Shown: piece by piece, positions 1-64,000 of the stretch
Layout of the letters: each line of letters opens with the position of its first letter
Numbering within the stretch: position 1 is the first letter of the stretch
Source: Hesseltinella vesiculosa
Lineage: Eukaryota > Mucoromycota > Mucoromycetes > Mucorales > Cunninghamellaceae
Reading direction: 5' to 3'
Assembly: GCA_002104935.1 (NCBI GenBank)
Contig: MCGT01000013.1
Location: forward strand, 124,001-188,000
DNA length: 64,000 nucleotides
Translations under genes and position numbers: made by a program
The notes under the pieces: model-generated
Told to the model about the DNA's origin: nothing
Seen by the model: the letters and a program-made list of their open reading frames with translations, nothing else
Databases searched by the model: none

Positions 1-2
1 GA

Positions 3-467
3 AAAGTGTACAAAGCACTCAAAATAGCGGAAAAGCAAGGGTTACTTCTTGTTACAAAAACTAATGAATACAACACAAGCAAGGTAAATCATGAGGAGAG
101 GGAAAAATGAAGCGCAAAATGACCTTTTTTTTCTATCTCATTTTTTTTACAGGTCTGTCCAATGTGTGATGAAAAAGACCTTGAACACAAGACCGTCGGT
201 GACCCATTCCTGCGAGGTACAAGCATGTCTTTGTGGTCGGTTCTACAGTGCCAACACTGTAAAATCAACTGGGACAGGGACAAGCTTGCGGCTTGGAATA
301 TGTTGCGTCTTGGCAAGACTGCCCTCCAAGGATTGCCTCGCCCAGCGTTGTTCTGCCCACCACGATCCACCTCCACCGACCAATCATCACCACACCAACA
401 AAGTTCAGCAGTTGCTTCTTCGTCTCGGGACCCTCACAATGAATATCTTTACCTCGCTGGCCAATAA
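3..467 (+). CDS. C-terminal part of a Fanzor/TnpB-like RNA-guided nuclease gene (5' end outside window)
   Basis: Two exons can be joined in frame, 3-83 and 153-467, through a GT-AG intron with a T-rich acceptor. The joined protein carries NEYNTSKVCPMC, then about 35 residues later CQHC, then WDRDKLAAWNML and a Ser/Pro/His-rich tail. In the TnpB/Fanzor family a CX2C...CX2C zinc ribbon sits inside the split RuvC domain and is followed directly by the third RuvC acidic residue in an RDxxAAxN context, with a TS-x-C just before the first knuckle. All of these are seen here. The rest of the RuvC domain would lie upstream of the window, so intactness cannot be judged. The stop is TAA at 465-467. It lies beside other repeats, as expected for a mobile-element passenger. 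A zinc-ribbon transposase of another family is the main alternative. Confidence 0.68.
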
Positions 468-626
468 ACCAGCTTATTTACGTAAGCCTGAGGCAGAATG
501 TGAAGAGGAAATGCTGATTTTTTTTTTTTTTGGCAGGTTTGTCATGAAAATGAATAAAGTAAGTTTAGATGAAAATAATTCAAGCGCCTGATTGACTATT
601 AACATTGGATTTTTTTCTGTAGTGTC

Positions 627-1650
627 ATGGGCTGACGGTGACAATTTTAACATCGATGTTGAAAACCCAAAAAATGATGTCAGATCGTATGAACCATCTA
701 GTCAACTACCTGCGCGTAGAAAAAAAAGCACGGTGACGGTATACAAAGGTACAGAAGATTTCGAAAAAAAAAATTAGATGCGCAACAACTCTCCTAGAAA
801 AAATCTGAAAGGATAAATGACGTACAAAAAAAAAACTGCTCTAGTTCACTTGGATTAAGCTTGTGAATGTACTTTTAAGGACGGAGTGCGTTCATCTCGA
901 AAAAAAAATTGGTCTCCAGGACAGGCGTGAAAAGCGTCAAAGTCTGAAAAAGCAATTGTGGGGACGGAAACCAAGTCAACCCAGGTTCGAAAAAAAACCC
1001 ATATTTAGACATAGCAAGAAAGAGGTCCAGTTTAAGCAAATACTTGCCTTCAATGGGAATTTAAATAATTGTGAGCGATATATTTTTCTTTATATGGGTG
1101 GTGGATTTTTTGAAAAAATACGTGCCATAAAAGGGTCAATTGCCTTGAAAAGGCATGTATTTTTTCAAAAAATCCACCACCCATATAAAGAAAAATATAT
1201 CGCTCACAATTATTTAAATTCCCATTGAAGGCAAGTATTTGCTTAAACTGGACCTCTTTCTTGCTATGTCTAAATATGGGTTTTTTTTCGAACCTGGGTT
1301 GACTTGGTTTCCGTCCCCACAATTGCTTTTTCAGACTTTGACGCTTTTCACGCCTGTCCTGGAGACCAATTTTTTTTTCGAGATGAACGCACTCCGTCCT
1401 TAAAAGTACATTCACAAGCTTAATCCAAGTGAACTAGAGCAGTTTTTTTTTTGTACGTCATTTATCCTTTCAGATTTTTTCTAGGAGAGTTGTTGCGCAT
1501 CTAATTTTTTTTTTCGAAATCTTCTGTACCTTTGTATACCGTCACCGTGCTTTTTTTTCTACGCGCAGGTAGTTGACTAGATGGTTCATACGATCTGACA
1601 TCATTTTTTGGGTTTTCAACATCGATGTTAAAATTGTCACTGTCAGCCAT
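627..1650. repeat. Near-perfect 1-kb palindrome (two 500-bp arms, 25-nt spacer)
   Basis: The left arm 627-1126 and the right arm 1152-1650 are reverse complements. The same peptides can be read from both arms on opposite strands: two short ORFs of 121 codons (863-1228 plus, 1050-1415 minus) share their first 86 residues. The spacer is 1127-1151. Divergence is concentrated at the outer ends, around 610-640 and its partner. The outer right end carries an ATG (1650-1648, minus) starting a 49-codon lysine-rich ORF. The left copy of that start is damaged. I recognise no protein domain in the arms. It may be a fold-back element, an inverted duplication of part of the neighbouring mobile element, or an assembly artefact. 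Confidence 0.85.
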
Positions 1651-2038
1651 GATCTTGTCTACTGAAGAAAAAACAAACTGCACCCGTATTACTTGATGAC
1701 GTCTTTCTATCTTGCCTATTGATTTGTCTGCTACCCCTCTTCTCGTGGAGCCGTACCTGTCAGGCACAGCTTGCCCCGTATCCCTTTCTCTCTAATAGGG
1801 GTGTTGACCATTGCTCCCTTATATAAACTAACCACATCCCCAAGCGATTTGTTGTTGCCGTCCTCGTGGGTGAACACATGCTAACCGCAGCTCAATGGCT
1901 GCGGCTCCTCCATAAGCAGCGCGCAAGGCCAGTGATCGACTCGTTTTAATGCTGCCCTGGAAGGTCGACCAGGTCAAACAAAACGGTCAAAAAAAATAGA
2001 CTGAAGAAAAGAGGACGCGGCAGACCAATAATTTCTAA
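1651..2038. other. Spacer between two repeats, no gene seen
   Basis: No open frame with family features was found. It contains a TATA-like stretch at about 1821-1830 and a short hairpin near 1877-1896 (CCGCAGC/GCTGCGG). On the minus strand it lies upstream of the ATG at 1650 in the palindrome arm, so it could be the old promoter of that fragment. Confidence 0.5.
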
Positions 2039-2740
2039 GGGGATCCCCAGGCGAAAATGGCTAATTTTTCATTTTTTTAAGTGGGAATCGGAGGTGTCAA
2101 AACGCAATTGATCAAAAGTTGGCTGAGCAGCCTTTACCAATCGGCTTGATTTTTTCAGTACCATCATCATTCATCCATTTGCACATTTGCTCAAAATTCC
2201 TCATCGATCTAATCACTCAAAAGTGCTGTATAGCATTTACTTTTTTTTTTTTTTTTGAAAAAAAAAATGAAATGAGAAAATGGATGGTCAAATTGATGCC
2301 TGGCCGATGCAAACAAGGTAACTGGCAATCTTCAAGAGTAAGTGTCATTGCCGTGTGCGATATGATCAAGGTACTGTCTTTATTCCTTCATCAAATCGGG
2401 ATTTTGGATTGCTCTGAAGAAGGTTGGGTTTGGACCTTTGTGTGGTTTTGGAATGGCCATAGTGAGGCAGGAGTCACAAGGTGCTGTGCGGAGACTAAAT
2501 ATGCGGTTCAATTTTTTCTCTCGTTATGAAAAAAAAAGCAAATCTGCACAGCACTTTTTGATTGATTGGATTGATGCGAAATTTTGAGAGAATGTGCACT
2601 TGCACGAATGATGATGGTGCTGAAAAAATCAAGTCGACTGGAAATGGTTGCTCAGCCAACTTTTGATCAATTGCGTTTTGGCAACTCCGAACTCCAGCTA
2701 AAAAAAATGAAAAACTGGCCCTTTTCACCAGGGGATCGCC
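2039..2740. mobile_element. Non-autonomous DNA element with long terminal inverted repeats (about 700 bp)
   Basis: The ends read GGGGATCCCCAGG on the left and, reversed, GGCGATCCCCTGG on the right. About 220 bp inward from each end matches its partner at roughly 80 per cent by eye, including the shared stretch AACGCAATTGATCAAAAG. The 230-bp centre shows no transposase. The structure fits a MITE-like or foldback element. I could not find a convincing target-site duplication. A third copy of the terminal sequence occurs at 24354-24400. Confidence 0.68.
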
Positions 2741-3250
2741 AGGCAATCTGATCAAAAATCACTGTGCCACATTGCTTTTAATAAATTCACCTCAAATTAT
2801 GCATACCAGGTCATAGTGATGAGAAATAGCCTGGGCTAAAATTGCAACTCATTCAGACAGTGGGGGGGGGGGAGCCGCTGAAGGCTGACCATGCCAGTAA
2901 ATGGCCCCAAAGTGCAACAAGGCGTCAACTGTTTTGATTGGCCAAAGTGAGCTGGACGCAAGCAAATGGCAAACCGAGAAGTGCGCTTTTGGCGGCATTT
3001 TTTTTTGCTCCCACTCCTTCTCTTTCTCTTTTTTTTTCTTTCAGCCTGACTGGTCCTTCTGTGTAGCCTTTTAGTGTCTCTTTGGCTGTAAAAGACAAAG
3101 GTAAGACATATATTTATATTACTGTGCCTTTTTTTACTTGGTTCTCATCAATGTCCCAGCTTATCCCGTCTACATCTGTTTTTTTTTTTTTACCTCCTGG
3201 CGTAAAAAAAAGGAACGAGACAACAGCCCCTTACGACTCATTTGACTATA
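2741..3250 (+). promoter_or_regulatory. Upstream region of the eIF4G gene, start uncertain
   Basis: The stretch contains a G-run at about 2862-2873, long T runs and polypyrimidine-AG sites near 3043 and 3223, so 5' leader introns are possible. An ATG at 3150 opens a different frame (MSQLIPSTS). It could be joined to the eIF4G frame only through a poor donor. No independent gene was seen. Confidence 0.4.
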
Positions 3251-6200
3251 ATGAAACCTATTCAAAGTCATCCATCTGCACTGAAATCACATTGGCAGGA
3301 TACTTCCAAAGGATCGCAATCCAGTCCTTCGCGACCCCAACATTCGTTAGAAGCATCAACATTGCCAAAAGCTGAACATGGGCCCATCAGGTCCACGTCC
3401 TCAGATGACCCACTGCCGTAAGTGCAAACAAAGTAAGAGAGCCGGGAAAATGGCCAGTGTTACTAACTATAATGTTTTTATCGTTCTACTAGACCAGTAA
3501 CCAGGAAACCTTTTGGGTCTGTCAAGGCCAGAGCCAAATCAAATCGTACGTGAGAAAAAAAAAAAAGGAGAGTTATGCTGAATGGAACCAAGCCTATCTT
3601 GTTTTTCTGTTGTTATTATTATTATTTTTTCATTAATTTTTATTATATTATAGAGAACATGACCGAGGGTTCGTACAATGAACCAACTAGGAACAAGAAT
3701 CAGCCCACTGGAGCTTCCTTCAAATCGGATCATGTGCGCGGCAGTATGCATCAGGTAAAGCCCGTCCGAAATACCTTGCATTGGGTCGGCCACTCTCTAT
3801 CTCTTTTTTTTTTTTTTTTTTTTTTTGAACAAAACATTTCTCATTTCCATCTTCTTCTGCAGAACCAGAAGCCTACAGGTCACCGACAAGGAAAGTCATC
3901 GTTTAAACGCTCGGAAAACATAAAGAACGACAAGGACAAGCTCTTCACCCAGCCGTTTGTCCCTCCGCAACATTACAACGTCAGCTCCCAGCAGCGAGTG
4001 ATGCATCGCCAAGGTTACCCTCATCCTCCACCTCACCACCTTCCTACCCATCCACAGCAGGCGCTGCCACTTCCATATACACAGGCTTATTCCCCTGGTT
4101 CTGTCAATGCGGTGCCTTTTTATGTTACCCCATCCGACCAGTCTTCATCACCCATGTACCCACCTCATGCAGCTCCGTCCATGACTATGAACCCAGGATG
4201 GCCAGTGCATGCTTATGTAAGTAGAGAGGAAAGTGGGACGAGTACAAGTGATTAAACGGCCTGGTTCTCCTTTACAAGTATGCGGCTACCAACCAGCCGA
4301 TATACGATCGAGCTCCCGTAGCCTACACGTATATTTCCTATCAAAGCTCGCCACCTACTTCTACAGCTGCCAGTCCTGCTGGTGCCACTGTATTTGCTGC
4401 TCCCGCTTCATCGATCCATCCAGCGTCTCCTGCTCATTATCGCCGTGGCTCATCCTCCCCACCTGTACCAACGTCATCCCTTCCACTCCTGTCCACGTCA
4501 CCTCTTATCCCGGCTTTGTCACCCCGCTCCATACCCCTGACGACAGCGACGAGCCCGTCTATCACAGCATCCAATGCCACGCGCTCCACACCTGTGTTAA
4601 CCACTCAGGCTGCTCCCAGCAAAGCCATTACCATCATCAATCCCGATACCATGGCGCCTGTCCATTTAGATATTTCCAAGAGTGCGTCAACGTCATCAAG
4701 AACAAGCACAAGCAAAGCCCAGAGCACTGCGGATCTCATCACCCCATCCTCTTACCCTCCCAGTCTCGACACGCCTCCCCAGCTCACAGCGTACACGGAG
4801 ATCATGGACCCAGCTATCCGTGAACGTGAAGAAAGAGAAGCGCAGGAGCAGATGGAAGAGCTTCGGCAACAACAAACGATTGCTGAGCCTACCGACCCGA
4901 ACCAGGGCAGCCAACAGCCTCTCACCAACACTGCCTCCGACGCTACTGTCTTGCCTGAAGCTTGTATTGACCTGCCGGTTGTTTCAGCTACCGAGCCACC
5001 CGAATCGGTGACACCATCTTTGTCGCCCGATGCTTTACTGTCGCCCGTGCCTACCGAAACTTCTGCTGTGCCGGCTCTGCCCGTTGTTGCTGAGCCCGAT
5101 GTGCCTAGCCCCACCGAGCTGAATGGCAGCCCGTCCACCGGCGATCATCGCCCGGCTGACTCCGAGTGCAAGAGTACCATGCTGGACTTGAACGAGCCTG
5201 CACCACCAAAGCCCAGCCCGTCACCGCCCTCGCCTGTACCGCCCCAGGCTCAAGCCCAAGCAAAAAACGTAAACGAGGTACACGCCACCGATCAGCCTTT
5301 GATCGAACATTCTGACGCCCTGGCCGCTACTGTGGTCGATACAATGATCCAAGCCCCTTCCACTGGGGATGGCCTCAACGGCGTGATCCGCTACGACCCT
5401 GTGTTTTTGATGCAGTTTATGCCACTCTGCTTGGACTATGATCGTGACCTGACGCCATTCCAAAACATGCGCCCACTGACGAAGCTGCAGCCGTCGGCCG
5501 AGCATCGCCCCGGCCGGTCCACCGACACAGCATCGTCCACCTCTGCCCTGCCATCGGCAACTTCTGCTCACGCTCCGTTTTCTGCCTCAAGCCAGCGATT
5601 CCACCATGGCCCTTCACAACTGTCCGCCTCTTCCTACCAGGGTAACCACGCGTCATCCACCAATAATTACAATCGGCCAGCCGCATCTGGATCGAGCCCC
5701 ACCAATACCTACAGCAAATTCAACAGCAGCCATCCACGGGGAGCGGTTACCGGCCATGCGCGCCCACCTGCAAGCGGCGCGAGCCATGACGTGCAACGCG
5801 ACGGTTCCATGGGACGGCATGGCGCCCACAAGCCTGCAGCCACCAACATTAGACGCCCGGCCCATGCGCCGCCAACTTCTTCCTTGCCATCCTCCATGAC
5901 TGGCGCATCTGCGCCCAATACCTCCACCTACAATATGCTGACGGATGTGATTGCTGCCGTCACATCCAACCCCATGCACTACCAGCAGGCGTCCTACTAC
6001 AAACCTCGTGCGCCTTCCAACGACCCATTGCTCCGCCCGCTTCCGAAGAGTGAAAACCGATGGGTGCCTCCTTCTGTTGCCAGTCAGTCACCTTCACCTC
6101 CCCCCACTTCCTTCACCAAATCTTCCCACCAGCAAGACCCTGCTGCTGCTAGCCAAGGCCCTCCGGTCCTGGCTTCCTCCTCCTCCACCACCAAAGCCGA

Positions 6201-8185
6201 CCCGTCGACCGCTACTCTTACTCAGGACGACATCACTCGAAAGGTCAAGGGGCTACTCAACAAACTTACGCTGGAAAAATTCGACACCATCTCGGACAAG
6301 ATCATCCTGTACGCTGAGCAGTCGCGTACTGAGGACAATGGCCAGTCGCTGCGCACCGTGATGAAACTGGTGTTTGAAAAGGCGTGTGATGAGCCTGCCT
6401 TTGCTGCCATGTGGGCGCAGCTGTGTCGCAAGCTCTTTGAATGGATGCCTAACGACATTAAGGATGTCAGTGTGCTGGATAAGAATGGCCAGCCCACGTC
6501 CGGTGTCAACCTGTTTTACAAGTACCTGCTGTACCGATGCCAGAACGGATTTGAGCAGGGCTGGAGCGTGAGCCTGCCACAGACGGATGGCCCTGTTCTC
6601 AGCGACGAATACTATGCTGCTGTCAAGGTCAAGCGCCAGGGTCTTGGGCTGGTCCAGTTTATTGGCGAGCTTTACCGCCGCGGCCTCCTCACGACCGGCA
6701 TCATCTACAAGTGCCTCAAGCATCTGTGCGACAGCGGCTCCCAAGTGCGCGAAGAAGAAGTCGAGTCCCTGTGCAAGCTGTTGACTACTGTGGGCGCCGA
6801 TCTCGACCGCAATCCCCAGACCGCGCCTTTTACGGATGTCTTTTTGAAACGCATGAAGACCGAAATGTACAACAGCCCTCATCTATCCTCCCGTGTCCAG
6901 TTCATGATGCAGGTAAGTTGATGAGATGAAGTAAAAACAAGTGACTTGTTGCTAACCCCACTTTCACTTGTCAGGACGTGTTTGACTTGCGTGACAACAA
7001 CTGGGTACCAAGACGTGGTAAGCAGGACGGACCAAAGACCATTGCTGAAATCCACGAGCTGGTAAGTTGAAAACTATCTGATGATGACTCGGCAAGGATT
7101 TCACCTCGGCGGTTTCTTAGGCAGAAAAGGAAAAGGAGGAAGCTGCGCGACGCGTGGGACAAGGTCGGGGCGTTCCTCTTGGCCGGCAAACATCCCAACA
7201 AAACATGGCTTATCGCAATGGCTCTACAGGCACTTCCGGGCCGGGCAAAAATGGCAAGCGTCCTGCCAGATCCAATGTAGATCGTGGCGTCTCTGGTGCC
7301 GATGGATGGAGCACCGTCAGCGCAGGACAAGGGTATGGTAGCCGCCGCGTCAATGACCTGTCCAACTTTGGCAAATCCGATCGTTATCAGCAGCGTAACA
7401 ATGTCCTTGGCCCTACCAACAGTCCCTTTGCCGCTCTTCATCGCACCTCTGGTAAGCATTTGGATGCCAAATCCCACTCCACGCAGGAAACCACCAACAA
7501 GTTTAGGTAAGCAGTGAAAAAAAAAAAAGAGACACCCACTCACCTACCCTTTTTTTCACATTGTCAACACCAAGTGCATTGGATGATCACGATGAAAACC
7601 AAGAGCGCCCAACCATTCGGCCTCAGGCTAGAGATACCTCTGAGACTAAACAATCACTGGATGATGACCGCGCTGGAGCTGAAGATGATACCAAAGCCAC
7701 ACAGCTCGACCCCACTGCATTGAAACGACGCATTGACAACACCTTGCAAGAATTCTATAGCATGAACAGCGTCAAGGCAAGCGTCATGGGAGGAAATGAA
7801 AGCCTGACTCACCCCCCCTCCTTTTTTTACCATGTAGGATTTGATGGAAGATATCCAAGAGCTGAAGAAGTCCGACATGGAACCCCTTCTTGCTTCAGCA
7901 TTGCTGAATGTGGTAGAAAAGAAACTAGCTCAGGTGGAGAGCGTTTGCCAATTAATTCCCCAGCTATACGATCAGCAGGTACTGAGCAAGCAAGTGCTGA
8001 CGGTTGCCTTCCAGGGATTTATGGAATTGTATGAGGATCTAGCCATTGACGTGCCTCAAGCTCCGCTTTATGTGGCAAAGCTACTGCTGGCCGCCAACCT
8101 GACATTGGAAGACGTGTGGACAGACAATGCTCTTGGACCTCTACCTTCAAGCTTGAAAGATGCCTATACCAACCTCAAAGCATAA
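3251..8185 (+). CDS. TIF4631: Translation initiation factor eIF4G
   Basis: Scaffold of the cap-binding complex, bridging eIF4E, eIF4A and PABP in the cytoplasm. Exons: 3251-3417, 3493-3545, 3654-3754, 3863-4216, 4279-6912, 6975-7061, 7121-7506, 7575-7776 and 7838-8185 (1443 aa, phases consistent). A long Ser/Pro/Gln-rich N-terminal half is followed by the canonical eIF4E-binding motif YDPVFLM (residue about 597; Y-x4-L-hydrophobic). A MIF4G HEAT domain follows (about 875-1105, beginning [14 protein letters not shown]) and a C-terminal MA3 domain (about 1305-1440). The start is the first ATG in frame after a stop. An additional 5' exon is possible. The eighth intron appears to use a GC donor (AAG|GCAAGC). 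An alternative GT donor 6 nt earlier would delete two residues. AATAAA-like signals follow the stop. Confidence 0.93.
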
Positions 8186-8635
8186 ACAAATTAATAAAAA
8201 AATACCAGGAAAAAAATGAAACAGGCTATGTATTAAGCAATCTGAGGCGCATGGAGTTGACTGCGGCATGGACTGCTATGGTGCTGGCTTCCGTGTATGA
8301 AAAACTAAAAGCGCCCGTTCCGTGGGTCCTACCACGGAACGGGCGCTTCTGACACATGCAGGAAACAGCAGACAGCCGAGGCGACTTCTTACTACTGCAA
8401 CTTAGAAATGTGGCTCTTTTTAATGCTAACAAATGACTTTTTTTTATCAGATTCAATGACTGTGCGAATGAACACACGCAGCGCAACCGTGTCCCCCCTT
8501 TTTTTTTTGCATGCTCAGCTGATGCATTGCGCAAAAAAAAAAAAAAAAAGGCGGGGCGAACTAGGGCCCCCGATTCTTTTTTTTCTCATTTCACGCTTTT
8601 CTTTTTATTTTGTGGTGTCGGTACATGCGTATGCA
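8186..8635 (+). other. Intergenic: eIF4G 3' region and acyltransferase 5' leader
   Basis: Apart from the hairpin at 8309-8348 and homopolymer runs, no gene is seen. An open frame runs in from 8408 in phase with the acyltransferase. It starts without conserved features, so I treat it as untranslated leader. A five-codon uORF (ATG 8625, stop 8637-8639) overlaps the acyltransferase start codon. Confidence 0.5.
8309..8348. repeat. Perfect 17-bp stem, 6-nt loop hairpin
   Basis: Positions 8309-8325 and 8332-8348 are exact reverse complements (GCGCCCGTTCCGTGG core) around the loop GTCCTA. It is GC-rich in an AT-rich spacer, about 120 bp after the eIF4G stop. The role is unknown: it could be a 3' UTR structure or a repeat relic. 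Confidence 0.85.
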
Positions 8636-10015
8636 ATGAAGCTTTCTGTGATTGTTAACATTCTTATTGTCAACTTTGGTCTCTTTTACCAGTCGACATG
8701 TGTTGTCTTGGGCCAGCTTTTGTCGCTCCCCTTGCTTTATACCTCCCGAGCATGGTACCTTCGATACATTGCCTTTACGATGAACATTTGGTCTCAAAGT
8801 CTCATTGCCGTTGTCCAATACTTTGCTCCAGCCTACATTGAACTGACGATTGATCCTGCCATTGCAGAACAAGACAAGTCTATTGTGGAACTTCAGGACG
8901 ACGAAGTTCGTCTCCGTCTGCCAAAACGTGCCATTGTTACGGCCAACCACCAAGTAAGGCGCTCAGCGTCCGTATGGTCTTGACACTCAATTTTTTTCTT
9001 TTACATTTTTGCAATGTTGGGCTCTGTGTTTATTTTTTAAATAGCTTGTAAGTGGAAAAAAAGATGTTTTGCATGAACAGGCGGTCGCTCACCCGTTTTT
9101 GTCAGCTTGCCGATTGGGTTTACATCTGGTGTTTGTCGTATTTGGCAAGAGCACATGACTCGATCAAGATCCTCCTCAAAGCCAGCTTGAAGAATTTGCC
9201 AGTGTATGGTCTGTAAGTCACACTGACCTTCCCGGGGTCTATGTCTTATCGCTCCCTCTTGGTTTTAGGGGCATGCGCTTCTTTGATTTTATCTTTTTGC
9301 AGCGCAAATTGGCTGATGATCAAGCGACAATTGTCAACAACTTGGAGCAATCCAAAAAAGACGACACTCCGCTTTGGTTGGTGCTCTTTCCCGAGGGCAC
9401 AGGTAAGAGGCGAGGAAATAGACCCCGTGCCAGTTTTTTTTCACCTTTTCCATTGGATAGTTGTCTCCAAGAACACTCGCCAGCGGTCCAAAGCCTTTGC
9501 TGACAAAAACAACTTGGTAACGATACACATAAGGCAAAACCAGCGTCAACTCACTTTTGTAGAACGATTTTCTTTATACCCTGTTGCCTCGGTCGACGGG
9601 GTTGCGGCTCTGTCTACAAACGTTGGAAGCAAGCGTCGAGTACCTATACGATCTTACGATTTGCTACCCTGATGTCCAAGCCGGCGGCACCAGCCCCGAA
9701 GACATGTACACGATCCCTGGTATCTTTTTCTTCAACAAGCAGCCCACCACCATTCACATGTACCTGAGACGCTACAGAGTCAAGGACATCCCAGTGGAGA
9801 ACGAGGACACCTTTAACCAATGGGTTTACGATCGATGGCTCGAAAAGGATCACCTGATGGCCGCTTTTTACAAGCAAGGCTATTTTAACAAGGACGCCAA
9901 AGCCATTGGCACTCCCATCCGTTTATCTCATCCCTTGTCCCTTATCCAACCCACCTTTTGTTTGTTACCTTATCTGGCCATGATAAGCTTCCTGTACTAT
10001 TTTATCTTTGCATGA
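8636..10015 (+). CDS. Lysophospholipid acyltransferase, PlsC family (CST26/LCLAT-like)
   Basis: Membrane acyl-CoA:lysophospholipid (or lysocardiolipin/1-acylglycerol-3-phosphate) acyltransferase. Exons: 8636-8953, 9045-9047, 9106-9212, 9269-9402, 9461-9516 and 9563-10015 (356 aa). An N-terminal membrane segment precedes motif I, which reads NHQLLADW (His105, Asp110) only when the 3-nt exon is included. Without it the essential HX4D spacing is HX3D. The FPEGT motif (block III) ends exon 4, followed by a KNTRQRSKAFA-type segment. The C-terminus is hydrophobic. Fungal relatives of this subfamily have NHQxxxDW, which supports the model. The exact substrate cannot be told. A coding-like stretch at about 10160-10249, in frame after a possible acceptor at 10159, could be an alternative last exon. 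Confidence 0.85.
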
Positions 10016-10398
10016 TACTGTTATTTCATTAAAACTTTATCTCCTCCCAGCAAGCTGGATGATGACTGATGAAAAAAAAAAAAGTAGAGGCTGAATGCTA
10101 AACACGCAGCATGTATTCTTTTTTGTGCAGGAATTTGACGATCACCTCATCAGGGTCCTGAGGTTTTATTGGCTCACATCAACCGCCATTTTCACCAGTG
10201 GCTATTGGAGATGGAAGGCAAGAAGGATGGCGACATCACCATGGTATCTTGAGCCAATGAAAACACGTTATTCATGATCCGCAGAAATTGCGCCATTGCA
10301 AACTGCCTTTTTTAAGACAACGCTTTTTTTTTATTTTTGACTCATTTTTTTTTTCTCTCAACACCTGTTGCATTGCATATTTCGTAACGTTTTAATTG
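10016..10398 (+). other. Spacer before the siroheme synthase gene
   Basis: Contains ATTAAA after the acyltransferase stop and T-rich promoter-like sequence at 10310-10360. The frame 10160-10249 (LLAHINRHFHQWL... ending MVS, stop) looks protein-like and may be a missed terminal exon of the upstream gene. No separate gene is supported. Confidence 0.4.
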
Positions 10399-12059
10399 AT
10401 GACCAGTTCCCTGTCCAAAATACCTACACCCCAAGGCGGTGCCTCTTTGATGGTGGCATACCAATGCCAGGAGAAAGATATGGTGGTGGTGGGTACCAAT
10501 GCCATTGCAGCTCACCGTGTCTTTGCCCTTCTGGAAGCCAATGCTAAAGTGATCTTGTTGGGTGATCCCTCAGCCATGACACCTGAGCTAGTCCACCGCA
10601 TCGAAAGCAACAGTATAACTTGGTCGGGTGCCTCCTGGTCAAGCTTTGTGGCTGCTCAGCATGGACAGACCCATATGGCGTTTGTCTGTCAAGACCTTCC
10701 AGACGCCTCCGTCGACACCATTGCCCAAGACTGCCAGCGCCTCCGTATTCCGGTCAACGTGACGGACCGCAATGACCTGTGCGACTTTTTCATGACATCC
10801 ACCTACCGGGACCAGTCCTTGCAAATTGCTGTGTCCACCAACGGCCAGGCGTCCAAGCTGTCCAACCGGATTCGCCGCCATATCATCGGGGGCCTACCTG
10901 CTCGATTGGGTCTGGCCGTGCAACGGGTGGGTCAACTACGACAGCGGATCCGAAAATCAGACCCCAGCGACCAAGCCAAGCAACGCCGTATGGCCTGGCT
11001 GGCCCAGATTTGCGAGTATTGGAGCATGGATCGACTAGCCAAGCTGTCCGACAAAGAAATGGAAGATCTGCTGGAGTCCTACCAGCACAAGGATGAAGGC
11101 TATTCGAGCACGATGGATGACGAGGATTTGGTCAGCGCAGGACGCAAGGAGGGGGAGCCAGCCGCCCTGCTGCAAGGCTCTATCACTCTGGTTGGCTCTG
11201 GTACTGGGGACCCCAAACTCTTGACCTTGGCTGCCCATGAAGCGATCAAGAAGGCCGACTTGGTGCTGTCGGACAAAATCGTACCGGCTGAAGTGGTTGC
11301 CCTCGTTGAATGTGAGCTCAAGATTGCCCGAAAGTTCCCTGGCAATGCAGACGCTGCGCAACAAGAATTCAACGAACTTGCCCTCCAAGCTCTGAAACAA
11401 GGGAAAAACGTTGTGCGTCTCAAGCAAGGTGGTAAGTCTTTTTTTTCTCTTATTTTTTTTCAGCTGAAGCTCACTTTTTTTCCTTCTCAATCCTAGACCC
11501 CTTCCTGTTTGGACGTGGTGGTGAGGAAGTGCTGTTCTTCCGTGAACATGGATTCGAAACCAAAGTCCTGCCAGGCATCTCGTCAGCCATTGCAGCTCCT
11601 CTGCTGGCAGGGATTCCTTTGACCCACCGATCGGTCACTTCGCAATTCTTGGTCACCACCGGCACCGGAAGAAAGAACTCTCCCGTGCCTCTGCCCATAT
11701 ATGAACCCACACGGACCGATGTCTTCTTGATGGCCATCCATCGTCTGGATGCTCTGGTCGACGACCTGATCCAAATGAAACAATATCCTGCCGATGTCCC
11801 ATGCGCCATTGTCGAGCGAGCAAGCTGCGATGACCAACGTGTCGTCTATGGGCCGTTGTCCAATATCTCCAATGTGTTGGAAAGTGTGGGTGGCAGCCGG
11901 CCTCCTGGTTTATTGATTGTTGGGCATGCCATCAACGTTTTGAAGGAGCAAAACAAACTGCCGGTCGAAGGTGTTGTCAAGGATTTCCTGCAAGAATGGC
12001 AGCCAGACATGCATCCCTCCAGCCTTTTGCAACTGCATGATCCTGAAGGCGTCTACTAA
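10399..12059 (+). CDS. MET1: Siroheme synthase / uroporphyrinogen-III C-methyltransferase
   Basis: Makes precorrin-2 and siroheme, the cofactor of sulfite and nitrite reductases. Exons 10399-11431 and 11497-12059 (531 aa). The N-terminal part resembles the Met8/CysG NAD-binding module (VVVGTNAIAAHRV, then a Rossmann-like strand and VNVTDRNDLCDFF). The C-terminal part is the SAM-dependent uroporphyrinogen methyltransferase: VGSGTGDPKLLTL near residue 275, DPFLFGRGGEE just after the intron, and PGISSAIAAPLLAGIP. The glycine loop has Thr where VGAGPGDP is usual. In fungi such bifunctional proteins are grouped with MET1. The ferrochelatase activity of the N-terminal half cannot be confirmed here. 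The start is the first ATG in frame. Confidence 0.9.
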
Positions 12060-12500
12060 ATTGAACTCGCACGCATCCATCTTTCCTTAGCACTTTGTAC
12101 ATTTAGAATACCATACCATTTTCCTACCTTTATTTTCATTAAAACATGATCTAAATACCTTTTTTTCGCTCAATCCCAGTGAATTGTTCCATCCTAGTGT
12201 TGGCAACAGTGGCAAACGATGACCATTCGATGGTGCAGCATGCAAAAAAAAGGAGTTTTCAGTAATCTTTGGCTGGTGATACTAGGAGGAAGGCTAGAGA
12301 AAGTGGTCGTTTAAAAGGCAACATATTCTTTCTGTGACAGGTAGGAAATCAAGGGGCAGCTCTGGCAACAGAAAAAAAAGTAGTAAAATCTTGGCGGCGC
12401 GTCTCCTTTTGCTGTTTGTTTTCCGTTGCTTTTTTCTTTTTCATTTTTTTTTTTTTTTTTTTTCAATTGACACAATCCCCCCTGGGCTTTTACTCCTCTA
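12060..12500 (+). other. Intergenic region before UBP2-like gene
   Basis: Holds ATTAAAA shortly after the siroheme synthase stop and a run of about 19 T (12445-12463) close to the next start codon. No coding features were seen on either strand. Confidence 0.5.
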
Positions 12501-15500
12501 ATGACAGACCCCCCACCTGAAGTGCGCTTACCGCCAAGAAGTAACAACCCGTTTCGATCCATTGTAGAGTCCCAGAATGCTCTGGCCCCCATACCCGCCC
12601 ATCGCCCGTTGACGATGGACCTTGCCTGGATCCCATCCGCTCTCTTTCACATGTACGAAACCAGCCCTGACGATCACCAACATGATTTCCGCTCCTGTGA
12701 ACGATTTGACATTGAACATTCCCAGCCGTTACCCATCGACCAGCCATCCGCCCACGACCCTCCTGACGACAAGGAAAACCAGCCGCCCGCCAGCACCAAC
12801 ACGTCATCTTCCACCCTGGGCCGATTCCTATGTCATACTTGCCACGCTTGGATTGCCATCACCACCAACAGCTATCGCCGCACATGTGCCCACCCGGACT
12901 ACCCGACCCATCATTACCATCGCACCACGGTCAACCACCCACACAACGACTACGTTTGTTGCGGCTGTGATGCCCATGTACAGTGGTCTGCGCACGACCC
13001 AGTCATCGCCTCCAGCGTCTTTGACCTCCTCAAGGCCACTCGGCCTGTCGTCCGCACTTATGCCCACTCGATTCAAAATCCTGAGGCCTGTCCCACCTTG
13101 GCCTCCACCCTGCTGACCGTGCGACTTTATATCAAAGATCTCATCCTCAAGGACAGCCGCCGCAATATCAATTCACTCAACCCAAACTTTGTTGAACGTA
13201 TCGGCCTGGATGACGGAAGGTAGCCTTTATTTCTATTCTTTGTCTTTCGCTCACCTCCTTTTTTTTTTCCTTTCATCTCAGCAAAGAGCTGTTTGGTTTG
13301 ATCGGTTTCAAGTTTACGGATGGCTTCTTCATGGCACCAGAAGGCGACCTGGATCTTGACTTGCTGAATATGATGTACGAAGAATTGACAGCTGCACTGC
13401 TGGAAATCCAAACCACCACCAACCAACCCCTTCAAATCAACAACAGCTCTTGCAGACTGGCAGAACCGATCATTGTCAATGACTACTTAGGTGGCCAAGA
13501 CAGCGCTGAACAAGGCTCTACGTCCGGTGCCGTCGGCTTGGACGACGACTGCGGCCTTCTAGGCATCACCTCCCGAGCAAGCGACGAACTTGTCATCTGG
13601 GCATATCAACAGCGGGTGCAGGAACAGCCCAATCGCACCACCGAGTGGCTCGACTGCCTGGCTCATATTGCACGAGCGAGAGCCACTGACGCCTTGGAAA
13701 CCCAAGTCGCCATCGAACGCAGCCGCGGCCTCATCAGCACATCGGATATCAATCAAGCCTATGCCCACTTTGGTCTGGAACGGGAAATGTCGATCGACGA
13801 TACCCTGCTCATTGGCTTGCATCAAGTCAAGGTAATTACTTTGTGTGAATGTGAAAGATGTATTCCTCTCATCTCCTTTCTCTCTCTCGCTCCCCCCATA
13901 GGCCTCGGACGAACCTCAGCAAAAAAGCACCCATGACGAACGGCTTCGCGTTTTGGGCCAGGCTCGAAACAGCAACAACATCATCCACTACTTGGACCAT
14001 GGCTATCCTCTCAAACCCTCTGAAGGTAATAGGAACCAATGGGCTCAGGAAGGGGAAAACATAGCATCGAGGCTGACCCTTCCTCTACGCTGCGGTAGAT
14101 TCACAAGCTTCCATTGCCCCTTCGGAAAGATCGTAAGCTTCTAAACGAGTCCCACCGCCGGTAGTTGCTCATTGTTTTTTTTTTCTATTCCCTCGCCATC
14201 TCTTCATTAGCCCAGTTGGTCTGAATAACATCGGCAACACCTGCTATCTGAACAGCTTGCTGCAAGTAGGTTAGCATCAACTGCCAAAGACCGTCGCTTA
14301 TGACCGCTTTTTCTTTCTTTCTAGTATTACTATTCACTGATTCCCTTCCGTGATGTTGTGCTACAAATGGACAACTATGTCGAAAACGAGGACAAAGAGG
14401 ACTGGCAGCCAAAGAAGATCGGCGGGATTGAAGTGGATCAAAAGGAAGTCCACCGTGCAAAGAAATGTAAGCCTACCCATAGGACTGAACGGCACACATC
14501 CTCGCCGCTGGTCTCATCGCTCTCTTCTTTCAGTTGTTGGCTTGCTGCGCCAGCTGTTTTTACAACTCCAGGAAACCGACAAGCGAGCGATCTCTCCAGA
14601 ATTTGACCTTGCTTACATGGCCCTCTTGAATGAACGGGACGACAGCGGCTTGCATGAAACCAGTGATGCCAAAGATGGCTCCGCCTCCATCACCACCACC
14701 CTGGAAGAATCTGTCAGCACCCTTGTGGACAGCAAGAAAGGATCCGACGTTGATGATATGCTTGCCTCTAGCTCGGCTCTTCCTGCACCCTCAACTACCA
14801 TACCCAAAGAGGAGCCCAACCTCATCGATCTTGACCCAATGGAAATGGACGCACCGGACCAGCCAACAAGTGGCCAAGTGGCCGACCGGCAGCCTGACGT
14901 TGACGAACGAGTACTGCCCCAGATACCCACCACCACGTTGTCCACCGAGCAATCCCTGTCCGAGCCCTTGGCTGAATCAGCGTCCTCCACTGCCGCCACA
15001 AACGAGACTGCCGGCTTGCCATCGTCCTCTACTGCAGCCGTTGCCGTCGATGACCTGAAAAAGAAGCCCGAGGCTAGCACTGCGCAGCAGTCCACTCTGA
15101 ACAATATGATGTTTGGCAAGCAACAGGACGTCACGGAATGCATGGGCAACATGATGTATCTCTTGGAAGCGGCTCTCAAGCCCGTCGAAACCACAAAAGG
15201 CATGGAGCAAATCCGCGACATGGTGCGTGACCTGTTTTACGGCAAGGGCAAGCAAATTCTTACCTACCAGGATGCTCAGAAGACGGTCAAGAAGAACCAA
15301 GAAGAAGAGTTCTCGCACGTCATCATCGATGCCGTCAAGAGCAAGCACTTGTACGATGGCCTGGACGAATACTTTTTCGCCGACAAGCTCGAGAACTATC
15401 GTGAAGGGCAAGAGGCTGTGCGAGAAGTCTCGGTCCAATCCTTCCCTCCTGTGCTCCAAGTCCTTGTCCAGCGTGTCCATTTCGACCGTGCCACCGCCGA

Positions 15501-16351
15501 CGTCTACAAATCCAATGCCTTTATCAATTTTGACAAGGAAATCTACTTGGACCGATATTGCGACGTGCACTTTGATCAGCTCGCGCCTCGGCGTGAAAAG
15601 GTGGCTGCCTGGCGCACGCAATTGGCCCAATGTGAACAAGCCATTCATGACTTGACCATGAACAAGGTAACCTCCCTAGCAGGCTGTTCAATGATCCTTG
15701 GTTTTTAACCCCTTGTATTAGGAATACCCTATGCCTATTCCCGACATGCTGGAGACAACTGCCAATATTTTAAAGGAGCACCAAGATGACCAAACGATGG
15801 ATCGTGAAAAATATCAGAATGCCATGGCCCTGCTGGAACAAGAAATCGCATCGACAAGACAGGTCATCCAAGGTAAACTCCACCAATGCCATTGACCATC
15901 CACCTCATTGCTTTTTACAGAAAACACCACCGAGGCTGATCGCCTGCGCGAGTGCATTCAACACGAATATGATGATATGACCGAGTATGCCTATGTTCTG
16001 CATGCTGTTTTTATCCACCAAGGTAACATACCAACGCGGAAAAAATAAATTGGGTTCTGATCTTTACACATTTTCTCATTAGGCCAAGCAAACTATGGCC
16101 ATTACTGGGTCTACTTATTGGACCATGTCAAGCAGCAGTGGTGGAAATTTAATGATTCCGTAGTAACCAAGGCAAGTAGGGAAAAAAAAAAAATGGAGTA
16201 AAAAAAAAAAGTGACTACATCGATGTATTCTTTCTTGTAGGTCCAAGAAACTGAAATCTTCAAAGACACAACCGGGTCAACGGCCAATCCATACTTTTTG
16301 GTATACATTAAAAAAGACAGGGTAGATCAACTCGTGCCTATTGCAGAATAA
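12501..16351 (+). CDS. UBP2: Ubiquitin carboxyl-terminal hydrolase, UBP2/USP25-28 type
   Basis: Cysteine-protease deubiquitinase. Exons: 12501-13219, 13282-13831, 13902-14025, 14099-14132, 14211-14265, 14325-14466, 14534-15666, 15722-15872, 15921-16022, 16083-16171 and 16241-16351 (1069 aa). The catalytic Cys box is GLNNIGNTCYLNSLLQ (Cys487). The His box is YGHYWVYL (His1010), followed by WWKFND. An acidic, Ser/Thr-rich insert (about residues 580-700) splits the USP domain before FGKQQDVTECMGN, as is common in this family. The N-terminal region has a Cys/His-rich patch (CHTCHAW...CCGC, about 112-155) matching the amino-terminal extension of fungal UBP2. The intron at 16172-16240 has a GC donor in strong context (AAG|GCAAGT). 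In yeast, UBP2 works with Rsp5. That role here is inference. Confidence 0.92.
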
Positions 16352-17046
16352 ACAAGCCAGCATATCACTCTACCCTTCCCACCCTGTCTCTTTTTACCAA
16401 CTCTTTGTTCATTGGTGGAATGATATACTGCAGTCCTGATTGCGATCGGACGAAATGAAGTCATCCGCAGTCTCTCACCTGCTGTTCGTCACGGCTGGGC
16501 ACCATCGAGGACATCCAAAAGCGGCATGACACTGTAGGGATTCATGCCGCGAAACTTAAAATGAAAATTCTTTGCTCTTTTTTTTTTTTTTGCTTGTGCT
16601 TCCCATCTAGTCACTGCTACACTTTGTGTATAGTTTGAGATTTTCTTTGTTATGTGCTTTGACACGGATAGCTTCATTGTTTTAAAAGTCATGACACTGC
16701 ACCAACAAGGTCGGCGTTCAAAAAAAGGTGAAAAAAAAAGGGCAACCTTTCCTCCCCTCTCCTTTTTTTTTTTTTTCCCACTGCCTACCACGTAACATCC
16801 ATCCTCGTTTGATCCTTATTTGCTGCGATTTTTCTGGTGGTAAGAATGCACAGTAGAATGAACAACATAAAATGCGCACCGTTTCACTGGCTCACTTTCT
16901 TTACATTCCCCCTTATTTTTATTTGTCAGGGTTAGAAAAACACGTAACACTCCTCCCGGTTTTTTTTTGTTTTTGTTTATCACATTACTCGAACCGATAG
17001 CAAAGTTACAACGTAATTAAGAAGATCCTCTTTAGCAAGATCTTCA
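16352..17046 (+). promoter_or_regulatory. Intergenic region, presumed SWI1 promoter
   Basis: About 700 bp of AT-rich sequence with several A/T homopolymers and CCCCTCTCC pyrimidine tracts. The last 60 bp before the ATG are typical leader sequence. I see no gene or structured repeat. Confidence 0.4.
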
Positions 17047-20000
17047 ATGGTGTCCTATAATGATAAGCCTGTGAATCCAATGTTGGCTATGATACAACGG
17101 CAGCAGATGGAACAGCAACAATACGAGGCCCTCGCCTTTGGCAAAACCATGGGTACAGAACCCTCGTCTGCATCCGCCACCACCCAGCCTGCCTCATCCA
17201 CACAATCACCAAGTACTCCAGAGCAGCCACCCCATTCTTCATCAGCCCTATCCTCATCTGCGAAACTTCCCACGCACCCTTCATCTGCTGGTCCCCAGCC
17301 CCGCCGCCAACGACAACCGCAGTATCCCCATTCCACAGCTCAGTTTCAATCGGATCTCCTTCAACAAACACCGTTCAACGTGCCATATAACGATGGTAAG
17401 CTCAGTCACTTTTGATACCTGATTAACTTAGTCGTCTTCATTAGCAATGTATGGTATGTACCGACCTCGCCAAATGTATTCTGACCCCAGTGTTACCATG
17501 ATGACCCCTCCTATGCCAATGATGGGTAAATGCGCGTCGTTTTTATTTTCCCTGGTTCATTGATGACTTGTCTAATCTTCCCAACTCCTTAGGACCTTAC
17601 TCACCCAATCAGTCTCCAGCACCAAACCATATTCCTGTATATTCCCAAATGGACATGATGTCTATGTATTACCAAAGTATACAAGGCATAGCACTCGGTC
17701 AGCTCTATTATCTCACTGTTTTTCTCTCTTCTCTATTTAGCTCCATCAGTCATGCCTGATGCCAACATGTCTTACATGGTACACTCTCCTGTTTTTACTG
17801 TATACATCATCTGCTCTTACTGACTTATTTTGGCCTGGTTTTTTTTTTATTTATTTATTCCTGTAGAACATGATGCCTGGCGGTTCGACAATTGTGAGCC
17901 CACCCATGTACCAGATCCCTCCTGGTATGTCTGCTTCCCCAATGCCACAGATGCCGATGAACATGACCGGTATGGCATCGATGCAAATGACAAATATTCC
18001 CATGTCTATGGACGCCATGCCACACTCGACGAACGTGGATATGACAAGCAACCTCACTTCCAAACCCGTGCAAACGATGGAACCAAACGCAACCACGCCC
18101 CTTTCTCCATCCGCCTCGACGTCTACTGCGCCCCAGCTTAATGCAGCAACCTTAACCCCGTCCTCACCAATGTCTACCTCCCGCCCAACGCATGCCTCTC
18201 CGTCACCAAGGCATGCCTCAGCCAATGTGCCGTCACCTACAGCCTCACCCAGCATGGACCAGCCATCCCTTGCGTCCGCTCCGCTCCCTTCGTCTGCCAC
18301 TCCACAGCAGCTCTCATCGTCCTCCCCCACCACCGATGCTTCGACCACCACCGCCAAATTATCCGTCTATATTCCCAAAACAAGATTGGTCGATACCTAT
18401 GGTGGCATCGATGTCAAATACTTTGACAAATTTAATGTTCGGCCACCGATTCCCTTCATTGAAGAGCTAGGTAAGTTGTCACAAGCAAGAGAAAAAATAT
18501 CAGTGCAAACTAACCCTATCCTATATGTTTTTCAACAGGCATGGTGGATATCGGTGCTTTGATAATGTCACTCAAATCTGGCCTGCCCATGGAATTGACT
18601 AATGCCTTGAACATCATGACAACCCTGTCCGTGCTTCGACGGCCCATTCATCTCAGCCACTGTGATGATCTGTTGGACACGTTGCTAGATCGGCTGGAAG
18701 TATGCACGCGCACCTTAAGGATGGAAGCTACCGCCGCCGTCACCACCACCTCTGAGCAATCTTACCCGATGTTGTTCGAGTCGTCGCTTCAAGAAATGAA
18801 GTCCCTGATCCCTGTCATGGAGAAGACGTCTTCTGAGACTTGGCTGCCTTACCGTGAACAATGCTGGTGCTTGCTCAACATCTTCCGCAACCTGTCTTAC
18901 CTTCCTGAAAACCAAGCATACATGGCCGAACACCCTCGCTTCCTTCACCTGCTCACCAAGCTTGTCACCACCACCGATGGATTCCAGACCAGCCAGTCTT
19001 CTTCCACCCCGTCCGCATTCTCGACCCCCATCATTGTCACAGGTACACCCTCTTATCCCCTCCCGTCCACTCACACCACACTCACACCAACCGACGACAC
19101 CAGCTCGGAGATCCCAGCAAGCATCTTTCCTTCTGCCACAACCGATGGAATGCCCGCCTCCCCACCTGCTGATACCATGCCAGCCCAGATGGCCTTGCCC
19201 TTCCAGTCCATGGATATCCTGGACTGCCGTAAAGCTCTGCTCATGATCTTTGCCAATGTTGCCCTCATGCTTGGCCGCGCACCAACGCTGGATTCACCCC
19301 TTCTGCTCACCGTGATATCCTTACTACATGACTTCTTCGCCCATGGCCAGGACACCTACTATGCATCGGTGGCCTTGGATACTTGGAACAAGCTGCTGGT
19401 CCGTGACTTCCATCGAATGTTGTTGATTCAGACCCTTGACCTCAGACACGGCCCCGCCAGCGCCGACGCCGGCACACCCGCTGCGGAAGTGGCCAACAGC
19501 GGAGACAACACCAGCATGCTATTCACGCCAGCCTTAGACAACTGCCTGCCGATTGCCTCCTTTGTCAGCCAGAATCAAGCCATGCTCCTGAAACAGCATC
19601 TCACCACCATGTGGACTGCCATGATCAAGCACCTGCGCAGCCAATTCTACCTGTTGGAAGTCGGCGCCCCTATGCACCTGGATCATCCCCAGCTTGCTAC
19701 ACTAGAACAATTAATGATGGGCCTGTTCAATTTGGTAGCCGTCGCCGACTCGTCACTGTGCTGCGAGTGGACAGACTTGGACCCACATCTGGCCTTGACG
19801 ATTTCCCGTATCTGCATCACCATGGCCCTGACTGGCCAGCCACATTTCCGCGTGGCTGCGCACCGATCCTTGGACATGGTCTTTGCTCTTGTGCTTGGTG
19901 GTGGTGCCAAGGTGGTCTCCCATGCCACATCTAGTGACGCCATCAACCGAGCTCAGACGGCTGCCCATCGTCTGCATTTCCCTGTGACTGCCCAAGATCT

Positions 20001-20187
20001 GGAGGAGGATGACCCAGCATACCGTCAAGACGTGGCCTATCGTACCGCAGTGCTGCTCCATCTTTCTGCCATGCAAGACCGCCTCGTCATGGCCATGATC
20101 AAACCCAACGCCGACACCTTTATCTTAAATCTTCTTGATGAACTGATCTCCACCTTGGCCTCCTTCTCCTTCAATTTGAGCCAATAA
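17047..20187 (+). CDS. SWI1: SWI1-like subunit of the SWI/SNF chromatin-remodelling complex
   Basis: Exons: 17047-17395, 17445-17525, 17593-17676, 17741-17778, 17867-18470 and 18539-20187 (934 aa). The N-terminal 350 residues are Met/Pro/Gln/Ser-rich low complexity. From about residue 360 the sequence YGGIDVKYFDKF, then ELGMVDIGALIMSLKSG and NALNIMTTLS, matches the conserved region that follows the ARID in fungal SWI1/Sol1 (BAF250 family). The helical repeat-like C-terminus also fits, with ILDCRKALLMIFANVALML. I do not see an ARID DNA-binding fold in this model. It may be truly absent or lie in an unrecognised exon. The product is expected in the nucleus. The family call rests on the C-terminal half. 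Confidence 0.75.
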
Positions 20188-20252
20188 AAAAATATACGAC
20201 AAGCAAGACGTGATGACTGTGGATGCCCTGGTGTTTCCAAGTAAATTTGATC

Positions 20253-20661
20253 GACAGCTCTTTTTTCCTGGGCACGCTATTTTTTTTTTGCGGGCTTATT
20301 TTTTTTTTCATGAGAACCTTTTTTTTCTTTTGCTTTTGTGCGTAAACCTTCTTTTGACATCATGACGAACATTTCACGAAACTTTGCACTGTGCATCTTT
20401 TTTAATATGGAATACTCGGATGAGAATGCTGAAAGGCTTGCACAACAGCTGGATTCATATCATGAACTTGACATCTGCTACTCCACCGAGCAAGGGAAAC
20501 CAATGCTGCGAACCAAAGTAAAAACCAATGGCGATCCATTGTAATATCATCGTTACGACAAAACACTTTTGAAGCCAAGTATTCATGAGGATGAATTGGT
20601 ACTTAGTAAGTGATTATGAATTATGGTTTTGACTTATCAGGCACATAGCAACCTCGTTACC
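20253..20661. repeat. Left arm of 409-bp inverted repeat with F-box-gene fragment
   Basis: Reverse complement of 22325-22732 with a few substitutions. It contains an ORF fragment (20338-20544, plus) that includes EYSDENAERLAQQLDSYHEL. This is similar to the C-terminal frame of the broken F-box gene at 23097-23205 (EYSDESAEILAEQLDSYHVL). The arm is therefore a displaced copy of the 3' end of an F-box family gene. Confidence 0.85.
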
Positions 20662-20700
20662 CTAATTTGCGCTGCGGTTCGGCGTTCATGAAATCCAGCT

Positions 20701-22322
20701 CGTGAATACCACACCAAGTGGAAAATGATTTCGTGGTCTTGTCAACGAAAACGTCAGTCACATGGGCAACTTGTGAATACATTTCCTTGTAGACACAGGC
20801 TTGTAGTCATACAATTGTTGATCTTCAGGCGCCTGAGGTGTATATACTGCGTTTATATACATAGCGACTTGAATGTTGTTTGCTAGGAAGAATGAAAAAT
20901 AAGTTCACGCCATAAATATCAAAAAAATGGACCGACAACGACAAGCTCTCGTCTACTCTGGTTTAACAAACGAAATTGGTATTGTCCATACCGAGTATTG
21001 AATGCTGTTTTTTGTTTGTCTTCTTCGCGCAGGCGGACTTGATGATATCCACTTTTTAGATCCAAGGATGTGAATACCTTTGCGTCGGCTAGGCGGTCCA
21101 AACATTCATCGATCATTGGCAGCGGGTACTTGTTTTTTATCGTTAACTTGTTTAGGGCGCGGTAATCGATGCACATTCTAATGGTACCGTCTTTTTTGCG
21201 CACAAACAGCACAGGTGCACCCCAGGACGAATGGCTTGGTTCGATTAGACCTTTCTCCAGCAGCAACTTGATTTGCGTTGACAATTCATCCGATTCCTTT
21301 GGCGACATCTTGAACGGGTTTCGACTAATGGGTTTTGCGTCTTCAGTTTCAATCACATGGTTAACCCGTCTTTCCGGCGGCAGTCCTGGCAAATCTTCGG
21401 CAAACATATCTTCATATTTTTTTGTCCAGTCTGTTGGAATCATCTTGACGTCTCCGGCATCCTTGATCAGCAACCATGCAACTTGTTCCTTGTTTTTGAT
21501 GGCTTTGGCGACCTGCTTTCTACTGCACACGTAGTTAAGCTCCTCGTCCTGGCCATGGGTTTTGTTTTTTTTGCTATCGGGTCTTATCACTATAGCACCC
21601 TTGTTGGTCTTGATACTCCATTCTTGGGTGGTCCAATCCACTTGGGGGGTTTTTTTTTCTTCAACCAGTCCATCCCAAGAATCACATCAAATTTACTTGC
21701 TTGTCGAACGAATGGGCAGTCGTACCCTCTTTGTCACCATGGTCACTTCCTTCGCGGCTGTATTCACAGGCAGGGGCTTGTCCAGCTCCTCTTGTTCCAA
21801 TTGTTCCGCCAATCTTGTCGACACATAGTTAGCACTTGCTCCGCTATCGATGATCACGTGCATGGCTTGGTCACCAATATAGCCCTTGTACATAGGTAAT
21901 CTACAGTCGTTTACTGTTGTGTGCATCTCCACCAAATGGTCGCCTTCGTTTGCCCAGGTCTTACTGGTCCATTTGGGGTAGGAAGAAGTCTTGCTGACTT
22001 GATCTTTTTTGTGGCCACCTTGCTTCTTCCTTGCACTTTTCTTGGTAATAGCCTCTGCTAAGGTGGTGGGATCGTCTTCTTGGTGGCTATCAACACCCAC
22101 GTCGTTGATAGCACCTAGGCTTTTAAAGCCTTGGCTTTGGCTAGCACTGGGCAGTCTCTTACCAAGTGGGTTTCTTCACCACAGGCATAACATTTTCTGG
22201 GTCCACGGCTAGTCATTTTTTTTTTTCTTGAAGGTCCATCAGGCTAGTCCCGAGTTTCAGCATATCCTAAGGTCATTGGTTTTGGTCCTTCGTGAATACC
22301 ACACCAAGTGGAAAATGATTTC
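20701..22322 (-). mobile_element. Truncated Ty3/gypsy retrotransposon remnant
   Basis: Reading on the minus strand, in element order: a CCHC zinc knuckle CYACGEETHLVRDC (about 22211-22140), an aspartic protease core IIDSGASANYVS (ORF 22100-21693), then the N-terminal two thirds of reverse transcriptase (ORF 21641-20919). The latter has [25 protein letters not shown] and [12 protein letters not shown], and stops at about 20950, before the YxDD box. RNase H and integrase are missing, and protease and RT lie in different frames. A perfect 32-bp direct repeat (20701-20732 and 22291-22322) bounds the remnant and could be what is left of LTR ends. The remnant sits inside two inverted arms. It cannot be active. 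Confidence 0.85.
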
Positions 22323-22324
22323 AT

Positions 22325-22732
22325 GGTAACGAGGTTGCTATGTGCCTGATAAGTCAAAACCATAATTCATAATCGCTAACTAAGTACCAATTCATCCTCA
22401 TGAATACTTGGCTTCAAAAGTGTTTTGTCGTAACGATGATATTACAATGGATCGCCATTGATTTTTACTTTGGTTTGCAGCATTGGTTTCCCTTGCTCGG
22501 TGGAGTAGCAGATGTCAAGTTCATGATATGAATCCAGCTGTTGTGCAAGCCTTTCAGCATTCTCATCCGAGTATTCCATATTAAAAAAGATGCACAGTGC
22601 AAAGTTTCGTGAAATGTTCGTCATGATGTCAAAAGAAGGTTTACGCACAAAAGCAAAAGAAAAAAAAGGTTCTCATGAAAAAAAAAATAAGCCCGCAAAA
22701 AAAAATAGCGTGCCCAGGAAAAAAGAGCTGTC
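22325..22732. repeat. Right arm of 408-bp inverted repeat with F-box-gene fragment
   Basis: Partner of 20253-20661. The same 68-codon fragment is read on the minus strand (22648-22442) with two amino-acid differences, so the arms have diverged and are not simply an assembly duplication. The arm abuts the 32-bp direct repeat of the gypsy remnant. Confidence 0.85.
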
Positions 22733-22829
22733 CATGAAAAGAGGATTGGTCCAGGTTTACAAGCAAAAAGTATATTGTGTCCAGGAAAAAGAGCTGTCCA
22801 TGAAAAAGAGGATTGGTCCAGGTTTACGC
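22725..22829. repeat. 66-bp tandem duplication
   Basis: The unit beginning GAGCTGTCCATGAAAA at 22725 recurs at 22791 (one extra A) and runs through GGATTGGTCCAGGTTTAC in both copies. Part of it (AAAAGTATATTG) appears a third time near 22877. It overlaps the end of the inverted-repeat arm. No coding role is seen. Confidence 0.8.
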
Positions 22830-23096
22830 ATCATCAAGATGGCTCTCCAACTGCGAAAATGTGTGCACACAGGCTAAAAGTATATTGAAGAAAAAAAAAA
22901 AACGTCGTGGACACACCTTTTTGATGATGGCCTGATTAGGATCTTCAGATTAAAATACGTAGCGGGATTTCCCTGGGCTTGAATGGGCGCCCTTTCCCAT
23001 GATCTGGTATGATTGATTGATCCTGGAGTTATATCCTGGCAGTAGTTTTATAGAGCTTTCCTGATAGGCTTTATTTTATAAGAACTGAGGCACATG
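22830..23096. other. Repeat-island spacer, no gene seen
   Basis: AT-rich sequence between the tandem duplication and the broken F-box gene. It holds an A run at 22890-22901 and no open frame with recognisable features. Confidence 0.4.
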
Positions 23097-23793
23097 CTAC
23101 AGCTTCCCCTGATCAGTGGTGTAGCAGATGTCAAGCACATGGTATGAATCCAACTGTTCTGCAAGTATTTCAGCGCTTTCATCAGAATATTCCTTATTAA
23201 AAACGATTACACAGTGTGACAATTTCGTGAGATGCATGTCGAGTTGTCGAGAAAGAGTATTGCGATAGTTGCGATAGCTGCGATAGTTGCGATAGCTGCG
23301 ATAGTTGCGATAGTTGCGATAGTTGCGATAGTTGCGATGCAGAAAAAAAAAGCGTGTTCGATTTTGGAATATGTCTTTGGTATTTGAACTGAGCAAGTGC
23401 TAGTGGTCTGGGCTGCGGTAGCGCCAGTAAGGTAACCTTCAGCGATTCGTATGATGGTCCAGATCCAGGTACCCAGGGGAAAATCCAATGCCGTCAGTGA
23501 AGGGCAGGCCCTTGTAATGGTATCCAGTGATTGCAAGTTAACTGAGGGAGCTGGATAGCAAAATGTGAGTGATTTTGTAACATGGTAAAAAGACTTGGTG
23601 TAGCTTGTATGTAGGTAGAGAGCGTTTATCAAGTACGGAGATTGCTGCGCAGAGTAATGTGCCGGTACAGCAATGTCACAATAAGGCTGGATATATCACG
23701 AGAGGTGCAACAAAACGCTAAGACGTCATCTGGTGGTAGGCGATCAGTAATCATTTGCAAGATTCCGAGAGGAAGACGTGGGAGCGGATTCAT
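23097..23793 (-). pseudogene. Broken F-box protein gene with internal 9-bp minisatellite
   Basis: Reading down from the ATG at 23793, the first 50 residues look like an F-box (LPRLPLGILQMITDRLPPDD, then CCTSRD and LLYRHITL). The frame then stops at 23631-23629 and continues in another frame (INALYLHTSYTK, then LTFCYPAPSVN), so a frameshift is present. Further down, the array at 23261-23337 is made of about nine 9-bp units (GTTGCGATA/GCTGCGATA). The end frame gives EYSDESAEILAEQLDSYHVL, the same sequence family as the inverted-repeat arms at 20.3 and 22.5 kb. Whether a cryptic intron bridges the frames cannot be excluded. Confidence 0.6.
23261..23337. repeat. 9-bp minisatellite (GCGATAGTT/GCGATAGCT)
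   Basis: About nine near-identical 9-mers. Because the unit is a multiple of three it would encode Ile-Ala-Thr or Asn/Ser-Tyr-Arg tripeptides depending on frame. It interrupts the F-box-like reading frame. Confidence 0.9.
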
Positions 23794-23987
23794 CGCGCAA
23801 GCTATTTTTTTATGAAAAAAAGGGAAAAGCTCTAATTTGAAATGCATTCAATGTAAGAGGAGCATTACCTTTCCGTTGTTTCAGGGTCATAATGTGAAAT
23901 GTATTGGGTGACAATGACTATTACGAGAGCTCCAGGATACTGTAATAAAAGAAAAAGAAGAACAGAAACCAGGAAGCTCAACTGCGC

Positions 23988-24031
<44 letters not shown>

Positions 24032-24511
24032 GCACGTATTTTTATAATGCGGGCCATTGATTAGGCCTCTAGGCCTGTTCATTAGAGAGGCCAGCCAGGC
24101 TGTCCTTGGTCATGATGAGACAATCCAGAGCCCAGCCATGGCAGGGGTTTCTGAGGCAACCGGGAACGTCGCTAGGTAGGTGAAGGCAGTGGACAGGGGC
24201 GGCAACGCTGCCTGTGCAGATCACAAGCAAAATGGCGTACTTTTCTTCGAATCGTTTGTAGGCTTGCGTTCAATATTCAAACCGCTATATTATTTTCAAG
24301 TGCGTGAGCAAGCAAAATCAAGTGCATCCCGAAATCACACTTAGTCTGTGAGTCCGTTCCCCTGGGGGAAATGGCCGATTTTTTATTTTTTGGATTGTTT
24401 TGAGTGATTGGAACAATGACTTTTGCCCTTTTTCTTTTGAAAATCGAACGGGGCGGTAGACATGAGACTTTCATTAAGCTAGACATTTTTTTTGGAGGAG
24501 AGAAAGCCAAT
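23794..24511. other. Repeat-island spacer with poly(A) tract and stray TIR end
   Basis: Contains an uninterrupted run of 39 A (23989-24027). From 24354 to 24400 it carries CCCCTGGGGGAAATGGCC followed by a T-rich block, which matches the terminal repeat of the element at 2039-2740. A minus-strand open frame at 24510-24277 overlaps this stretch, has no recognisable features and was not called. Confidence 0.5.
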
Positions 24512-25126
24512 TTACAATGTATGCTGATTGAAAGCTTGTTTGAGTGTTAAATGGCTTCTGTATCGGCGGAAAAGATTGGCGTCCTTGCCAGCTTCGAAGC
24601 ATTGCATCCAGTTCATTCTGCCGGTGAGCTTTTGTCTCCATTCAACGACAAACACCATGTCATCACTCTGATTTTCATCAATGGTTGATTCAATAGGGGT
24701 AACGTCGTCGTCGTTAATGTCGTCGTCGTCGTGCGAAAATTGCACCTGTTGTGTGTCTGACTGCTAAACGTAAAAATGGCACCTTTATTCATGGTAAAAA
24801 TAAGAATGAGTTATTTGGGACAAAATGAATTGATTTTAAACAAGCAACCTACCGAATCCGTTCGGTGCTTAACCTTGACAAAAAAAAAGAGCAGTAGAAT
24901 AACGTAAAAAAAAAGGAAGAAAAGTAAGGACAGGCGGCGATCAAAAGTAGAAAGGTGCGGTAAAAAAAAGGTGCAAGGCTCGGGATGATGAACCCATAAT
25001 TGGCAACTTGAACATTAGTAACATGTCCGTTGTTACTTCGGGTTGCTTGTTCTTTGCTTCATCGCCGGTTGGTTTAGGTGTGATTGGTCTGCCGTCACTA
25101 TCAGTTTCATTTGCGCATGTGGTCAT
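24512..25126 (-). CDS. Small hypothetical acidic protein, exon structure tentative
   Basis: Three pieces look coding. The first runs from an ATG at 25126 (MTTCANETDSDGRPITPKPT). The second is a short exon at 24873-24853 (VKHRTDS) with AAG and GTAGGT borders. The third is 24763-24512, with an acidic run (HDDDDINDDD) and a basic/aromatic tail ending at a stop at 24512. The second and third join in phase 0. I found no good GT donor for the first. I do not recognise the family. Location next to the Sec7 gene on the same strand gives no clue to function. Confidence 0.4.
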
Positions 25127-25386
25127 GATGTTAAAATGTATGTGGGAGATGCAAAGAAGACAAAAGCGAAATAAAAAGGTAAAAAGCAAACGGTTCCGCT
25201 TGCAGGACTCAGCGACTTTTTACCTTGAAGTGCTAGTGATTTATTCGCTGATGACAAAGAGGCGCTTCACAAGGCAGACCTTCCCCATCCAAAGAGCAAA
25301 AAGGTATTTCCAGGAAAATCATTATCTGATTATGAATTTTTTTATTATTATGATAAATATATGAGACAGGAAGAGGGTAAATTAAA

Positions 25387-28300
25387 TTATTGTGGAGGGT
25401 ACTGTGAGGAGGCGGTGGAGCGGGTGGAGCGGGTGGAGCGGGTGGAGCGGGAGGGAGCGATTGGGTGGATGGACATGGAAGTGGCATCTTCAGTTTGGCG
25501 ATGGATACTTTGCTCGAGGGCGTTGCAGTAGTTTTGATACTTGATGATTTCATGCAAGAGGTACTTGGACTTGGCCTCCCAGTTGGACAGGACGCGCGAA
25601 TGATCAGGGTGTTTGGAAGGGAATTTGACGAGAATTTTTTTCTTGAGGTCGCGGTGTTCATTGATATCTCGGTTGAGCGAGGCTAGGTATTTTTGCAGCG
25701 TGAGTAATTGATCGGCTTCATCCAAGTTGCTGGCGACCATGGGTGGCGTAGGTGGTGTCCAGTCGTAGATCATCATGTCTGGCGTGTCGTGCAGGTCATT
25801 GCCGTGCAGGCCAATGGGTTTTTCGCCATAGTCGTCATCGAGGTTCAAGATCACATCATTCAGGCAAGCACCCCAGCCATACTCCATGTTGCTGACACCC
25901 CCTTGCAGAGGCTCCTTGCTGAGACGAGCAGCCCAGTAGTTGCAGGTGGCGACCCATTCGTGGACTTGGGCTTGAGACGTGGCATGGAAGAGGTAGACGC
26001 CTCCATTGGCTTGTTGGATCGCGAAGACGTGTGGACGCTGACGGTTGTATCCAGGAGGAGGAAGGCTGTTAGCTAACGAGTGGCTGAGAGAGATGGAGCC
26101 GACCTGATGTGACATTGTCTATGGCAAGCCAAAAAAAATCGTGCGTTAGGAAGAAGAAAAGGCCAAATGAGCCAATAGAAATGGACTTACCGACCACCGC
26201 TGGGCATCGGCTGAGTGGCCATGGTTTGAATGCTTGCGCTCCATCCCGCTTGAGTCGGGAAGTGCCAGGTGGTTGCCTTGAACAGAGAAGAGCTTCAGCT
26301 CGCCATCGGCGACAACCATCAAACATTCGCGCCAGTCCCGGTGTTTTGCTTTTTGTGTCGCATGATCCAGCAGATGCTTGCGCACGACGACGCCTTCCTT
26401 GACGTAAGGAGGCTTGTTGACAAAGAGCCCGTTTGGCAACGAAGGGAAGACAGCGTTGGAGGTCACAGACGAGAACGAATCACGCTTGTTGATGCCATGA
26501 ACAGGGGACGATGGTGATTTGAGCGAGTGCTATTTACGACGGCGCACCAAGGAAAAAAATCGTAAGCGAAATATGCCCTCATTACCCAGTAACGTCCTCC
26601 GATTTATGCAGATTTAGTGCGTGCTTACAGCGATGTCTTCTTGGTAGTTGGGTTCCAGAACAGAGCGGCGAATGATGTTGCCCATGTTACGCTTCATCTC
26701 CAGTACGCGACGGCCGCCCATGATGCTGTTTCGTTTTTCATTTACCACTGGCTCGGCATCTTCAGCCATTGGTTGTAAGATCTGGCGCTGTTTGACGGAT
26801 GTGTACATTTCCTAGACGGAGAAAAAAAAGAACAAGGGTCAGACTCTGTCTGCTGTTGGGCATACGATCGAGGTTCTCATACTTTTAGGTAGTTTTCCAT
26901 GCTGACTTGCCATGCGCGAGTGATGGTGACAGTGGACAAGTCTTCAATAGTGGACACAGTGTTGCGGACAAAGGCTGACTTTGTCATACGGGCATAATTG
27001 CCTTGAGCAACATGGAGATCGGTGTTCAGCAATAAAAGCGAATAGACCACAGCATAGACCACATCTAGATTAGCATGAAGGCAATAGATAAAGAAGAAAA
27101 AATAAGTCACATGTCACTTTAAAAAAAGATGGGTGACACTCACCGATGCTACCAAGGATACAGTTGGGGTTGTGATGCCAATACCGCTTTGCAAAGGCTT
27201 CCAGAAGACGTTCGATTTGCTGTGCTTCGGCCTTGAAATACAGCTGCCCGCAAAGTTTTCGAAAGGCTTCATCCAGTCTCAGGTCAGCAAAGTCAAAGTA
27301 ATCGATATAGTATTTGAGAACCAGATTGTTCAATGGTTTGCTAAAATGAAAATAAGAAAACAGAAAAAATAAGGAAATCATCACGGTTCAATGTTGCACA
27401 AATTTCATGCCAGTTATTTTTTTTTTTTTGGCTGGCCAGGGATTTACCTTGTTCCCAACCATTCGGCAGTACGCTCCTTGGTGGTAAAGGTGGCGGTTTC
27501 GTCCCATAGTTGCTGAGCCATGGATTTAGCCTGTCGGAGATGCTCGGCGCGCTGGGGATCGTCATCGTTGTTGTCATTGTCATCCTGCATCACTTCATCA
27601 AAGCCGTGTAACGTCAGGTTCGGCTTTTCGTTCCAAAATTGGGAGGATACAAAAGAAGCAAGGTCGTCTTTCTTGGGCGGATGACTGTTGGATTTGGAAA
27701 GGGTTGCCAAGGTCTGGGATGGGCTGGTGTCGAGATATCTTTTTTTGGGGGACGATTCGGTTTGGCTGTTGCTGCTGCTGCCGCTGCTGAGGCTGCTGAG
27801 AGGCGTGGCGTCTTGAGGGGAGGAGACAGACTCGGGTGAGGGTGGGAAGGAGGGTCGACGATAGCCACTGGCGTGGGCATTGGCAATGCTTTGTAGAAGA
27901 CCACCAGCGCTTCCAAAATGGCCACCTGACAATCGCTTGGATAATCTTGCATCCATGCGATCGCGCTCCGAGACATCTTCTTGGGCATCGACAAACACGT
28001 CATCGTCATCCTCGTCGTCAAAGTCAGCACTGGCATTACCGCTGAGCTGCGAGGAGGAAGTGCTGGTAGAGACGACGCGGGCTTGGCTCCGTCGCTGCAC
28101 GTTGTTGGACACAATCCAGGTCAAGTCATCGACTTTGGCATCGTCAAGGGATTCTTGGGAGGTGGCGGAGGAATCGCCGCCAAAGGTGGAGTAGATGGAA
28201 TACGAAGCCGACGATTTGCGGGTGGAGACGGACCAGCGAGGATGATGGGGTGAAACGGCAGCGGTGGACATGCCATTCAAATCCATGACCATTGGTTTGG

Positions 28301-29263
28301 GGCTGGGCTGTCTTAATGGCGGTGAATAGGAACGAGGAGCAGGGGCTGATGGAGGGACGGTAGCTGGCACGGGTGCTGAAGGGGGAGCAGGTGGGGCCGT
28401 GTTGGGGGTGGCGGCACGTTTGAGGCAGGATGGATAGGAGGGGTGGTGTGAGGATGAGAGCGGTGCTGGCTGGTTAGCAGGCTGTTTGTGGTGGCTCGTC
28501 GGGTCAATGGAGACGCTGAGGACAAGCTGGTGTTATTGGAGCGGGGTTGAGTGGTGGTTGTTGCGGGTGGAAGAGGAGTAGGCGGGAGAGGATGGTAATG
28601 TAAAGATCTGCTCTTGTATTCCTGAGGCAGAGCAGCAAGCAAGGCTTCAGGTGATTTTGAAGGAGGAGAAGGTGCTGGAGGAGGTGGAGCCAAGGGTATA
28701 TGATTATAAGATCGTGAAGATTTGACGGCAAGCACACCGCTGACAGCACGGACCTGAGGTGAACCGTCATCGTCGTCATCAAATGTCTACAGGAAAGGAA
28801 GGGGAGATGATGTCAGTCAACGTTTAAAATGTAAGCCCTGGGCGGCTCCCTTTTTTTTCTCCACAATCTCCTTTTTGACCTAATAATACCTTTCCTAATT
28901 TCTTGAGAAATTTGCCCAGTCCTTTCTTTTGCGACCCTGATTTCTAATTTCGTACAAAAAAAGATGAATGGTTGGCTGGGTAGAATGAATGAATAGATTG
29001 AACTGTAGTACCTTTTTAGCATCTTCTGCAGTCAGAGCATCCGATTTGAACGAGGATTCAAAAGGCAAGGAGTTGGAAGTATGCAGGTTGGTAGGGATGG
29101 TGGGATTGGGAGCGGCGGTGGAACGGGAAGGAGCTTTGGAAGGCAATGTGCGCGACAGGTACTGTTGTTTCGGTGCAGACTTCTTTAGCGAAGCGTGATG
29201 AGCAAATGCAGAGTGGGGGAGGCCATCGTTTGGTGGAGGGACAATTCTGGAGTTGGGAACCAT
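25387..29263 (-). CDS. Sec7-PH domain guanine-nucleotide exchange factor for Arf
   Basis: Activates Arf-type GTPases at membranes. Exons (descending): 29263-29012, 28786-27448, 27340-27144, 27064-26883, 26811-26629, 26529-26191 and 26118-25387. A long disordered Ser/Pro N-terminus is followed by a Sec7 domain. It has EAQQIERLLEAFAKRYW, in which Glu matches the catalytic glutamate context GEAQ, then LLLLNTDLHVAQ and MTKSAFVRNT. A PH domain begins KEGVVVRKHLLDHATQK and ends QAQVHEWVATCNYWAARL, then a coiled-coil C-terminus and an STR tripeptide repeat. This order fits fungal EFA6/PSD-like GEFs. In the second exon the proline-rich frame shifts by one base somewhere in 28370-28560 without a good intron, so that part of the model is uncertain. 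Confidence 0.85.
25391..25452. repeat. 9-bp tandem repeat (GCGGGTGGA) inside the Sec7-PH gene
   Basis: Four to five copies of GGAGCGGGT encode a Ser-Thr-Arg tripeptide series at the extreme C-terminus of the protein. It stays in frame, so copy-number changes would only lengthen the tail. Confidence 0.7.
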
Positions 29264-29562
29264 TGTCTAATATGTATTTGGCAGGCTGGTGCACAGAAAA
29301 GATCGGCGGAGCGGCAATGCACCTTTCTAATGATCTACTGAAAGGAAGTAGACGAGAGGGGAAAAGGAAGGGAAGGGAAGCTTTTTCTTTGTGATAAAAA
29401 AAAAGGGAACGAAAAGGTTATTTTATTTTGGTAAGGGGTCAATGAAGCAAAAATGGATGGAAATAAAAGCCCCGCACAGCGAGTTTTGTCACACATTCGA
29501 AAAAGGCTGTGTCAGCACGAGGCGTCTTTCCACGAAATTGACAACAAATTGGGATTTTCTGT
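29264..29562 (-). promoter_or_regulatory. Spacer between NPL4 3' end and Sec7 gene start
   Basis: About 300 bp holding the 3' region of NPL4 and the leader of the Sec7-PH gene, both on the minus strand. No other coding features were seen. Confidence 0.4.
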
Positions 29563-31863
29563 TTATTCCTTCAGAGGTAGGCCGCACATTTCGCAATTTT
29601 CATATGTGCTTGGATTGGCATAGGTGCAATGTCGACAAGAAACAGGTGGCGCTGGCGTCATGGTGGAGCTTGAGGTTTGCCCAGAACTTGGTAATTGAGC
29701 ATCTGCACGAAAATAAAGAGTCATCAATACACGTGCTTTTTTGCATCGAGGATTTTTTTTTTAATTTTAAAAATTACCTGCTTCCTTCAGTAACACCAAT
29801 AAAGTTTGCCATCCTTGCGCTTGATTCAATGCTTGCATTGAAAATGGAATCTTGCCAATCACCATGTTGCACAGGGTTTGAAATTCTTCAAAGGAGAGCA
29901 CGTCCATCGAGCAAATGGCACACAGGGTATGGAAGTCCGACAGAGTCTTTTGCAATGGCTCCGGCTGGTCCACCACTTTGAGGACGCGTTTGGCAATGCT
30001 GCCCATGCTGGGGTGAGGTTCTTGAACATTAGCAAATAAAGGTGAAGGCTGCTGAGGGAAACCATTGGTGACCTACAGGGAGGGAAAAGAAAAAAAAAAG
30101 TTAAGCGGTCTTGATTGACTCTCATCAGGCTGCTTCTCTGTACATTGACCAATAAGTAATCCACAGGAAAGGCAGGCTTGGCAGGCTCTTGCACAATGAC
30201 GTTGTATTCGTTTTTGAATTTGTAATAGACGTCAGGTACATAGCGCTTGTGGGTGACGCTTTCCTTGACGCGCATGATGGAGGGCTTGCGGCTAGGTTCA
30301 ACAATATCGGCTTCTTGCATGGCTGTCATGGTTTCTGACACTTGATAGGCTGTGACACCAACATTGCCTTCCAGGTCGCCCGAGATCACGCACGTGACAA
30401 ACTTGGAGCCGTAGGTGCCGCTGGGTGAATGTCGGGTGCGGTTGGGATGGTTCCGCTGCAGGCCAGCAGCTAAGCTGCATTCCAAAGAGGTCAAAAAGTA
30501 GGAATCCGCATGGCGTTTGGGTAGCACTTTGCCTTGGCCCTGGCCATCGTCCGTCAGGTCAGTGAACACCACACCTACTCTCGTCAGTCCACAAGCGTTG
30601 GCCACACGATCCACCATGGCATCTTCCTGCCATGGCAAGTTCATCTGCACGCCGTCTTCATGACCCTGTTGAGGGGGTTCATAAATAGCTTCGACCGTGG
30701 CTTTGATGCCCAGTGGCACTTCCAAATACGGCTCGTAGCGACCATACAAGTAAGCAATGCGCTGGTGACCTGTCTCGCGCCAGTACCCGATCACCTGCTC
30801 GATCATCTGCGCCGATGCAAACTCAACATGGTCCACCATCCGATACGTCTATGAGATAGGCATCACATGCGGGTTAATGAGGCAAAATTTAGGAGCAGCG
30901 GAAGAAGCAGAAACCTTACCTGGCGCTGCAATGTGATGGTGCCAGGCTGGCATTTGGTACAGATGGCTTCGGGCCAAGGGCTATGGCCGCCGCTGCAAGG
31001 GACCTTGACTTTGAAATTGGGCACCTCCAGAGGAGGAAGCTGGGTGGAAATCGAAGACGAAGGCGCCTTGTTTTGTTGGGAAGCCGAGATCGAGCGAATA
31101 TAAGCATGGAATGACATGTGTTTGATCTTGTTCATTTCTAGGTAGTTCTTGTCAAATGGCTAAGAAAAAAGAAATAACGACAGACGCGTCTGAGCAGATC
31201 AGCAGAGAAAGGGCGACTTACTTCCAGAGGTGAGCAGTAATCACACATGGCATTGTCCCCGTGACGACAGCTAAAGCATATGAAAATATGAATAATGGGG
31301 AATGGATTCTAACTTGGCTTTTTTTTTGCTTACAATTTGGCGTCTTTGGATCGCTTGATCAGGCCACGCTGGCTGTCTAAATAGTCATCGACGGGGTCTT
31401 GGTCGATTTTTTTCTCGGGTTCAGAAGGCTTTGGGTCTTGATAGGAAACATAAAGCATATCGCCATGTCTATTACAAAATAAGTCTGCTGCTGGAAGGGT
31501 GTGAATGGGCTGTGTTACTTTAGGTTTGCTTCGGCAAGCGTCTGTTGGGCTGCGTCGAGGATGGGTCGAGCTGTGCTTGGATTAGGCTGATCAGAGACAG
31601 CAATCGTAGACATGTCACTGATTTTCAATAGCTCTGCAATCTGAGATGACTGTGAGTACGCTATTACCATTCATTCTAATGAGATTACCTTGTTGGCTAA
31701 AGTGGCAAAGGTGTCTGTCGGTTCCAGCTGCAAACGAGCCATACCATCTTTTGAACGCACCCGTAATAACTGGGAAAGATCCATATATGAAAAACAATAG
31801 TTAGCTTGTTAGACAAGCATTCTTGGGCGACATTTTGGTATCCTAAGTGATTGCACTTACCAT
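29563..31863 (-). CDS. NPL4: NPL4, cofactor of the Cdc48/p97 segregase
   Basis: Ubiquitin-binding partner of Ufd1 that delivers substrates to Cdc48 for ER-associated and nuclear protein turnover. Exons (descending): 31863-31861, 31769-31689, 31640-31519, 31468-31334, 31270-31222, 31159-30920, 30848-30144, 30072-29778 and 29702-29563 (589 aa, all phases fit). The ubiquitin-like start MLLRVRSKDG is followed by a zinc-finger segment (CRHGDNAMCDYC...PF), the conserved KHMSFHAYIR and ICTKCQPGTITLQRQ, then the MPN-like core (AYLYGRYEPY, AIYEPPQQ). The C-terminal NZF finger CRHCTYANPS...CEMC is present, as in animal NPL4 and unlike budding yeast. The first coding exon is the ATG alone, directly followed by GTAAGT. 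Confidence 0.93.
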
Positions 31864-31983
31864 TGTACCAAAGAAGCTGGAAAAATGTCAAAAGAAAGAA
31901 AGTAAAAAAGAGCGGGCTACGTGTCCTTTGCCGGAGCGAAAAAAAATAAAACCGTTGCCGCTTCTTTTTTTCGTTTTCTTGGC
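31864..31983. promoter_or_regulatory. Bidirectional promoter between NPL4 and an F-box/LRR gene
   Basis: Only 120 bp separate the two divergent start codons. The gap holds A/T runs but no obvious TATA box, so the two genes probably share control elements. Confidence 0.5.
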
Positions 31984-32742
31984 ATGGATCTTGCAATAGA
32001 GATACAGCATGTTATTATCAGCTTCATAGAACAAGATCAGCCCACTCTACTACAGCTGTGTCTCGTGTCCCGGTCATGGTACCATGCTACGACGATCTTT
32101 CTCTACAAGGCCCCCAGCTTCCACCTGTACAGCCAGCTCATACGATTTGCTCAATCACCCCACCTGCACCTTGTCAAGACGCTCAACATGCAAATGATAC
32201 CCCACCGCTGGCGCCTCAATATGGGCACTGCTCTGCTTCCGATTCTAGAACAAACAAACCATGTCCATCGATTGGATTTTGGCCTTTGTCATCAGCTGTA
32301 AGCGAACAAGATGCCCGATCTGAATGGACCTGTCGCTCACTTTTTTTTTTTACCCTTTAGTCAAATGCCACAACTCCAGGCCACAACGTCCGCCTACCCT
32401 ATCCAGTCACTCTCCTTGCATGGCCTTGGCAACCAAGTGAATGACCAGGTGGTGGAAAAATGGGTCACTGACCACCCAGATTTGCTTGAATTGGACCTGT
32501 CATCCTGCCAAATCACCGACGCTTCGATTTATACCATCGGCAACCACTGCTCCAAACTGGTCGACCTGGACCTTTCAGGTTGTGAGCACATCTCAGAAGA
32601 CGGTATCCGCCATTTGACTCGCCACTGCCAGCATATCCGCCATGTTAATCTCCAGGATTGCTTCAACGTTGTGCTGGACGACGACGAAGTCCCAGACCGC
32701 AGTGACGACGAATTTTGGCAAACCGACGAAGAAGCCGACTGA
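31984..32742 (+). CDS. F-box / leucine-rich-repeat protein (short)
   Basis: Exons 31984-32297 and 32361-32742 (231 aa). The N-terminus (IEIQHVIISFIEQDQPTLLQ, then LVSRSWYHATTIFLYKAP) has the shape of an F-box. The second exon has AMN1/FBXL-type leucine-rich repeats: LLELDLSSCQITDASI, LVDLDLSGCEHISEDGIRHL and IRHVNLQDC. The tail is acidic. Such proteins are usually SCF ubiquitin-ligase adaptors, which bind Skp1 through the F-box and the target through the repeats. At 231 aa it is shorter than most FBXL proteins. Its target is unknown. Confidence 0.75.
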
Positions 32743-33909
32743 TCTTCCCTCATCCTTATTCATGCCTGATTAGCATTCTCATTAGCGTTTAATAAAGGTT
32801 TTTCTTCTGGACCCGAAGAAGCTCTTTAGCGATGTCGTAGTCGATGATTAAAAGCTCAGAAATCTCACCTCCACCCTTTGGCTCCAGGCTTTGCAGTCAG
32901 TGGTGATTTACTGCACGCCCATTCAAAAGTGAGCTCTCAGCACAAAAGAGGAGAGGCGACGTCTTTATCAGCGGCTTCTAATGCAGCAACACTATGCCTG
33001 ACAGGCTGGTACTTTCATCCTTGGTCTTGATTCATTCTTTGATGTGTGTGTGAACTGTTTAGCGTAGGCTGGTCGAGGTTAATGCTGTGTAGGCGTCACA
33101 AATGATGTTGACCAGATCACCAAACGAGCCCTTCAAGCTTCTTTTTTTTTAGAACTTCCACATCTCATTTGAACCCATGGATCTGAAATGTCACATGTGT
33201 ACGATACTTTTCTAAAAGCAATGATATTGACAAAAGCCAAGCTGGTCCATAAACGTCCTCTGGCCAACGAGCTGTGTGGTTTGACCCCTCGACAAAATTT
33301 AAATGCCGACGATGCACCTGGCTGCTGCTTTACTTTAAGCTTTGCATGGTGAGGAGATGGTGATGATAGGCAGCCTAATTAGCACGAGAGCTTTTTGTAC
33401 AGTAAGAAAAGAGTCAAATCCAACCGTATAATGGTGTCATCAGGGAACAACTGTGTGCCAAATTTGGCGTCCAACGGCGGAGGTCTGAAAACACTGTCAT
33501 CTTAACCTGATCAGCAAGGGGACCCCCTTTTCCAAAAAAAAAAAAAGTAAAATGCTATAAATCATGTTGAGGTGGATGGAACGGCGTGAAATTTTGTAGG
33601 TGAGCAAGTTCATAGAAAATGTGTCGATGATAAATGAATCAAGTCAACCCGTGATGGCTTCCCAGCCAACTTGTTACCAACTTTGTTTTATCGCATTCAT
33701 TTCCCCAGCTAAAAAAAAAAACGCAATAGCGAAAAAAAGTAAAACCCCACCTCATGTTGAAACCCACCAATAAGAAAGGTTGATACTCAGCCAATAAGGT
33801 GACGTGGAATTGCCCACCCTTCTGAGCCAAAAAAAAAAAAAAAAAAAGCCCTGACCGCGCCTTCATTTTTTTTCTTTTTTTGTTGTTTTGTACAATTGGC
33901 TTTCTCGAA
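32743..33909. other. Long intergenic region, no gene recognised
   Basis: About 1.2 kb. AATAAAGG follows the F-box/LRR stop at about 32790. I found no tRNA-like structure and no frame with family features. The last 250 bp before HAP5 contain A-rich runs (33709-33721, 33829-33846). A ncRNA cannot be excluded. Confidence 0.4.
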
Positions 33910-34960
33910 ATGGCTACCAACAACGATCCTCATTACCATCAGCAAGCCGGCAACCCAGTGATGGCTGCTGCTGCTACTGCTGTGTCTAGCGGCCCCACCG
34001 CTCCTGGTGGCCATCCTGTGTTCGATCTCAACAAATTCTGGCAAGAACAAATGGCATCCGTGGATGCCTCTGAACCTGATTTTAAGAATCATCCTTTGCC
34101 GTTGGCTCGCATTAAAAAGGTCATGAAGACTGATCAAGATGTCAAGGTAAGCATGATAGTCACCATGGCCACACATTTGGTCTGACTCTTTTTTGTTTAT
34201 TATGCTGTTTAGATGATCAGTGCAGAGGTAAACAATTCGAATTCATAGCCCTGTAACCTTGACAGAATTCTCATTCTTTATCACCATTACTAATCTAGGC
34301 TCCTATTCTGTTTGCCAAAGGTTGTGAAATCTTTATCACGGAGTTGACAAAACGCGCTTGGTAAACCCAACAACAAAAAAAAAAAAATCCGCAACGCTGA
34401 ACAACCAATAATTTGTCGTAGGGTCCACGCCGAAGAAAACAAGCGACGAACCCTGCAACGATCTGATATCGCCACTGCCATTTCAAAGACGGATATGTGC
34501 GATTTCTTAATCGATATTGTGCCACGTGAAGAAGCTACAAAGGTAAAATCTTTAGGAAACGATGTGGATCGATGCTGACTTGAACCTCTAAGGCTGCTCC
34601 TACGGCTGTTTATGACCAACAACAAAACTATGCTAGCTATTATCAACAGCAAGCTGGCGGTTTGCCTGCATACACGCATGGTCAAGTACCCCAACAACAA
34701 ATGGAAACCCCCTACTACCCTCAATTGTCAAGTGTAAGTACCACATGAAGCTGTCAAAAGAGAGGTACTGATTGTTTCTCCTGTGTCTTGTCCTATGTTA
34801 GCTGACACCCGAGCAAGTCCAACAATATCAGTTGCAGCTGCAACAATTTGCTCAAGCCCAACAGGCCCAACAAGCCCAACCTCAACAAGCCCAACAAGCT
34901 CAAGCCCAACAGCACAGCTTTGCTCCTGCCCAAGACCAATCCGCACCCAAAGACAAATAA
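33910..34960 (+). CDS. HAP5: HAP5 / NF-YC, histone-fold subunit of the CCAAT-binding factor
   Basis: Pairs with HAP3 (NF-YB) and, with HAP2, binds CCAAT boxes in the nucleus. Exons: 33910-34146, 34213-34227, 34299-34360, 34422-34542, 34593-34733 and 34802-34960 (244 aa). FWQEQM, then [20 protein letters not shown] and [20 protein letters not shown], then [13 protein letters not shown], are the conserved histone-fold elements of NF-YC. The second exon is only 15 nt (MISAE), and without it the alpha-2 start of the fold is lost. The C-terminus is a Gln/Ala-rich activation-type region (repeats of QAQ). The start codon lies just before MATNND. Confidence 0.95.
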
Positions 34961-35229
34961 AAAGGATTGCAATTCACCAAGGAAAAAAAAAAAACCAAAA
35001 AAAAAAAAAAAAAGAATAAAGTCATGTGCTATTCTTCGATCAAAATTTGCAATGCCCCTTTCTCATAAGATGTCCACTTTTTTTTTTAATGGTGTCATTT
35101 TGAGCGCTCACTTTTCATTTTGTGTTTTCCTCAGTTCTGTGATCCATGCAAAACGATATTTTCTTCTTTTTTGTTTATTTACGAACCTCTTTACAAATCC
35201 AAACATTAAAAAAAACCAATACAATAAAT
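34961..35229. other. Convergent 3' ends of HAP5 and CCT4
   Basis: AATAAAAAGG overlaps the HAP5 stop, and AATAAAG follows at about 35015. The remainder is the 3' untranslated side of CCT4. No other gene was seen. Confidence 0.45.
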
Positions 35230-37356
35230 TTATCGACTTTGCACCTGTAGAGAGAAAGAAAGAGGTGAGACAGCAAGTTCAGAGCAGCATGATCGTTTTT
35301 TTTTTTTTTTTTTACCAAGTCATCGATCTTCATGATCATCTTGACGGTTTCCGAGGCCAATTCCAAAGCACTGGTTGTGACAAGCAGGGGCTGGATGACG
35401 TTTTCTTCCAAAATATTGCTGATGGTACCCTTTTTGACGTTGATTCCGGCATCCTTGTCGCCAAGGGCATGTCGGTTGCGTAGCTCGGTGACGATGGAGA
35501 TGGGGTTCAGACCCGCGTTTTCGGCCAAAGTGGTGGGGATGACTTCGAGCGCTTCGGCAAAGGCTTGGAAACAGTATTGCTCCATGCCTTGCAAGGTCTT
35601 TGCATAGGCCATGAGTTTTTGTGACACTTCGATTTCAGGAGCGCCGCCGCCAGCAATCAAATACTTCTTCTTGACCAAGCAGCGCACAACACAGAGAGCA
35701 TCGTGGAGCGAGCGATGTGATTCTTCCAACACCAACGAGTTGGCGCCACGGCACAACACAGACACGGTCTTGCCAGCATGCTTCATACCAGTGATCTTGA
35801 CGACACGAGCGCCCACTTGATCTACTTCTTCTACCAAATCGGCATAACCAAGCTTGTCCTCGGTGAATGATTCAACATCGGCCACAGGCTTACAGCCGAG
35901 AGACTAGTTACCAGAAAATACAGCGTGTCAACCCTTTTGTTGACCATGCTTTTCCCTGTTTTACCTTGGCAATGAATTCGATTTCGTCACGTTCGACGTC
36001 CTTGATCACCATGATCTTCAATTTGGACAAAAAGTGGAGAGACAGCTCGTTGACGGCATCACGCAAGATGGATTTCTGAATCAACAGGACATTGCAGCCA
36101 GATTTCTTGATCTTTTTGCACATGTTCAAAAGGTATTGCCGTTCTTCTTTCAAGATCTTGTCCATTTGTCGGTAGTCATTCACAATGATTTGGTTTTCCA
36201 TCTAATCGAAACAGAGTAAGCAGCTTCCCTTTTGGTTTTTGTGCGTCTTACATCAGGCTTGGGAGCAGACAGTTGGAATTGGACCAAGCCAATCTTAGCC
36301 TTTTCCATACGAGTGGGCCCCCCGGCGGTTTTGACGACGTTTTGGTTCATGACCAACCCATCGACCAATTCGGTATCATCAATGGTGCCACCCACCTTTT
36401 TCACAATGCGAATATCATTCAAGTTGACATTGTTGGTGACAGAGGGATCGATGACGCGTAAGACAGCATCGACAGCAATGGGAGACAGCAGCGAGGAGTA
36501 TTGCGACACGATCTAAAGTGGATGTGATGAAGCCGAGTCGAGAACTTTTCTTTTCTTTTTTTTTTTTACCTTGGAGTTCAAGGAAGTGGAGGCAGCACGG
36601 AGCAAGGATTCCCGGTCAGCCAAATCCACAGGGGTGGCCATGCCGGTCAAGAATTCCACCGCCTTTTGGGCGGCTCTTTGGAAAGATTCAGCAATGGTGG
36701 TGGGGTGGATACCTGTGAAAGAGCGGTTGAATATCCTTTGTGGCTTTCATCTTTGCTTTACCTTTGTTAAGCATCTTTTCAGCTGCAGACAGCAAGGAAC
36801 TGCACAGCACAACGACGGAGGTCGTACCATCGCCAGCTTCAACATCTTGAGCAGCAGACAGATCAACCAACTAAAAAAAGGTGAGTGTCCTGCAGTTGTA
36901 TGATAAAGTGCGCATTACCATCTTGGCAGCAGGATGCAACACAGCCATATGCTTCAAAATAGTAGCACCATCGTTGGTGATCACAACTTCACCGGAGCCA
37001 GTTTGAATCTGCGAGAAAAAAAAAAGATGATCAATGGCGATGCACGGATGATGAAAAAGACGGTGAGGTAATTTACCATTTTATCCATACCACGAGGACC
37101 CAATGAAGTACGGATAGCATCGCCAACAGCTACAAGAAAAAGAACAGTCAGATCACGCGGTGCAAGGCAAACATGATGAGATTTTTGAGTGGGTTTGTTT
37201 TTGTTATTTTCTAGCAAGATGAAGCCTTTTTTTTCTATTTTGGATTGTACCTTTGGCAGCAATGATGTTACTTAAGCGAACTTCGGTAGGCTTTTCCTTG
37301 TCTTGGAAGCTGGTTTTCACAGCGGTGCTGGTAGGAGCAGGAGCCACTTGAGCCAT
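35230..37356 (-). CDS. CCT4: T-complex protein 1 subunit delta (CCT4)
   Basis: One of eight subunits of the cytosolic chaperonin TRiC/CCT that folds actin and tubulin. Exons (descending): 37356-37251, 37129-37077, 37008-36919, 36870-36762, 36712-36570, 36512-36252, 36201-35965, 35903-35316 and 35244-35230 (533 aa, family length). Group II chaperonin signatures are present: [26 protein letters not shown] and [12 protein letters not shown]. Delta-specific [14 protein letters not shown] and a C-terminus ending [12 protein letters not shown] are also seen. The last exon is 15 nt long, after an intron that begins with a run of A on the coding strand. Confidence 0.96.
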
Positions 37357-37552
37357 AGTGAATTAATTAATAAAAGATGAGAAAGAAAGCTGTCAAAAAA
37401 AAGGAACGTCAAGCGTCACAATCCGCTTACTGCTTCGGACTTGGAAACCTGTATTTTTTTTTTTTTTTTTTGCCTGTCAAACCTTTTTTGTTTTTTTTCT
37501 GTTGCGTTCTTTCCTTTTCTTTCATCATCCAAGTTTATTACTTTTGAACAGA
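37357..37552. promoter_or_regulatory. Shared promoter of CCT4 and CCT5
   Basis: 196 bp between two divergent start codons of subunits of the same complex. It contains a TTAATTAATAA block next to CCT4 and a 19-nt T run (about 37452-37470) towards CCT5. Co-regulation is inference from the arrangement. Confidence 0.6.
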
Positions 37553-39493
37553 ATGGCTGCCCCTAACATTGATCCCAATTCTGCTGTTTATGCTACTGAT
37601 GAATATGGTCGTCCTTTTATCATCTTGAGAGAAGGCCAAAAGAAATCAAGACTTTCTGGCATTGCCGCTATTCGAGTAAGCGCCATCTAAGAAAATAACA
37701 TCAAAACATTCGCGACTCACTCTTTCTTCCAGTCCCACATCTTGGCTGCTAAAACCGTTTCCAACATCATCAAAACGTCCTTGGGCCCTCGAGGTAATGA
37801 TAAACACATCATCCAGCTTGTCCAACTCATTAGCCCCTTTTATTTTTTTTGATGATGACGCTTAGGCCTGGACAAGATCTTGATCTCTCCTGATGGTGAT
37901 ATCACGGTGACCAACGATGGTGCTACTATTTTGGATCAAATGGCCGTCGAACATCAAATCGCCAAACTCTTGGTTCAGCTGTCCAAATCACAAGATGAAG
38001 AAATCGGTGATGGCACAACTGGTGTCGTTGGTAAGGCACCTTTGTTGTCCGTCGAAGAACAGACAAACTCATCTCTTTCTTTTGACAGTGTTGGCTGGTG
38101 CTTTGTTGGAACAATGCGAAGATCTACTGAACCGTGGTATCCACCCTATTCGTATTGCTGATGGTTTTGAACGCGCCTGTAACGTGGCCGTGGACCATTT
38201 GAACAGTATCTCGGACACCATTGAATTTGATAAGACCAACGTGGCCAACCTGAAAAAAACCGCCATGACCAGCTTGGGCAGCAAAATGTAACAAAAAAAA
38301 AAAAAAAAATAGGAGGTACTCACCTCTTTTCTGTTTTAGCGTGTCCAAATGCCACGAACAATTTGCTGATATTGCTGTGAATGCTGTGCTGTCTGTGGCC
38401 GACTTGGACCGAAAGGACGTCGATTTTGAATTGATCAAGGTGGACGGTAAGATGGGCGGCTCGTTGCAAGACACCGTGTTGGTCAAGGGTGTGGTGGTCG
38501 ACAAGGACATGTCGCATCCCCAAATGCCCCGCGAAATCAAGGATGCCAAACTTGCTATTTTGACCTGTGCCTTTGAACCTCCTCGTCCCAAGACCAAGCA
38601 TAAGTTGGATATCACCTCGGTGGAAGAATACCAAAAATTACAGGCTTATGAAAAGGAAAAGTTCCAAGATATGATCCAAAAGGTCAAGGACTCTGGAGCC
38701 AACCTGGTGATCTGTCAATGGGGCTTTGACGACGAAGCCAACCACTTGCTGCTACAAAACGAATTGCCTGCTGTCCGATGGGTGGGTGGCCCCGAAATCG
38801 AACTGATCGCCATTGCCACCAACGGTCGTATTGTGCCTCGCTTTGAAGACCTCAGCGCTGAAAAGCTGGGTACCGCTGGCCTGGTGCGTGAACTGTCCTT
38901 TGGTACGACCAAGGACCGCATGTTGGTGATTGAGGAATGTGCCAATACCCGTGCTGTCACCGTCTTTGTCCGGGGTGGGAACAAGATGATCATTGACGAA
39001 GCCAAGCGTTCGCTCCACGACGCCATGTGTGCGGTCCGCAACTTGGTCCGTGACAACCGTGTTGTCTATGGCGGTGGTGCTGCCGAAGTCAGCTGTTCCT
39101 TGGCTGTTGCCAAGGTTGCCGACGAAGTAAGTGGGCGGGAAAGAGGCAGGGCGACGGCGATGACTCATGATTTCTCCTCTTTAGATCTCCACCATTGAAC
39201 AGTATGCCATGCGTGCCTTTGCTAATGCTTTGGATGCTACACCTTTGGCCCTGGCCGAAAACTCGGGCTTGGCCCCCATTGAAACCTTGGCTGCTGTCAA
39301 ATCTCAACAAGCTACTACCGGCAACCCTCGCCTCGGCGTCGACTGTCTTTACAAGAACTCCAACGATATGAAGGAACAACACGTGTATGACCCTCTTATT
39401 TCCAAGCGTCAGCAATTCTTGCTTGCCACCCAGCTTGTCAAAATGATTCTCAAGATTGACGATGTCATCATGTCTGGTGCCCCTGACCAATAA
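37553..39493 (+). CDS. CCT5: T-complex protein 1 subunit epsilon (CCT5)
   Basis: Exons: 37553-37675, 37733-37793, 37866-38030, 38089-38287, 38340-39126 and 39185-39493 (547 aa, usual length). The start region [17 protein letters not shown] (here [11 protein letters not shown]) and [26 protein letters not shown] and [14 protein letters not shown] are epsilon-type chaperonin motifs. [16 protein letters not shown] and [20 protein letters not shown] mark the apical domain. The C-terminus is [16 protein letters not shown]. The protein acts in the same TRiC ring as CCT4, encoded head-to-head 196 bp away. Confidence 0.97.
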
Positions 39494-39739
39494 TTCTTTT
39501 CTTCCCCATCACCCCTTTCAAGTCACCCTCCCCATGTAACATTTTTGATTTTTTTCGTATTTGTTCATAGCCACTTTTCTCTCTGCCCTTATTTTTACCA
39601 TGCCTCATATATCAATGAAAAGAGATGAAAAAAAGTAACACATTTAATCTCAGGGAAAAAAATAGGAGGGAATCTATGATGCATGGTGGGGTGGGTCTAA
39701 CGAAGTGTCTATGCGGGGTGTGTCTATACGGATTTGGCG

Positions 39740-40315
39740 CTAATTTGTCATCGTGAGCTGCTTTTCCATCGTCAAGATACGGACATGGTTGCCGTGGAAC
39801 TGGTCGCCATAGATGTCTTGCTCTTGCCCTGTTTCGAAAAAGCCCAGGCGATTGTACCAAGCAAACAGCTGCCCACGACCCTCTACCACGGCGATCTCGG
39901 CTGTTTTGTAGCCGAGAGATTGGGTATCCAAGATGGCCTTGCGCATCAGTCCGCCGCCAATGCCCATGGATTGCCATCCAGGCTTGGTGGTCAGAATCCC
40001 CATATACACTTTGTCGTCGCCCTTGAATTCGACCATCAGAGTGCCAACCACCTCTTGGTCTTGGCTTAGTGCGATATAGATGTTCTGCTTCTCGTTGATG
40101 ATATATCCTTCAATGTCCTTCAGCTCAAGGCGATCACCCTTTGTAAAGTGCCTGGCACTGGCCCAGCCTACGCAGAGCAGTCAGTCTCTACCCCTCCCCT
40201 GCCATTCTTTCCAATCACCTTCAGCTAAAAATGCATTATTGACCACTGAGAGCATATCCTTTGCTTTGTCCTGATCGGAGATAGTAGCTAGTCGATAAGA
40301 GATCGCTGCAGTCAT
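39740..40315 (-). CDS. GNAT-family N-acetyltransferase, array copy 1
   Basis: Exons 40315-40219 and 40167-39740 (174 aa). YRLATISDQD starts the fold, and VVGTLMVEF (beta 4) precedes the acetyl-CoA loop region (QSMGIGGGLMRKAI, the Q/R-x2-G-x-G/A signature). AWYNRLGFFETG is the typical C-terminal strand-helix. An intron in phase 1 immediately precedes GWASARHF. This is one of four tandem same-strand copies with the same architecture. The substrate is unknown. Small-molecule or amino-acid acetylation is only a guess from the family. Confidence 0.85.
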
Positions 40316-40569
40316 TTGTTCGGTAGAGTTGAAAGAAAGAAAAAAGGAAAAAAAAAATAATAACAACTGTCAAATCAATCTGGAGAAAAGGTTTTATACT
40401 TTTTAGACTCCGGCCTTGGACCTGATCAAATCAGCAAGGTTCAACACCTGACTGAAAAAAAAATCGGGTTCAAGTGACACGCTGATCAAGACGTTCATTT
40501 CTTACAAAGCAAAGTCAGCAAAAAAAAAAAAACAATAGATAAGCTGAAGTGCATGTTTATTCATCAAAA

Positions 40570-41149
40570 TCACAATGATTTCTCCATGATGATCATTCGA
40601 ACATGACCCTCAATCAAAAGCTCATTGAACATGTCTGCGCGCTCACCTGTGTCATAAAAGCCAAGACGGCTGTACCACGCGATCAAGCCAGCTCGGGTAT
40701 CAACCACTTCCATCACAGCAGCGGCACAGCCTCGGTCGCGTGCATCAGTCAAGGCCCTGTTCATCAAATTCTTAGCAATCCCTTTGGACTGGGAGTCGGC
40801 TCGGACGGTGAGCACCCCAACATGAGCCTTGGCTCCATGATACTCTACGTGGACAGTGCCCACCACTTGCTGTTCCGAGTTGAAAGCAAGGTACAGGCGA
40901 TGCCGATCCTCGTCGTCGGACTTTAAATAGGTCTCGATGTCATCCATGGACGACCGGTTGCCTGCAACAAAAGAGTTGGCGGTGGCCCACCCTATGAAAG
41001 ATGAGTGACATGTCAGCTTGACCTTTTCCAGTCTGGGCAAATCATGCCTGACCATCTTCCAGATAGGCTCTATTGACTACAGTAAAAATTTCATTCTTCC
41101 TGTCCATGTCATTTTCCGTCGCACGTCGAAAAGTGATGTCAGCAGCCAT
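40570..41149 (-). CDS. GNAT-family N-acetyltransferase, array copy 2
   Basis: Exons 41149-41053 and 40991-40570 (172 aa). Closest to copy 1: the second exon starts GWATANSFVAGNR against GWASARHFTKGDR. VVGTVHVEYHG, the acyl-CoA loop QSKGIAKNLMNRAL and AWYSRLGFYDTG are present. The intron is at the same place and phase as in the other copies. Its donor (G|GTCAGG) is weak. Confidence 0.85.
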
Positions 41150-41340
41150 GCAAATGGTGAGGAGGCAAAAAATAAAATAAAAATAAAAATAAAAAAAAAG
41201 AAACCACGCTGTCTTTATATGGCATCTCCCCGCCCCTGGAATTTGGAATCGGTCGTATGTCCGATGGTACGGCAACCTTGAGTCAACCCAATGGGAAAGA
41301 TAACAAAAAAAAATACACAGGCTTTAATACATATCTCGTT

Positions 41341-41943
41341 CTAAACATCGCGTTTGAGTACAAGAAAGTGGATGGATTTGTCTTTGAGCATGTCTGGCCA
41401 GACAAATTCTTCAGTTTCGCCTGTTCGCTCAAAACCAAGCTTCTTTTCGTACCAGCCGAGGATATCTTCACGCACATTCAACACATGCATCACCGCCTTC
41501 TTGAACCCCAATAAAGGCATTTGGTCCATAGCATGGCGCACCAGTTTACTGCCTACACCTCGGGATTGACAGGTAGGCAGGACGGACAGCAATCCGATCT
41601 CGGCTTCGCCTGGATGATCCGCTGACACCTGGAGCTGCACCGTCCCAACCACTTTGTTCTGCTCTAGGGTATCCACAGCCAGGTACAACAGATTCGTTTG
41701 GTCAACGATGGCTTCTTGAATAGCCTCCAATGTCGATCGTTCACCACCCACCAAATGGCTTTCTGTTGTCCAGCCACCTGCATAGTAAAAATGAAGGAAA
41801 CGTTAGATCAAGGGCCGATCATTCTTATTTTTTTTCATGCCTTCTGATCGGTAAGCAAGATTCACCACACTTTGAATCTCGTTGGCAATGGCCATGTCTT
41901 CTTTGGAAGCACGGCGAACAACAATGGAAGTATCTTGAACCAT
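41341..41943 (-). CDS. GNAT-family N-acetyltransferase, array copy 3
   Basis: Exons 41943-41841 and 41777-41341 (179 aa). MVQDTSIVVRRASKEDM opens the fold. VVGTVQLQV, EAEIGLLSVLP, QSRGVGSKLVRHAM and GWYEKKLGFERTG follow. It pairs with copy 4, which has the same length, the same MVQDTSI start and a shared end MLKDKSIHFLV. Only a GC donor (AG|GCATGA) fits for its single intron, at the conserved position before GGWTTESH. Confidence 0.85.
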
Positions 41944-42074
41944 TTGGGATTAAATACGAAGTCAGTACGGAAAAGAAAAGAGAGAAAAGAAGGAAACAAA
42001 AAAAAAATGGGCGGAGGAGAGCAGAAAGCTTGGGCTGTCAAGAAACAAAGTTCAACCAGCGCTCTGTTTTATTT

Positions 42075-42711
42075 TCAAACATCCTTTTTCACTACGAGAA
42101 AGTGAATGGATTTATCTTTGAGCATTTCAGGGTGAGGGTATGGACTGGTTTCATCCGTGAGCTGGAAACCAAACTTGGACTGATACCAAAGCAACAGGTC
42201 TGGGCGATTACTCAGGACATGTAGCACAGCCTTCTTGTATCCTAATTTAGGCATCTCTTCCAATGCCTTGAGGAACAGCTTGTAACCAATGCCTCGAGAT
42301 TGGGCTTTGGGATGGACAGCCAGCAGCCCAATCTCGGCTTCCTCAGCCTCCTCCGGATTAGGCTGGATTTGAACCGTCCCCACCGCCAGTCCATCCTGGC
42401 TGGCGTCGACGGCAATATACAGAGGGCTCTTTTCATCCAAAATCACCTTTTCTACGCCTTCTACTGTCAATCGTTCTCCTCCAGTCACATGAAGATCTTT
42501 CATCCAACCCTCTACAGCAAAAAAAAAAAAAAAAAAAAAAATTAAGCTTTTTTTGCCTCCCGAGTTCATTTTTTTCATGGGTTATTTTTTTTTTTTTTTT
42601 GCACACACCTTCGGAACGGAAGGCAAGGTTGACAAGCTGATGGATCTCCTTGGCATGAACAAGGTCTGCTCGAGTAGCTAAATGAACGGAGATGGAGGTA
42701 TCTTGGACCAT
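42075..42711 (-). CDS. GNAT-family N-acetyltransferase, array copy 4
   Basis: Exons 42711-42609 and 42511-42075 (179 aa). MVQDTSISVHLATRADL, AVGTVQIQP, EAEIGLLAVHP, QSRGIGYKLFLKAL and LWYQSKFGFQLTD are seen. The intron (97 nt, very T-rich) sits exactly where the other three copies have theirs. The start follows a leader of about 90 bp shared with the 3' side of the next gene. Confidence 0.87.
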
Positions 42712-42807
42712 GACAAGCTGGAAAGGATAAATGGGAAAAAGGAAGGGAAAAATGGTCCCACCACATTTTTTACTTTTTTTGAAATGCGGATGATGCCATC
42801 CAAAACT

Positions 42808-43996
42808 TTATTCGTTTGAGTTCAGATGAGCCAATGGTTGGCTGTGGAGTAACTTGTAGTTGGGCAGGCCATACACGCCATAGCCATCGGTCAAAGCAGC
42901 TTTCGCAAAAGACTCGGTGTCCAATTGATTTTTGTAGACATAGGGAGGAAAGTTGATGCCTCCTCGATGGACGTCGGCCCGGACAAACAGACAACTGCCA
43001 CCCACCCCATCCAAAGCGACCAACGTTTCATTACTACCCGACGTCATCATATCCAACATTAAAAACCGATGCGTATCAAATTCCCACCATCCTAAGGAAA
43101 GAACGTGAGCCATGATCGCTCTGGATTTGACCCTTACCTTCCATAAAGACAAAGTCCTCGGCGACGGTATCATGCAATGCCTTGGACAACTCGGTTTCTT
43201 GCCAATTGCCTCGTTCGTAGCCCCACTCCGTCCCGTCCTTGATGATCATCGTGTTGGGGGCCAAGACATCAATGGTTGCTGGTTTGTCGTCATGGGTTGT
43301 GCCTTTGTCCATGATCCGCTGCATGTCCTCGATCAGGGTGGGTGGGAAGTCTTCCAGCATGGGGTCCAGCCAGATAACATACTGGTCCATGGGGTCCAGA
43401 GCGGTCTGCAGCAGGTAATTGCGGGCACGCGCCATGGCGCTCTTGTGGAAAGGCTCAAGCTCGTACACTTTGCCTTGCTGGTGGTCATCCTGCTGCACCC
43501 ATCGAGCTATCGAGTCGTCAAAGGATTTGGTATAGAGTTGCACAGAAAAAGGCAACTGCGAAGCTTTGACGGCATTCCGCACGGCGTGCACGGAGGCTGG
43601 GCTGGCAGGATTCAGCACAAGCAGAGCCAGTCTGGTCATCCGATGGGATTGGCGTGCCAGGTTTGAAAAGAATGTATCGAGGGAGGTGCCGATCGATGAA
43701 GGCGGTAGCACGGCCATCACCACCACCTGATCTTGATTGGCCACCGGCTCGTTCAAGTTTTGGAACAGCACGTTTTCCGAAGGTTGTTGTTGGGAGAGGA
43801 GATGCACTGCATCGTTCATCGATGTGTCTTGAATGTTGACCAGCATCTGTTGTTCGTCGATACAGTCTTGGCCACCAAGCAAAACTATGAAGCATCCTAC
43901 CAGAAACACAAGCCCTACCAAGATGACGCCAGGTCGTTTTCGTCGCAGCGATTGCACCAGGTTGGGTATCTTTTTCTTGTCAGTGTCATCTGCCAT
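42808..43996 (-). CDS. Mnn9/Anp1/Van1-family mannosyltransferase-like protein
   Basis: Exons 43996-43138 and 43091-42808 (380 aa). A type II Golgi layout is visible: a short basic cytoplasmic tail (about residues 1-22), one membrane helix (PGVILVGLVFLVGCFIVLLG) and a lumenal domain. Family blocks are SAMARARNYLLQTAL, DGVGGSCLFVRADVHRGG and YGVYGLPNYKLLH. In Mnn9-type enzymes the sugar-nucleotide/metal site is a DxD inside a WxDADI-like strand. Here the strand reads YVIWLDPMLEDFPP, so the second Asp is replaced. It may be a non-catalytic complex subunit or use other ligands. The family usually elongates alpha-1,6 mannan chains. Confidence 0.85.
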
Positions 43997-44154
43997 GGTG
44001 TTAATATAACGAGCAACGACAGTAATAGTTAATGAGGAAGACCTGCAAGAAAGATGGATCAAGAAAAAAAGAGTGAAAAATTGACAAGCAGTCAACAGAA
44101 AAAAAAGCGGCCGCATTTTCTTTTTTTTTTTAAAAAAAACACTTTCCTTCAACA

Positions 44155-45401
44155 ATGGCATCTGACCAAGGCCACGCCGATCCTTACCATAATTTATTGT
44201 ATTATGATTTCTCTACTATTCAATTCTTTCGCTATGCTAGTACCATGCTAGATTTGTAAGTAGCCGTCATCGGCGGGCGTCGTTGGTGTCTAACCCTTTT
44301 TTTTTTTACGGAAGACCTGTACGCACAACTGGCACGGCCATGTATTATTATCATCGATTCCACCATTTCATGTCAAAATATAAAAACGCACCTCATCCTC
44401 GCAATGGCCAGTCTGTCCATGCTGCATTACCACTACATACCAACGAAGAGGTAAGCGAGTGCATGGCATGACTTGCTGTCTCACGTCATCACCTGCTAGT
44501 TGCTGGCGATCACATGTCTCTTGCTTGCCTGTAAGACAACCGACATGCCTCGAAAGGTCAGAGACTTGGTCAATGTTGGCTATCGATATTTTCACCCGGA
44601 AGAACCGCTTTTGGAAGCGGATGAGGTACATCAAGCGAAAAACGCACTTGCTGGAAGTCATGAACACGCTCTCTGTTTGTATAGGTGTACTTTCAAATGC
44701 GAACATCACTGACGACATGCGAGTTGATGCTTGTGCGGGCCTTGGACTGTGATCTGGAAATCGAGCTGCCATTTGCTTATTGCTTGAACGTGCTACGAGC
44801 CATGGGTGCTGTCCCGTTTTACAGCAGCGCACGGCCGTCCCAAACCTTGCTCAAAGATGTCTGGAAACGCATGGAATCCGGTAAAAGCGTCATCACAAGG
44901 ATCGCAGTACCACTAACTTGCTTTTCAAAGGCATGCCTCACGAATTCAATGTGATTGCTCGCTTGACCTGGCTCTTTGTCTGGGATAGCCTGGTATCACC
45001 TAAAATCGTTTTGAATCACACCACGGCTGAAATCGGCCTGGGGTGCTTGTATTTATCACTACGGATGACAAAGGCGGAGATCCATATGACCATGTCCGAG
45101 GTAAGTGATGAGAACACGACCGAGCCAAGGCTGACTCCTCTTTCAGTGGGTCGATCATTGGGGTGTAGGTGAAAACGTGTCGGTCCAATCAGTCCGGAGT
45201 AAGTAGAAAAGGAAGCATCAGATCGTCCTGGCAACAAGCTAACGGTTGGAATTAGATGTTGCCGAGTCGCTCATGGAACTACACGACTCTTCTGCGCAAT
45301 ACCTAAACGACCACCGACCCATCTGTGAAAAGCTGGATCACTCATTTACTAACTCCGCCGCAGACGCCACTTCTCCCCAAACCCTCCATCAGCAGGAATA
45401 A
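44155..45401 (+). CDS. Cyclin, cyclin-Q (FAM58)/transcriptional-cyclin type
   Basis: Regulatory subunit of a CDK. Exons: 44155-44255, 44315-44450, 44500-44625, 44685-44880, 44931-45100, 45147-45198 and 45256-45401 (308 aa). The cyclin box contains GTAMYYYHRFHHF, LLAITCLLLACKTTDMPRK, VRDLVNVGYRYFHPEEP and TTCELMLVRALDCDLEIELP. The R...ACK-T/V-E-x-PRK and CELMLVRAL patterns with the NVxYRYFxP stretch resemble cyclin Q and cyclins K/L. A second fold follows (MPHEFNVIARLTWLFVWDSL, then IGLGCLYLSLRM). Cyclin Q partners CDK10 in animals. Whether that holds here is inference. Confidence 0.75.
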
Positions 45402-45454
45402 ATCAGAGGGCAACCTTGTGTATATATTGAAACATGTGATGTACAATGCAGCCA

Positions 45455-45746
45455 TTAATATTTCAAAATAATATAGATTGCATGAACTATGAGAAACAGG
45501 ATCAGGCTGCATCCTCCAGAACTGATAGGAAGGAAACTTACGGACGCCTGGGATGAACCCGAGCAGGGTCAAGCAGATGTTGATGTAGAAATCACAGTGC
45601 CAGCAGCCACTGAGAATGTACAAGGATGAGGCATGATGTGCCATTTTTTTTTTTTTGCTTGCAGCTTACCGTTCAAGTAAAACGCCCAAAGGAGGGAAGA
45701 TGAAGGCAAAAAAAAGCTTGCAGATATCCGAGCACGTAACAGCCAT
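45455..45746 (-). CDS. PMP3: PMP3 / UPF0057 stress-response membrane proteolipid
   Basis: Tiny plasma-membrane protein that affects membrane potential and salt tolerance in yeast. Exons (descending): 45746-45670, 45609-45542 and 45486-45455 (58 aa, family size 50-60). The joined protein has SDICKLFFAFIFPPLGVLLE, then RGCWHCDFYINICLTLLGF, then IPGVLHAIYIILKY, the complete two-helix proteolipid pattern with its typical C-terminus. The usual GCGADF reads GCWHCDF here, an extra Cys and Trp. Each exon is too short to stand out alone. Confidence 0.92.
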
Positions 45747-46056
45747 GAGGAAAGGTGATGCAAAAAAAAAAAAAAAAGACAGAAAATGCCCTTGGCCTTT
45801 ATATTCACCAACGTTGGTTACACACAAAAAGGAAGAAAATCCTGGACAGTTGACGAATGGCACAGGCAAAAATGGAAATGTCAAAGAGAGCTGGTGGTCA
45901 TGGACGATCACGATGAAATAGAAAATGGAAGTGTCATGCACTTTTTTTTTTCTATAACTTTACTGCAATGTGGTATCAAAAAAAGTCTAACCTAATAAAA
46001 AAAATAGAATGATACTTGCTGGGTAGTCTAAAAAAGAGGATGGTGGGGGGGGGGGA

Positions 46057-48853
46057 TTATTGCAGTCGATAAGTGCCATGGGCAAAACTGATAGGGACAA
46101 TCATGCCAAGATCGGCGCGAGCGAGTTCTTGGAGTTGGAGAGCGTCCAGGATCAATAGGAAGGATGTGGCGCGTGCGGAATCCATGACCACACTGACCAG
46201 AACACCATCGTCTTCTTGCTGACTACCATCTCGTGCCATAAACATGGCCTCGCTTGGGTAACAATGCTCTTCATGCCACGTGGCTACAATATCCTTGCTG
46301 ACCACATCCTAAATTTAGATGGAATGGTGAAGCTCGGCTCTCGTAAAAAAGTAGTCTTACGGCTTTGACGATGCTGTCCCAGATTTGACCGTCTTGAATG
46401 GAGCTTGCAGCAGAGAAGCCAAGGCCATACATGTATTGATAAGGGTACATGCGATAATGGGGATGGATCTGAGGCAGCTCCAGCGACGGTGGCAGGAGCC
46501 GGTCGATTTGGGCGTTGGGCAACCAGGGCTGGTTGACATCCAGTTTGGAGGTGGCCGAGGCGGATTTTGCGCCGCTGCGGAAAAAGTTGCCCAGGGCCGA
46601 AGCCCATTTGCCCGACGGAGCGCCGTTGGTGTTGGCTGGGGCGCTAAAGGAAAAGGACGACGAGGAACTGCTAGTGGTAGATGACTGGCGCTTGGCAAAC
46701 ACGAGATGTTCTTCTTCGATGTTGACCAACGTGTAACGACGGACCTCGGAGGCCATGATGCGTGATGGGACCATGTGGGCTTCCGGTGACCGCAGAGAGT
46801 CTGTGGAAAGCTGGTGCAAAATGGTGTCGTCCTTGTAACAGACCAAATCCAGGATCAGATTGTGGCCACGCTGCTCCAAGTCTTCAAAGGCATTCACATG
46901 ATGCAAGGCCAGCGTGGCAGGTGCCTTGAACACGGACATCAGTTGTCTGGTTTCGCGCGAAATCACATAGAACAGCGTGGGCTGGAGAACATCAAAAGAA
47001 AACGAGTCCAAGACGCTTTCATTCCAAGAATACTTCATGCCGCTGGTGTTGGCCAAGAAGGGATACAGAATGAGCACAATGTACTTTGACGTCACCACAA
47101 TATCGTTCATAAAAGCTGTGGGACCTTGCACTGTTGCCAGCACGGAGCCTTGAGGCTCACGATCCGAGATGGAGAACACATGGTACTGTGATGATTGGTA
47201 GCCCACTTCCATGGTAAAATTGATGTACTCACCGGTGTGTTGATCCATATGTCCATTGGCACTGCTACTGTAGCCCTTAAACTGAGGATTCACTTCATCC
47301 CACGTGAATGCCTTTGTGGGTCTCAAATCAAATGGATCCAGCTCTTGAATCTGGGCAAGGATAAATATATAAAAAAATGAATGGGTTGTCTTTGCCTGCT
47401 TCCCTTGCTTACATGCTTGGCGGAGTTCTGGGCAAAGAGACGCCCGACCATGCCAGGGAGGCTGGGCAGGAGCCGAGCGCCACAGATTTCACCGTCAGGG
47501 CGCGACGCTTTGGGCGAGGCTTTCATAAATTTGGAAATAAACGTCTGGTTGCTCTTGGTGTTGAACACGCTGCCGGGGTAAGGAGGAGTGTAGCCATGGT
47601 GGTCGCGGATACGGTCCACAAGGCGAGCATTGGGTAAACGGTTGCGGTAGCTGATCGTGTTGCGCGTGCCATTGATGTCAAATCGATTCAATAGAGGCAA
47701 ACTATGATGGGAAAAAAAACAGTGAGCTACCCTTTTTTTTTTTTTTGATGTGGGTCTTACGCATCAAACCAATGGCCAAAGGAAAAATAGCTGGACGCGT
47801 GCTGGATTTCGCCATCGATCTCCACCTTGCGAAGGTATTTCACATCGTACACACCAGGACCGACTGTGTAATGCTCACCAATCAGCCAATCAGGGATCTT
47901 GCCGGACACATTCAATTCAACAATCTGGTCCATGTCCGAAGCATTTTGGAAGCCCTAAAAAAAGCATTGTCAGAGTGTGATTCATTCTTTCAAATAACCC
48001 AAGGACAGACCTTTTTGTGTGAAGTGTCGGAGCTCAGGGCTGTAGCCTCGGCCGGCTGCTGCTGCACCTGCTGGTTGGCAAAGGTAGGCTGATAACTGGG
48101 CATGTGCTCGTCATCGTCGTCAACATCATCATCATAAGCCGAAGCAGGTTGGTGATGGTAAGGATCAACGTCGATGTCAGTGACCGTGACGGTAGGTTCT
48201 GGCAAAGGCGTAGCCTCCTCCAGCGTGACAGAGACCATGGCGTCTTCACGTGTGGTGATGGAAGCAGCATTTTCAGTGGGCTTGGCGCTGTCTTCTACTG
48301 GCACAGGCACGTCCTCCAGGGTGACGACAGGTTTGGCTGGGGCTGGAGCTGGGGCATCTTCGTGCGTGATAGGTGTCTTGACAGACACGTCAGTGGCCAC
48401 GGCTTTATCACTACTGCCATCGGAATGGGCGCCATTGTGACTGGGGACAGGGTCATCGTTGATAACCGCAGGGGATTTGGGTTCATCGTCCGTGGACACT
48501 TTCACATCTTCGAAAGTGACTGGGGTCATGTCATCTTTGTTGGTGGGAACGGCGGTATCTTCCACGGAATCAGGTACGGAAGCGTCTTCAAGGAAGGCCG
48601 ATGCTTTTTCGGGCTGCTCCTCAGGATCAGGGTGGTCATCCTTGTCTATGGGAGTCTCCACCTGTTCGGATTCCTTGGATGGTTCAGGTGATGACTGAAG
48701 GTTGCTATCTTCGGCTTCATTTTTGGAAGCAGTAGCAAGCTCAGGGGCAGCATCACCATCTTTAGTTTCGATAGCAGCGACGTGTTCTTCGCTAGTAGGA
48801 GCAGCCAAGGTTGTATCAGAAGGCAATTTGTCTTTAGAATGGTCTTCTTCCAT
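46057..48853 (-). CDS. Carotenoid-cleavage-oxygenase family protein with acidic N-terminal extension
   Basis: Exons (descending): 48853-48011, 47954-47761, 47701-47413, 47350-46361 and 46308-46057 (855 aa; the family is usually 500-650). Residues 1-285 are acidic and disordered with repeated TxEDV/P elements. The beta-propeller follows: IPDWLIGEHYTVGPGVYDV, GSVFNTKSNQTFISK and NGHMDQHTGEYINF (first iron His, H476), then LHHVNAFEDL (third) and PISFAHGTY at the end (fourth). At the second ligand the family has an M/I-H-D/S-F-x-x-T strand. Here it reads FMNDIVVTSKY, Asn524 in place of His. In Mucorales this family makes apocarotenoids for trisporic-acid sex pheromones. With one ligand lost, activity here is doubtful. 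Confidence 0.85.
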
Positions 48854-49632
48854 TTCAAAAATAAATTAATAAAAAAATATAAATGTAGAAGCAAGAGAAG
48901 GCGAGAGACCAAAAAAAACTGCTTTACCAAAAAAAAACTTTGGCAAAGGCAGGCGGAGATTAAAAACAAAGTAGTGCGAAATCCGCATCCCACATCCAGC
49001 GCCGGCTGTCCTTTACAGCAAGTGCGGAGTTTGAGATACACGCAGATGCTGCAGATATCGCCGATGTCCTTGAGCAATATCGCTTGCAATCCAAAGGTCC
49101 AAAATCCCAAGCTTCAACCTGATTTAATGAAGCAGCACCAACGTCGCACAGCACAGGGCTGGATCTGCCTCTCAGTGCGCTTCTTTGATCTACAGTGGAT
49201 GGGGAGCATAACTCCTTTTTTTTTTTTTTTTTTTTGGCCAGGATTGATTTTTGACTCGTGGGCTCTAAGCAAGATTTCGCGCGCACCTGATTCAAATTTC
49301 TCGCACACTTGCCTTTACTTTCGCGCATACTAGAAAATAGTTTAGCGGCTCGTCCCATTGGTTTGCCTGCTAAAAAAAACTTATTCACGGCTCAAATAAA
49401 AACCTGATTCCCGCCAATCGATGGCGGAGATCCGGAACCGGTACATATGTATTCGCGACGAGCAGTCTATTGACGCATAGTTCCTGACGCTCTTTGGTGG
49501 ACAGCGATTTCACTGGCTTTCTGATTTTCCCGGCAATCCTAAACACATCCCATTTTATTCCTTCTTTCGGCACTTTCTATTGCGATTTTTCAGTACAGTA
49601 TGTCCCAAAAGGGTATTGCTGAAGACGTGGGC
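48854..49632. other. Intergenic region, no gene seen
   Basis: Contains the leader of the carotenoid-oxygenase gene, a run of about 19 T at 49217-49235 and, near 49415-49430, a short GCCAATCGATGGC imperfect palindrome. Antisense frames in it are lysine-run artefacts of the T tracts. Confidence 0.4.
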
Positions 49633-50590
49633 CTAGTGGTCGTCTTCTGTTAGGCCGGGGCAATTTGAGTCCATGTCAGCTTGATCTTCATATTTTGCAG
49701 AACACCAAAAGCAATAGGAATAGCTTTCTCTCAGGTACATGGCCAGCTTTTCTAGCTGATCATCCAGCTAATAAATGTATAATATTTATATCAGTGACGT
49801 TCTACCTCTCTCTCTCCGGCACATTTTAAAGTGAGCCCCTCTTACCGACAAAGCTCTCAAAGCTTCAACTTGCTCAGGGTCATACGGTGATTCCTCTTTT
49901 TCCTTTGGGGAGGCAATGATGTCATCGGCTTGCTCTTCTTCTTGCTCTTCCTCTTGCTGAGTGTCTTCCTTGTCGAACTGAGGGAGCAGCGTATACAAGA
50001 TATTGGTGGTGATATCCTTGTCGGCGTCAAATCGCTGGCAAAGATGCACCGCGGCTGTCAGCTGGCGTGTACGGTGGGCTTGTTTGCTCCTTTGAGCCAT
50101 GGCTGTGCGAAAGTCCTCCGGGTCTTGGTCCAATTTCCTCACCTTGGCCATTTCCTTGTCCAGCTGCTCCTGCTGTTTTCTTTTCATCAGCGAATCCATA
50201 CCAAGACCTCCTCGATCTGCGTTAAAGAGAAAAGAATGTGAATCCCGATGAGCTTATTGGTGCCATGCGCTTACTTTGTTTGAGCTCGATGCCAATGGGC
50301 GTGTCCAACCCTTGCTGAGATTTGCCTAGACTTGATCCTTCCTTGAACCCCATCTTCATCATCATTTTCATGCCCTTGTTGGATGCATCGATCTTGTTTT
50401 GTAAGCCTTGCTCGCGAGTTTCTTGCTCTAGCTGCCGTCTAGACTTGAATTGGCCTTTTTTATGCTGATCTCGTAAATGCTCTTTTCGTCGCTCGCTGTA
50501 TGATTTTTCTCGCTTCTTCTCAAACTCAGTAGCCTGATCTAAAAAGGCACTAGACATGTAATCGTCCTGATCGTCGTCGTCCTGATTCAT
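49633..50590 (-). CDS. GPATCH11: G-patch domain-containing protein 11 (GPATCH11)
   Basis: Exons (descending): 50590-50275, 50216-49846 and 49767-49633 (273 aa). A basic coiled N-terminus is followed by a G-patch: KMMMKMGFKEGSSLGKSQQG, then TPIGIELKQNRGGLGMDS. The C-terminal DUF4187 motif is LDDQLEKLAMYLRESYSYCF with paired CFWC and NCPGLTEDDH. This is the complete domain order of GPATCH11. G-patch proteins bind and activate DEAH-box helicases. A splicing or kinetochore link is reported for the animal protein. Between the domains lies an acidic Gln/Glu run. Confidence 0.92.
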
Positions 50591-51660
50591 TGCCAAGCCA
50601 GCAAAAAAAAAAAAAAAAAAAAAAATAGACAAACGTGGAAGAAAGAGAGAGAAAAAAAGCGACAAAAAAAATAGCCAGCGGCATTCACACCACATTTCTC
50701 ACAATCCAAAAACTGTATGCGCAGTTTTGGCCCAAGCGGGCGTGTTTTTCGAATTTAGCTGGCAGTGCCTCGCCATCGTAAAAAGCATGCTACGCATCAA
50801 CGACAGCCTCCTCTTTGTTTCGAGCCCGTCGGTGGAGAGTAGGCATTTCATCATTTTTCTGCTAGGGAGGTGTCAATATTAAACTGGTAAAAAAACAACC
50901 TTTGCTGATCGCCGTGGTAAATGCGTTGTTTAGCACTTCTCTTTTTTCAAAGATTCAAAACTACCCACAAAAAAAAAAAAAATTCGAAATCATCGGACTG
51001 CCGGAGCATCCTCCGCACCGACGAACCGAGTGCGCCCGGGATTTGGCGGATGTCGGCAAATCAGGATCAAAAATTAACCGCATCAAATTGGCAGACTGAC
51101 CTTCCCCGATCGATTTGGTTTTTCAGAATCAATACATCTTTAATTTATTGGCCCCATGCAAAAGCACATAGTACTACAACCACGCAAACGTCCTGTAGCT
51201 CATTTTCTTCTTTTTTTCAAATCAAAGGGGACCTCTTGGTAATTTGGTCCACCCTATTTTAAATTCCGCCCAACTGGGATGGCGCCAACTTTTTGATGAA
51301 GTCAATCCAGTAGTAGGTACTAGTCTTAAATAGGCTGTCCAAGGGCGGGGTAGAAGTGAGAGAGAGAAGGGGGGGGACAGAAAATGTGTAATACTGTGAA
51401 TGGCAAGAGGGATGAATGTTTGTTGTCGTGGAAATAATGCGATTGGCACACCCGCCTAAAAAGGACTCTCTACTGTTGCTGTTCTCTATTCCTCTTTTGA
51501 CCTCGCAACAACAAACGAACACAAAGGGGTGCTGACCACTGCAAAAATATAAAAATCCAGCGTCATCCAATCAGGTGCTTGGATCCTATATCCCTAAACT
51601 CACTCTCCTCATCTCATGAAAAGTCTGTAGAAAAATAAACTCTGTCAGCAACCACTCCCT
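50591..51660. other. Intergenic region, no gene recognised
   Basis: About 1.1 kb between the GPATCH11 start and the small Cys-rich frame. It holds A runs (50600-50621, 50968-50980) and a GC-richer patch at 50995-51055. A minus-strand frame at 51570-51259 has no recognisable features and low-complexity composition. Confidence 0.4.
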
Positions 51661-51846
51661 TTATTTTTTATCAAACTTGCGTGAGTATGCTGGCTTACAA
51701 GCCAGCGAAGTGTTTTTGTAAATCAGAGTAATGGGAGCGGAGCAGCCGCGATAACAATGGCCACATGCCGAAGAGCCATTGCCATCGACCAAGCTGCAGT
51801 GAACATTGAAGCGCCGCCAAGGATGCTCCTGACAGGCTACGTTCAC
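51661..51846 (-). CDS. Possible exon of a small cysteine-rich protein
   Basis: A minus-strand frame preceded by a good acceptor (GTTCGTCCTAG at about 51848) reads VNVACQEHPWRRF, then SSACGHCYRGCSAP, and ends LACKPAYSRKFDKK at a stop. It has six cysteines in about 60 residues, which would fit a secreted disulfide-rich peptide. I could not find an upstream exon with an ATG and signal peptide joined by a clear donor, so it may be spurious. Confidence 0.25.
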   Translation of the reverse strand: MNVACQEHPWRRFNVHCSLVDGNGSSACGHCYRGCSAPITLIYKNTSLACKPAYSRKFDKK

Positions 51847-52164
51847 CTAGGACGAACAGACTGGCTTATGCATTGAAGCTTGCACCATACATAATCATCC
51901 CATGAAGATAAATAACAATCCCATGCTGAAATGAATGGAGGTCTTAACAGTCGTTTTCAAACATATCCACCGAAGGGTCCTTTTACTTTTTTAATTTTGG
52001 CTCTGCGACTTCCTTCAACACCGGTGGAGACAAAAAGTAGTTTGTCACTTTATCACTCTTAGACACGCCGGGCTTCCATTGGCTAAAAAATGCATGTGAG
52101 AAAAAAAAAGCAGCCACTTTTTTTTTTCTTTCTTTTTATTTTCTTCGCTGTTCTGCCTGTCAAC
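51847..52164 (+). promoter_or_regulatory. Upstream region of the histone deacetylase gene
   Basis: AT-rich with mixed A and T runs at 52100-52140. No coding features beyond the weak Cys-rich frame to its left. Confidence 0.4.
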
Positions 52165-54129
52165 ATGTCTAATTCATACACGCTTGCCAATTGCTCAAAG
52201 AGAAGGGTGTCCTACTTTTATGACCGTAAGTCAATGCCACCTTGACGGGTGCTAGTTTTTATCCAGGCTTCGTTTTTTTTTATGACAAAGAGTCCACCCA
52301 TTTCTAACGCTTGTTTTTTTCGCTGCTCTTAGACGATGTGGGGAACTTCAATTATGGTCCAGGTAACAAAAGGATGCCATAGTTCTGTTGGCGTGGTGAT
52401 ATGGCTAGATGGTTTACTGATAATTACCTATTATTATTGTCATCTAGGCCATTACATGAAGCCTAAACGTATGCACATGGTGCACAACATGGTCGTCAAC
52501 TACGGGTTATATAAAAAACTGGACATCGTGGTAAGTGGCAGGCTTTTAATCTACTATGCCTAGCCATTCATGAGCATTAATGACGCTTGCTTTTGTGTTG
52601 ACTAGAAACCGGAACGAACGACTGCTTATCAAATGACGCGATTCCATTCCGATGAATACATCAACTTTTTACAAACGGTGACGCCTGACAATTTGGAGTC
52701 CTTGGCGATGCAGCATGGTGGGCTGGAGCAAGGCATTGCACGATGTAAGTTTGGTCTTGATTGCCTGACCAAACAACAAAAACTCATTGCTGTTGTTCCG
52801 TCTTTGCACCCATAGTCAACGTTGGGGAAGATTGCCCTGTGTTTGAAGGCTTGTTTGAATTCTGCTCCATTTCTGCTGGCGGTTCGATTGGTAAGTCTGG
52901 CGTTTGTCCAGAAAAAAAGAGTAAAAAAAAAAATGGTCTGATTTGATCCTATTTTGCAGGTGCTGCCAACAAACTACTGAGCGGTGACGCCGACATTGCG
53001 ATCAACTGGGCAGGCGGTCTTCATCACGCCAAAAAGACGGAAGCCTCTGGGTTCTGTTATGTCAACGACATTGTGCTCGGCATTCTGGAATTGCTGCGAT
53101 ACCATCAGCGCGTTTTATATGTGGACATTGATGTGCATCATGGCGACGGCGTTGAAGAAGCCTTTTATACCACGGATCGGGTCATGACCTGTTCATTTCA
53201 CAAATTCGGTGAATTCTTCCCAGGCACCGGTGATATCAAGGTAAAAGAGGAACACTCTTTATATAGGTGCTGTGCTGATCGGTTTTTCCCTAGGATACTG
53301 GCTTGGGCAAAGGCAAAAGCTACGCCGTCAATGTGCCGCTGCGTGATGGCATTGATGACGAATCATACAAAAGCGTGTTCCAACCTGTAAGTGCTTGCCC
53401 GGAAATAAAATAGCAGCCATCTCTCATCCCCGATCCATAGGTGATTCAACATATCATGGACTGGTATAGACCTGGTGCAATTGTATTGCAGCTGGGTGGT
53501 GACTCATTGGCTGGCGACCGACTTGGCTGCTTCAATCTGTCGATGAAGGGCCATGCTTCCTGTGTAGAATTCATCAAATCATTCAACGTGCCCATGATGA
53601 TGGTGGGCGGCGGTGGCTATACCATTCGTAACGTGGCTCGCACCTGGACGTTTGAAACAGGGCTTGCTGTGGGTGAAGATCTAACACAGCGTAAGCGCAA
53701 CACCAACCGACCGACACCCTTGACATTTTTTTTTTACAGAGGAGCTGCCTTATAATAATTACTTTGAATACTATGGCCCTGAATACAAACTGGACGTACC
53801 TTCCAACAACATGTCCAACCACAACACACGAGAATACCTGGACCGCACCATGTAAGTCGATGTCCCCGCAAGCCTGCTCCGTACTTACCCTTTTTTAGAA
53901 ACAAAATCATTGACAACCTTCGAAGCATGCCTCATGCCCCCTCGGTTGGATTACAAGAAGTGCCTCGTGATTTCGACCTTGACGATTACAATGACGGTGA
54001 AGACAGCGAAGCTGAAGAATCAGACGTCCGACGAACTCGTAAGTGGAAAAATGGATTAGGACCATCTTTCAAAACTGACGCTGCCTACTTTTAGGGTACC
54101 GAAAATTGCATAACTTGGGCATACTGTAG
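52165..54129 (+). CDS. RPD3: Class I histone deacetylase, RPD3 type
   Basis: Zinc-dependent lysine deacetylase of nuclear corepressor complexes. Exons: 52165-52225, 52333-52362, 52448-52530, 52606-52744, 52816-52890, 52960-53240, 53294-53386, 53441-53690, 53740-53851, 53899-54038 and 54095-54129 (432 aa). [20 protein letters not shown] and HSDEYINFL open the domain. [20 protein letters not shown] carries the catalytic His pair. [18 protein letters not shown] supplies the zinc Asp and His, [17 protein letters not shown] the second zinc Asp, and GGGGYTIRN the transition-state Tyr. The tail is acidic. The second exon is just 30 nt. It could be the RPD3 or HOS2 orthologue. The motif set fits RPD3/HDAC1 best. 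Confidence 0.93.
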
Positions 54130-54248
54130 ACCGTTGGTAGTCTTTTATTTTCTTTTTCCAAGTACCTCTTCCCTTGCTGCAATCATGTCCAATAAAAAAA
54201 TCAATTAAAAAAAAAATCCATGATTTTATTCTACAGGAATGGGTAAAT
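54130..54248. other. Convergent 3' ends of RPD3 and YVH1
   Basis: 119 bp separate the two stop codons. AATAAAAAAAT at about 54190 could serve the deacetylase transcript. Confidence 0.45.
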
Positions 54249-55445
54249 CTAGCGACGAACAGGGCGAATCTGGTCGACTTGTTTTTGATGCAGCATAAAG
54301 GCAGGCGTGATCCAGCGGCCACAAGAGCATTGCTCGCCGCTCCAGGAGTAAAAGCCAAGCTTGCTGGCACATTTGGGGCAGTCGATACGACCTTGAACAT
54401 CGTTGGTATCGTGCATCCATTCCATGGGTTCAATAAAATGCGATGAACAGTTGGTGGTGCGGTTGGCAAGAGACGCGAGTAATGGGTTGAGCGATTGGTT
54501 GACGGTGGGCACTGTGGCTTCCGAGGCAGTGGCCTCAGTGGTGGGTTGCTGTACATCCGTCACCACGTTCAACGCTTGGCTTCGTTTAAAATACGAAAAC
54601 GCCTGCTGACCCTTGCCTGGCTTGTGCTCAATCACATGTTCCGAGTGCACCAACAGACGTCTGTACGAGAAAAAAAAAAAAAGAGGAACGGTGAGTAAGA
54701 AGCATGGCTGCTGTTCAAAAGCGAATGTACCTGCACTTTTTACACCTTAAGGAGACAAAGCCCAAGGACGAAGACGCTTGATCTGGCGAAGGAGCATTGT
54801 ATTCAGGGTCAGCAGCTGGTGCATATTGTTCCAATTGACCCATGTCTTGAAGTAAAAGAAAAAAAAAATTCTGAGTGACATGGTCGTCTCCAAACTCATT
54901 TGCTTACATTCTTGATGTTCAGCCATGCGGGAAAGAAGGAAGCGTCGGTAGGCAACATGTTGGGTATCCAAAGAGTAATTCAGGGACTCGTATAGCTCCA
55001 GTTGCACCATGAAGCCTTCGTTAGGCTGGACAGCCGGTCGTCTGATGCGGATCATTTCTAAAGCGCGTTCGTAGCTGATGTTGGCCTTTCGCATCATGTA
55101 GGCTGCAGCCACTGTGACGCTGCGAGACATGCCGGCCTGGCAGTGCACAAGCACGCCTGTGCCTTGTGATCGTCCTTGTTCGATAAAATCAAAGCTGTCA
55201 TCAAAGTGCTGAATAATGTTCTCGCTGGCTAGGTCCTCAATGGCAATATTCTAAACAGCGAAATGTGAGCAACGCTCTTTTTCTTTCTCATGCATCTTTA
55301 CCAGGTAGCTGATTTTAGGGTGGTGGAGATCAAAGTCGCCCACGGCAACTATATGAGAGATCTTATTATCCAGCAGCTCCATGTGGTTCTTGGCCGCCAT
55401 CCAATCCCCAACATGCAATCGAGGAATAATCATATGAGAATGCAT
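54249..55445 (-). CDS. YVH1: Dual-specificity phosphatase YVH1/DUSP12
   Basis: Exons (descending): 55445-55302, 55250-54908, 54845-54731 and 54660-54249 (337 aa). The phosphatase domain has IIPRLHVGDWMAAKNH, then GVLVHCQAGMSRSVTVAAAY, the HCx5R active site. The C-terminal zinc-binding domain reads CKKCRRLLVHSEHVIEH and ends with CPKCASKLGFYSW and CSCGRWITPAF. YVH1 is needed for 60S ribosome maturation (release of Mrt4) through that zinc domain. The first ATG is preceded by an intron-like leader. A longer frame through it has no conserved residues, so I start at 55445. Confidence 0.93.
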
Positions 55446-55737
55446 CGTTGAAATCCTAATCACCAAAGCGATAATGTCAAAAACAAGGGCGAAGTGGGAA
55501 AAAAAAGATAAAAAAATGGCCCAGCGGCAGTCGAAAAATGAAAAAGATGAGCCACCCACCTGGTTTGCTTGCGGCAACGGCGCAGCAGTGGAAGAAAGCA
55601 TGTTGGCATTTCCTTTTTTTTTCTTTATGTGTCTATGTGTGAGTAGAGGGGCGTGATTTCTTATTTTTTGGGTGTTTTCAAAAAGCCTGGGCGATAACGT
55701 GGGAAAACCACAATAAAAAAAAAAAGAAAGGAAAGAT
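55446..55737 (-). promoter_or_regulatory. Leader/promoter of YVH1
   Basis: Region between the two tandem phosphatase genes. It holds T/A-rich stretches on the minus strand and no further coding exon. Confidence 0.4.
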
Positions 55738-56292
55738 TCACTCGAGGCGGCGGCGACACATCGACGCATGACGGCGGAGGAAGTATCGGTACTCTGGGCT
55801 GCCCCGCTCCAAGGAGAAGCCCATGGACTTGTACAGTTGCAGCTGGCAGATGAAACTGCTCCTGGGCCTGATGGAAGGACGCCGGAGTCGAATCATATGA
55901 AGGGCCCGGTGGTGATGCATGCCACCTTTGGCCATCAGGTAAGCTGCGACAACGGTGGCACTGCGCGACTGGCCAGCCAAGCAATGAACCAACACACCAG
56001 TGCCTTGCCATCGTCCTTGTTCAATAAACGCAAAGGTATCATCAAAGTGTTCCAAAAGATTGTCATAGCGAGTGTCACCAACAGACAAGTTCTAACCCCG
56101 ACGAGCATGAGTGTCCATGAAAACCAGAAACAGTGTCCTTCTTACCATGTATTTAATGTGTTGGCCATGACGATCGTAACCACAGCCGATAGCCAAGACG
56201 TGTGAGATATTGCGTCTTTGGAGCCAATGTAAACTTCGGCCACTGACAAGGTTACCAAGGTAGAGTCGTGGTACAATCAAATCAGCCTGCAT
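55738..56292 (-). CDS. Short dual-specificity phosphatase, YVH1 paralogue without zinc domain
   Basis: Exons 56292-56146 and 56091-55738 (166 aa). LIVPRLYLGNLVSGRSLHW, FAFIEQGRWQGTGVLVHCLA, HCLAGQSRSATVVAAYLM (HCx5R intact) and SPEYRYFLRRHASM align throughout with the YVH1 phosphatase domain next door. The first intron falls at the same place (after the HIKYM/KISYL strand). The protein stops where YVH1 continues into the zinc-binding domain, so ribosome-maturation function is unlikely. It may act as a free phosphatase. Confidence 0.88.
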
Positions 56293-57085
56293 ACTGAGAA
56301 AAAAATGAAAAAAAAAGGCCGTGAACAAGGAGAAGAAGAAAAAGGGGCCTACGAGATGAAAAACGCTGAGAAAAAAAAACTGTTGATTGCTGAGTTATGA
56401 AGGCTCATATGTCTGGCATAAGACCGACGTTTCTTGTCATTTTGCTGGTGTTTTCGTAACGATTACTGTTGACGGTAGGAACAAAGGCACCAAATGTCGG
56501 GTGTTCTCGCGTCTTCCCCAGGAATCCCCATATGAAGAAAGAGGGATGTCAGTGATCGAGGTTACGCCAACGTATGATTTGATGTGAACAGTGAGAACGA
56601 AAAAAAAAAAAGAGGTTTGACCAGATTTGGAGGGTGGTTTCAACAGACACATGACCATTCAAGCATCTTTCTTTAGGAACAAAAAAAGTAGAAAGCACCG
56701 AGGCTGATCAACGTCTTTGGTCGTTGTCATGCAGTCAATTTCAAGCACCGATGGCCAGCCGCCCTGACGGAAGCAATTTCTTTTTCTTTGCGCTCTTGTA
56801 AAATTTTTGAGTTGTGGTACCCAAACCGGTTGCACATGACGAACAAACGTTTTACTTTTTTCGTGGAATGTCCATTGGGAATCAAATTGGGCTCGAGAGA
56901 AAAAAAAAAGAACCACAATGAATTGAAAAAAAGAGCAGCCTAAAAATGGCAAATCTCATCTTGTGGGGGGGGGGAGAGAGAGAGAGAGAGAGAGAGACTC
57001 TTTCATTTTAAGTTTCCAGCCAGGCTTTAAAACCTTTGGTTCTCCACTTTTTTTCGGATTCCTTCTTCTTTCTTCTTCAAGACAA
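56293..57085 (+). promoter_or_regulatory. Intergenic region with (GA)n microsatellite before permease gene
   Basis: The only clear structures are a G10/(GA)n tract at 56965-56997 about 90 bp before the permease ATG and an upstream ATG at 56946 in another frame. A plus-strand frame at 56387-56587 shows no known features. Confidence 0.5.
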
Positions 57086-59590
57086 ATGCAAGAACAAACA
57101 CAAGATACCAAGTTTGTAGAAACATTGGAGATTGAAGACACTGGTGAAAAACATGAATATGGATATGAACATGAATCCATCCACGTGCAAGATGCCGAGG
57201 CTGGTCCTGAAGCGGTGGATCTACAAAAAGGCACAAAACGTAGTTTGCGCACGCGTCATATCACCATGATTGCCCTTGGTGGATCCATTGGGTAAACCAG
57301 CACTATTCGTCATAGACAAGTACACTGATATTTGTTCTACTAGCACTGGTATCTTTTTAAACATGGGAGCCAATATCGCAAATGTAAGTGACGTTCACTT
57401 TTTTTTTTTAATATAAACCCAACCTTTTTCATTTTCAGGCGGGACCGGCTGGTGCCTTTATTGCGTATGTCGTCAGTAAGTATCAGATCCAAAACGCCCC
57501 CTCCCCGACTTTTTTGTAACTCACATCATAAACCTTGAAATAGTTGGGTTCATGGTCTACTGTTTGATGACCTGTCTCTCAGAAATGGCAGCTTATATTC
57601 CCGTAAGTTTGGATCAACAGGACCGAGGGAAAAAAAAAAAATGTTCCAAAAATGGACAGTGGTGCCCCTGTGATGAGAAAAAAAATGTCTAGATCGGGCA
57701 AAACCCATCCTCACTCTCGCTTCCTCTTTGTTCCATTTTATATTTTATTTTGTTGTTTGTTTAGGTATCTGGAGCATTCAATCACTATGCCCATCGGTTT
57801 ATTGATCCGTCCCTTGGTTTCTCACTTGCTTGGAACTATTGGTAAAGAAAGAAAATGATAAAAAGGGGGCGGGAAAACGCAGAAAAACAACGTTCATGAC
57901 GATGTAACTCTAACTCTTTTTTTAAAATTGACAGGCTTGGCGTAAGTCCTTTTTTAGCTTGCAATGATAAAGAGTACAGAGACTGATAGATATGTTCGTT
58001 TTGGGGTTCATCTTTTTGGCTAGTGGGTAAGTTGATAGAAAACAAGGAAGGAGCAGAAGATATTCACTTTTTTTTCCTTGACGGAAGGGTGTAACAGTGG
58101 CGACAGAGTTGGCAGCTGCTGCAACCATCATTGACTTTTGGAAAACAGTGATGCCCGATGCGGCGTGGGGTGCCATGTAAGACTAAAACAATATACAGAT
58201 GATTCATCCTCCATACTCACTCTTTCATATAGTATCATGGTCATCTTTGTCACATTTAACTTGCTCAGTGTCAGGTAAAAAAAAAGGGAGGGGAAAGGCT
58301 GCCCCAGCACGTTTTTTTATTCATTTTTAAATGCCGCTTACGACAGGATCTATGGTGAATCCGAATATTATTTTGCTCTCATCAAAGTGCTGATGGTGGT
58401 GGTGTTTATCATCATTTGCATTGTGTTCACAACCGGCGGCATGGGAAGTCAAGGACCAATTGGTTTCAAGTATGCCGACTGCCACCGTTAAGATAAAACT
58501 CACTGTCGTCCTCTCCTGCGTAGATATTGGGTGACACCCGGCCCTTGGGTGGATGGTCCGGTGGGTACCGTCAGCGTGCTACTTTCAGCTGGCTTCTCTT
58601 TCCAAGGCGCCGAAATTGGTAGGGCTCGAGTCAAACAAAAAAGCAAAGGCTGACCCCCCCCTTTTTTTTTTTACTAGTGGGTATCACTGCTGGTGAGGCC
58701 GAAAATCCAGCCAAGGCTGTGCCCCGGGCCATCAATAGCACCTTCTGGCGTATTCTCTTGTTTTACGTGCTGACCATTTTATTCCTTGGCATGTGTCTGC
58801 CTTCCGACGACCCCGACTTGGCCTCGGATGGCTCGCCTACCACGTCTCCTTTCACCTTGGTATTCAAGGCTGCTGGCATCGGCGCTGGGGTCCATGTTGT
58901 CAATGCCATCGTCCTCATCAGTGTTCTCTCAGCCTGCAACTCATCTCTCTATGTCACTTCCCGTGTGATGCTTGGTCTGGCCCGAGACGGCCATGGTCCT
59001 CAATGGCTTGCCCTCACCAACCGCTACGGTGCTCCGTACGTAGCCGTCCTTCTTTCCAGCGTCATTGGCTTTGTGTGCTGCTTTGTTAGCATCTACAGTG
59101 CCAAGGTTGCGTTTGTCTGGTTCCTGAACATCACTGCTGTGTCTGGATTCTGCAGTTGGATGTTCATCGGCATCGTCCAATACCGCTTCCGCCAAGCCTT
59201 TGTCAAACAAGGTCGCGACCTCGATGACCTTCCTTACAAGAGCCCTTATTTCCCCTACCCCAGTCTTATTTGCAGCGTTCTCTGCTTCGCCATCATCATC
59301 GGCCAAGGTACGTCGTACAAAGCAAAACTTCCTTCCTACTCACGCTCTCGTTAGGATACACGGCCTTCACCCCGACTTTTGATGCTGGCAAGTTTGTTGC
59401 CAATTACATTGGTATTATTCCCTTCTTTGTCCTTTATATCATTCACAAGGCCGTTGTGCGAAAGCCTTTTGTGGCCGTCAAGGACATGGACTTCGAAACC
59501 GGCCGAGTCAAGCGTGCCGACATTGACAAATACCTCGCCGAAAAAGTAGACGAAACTTGGTACCAAAAGCTCGCCTACCTCTTTACCTGA
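57086..59590 (+). CDS. Amino-acid permease (APC superfamily, fungal YAT family)
   Basis: Plasma-membrane amino-acid/proton symporter, 547 aa. Exons: 57086-57291, 57344-57383, 57439-57475, 57544-57602, 57765-57841, 57935-57941, 58024-58026, 58088-58176, 58233-58274, 58347-58469, 58524-58618, 58678-59307 and 59355-59590. An acidic N-terminus leads to LRTRHITMIALGGSIGTGIF (TM1 signature) and SGAFNHYAHRF. Then comes LAWNYWLGWGVTVATEL. ITAGEAENPAKAVPRAI and the hydrophobic series to the C-terminal YQKLAYLFT complete the fold of about 12 membrane helices. Two microexons of 7 and 3 nt are needed to give the family spacing between NYW and the TEL motif. Substrate specificity cannot be read from the sequence. 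Confidence 0.9.
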
Positions 59591-59746
59591 TTCCTCTTTG
59601 GCATCCTTTTATGTATTTCTCTTCGTTTTCTTGCGCCTTGTAATAAAACGCTTTTTTTTTTTACTTTGTGTGTCAAAAAAAAAGAGCGTATCTTCAAAAG
59701 GGTATCAACAATGCCGCGCCTTTCTCTATTTTTTTTCTTTTGTCTT

Positions 59747-61338
59747 CTAAGCTGCCTGAGATCGTAAGAGAGGACCACGCACCATGGCCATCGCCACATT
59801 AGCGATCACCATCAGGAGAATCAAATGGAGCAGAGGTAAACGCATTGGGAATGTGGCTGCTGGGTTAGACGACATGCCCATCAAGGTCACCATGGACGCG
59901 CCCACAATGTTGCCTACCAAAAACAAATACCCCGTCGGCACAACTTCTTGAATCGGATAAAACAACTCGCCAGCATACTGGAAGATGGCAGGCGCAATGG
60001 CTACACATATGAGAGAGAGAGAAAAAAATAGAGGGTGGGTATGAATTCATTTCAAACTCTCTGTCCTTACCATAGGATGCAAGGCCAAACACGACACTGC
60101 TCGGAAGATCGAGGAAGGAAGGAAGATGTGAGCACCGAGGACGCGGACACTTTTTTTTTTCTGTTCCGAATCCTACCATGACAGTGCAACGCCTGTGAAA
60201 CAATGATATTCGATCGACAAATGCAAGCCCAGGAGACTCAATGACGTCAAGGTGGCCAAAAAGAGACATGCTGGGCGATAGCGCTTGGTTTGATCCAGAA
60301 AGCGGGCAACAAGGATGCTCCCTGGCAGGCCAGCCATCAACATCGCACACGACAGCTTGCCCACTTGATCTTCCGTCACCTCTTTGGCAAATGGCCCGAG
60401 TAAAAGCTGATCTATCAACGTAATGATCGAGCACTGCGCACCAAACATGACACCGTACGCCACCATCATCCACATAAAGTTACGGCTTTGGAAAAGCAGT
60501 CCATAATGGTATGGTTGACTGGGCGTCAAAGTCGTCGCATTGACCACGTGAAGTCTAAATCCCCCCCCAAAAAAAAAATAAGATTCAAAAAGTCGCATGA
60601 CTAACCATTCTCTCTTCTTTCACCTGGCAGGAGGCGATCGTCGGAAAGCAGCCCAAACGAGCAGCCACACAAGGACAGTCATCAGGGCTTGTCGATAGAG
60701 CAAATGTGGGATATCCTGGAGCATGGTGGTGGCGTGGATGGCCCAGGGGGACCAGAGGCAACCAATGGCGATACCAATATTGTTAGCATTGACAGCCAAA
60801 GCCGTGGCCAAATTGATTTCATTGTCGGGAAACCATACCACCGCAAGCTGAGGTGGCACCGCCAGCATGAATACTTGACCTGTTGAATGAATGAAAAATC
60901 AGACAGGAGAAAAAATCACCACAAACAAGACTTACCAAGAGCAGCTAGTGTTTGACCCATAACCAAAACGATATAGCCAGAGAGCGAAGGGACAGCGCCA
61001 AACCAGCGGACCACACCAGCAAGTGTGTTGAGGGTAGCTCCGAGCAAGATCCCTCTTCGCAAACCGCCGCGCGATTCAAACACAGGAAAGGCAAAATGCA
61101 CAGCCAATGGATAGAGCACCATGTACACAGAGGACAGCGCATGAATGCCATTGACTGTCCAGTCATTGACCTTGCCAAAATAGTACTCGGTAAATATGTA
61201 AAGGCACGGCGCAAACGTGACCCACATGAGTGCACTTGACAGCGAAAATAGACAAAATGCAAGCAGAACAAACCACCGCCACAAGGTTGGCTTACCATTC
61301 ACATTTCCCAACAGTGGATACGTCACATCATGGTTCAT
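59747..61338 (-). CDS. MFS transporter, SLC49 (FLVCR/DIRC2)-like
   Basis: Exons (descending): 61338-60936, 60879-60624, 60554-60177, 60096-60071 and 60000-59747 (438 aa, phases fit). About twelve hydrophobic segments, with WRWFVLLAFCLFSLSSALMW at TM1 and an ESRGGLRRGILLG loop after TM2 (MFS RxGxRR-type motif A). LAVVWFPDNEINLATALAVN matches the FLVCR signature (AAxWFPxxERxxAT). FLVCR proteins move heme, choline or related compounds. The cargo here is unknown. The fourth exon is 26 nt. It is convergent with the amino-acid permease. Confidence 0.85.
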
Positions 61339-61527
61339 GACAAGCAAATCGGTGTAAAATGGTAAGGCAAAAAGGCGGGGGAAAAAATAGAAAATCAAAA
61401 AGCTGAAACCCAAATCCTCGCTCGTTCCTTCTTTTTCTTCACTGTCTCCTGAAACTGTTTTGACGATTGCGACATACCCCCTTACCTCCTCTCACATTCT
61501 AAAACAAAAAAAAACGAGCCTATCAAC

Positions 61528-61789
61528 ATGGTCGTGTAAGTCACCCGGACGCATACAAGCCAAAAAAAAAAAGTTTGATGGGGAGCTTGAGATGATGTCG
61601 TGTTGATCGACGACTCACTGCCATTTCTTCATCGGATGCGACCATTTTTTTTTATCATTGCACAGTAATGGATGGTTCTGGTATGGTGTTGCATTGATTG
61701 CCGCTGCCTATCTCTTTTTCGATGTCAAAGCCAAACAAGTGGACAATGACAAAAAAGCCAAGTACGAGCAATTGAAGAAAAGCTCTTGA
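61528..61789 (+). CDS. Small single-pass membrane protein (43 aa), 8-nt first exon
   Basis: Exons 61528-61535 (ATGGTCGT) and 61666-61789 join as MVVNGWFWYGVALIAAAYLF, then FDVKAKQ and a Lys-rich tail ending KKSS. The intron has GTAAGTC and CACAG borders. The second exon has no usable in-frame ATG, so the 8-nt first exon is required. One transmembrane helix followed by a charged tail suggests a mitochondrial or ER micropeptide. I recognise no named family. Confidence 0.6.
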
Positions 61790-61926
61790 TTGGCTGTTGG
61801 CTGTCGGACATTGCATTCTGCCAACCAACAAAAATTAAAAAAGCAAAATTTTTTTCATTCTCTCTTTCTCCTTGTTTTTCTTTATCTCATTTTTTTCATC
61901 CTTTTTTTTGCCACCTTTTTGTAAAC

Positions 61927-64000
<2,074 letters not shown>

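What the first reader, a model, noticed from the sequence alone, without database searches (positions are those of the whole stretch)
57841..58088. Two consecutive microexons of 7 nt and 3 nt in an amino-acid permease
After ...NYW the next large exon begins GVTVATEL. Permeases of this family keep six residues between NYW and the next block (as I recall, NYW-x6-LAAE). The gap holds ACAG|GCTTGGC|GTAAGT (57935-57941) and CTAG|TGG|GTAAGT (58024-58026). Splicing both adds exactly Leu-Gly-Trp with phases 2 to 0 to 0 and gives NYWLGWGVTVATEL, the expected length. Skipping the 7-nt exon breaks the frame.
Basis: partly seen in the sequence, partly recalled or inferred. Interest (0 to 1): 0.85.

Follow-up and report, generated by a model that had tools for sequence, protein, structure and literature searches.

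The report
Three-letter exon encoding a permease's gate
In a mould's amino-acid transporter gene, one exon only three DNA letters long appears to supply the single tryptophan that grips the cargo, and public databases have left this residue out of many related fungal proteins.

Summary
The gene is a LysP-like permease of Hesseltinella vesiculosa (Mucorales), 13 exons at 57086-59590. A 7-nt exon (57935-57941) and a 3-nt exon TGG (58024-58026) lie between GT-AG introns. They are the only join in the gap that gives an open 10-nt insert.

The deposited protein (P0001) contains the 7-nt exon's residues and lacks exactly the Trp of the 3-nt exon. Two paralogues have the same 7+3 nt arrangement between diverged introns. 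A third keeps only TGG, and its deposited model contains the Trp.

Of 158 homologues retrieved, 48, from 25 genera, lack precisely this residue. On a tree, W/no-W changes at least 11 times, as expected of annotation error rather than real loss. A Logan protein that looks transcript-derived has the Trp; its eight nearest deposited relatives lack it.

By alignment the Trp is Trp105 of P. aeruginosa LysP, the cation-pi gate for lysine.

So this is a conserved, often missed 3-nt exon encoding a substrate-gate residue, most likely constitutive and spliced sequentially by intron definition (inferred). No cDNA of this gene or genomic DNA of other species could be read. Microexons down to 1 nt are known: a new member of a known kind.

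The parts
57086..57291 (+). permease exon 1 (start codon at 57086)
   Evidence: identical to deposited P0001
57344..57383 (+). exon 2
57439..57475 (+). exon 3
57544..57602 (+). exon 4
57765..57841 (+). exon 5, ends ...AAC TAT TG (phase 2)
57842..57934 (+). intron 5, 93 nt, GTAAAG...GACAG, CTAAC branch-like site at -25
57935..57941 (+). exon 6, 7-nt microexon GCTTGGC: completes the Trp140 codon and encodes Leu141-Gly142
   Evidence: residues present in deposited P0001; 7-nt counterparts GTTGTCT and GTTGGAG in L039 and L040
57942..58023 (+). intron 6, 82 nt, GTAAGT...GCTAG
58024..58026 (+). exon 7, 3-nt microexon TGG = Trp143, aligned with LysP Trp105; absent from deposited P0001
   Evidence: a TGG exon also in three paralogous loci of the genome
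58027..58087 (+). intron 7, 61 nt, GTAAGT...GGAAG
58088..58176 (+). exon 8, begins GVTVATEL (Glu150 aligned with LysP Glu112)
58233..58274 (+). exon 9
58347..58469 (+). exon 10
58524..58618 (+). exon 11
58678..59307 (+). exon 12 (630 nt, largest)
59355..59590 (+). exon 13 with stop codon

Best explanation
The interval holds two genuine consecutive coding microexons, of 7 nt and 3 nt, in a LysP-like (YAT/APC) amino-acid permease of Hesseltinella vesiculosa. The 7-nt exon is needed for the reading frame. The 3-nt exon TGG encodes one residue, Trp143, aligned with the lysine-gating Trp105 of bacterial LysP, in transmembrane helix 3. The mRNA normally includes both. Because the three flanking introns are short (61-93 nt) and U1 and the 3'-splice-site factors cannot plausibly both sit on a 3-nt exon, the introns are probably removed one after another by intron definition: once one flanking intron is gone, TGG is part of an ordinary exon. 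The 3-nt exon is probably ancestral to the Mucorales copies of this subfamily, and gene models often drop it because skipping it keeps the frame. SHOWN: sequence, frame, uniqueness of the join, paralogue conservation, the single-residue gap in relatives, alignment to Trp105. INFERRED: inclusion in this gene's mRNA, order of splicing, the exon's presence in other species' DNA, lysine as substrate.
For: (1) Exact sequence, phases and open 547-aa frame. (2) One open 10-nt join in the gap in each of three loci: focal, L039 and L040. Shuffles with W..W and GTAA donors: 1, 2 and 0 of 5000. (3) Paralogues L039 and L040 keep 7+3 nt although their introns are at most 8 points above shuffled identity in nine comparisons. 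L042 keeps TGG alone, and its deposited protein P0029 has the Trp. (4) Deposited P0001 equals the model minus exactly that Trp. (5) Of 158 proteins, 48 lack exactly this residue and 67 match a W pattern: 14 in the Mucoromycota subfamily and 53 outside it, bacteria included; 43 matched neither. Of those 43, two lie outside the subfamily: P0154 has the Trp, P0136 has Phe there; neither lacks the residue. (6) On a tree without the motif, W/no-W needs at least 11 changes, 8 forced by starred branches. (7) P0041 (Logan, contigs up to 2738 nt) has an unbroken 556-aa ORF with the Trp. P0129 (Logan, 5479-nt contig) is 100% identical over residues 174-556 but starts at MPDPAW, as an intron-broken genomic copy would. 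(8) Mucor flavus P0053 reads W-V-R-A, which fits TGG|GTAAGR read into the donor. (9) Five deposited proteins read NYC where others read NYW, which fits an intron after TG of that codon, as before the 7-nt exon. (10) Gapless alignment puts the Trp on LysP Trp105; the W-less P0001 needs a gap there. (11) In the AlphaFold model of P0029 the Trp (148) lies inside helix 134-166; the closest solved fold is LysP 9eyd.
Against: No cDNA of this gene was available. The deposited model lacks the Trp, and I could not see whether transcripts support that model. No genomic DNA of another fungus could be read (one viral-contig scan confirmed nothing), so the exon elsewhere is inferred from proteins. The Trp is not wholly invariant outside the subfamily: P0136 has Phe there. 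Intron 7 has an AAG acceptor and its only YTRAY match in -45..-10 is at -10; L039 intron b and L040 introns a and c have none. YAGTGGGTAWGT alone is not distinctive: 34 hits in the genome against 20 for the reversed control. Seven of nine intron comparisons are slightly above the shuffle mean. No-W rows are more clustered on the tree than shuffled labels (1 of 500 as low), as expected if the trait is confined to one group.
Confidence: 0.9

Rival explanations
1. The deposited model is right: the mRNA joins the 7-nt exon directly to exon 8 (one 146-nt intron), the Trp is absent, and these permeases really lost it.
For: P0001, P0002 and 46 further deposited proteins lack the residue. The join has a GT donor and an AG acceptor and keeps frame.
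Against: TAG|TGG|GTAWGT is kept in four loci of this genome, the focal one included; where flanking introns were compared (focal, L039, L040) they have diverged to near shuffle level. W and no-W alternate near the tips, at least 11 changes. Loss would remove the residue aligned with the LysP gate. P0029 and the transcript-like P0041 include the Trp.
Confidence: 0.05
2. The 3-nt exon is alternatively spliced: frame-neutral inclusion or skipping makes Trp-plus and Trp-minus permeases with different transport properties, a one-residue switch.
For: Length divisible by three; skipping stays open; both forms occur among proteins of the subfamily. Regulated frame-neutral microexons are known elsewhere (PMC7392893, passages).
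Against: No isoform data at all; the donors of both microexons are full consensus GTAAGT, which favours efficient inclusion (inference); the W/no-W contrast seen here is between single models of different genes, not isoform pairs of one gene.
Confidence: 0.08
3. A complex or nested intron (stwintron) rather than exons: the intervening sequence is removed in steps and leaves nothing, TGG being only part of the splicing signals.
For: Nested introns removed by consecutive splicing occur in fungi (PMC6616335, abstract).
Against: Each of the three introns has its own donor and acceptor. Leaving nothing gives a stop at codon 142. The retained letters restore a conserved peptide.
Confidence: 0.02

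Closest known systems
Single-nucleotide exon of Fusarium CYP621A (PMC12940212; abstract and discussion read)
   Same: Fungal ultra-short exon inferred because a conserved motif and the phase could not otherwise be rebuilt; conserved among orthologues; a problem for annotation.
   Different: 1 nt, needed for frame, confirmed by SRA reads there. Here 3 nt and frame-neutral, next to a 7-nt exon, encoding a whole residue aligned with a ligand contact, with no reads for this gene.
Conserved, misannotated plant microexons such as the 1-nt exons of APC11 and VPS55 (PMC8831610, passages; PMC4674806, passages and discussion)
   Same: Conserved tiny exons absent from reference annotations; sequential intron-definition splicing proposed for APC11; GTRAGT donors at VPS55.
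   Different: Plants; those were confirmed by RNA-seq and RT-PCR.
3-bp micro-exon 8 of Drosophila homothorax (PMC7392893, passages)
   Same: 3-nt exon, conserved over long times.
   Different: Alternative donor choice within a 48-bp exon; animal transcription factor; isoforms with separate functions.
Microexons in Phanerochaete P450 genes, shortest exon 6 bp (PMC1184071, passages), and the Xlr2 microexon of Trichoderma virens (PMC11121469, passages)
   Same: Short coding exons in fungal genes.
   Different: Longer than 3 nt in Phanerochaete; Xlr2 is a regulated switch; other gene families and other phyla.
Pseudomonas aeruginosa LysP, PDB 9eyd (PMC12764776, passages and section 9)
   Same: Best solved relative (E 2.6e-121); positions Gly33, Trp105, Glu112, Lys162, Phe215, Ser216 and Gln218 identical in the focal protein.
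   Different: Asn104 is Gly and Ser377 is Thr in the focal protein, so strict lysine specificity is not established; the bacterial gene has no spliceosomal introns (established knowledge).

Membership tests
Coding microexon (ultra-short, 15 nt or less) | internal exon of at most 15 nt between GT-AG introns | tested here: met
Coding microexon (ultra-short, 15 nt or less) | inclusion restores frame and the conserved protein sequence | tested here: met
   7-nt: skipping gives a stop. 3-nt: restores a residue present in all 55 retrieved proteins outside the subfamily, as Trp in 54 and Phe in P0136
Coding microexon (ultra-short, 15 nt or less) | conserved in related genes | tested here: met
   three further paralogous loci for the 3-nt exon, two for the 7-nt exon; other species by protein only
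Coding microexon (ultra-short, 15 nt or less) | present in transcripts of this gene | not testable with these tools
   no reads available; P0041 is indirect evidence in a relative
LysP-like YAT amino-acid permease (APC superfamily) | AA_permease domain PF00324 over its gathering score | tested here: met
   P0001: 440.8 bits against 24.6
LysP-like YAT amino-acid permease (APC superfamily) | NCBIfam amino acid permease model TIGR00913 over its curated cut-off | tested here: not met
   best NCBIfam match, but 490.5 bits against a cut-off of 578.7 (P0001); so 'LysP-like', not filed as a TIGR00913 member. That TIGR00913 is the YAT model is recalled
LysP-like YAT amino-acid permease (APC superfamily) | substrate and proton-coupling residues named for LysP | tested here: inconclusive
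   7 of the 9 positions checked are identical (G33, W105, E112, K162, F215, S216, Q218); N104 is G and S377 is T
Spliceosomal twin intron (stwintron) | internal intron interrupts a splice signal of an external intron, with no exonic residue left | tested here: not met
   three donor-acceptor pairs, 10 coding nt retained
Recursive-splicing (RS) exon | exon start rebuilds a 5' splice site at the upstream junction | tested here: not met
   junctions GGC|TGG and TTG|GCTTGGC put no GT at the junction (definition from PMC6224609, passages)

The most novel reading that the evidence does not exclude
The 3-nt exon is a regulated one-residue switch in these fungi: including TGG makes a gated, lysine-type permease and skipping it makes an in-frame permease without the gate Trp, so the W/no-W split in databases partly reflects real isoforms.
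Probability: 0.07. Interest if true: 0.85.

Novelty: new member of a known kind. Interest (0 to 1): 0.58.

Why it matters
If right, a substrate-gating residue is supplied by an exon consisting of its codon alone, apparently kept across the Mucorales. That makes a natural test substrate for how a spliceosome handles a 3-nt exon between short introns; the order of intron removal can be measured. Practically, 48 of the 158 retrieved proteins, from 25 genera, lack one residue in the predicted substrate site, and eight start just downstream of it. That can mislead structure prediction, functional assignment and cloning from predicted cDNAs.

Tried and rejected
Other joins: AG..GT internal exons of up to 150 nt in the gap (minimum intron 40 nt) were enumerated, singly and in pairs. 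In the focal gap 3 single-exon and 5 two-exon joins are open, and one of these eight inserts 10 nt.

The 12-mer YAGTGGGTAWGT as a genome-wide finder was rejected: 34 hits against 20 for the reversed control. Four of the 34 are the permease loci. In one search the script searched one strand only, so the nine minus-strand loci were not read, and four hits had no locus; among the rest several look like ordinary exon ends or repeats.

Orthologous fungal DNA: one viral-contig scan matched 11 stretches and confirmed none. Genome contigs (prokaryotes) was not scanned and metagenome contigs is capped at 0.

Branch points: a YTRAY scan was inconclusive.

Circularity: alignment A1 was built only from proteins that I had seen to contain the Trp, so its 'invariant W148' is no evidence and is not used as such. 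The no-W pattern was written after seeing the subfamily's motif. Of the 43 proteins that matched neither pattern, I looked at the two outside the subfamily only when checking this report: P0154 has Trp and P0136 has Phe.

Tree: quick method, LG+G4, with a long-branch warning among the outgroups. It held the 62 classified subfamily proteins of 158 plus 5 outgroups; the 43 were left out. Order was looked up for Hesseltinella (Mucorales) and Umbelopsis (Umbelopsidales) only; for the other genera 'Mucorales' is recalled. P0088, of unnamed origin, was counted outside the subfamily although it joins Jimgerdemannia on the tree.

Literature: searches listed no paper on microexons of Mucoromycota; a Mortierella paper (PMC4462047) holds the word only as an aligner setting. 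Only the listed part was seen, and one search was ranked towards taxon terms. 'Not in print' is claimed for nothing wider.

Full report
WHAT IS THERE. The window lies in a 27.05-Mb, 85-contig genome, at contig C5 124001-188000. The spliced permease matches P0001, an NCBI protein of Hesseltinella vesiculosa (DM01DRAFT_1407290), whose contig length of 657,222 equals that of C5; the genus belongs to Mucorales. I modelled 13 exons at 57086-59590 with introns of 47-162 nt and an open frame of 547 aa. Leaving out the 7-nt exon gives a stop at codon 143, leaving out both a stop at codon 142; leaving out only TGG keeps the frame.

THE DEPOSITED MODEL. P0001 has 546 aa and equals my model except for one missing residue, the Trp of the 3-nt exon. 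So the 7-nt exon's residues are already in the deposited protein and the 3-nt exon's is not. The paralogue P0002 shows the same single-residue gap (NYWLS-AVTVATEL).

IS IT MORE THAN CHANCE. In the 246-nt gap, an open join with a 10-nt insert is found once (introns of at least 40 nt, up to two internal exons); the same is true of the paralogous gaps L039 and L040, each with 7+3 nt. In dinucleotide shuffles some open 10-nt join is common (2397, 1025 and 3490 of 5000 for the three loci). Restoring W..W is rare (33, 10 and 45), and with GTAA donors rarer (1, 2 and 0).

PARALOGUES. L039 (C5:549001-552500) has GTTGTCT + TGG and L040 (C34:1194001-1197500) has GTTGGAG + TGG. L042 (C22:192801-196000) has Phe-Ser fused to the upstream exon and keeps TGG alone, with donor GTATGT. 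The flanking introns of focal, L039 and L040 are between 0.6 points below and 8 points above shuffled identity in nine comparisons, whereas TAG|TGG|GTA is kept in all four loci. The deposited protein of the L042 gene, P0029, does contain the Trp. More distant permeases of the genome (L041, L043-L046) encode the stretch without interruption there (L041 read by eye); L047 seems to have an intron at another point (by eye).

OTHER FUNGI. Three homologue searches gave 158 proteins (each lists only its best 120). At this site 48 lack exactly one residue, 67 match a pattern with the Trp, and 43 match neither. The 48 come from 25 genera, by recall all Mucorales. Of the 67, 14 belong to the Mucoromycota subfamily and 53 lie outside it, bacteria included. 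Of the 43, 41 are subfamily members that are truncated or garbled here; P0154 (Trp) and P0136 (Phe) lie outside it. So of 55 retrieved proteins outside the subfamily, 54 have Trp, one has Phe, and none lacks the residue. On a tree built without the motif, 58 rows (48 no-W, 10 W) form one group (SH-aLRT 98), with Umbelopsis (3 of 3 W) and Jimgerdemannia (W) outside it. W/no-W needs at least 11 changes, 8 of them forced by starred branches. Real loss and exact regain of one Trp that often is implausible; models that sometimes catch a 3-nt exon and mostly miss it explain it. The label is nevertheless more clustered than in shuffles (1 of 500 as low), as it must be if the introns are confined to one group.

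TRACES OF THE EXONS IN OTHER SPECIES. Mucor flavus P0053 reads LSW-VR-AVT, which fits TGG followed by GTAAGR. Dichotomocladium P0024 reads FS-VC-AVT, which fits a GTATGY donor read through after Phe-Ser. Five proteins (P0020, P0023, P0055, P0057, P0071) read NYC instead of NYW, which fits an intron after the TG of that codon, as before the 7-nt exon here. Eight of the 158 proteins begin at MPD[AP].W, just downstream of this region (P0081, P0090, P0091, P0095, P0104, P0106, P0125, P0129). One, P0081 (372 aa), is on a contig of the length of C34 and fits the L040 gene.

TRANSCRIPT-LIKE EVIDENCE. P0041 comes only from 'lgn' (which I take to be Logan) assemblies, 4 contigs, longest 2738 nt. It is an unbroken 556-aa protein and has the Trp. 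P0129, a protein on a 5479-nt contig of the same source, is identical to it over residues 174-556 and starts at MPDPAW. I read these as a spliced transcript and an intron-broken genomic copy of one gene; the kind of library was not visible. The eight highest-scoring other hits of P0041 (P0044, P0045, P0035, P0034, P0043, P0026, P0042, P0038) all lack the Trp; the next two (P0059, P0079) are garbled at the site and P0053 has the Trp with two extra residues.

WHAT THE RESIDUE DOES. The best solved relative is Pseudomonas aeruginosa LysP (9eyd, E 2.6e-121). The alignment is gapless here, and chain number plus 12 gives the paper's numbering: the letters at all nine paper-named positions agree. The 3-nt exon's Trp143 falls on Trp105, and the Gly of the 7-nt exon on Asn104. 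In LysP, Trp105 on TM3 makes the cation-pi contact with lysine and is proposed as the gate; mutations of key coordinating residues, mostly to alanine, abolished transport (PMC12764776, section 9 and passages; W105A is not named in the main text). P0001 without the Trp needs a gap exactly there and scores 399 instead of 409 bits. In an AlphaFold model of P0029 (mean pLDDT 78.5) the Trp at 148 lies inside helix 134-166, and Foldseek ranks 9eyd first (TMt 0.88). Lysine as substrate is not shown: Asn104 is Gly and Ser377 is Thr in the focal protein.

HOW IT PROBABLY WORKS. The introns around the 3-nt exon are 82 and 61 nt long, and the donors of both microexons are GTAAGT. Recognition across a 3-nt exon is sterically implausible, so I expect intron definition with removal one after the other, the model proposed for the 1-nt exon of Arabidopsis APC11 (PMC4674806, discussion). 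The order cannot be told from sequence. The first intron of the pair to go leaves TGG joined to a normal exon, so the second step is ordinary. Skipping TGG stays in frame, which would explain why annotation errors there go unnoticed. The Trp itself is older than the introns (it is in bacteria), so the 3-nt exon arose by two introns flanking one codon, not by exonisation of intron sequence (inference).

COMPARISON AND NOVELTY. Exons of 1 nt (Arabidopsis APC11; Fusarium CYP621A) and 3 nt (Drosophila hth) are known, and misannotation of conserved plant microexons is documented. Fungal microexons are known in P450 genes and Trichoderma Xlr2. This is therefore a new member of a known kind. What is unusual is the consecutive 7+3 nt pair, the single-residue gap in deposited proteins of many genera, and an exon that consists of a substrate-gate codon alone. 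It fits neither a stwintron nor a recursive-splicing exon.

LIMITS. No cDNA of this gene and no genomic DNA of other fungi could be read. The deposited model itself omits TGG, and whether transcripts back that model is unknown. Branch-point signals are inconclusive for intron 7.

Noticed in passing
L042 (G000:C22:192801-196000), about 1196-1214: The P0029 gene has a further 19-nt exon (AGCGTGACCATTGCCACAG) directly after its TGG exon, so a 3-nt and a 19-nt exon are adjacent there.
   Followed up: partly
L040 (G000:C34:1194001-1197500), P0081: The deposited protein that fits this paralogue is cut to 372 aa and starts at MPDAAW just after the microexons; seven further proteins retrieved start at the equivalent point.
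   Followed up: partly
window 57935-57941 and paralogues: The 7-nt exon encodes the position aligned with LysP Asn104; it is Gly here, Ser in L039 and Glu in L040, so paralogues may differ in substrate.
   Followed up: no
P0136 (Geranomyces variabilis): A chytrid permease has Phe in place of the gate Trp (NYFFGFG), with the same spacing.
   Followed up: no
window 55738-56091 (-): Neighbouring gene on the other strand encodes a dual-specificity phosphatase domain (PF00782, E 4.3e-24).
   Followed up: no
L057/L058 (G000:C21, first 2.7 kb): Contig end is a long tandem repeat that reads open in several frames (units like KWVSALF/QVGECSF); it holds two of the YAGTGGGTAWGT hits.
   Followed up: no
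L053, L069, L075, L077: Four similar copies of a repeated coding element share the same TAGTGGGTAAGT site.
   Followed up: no
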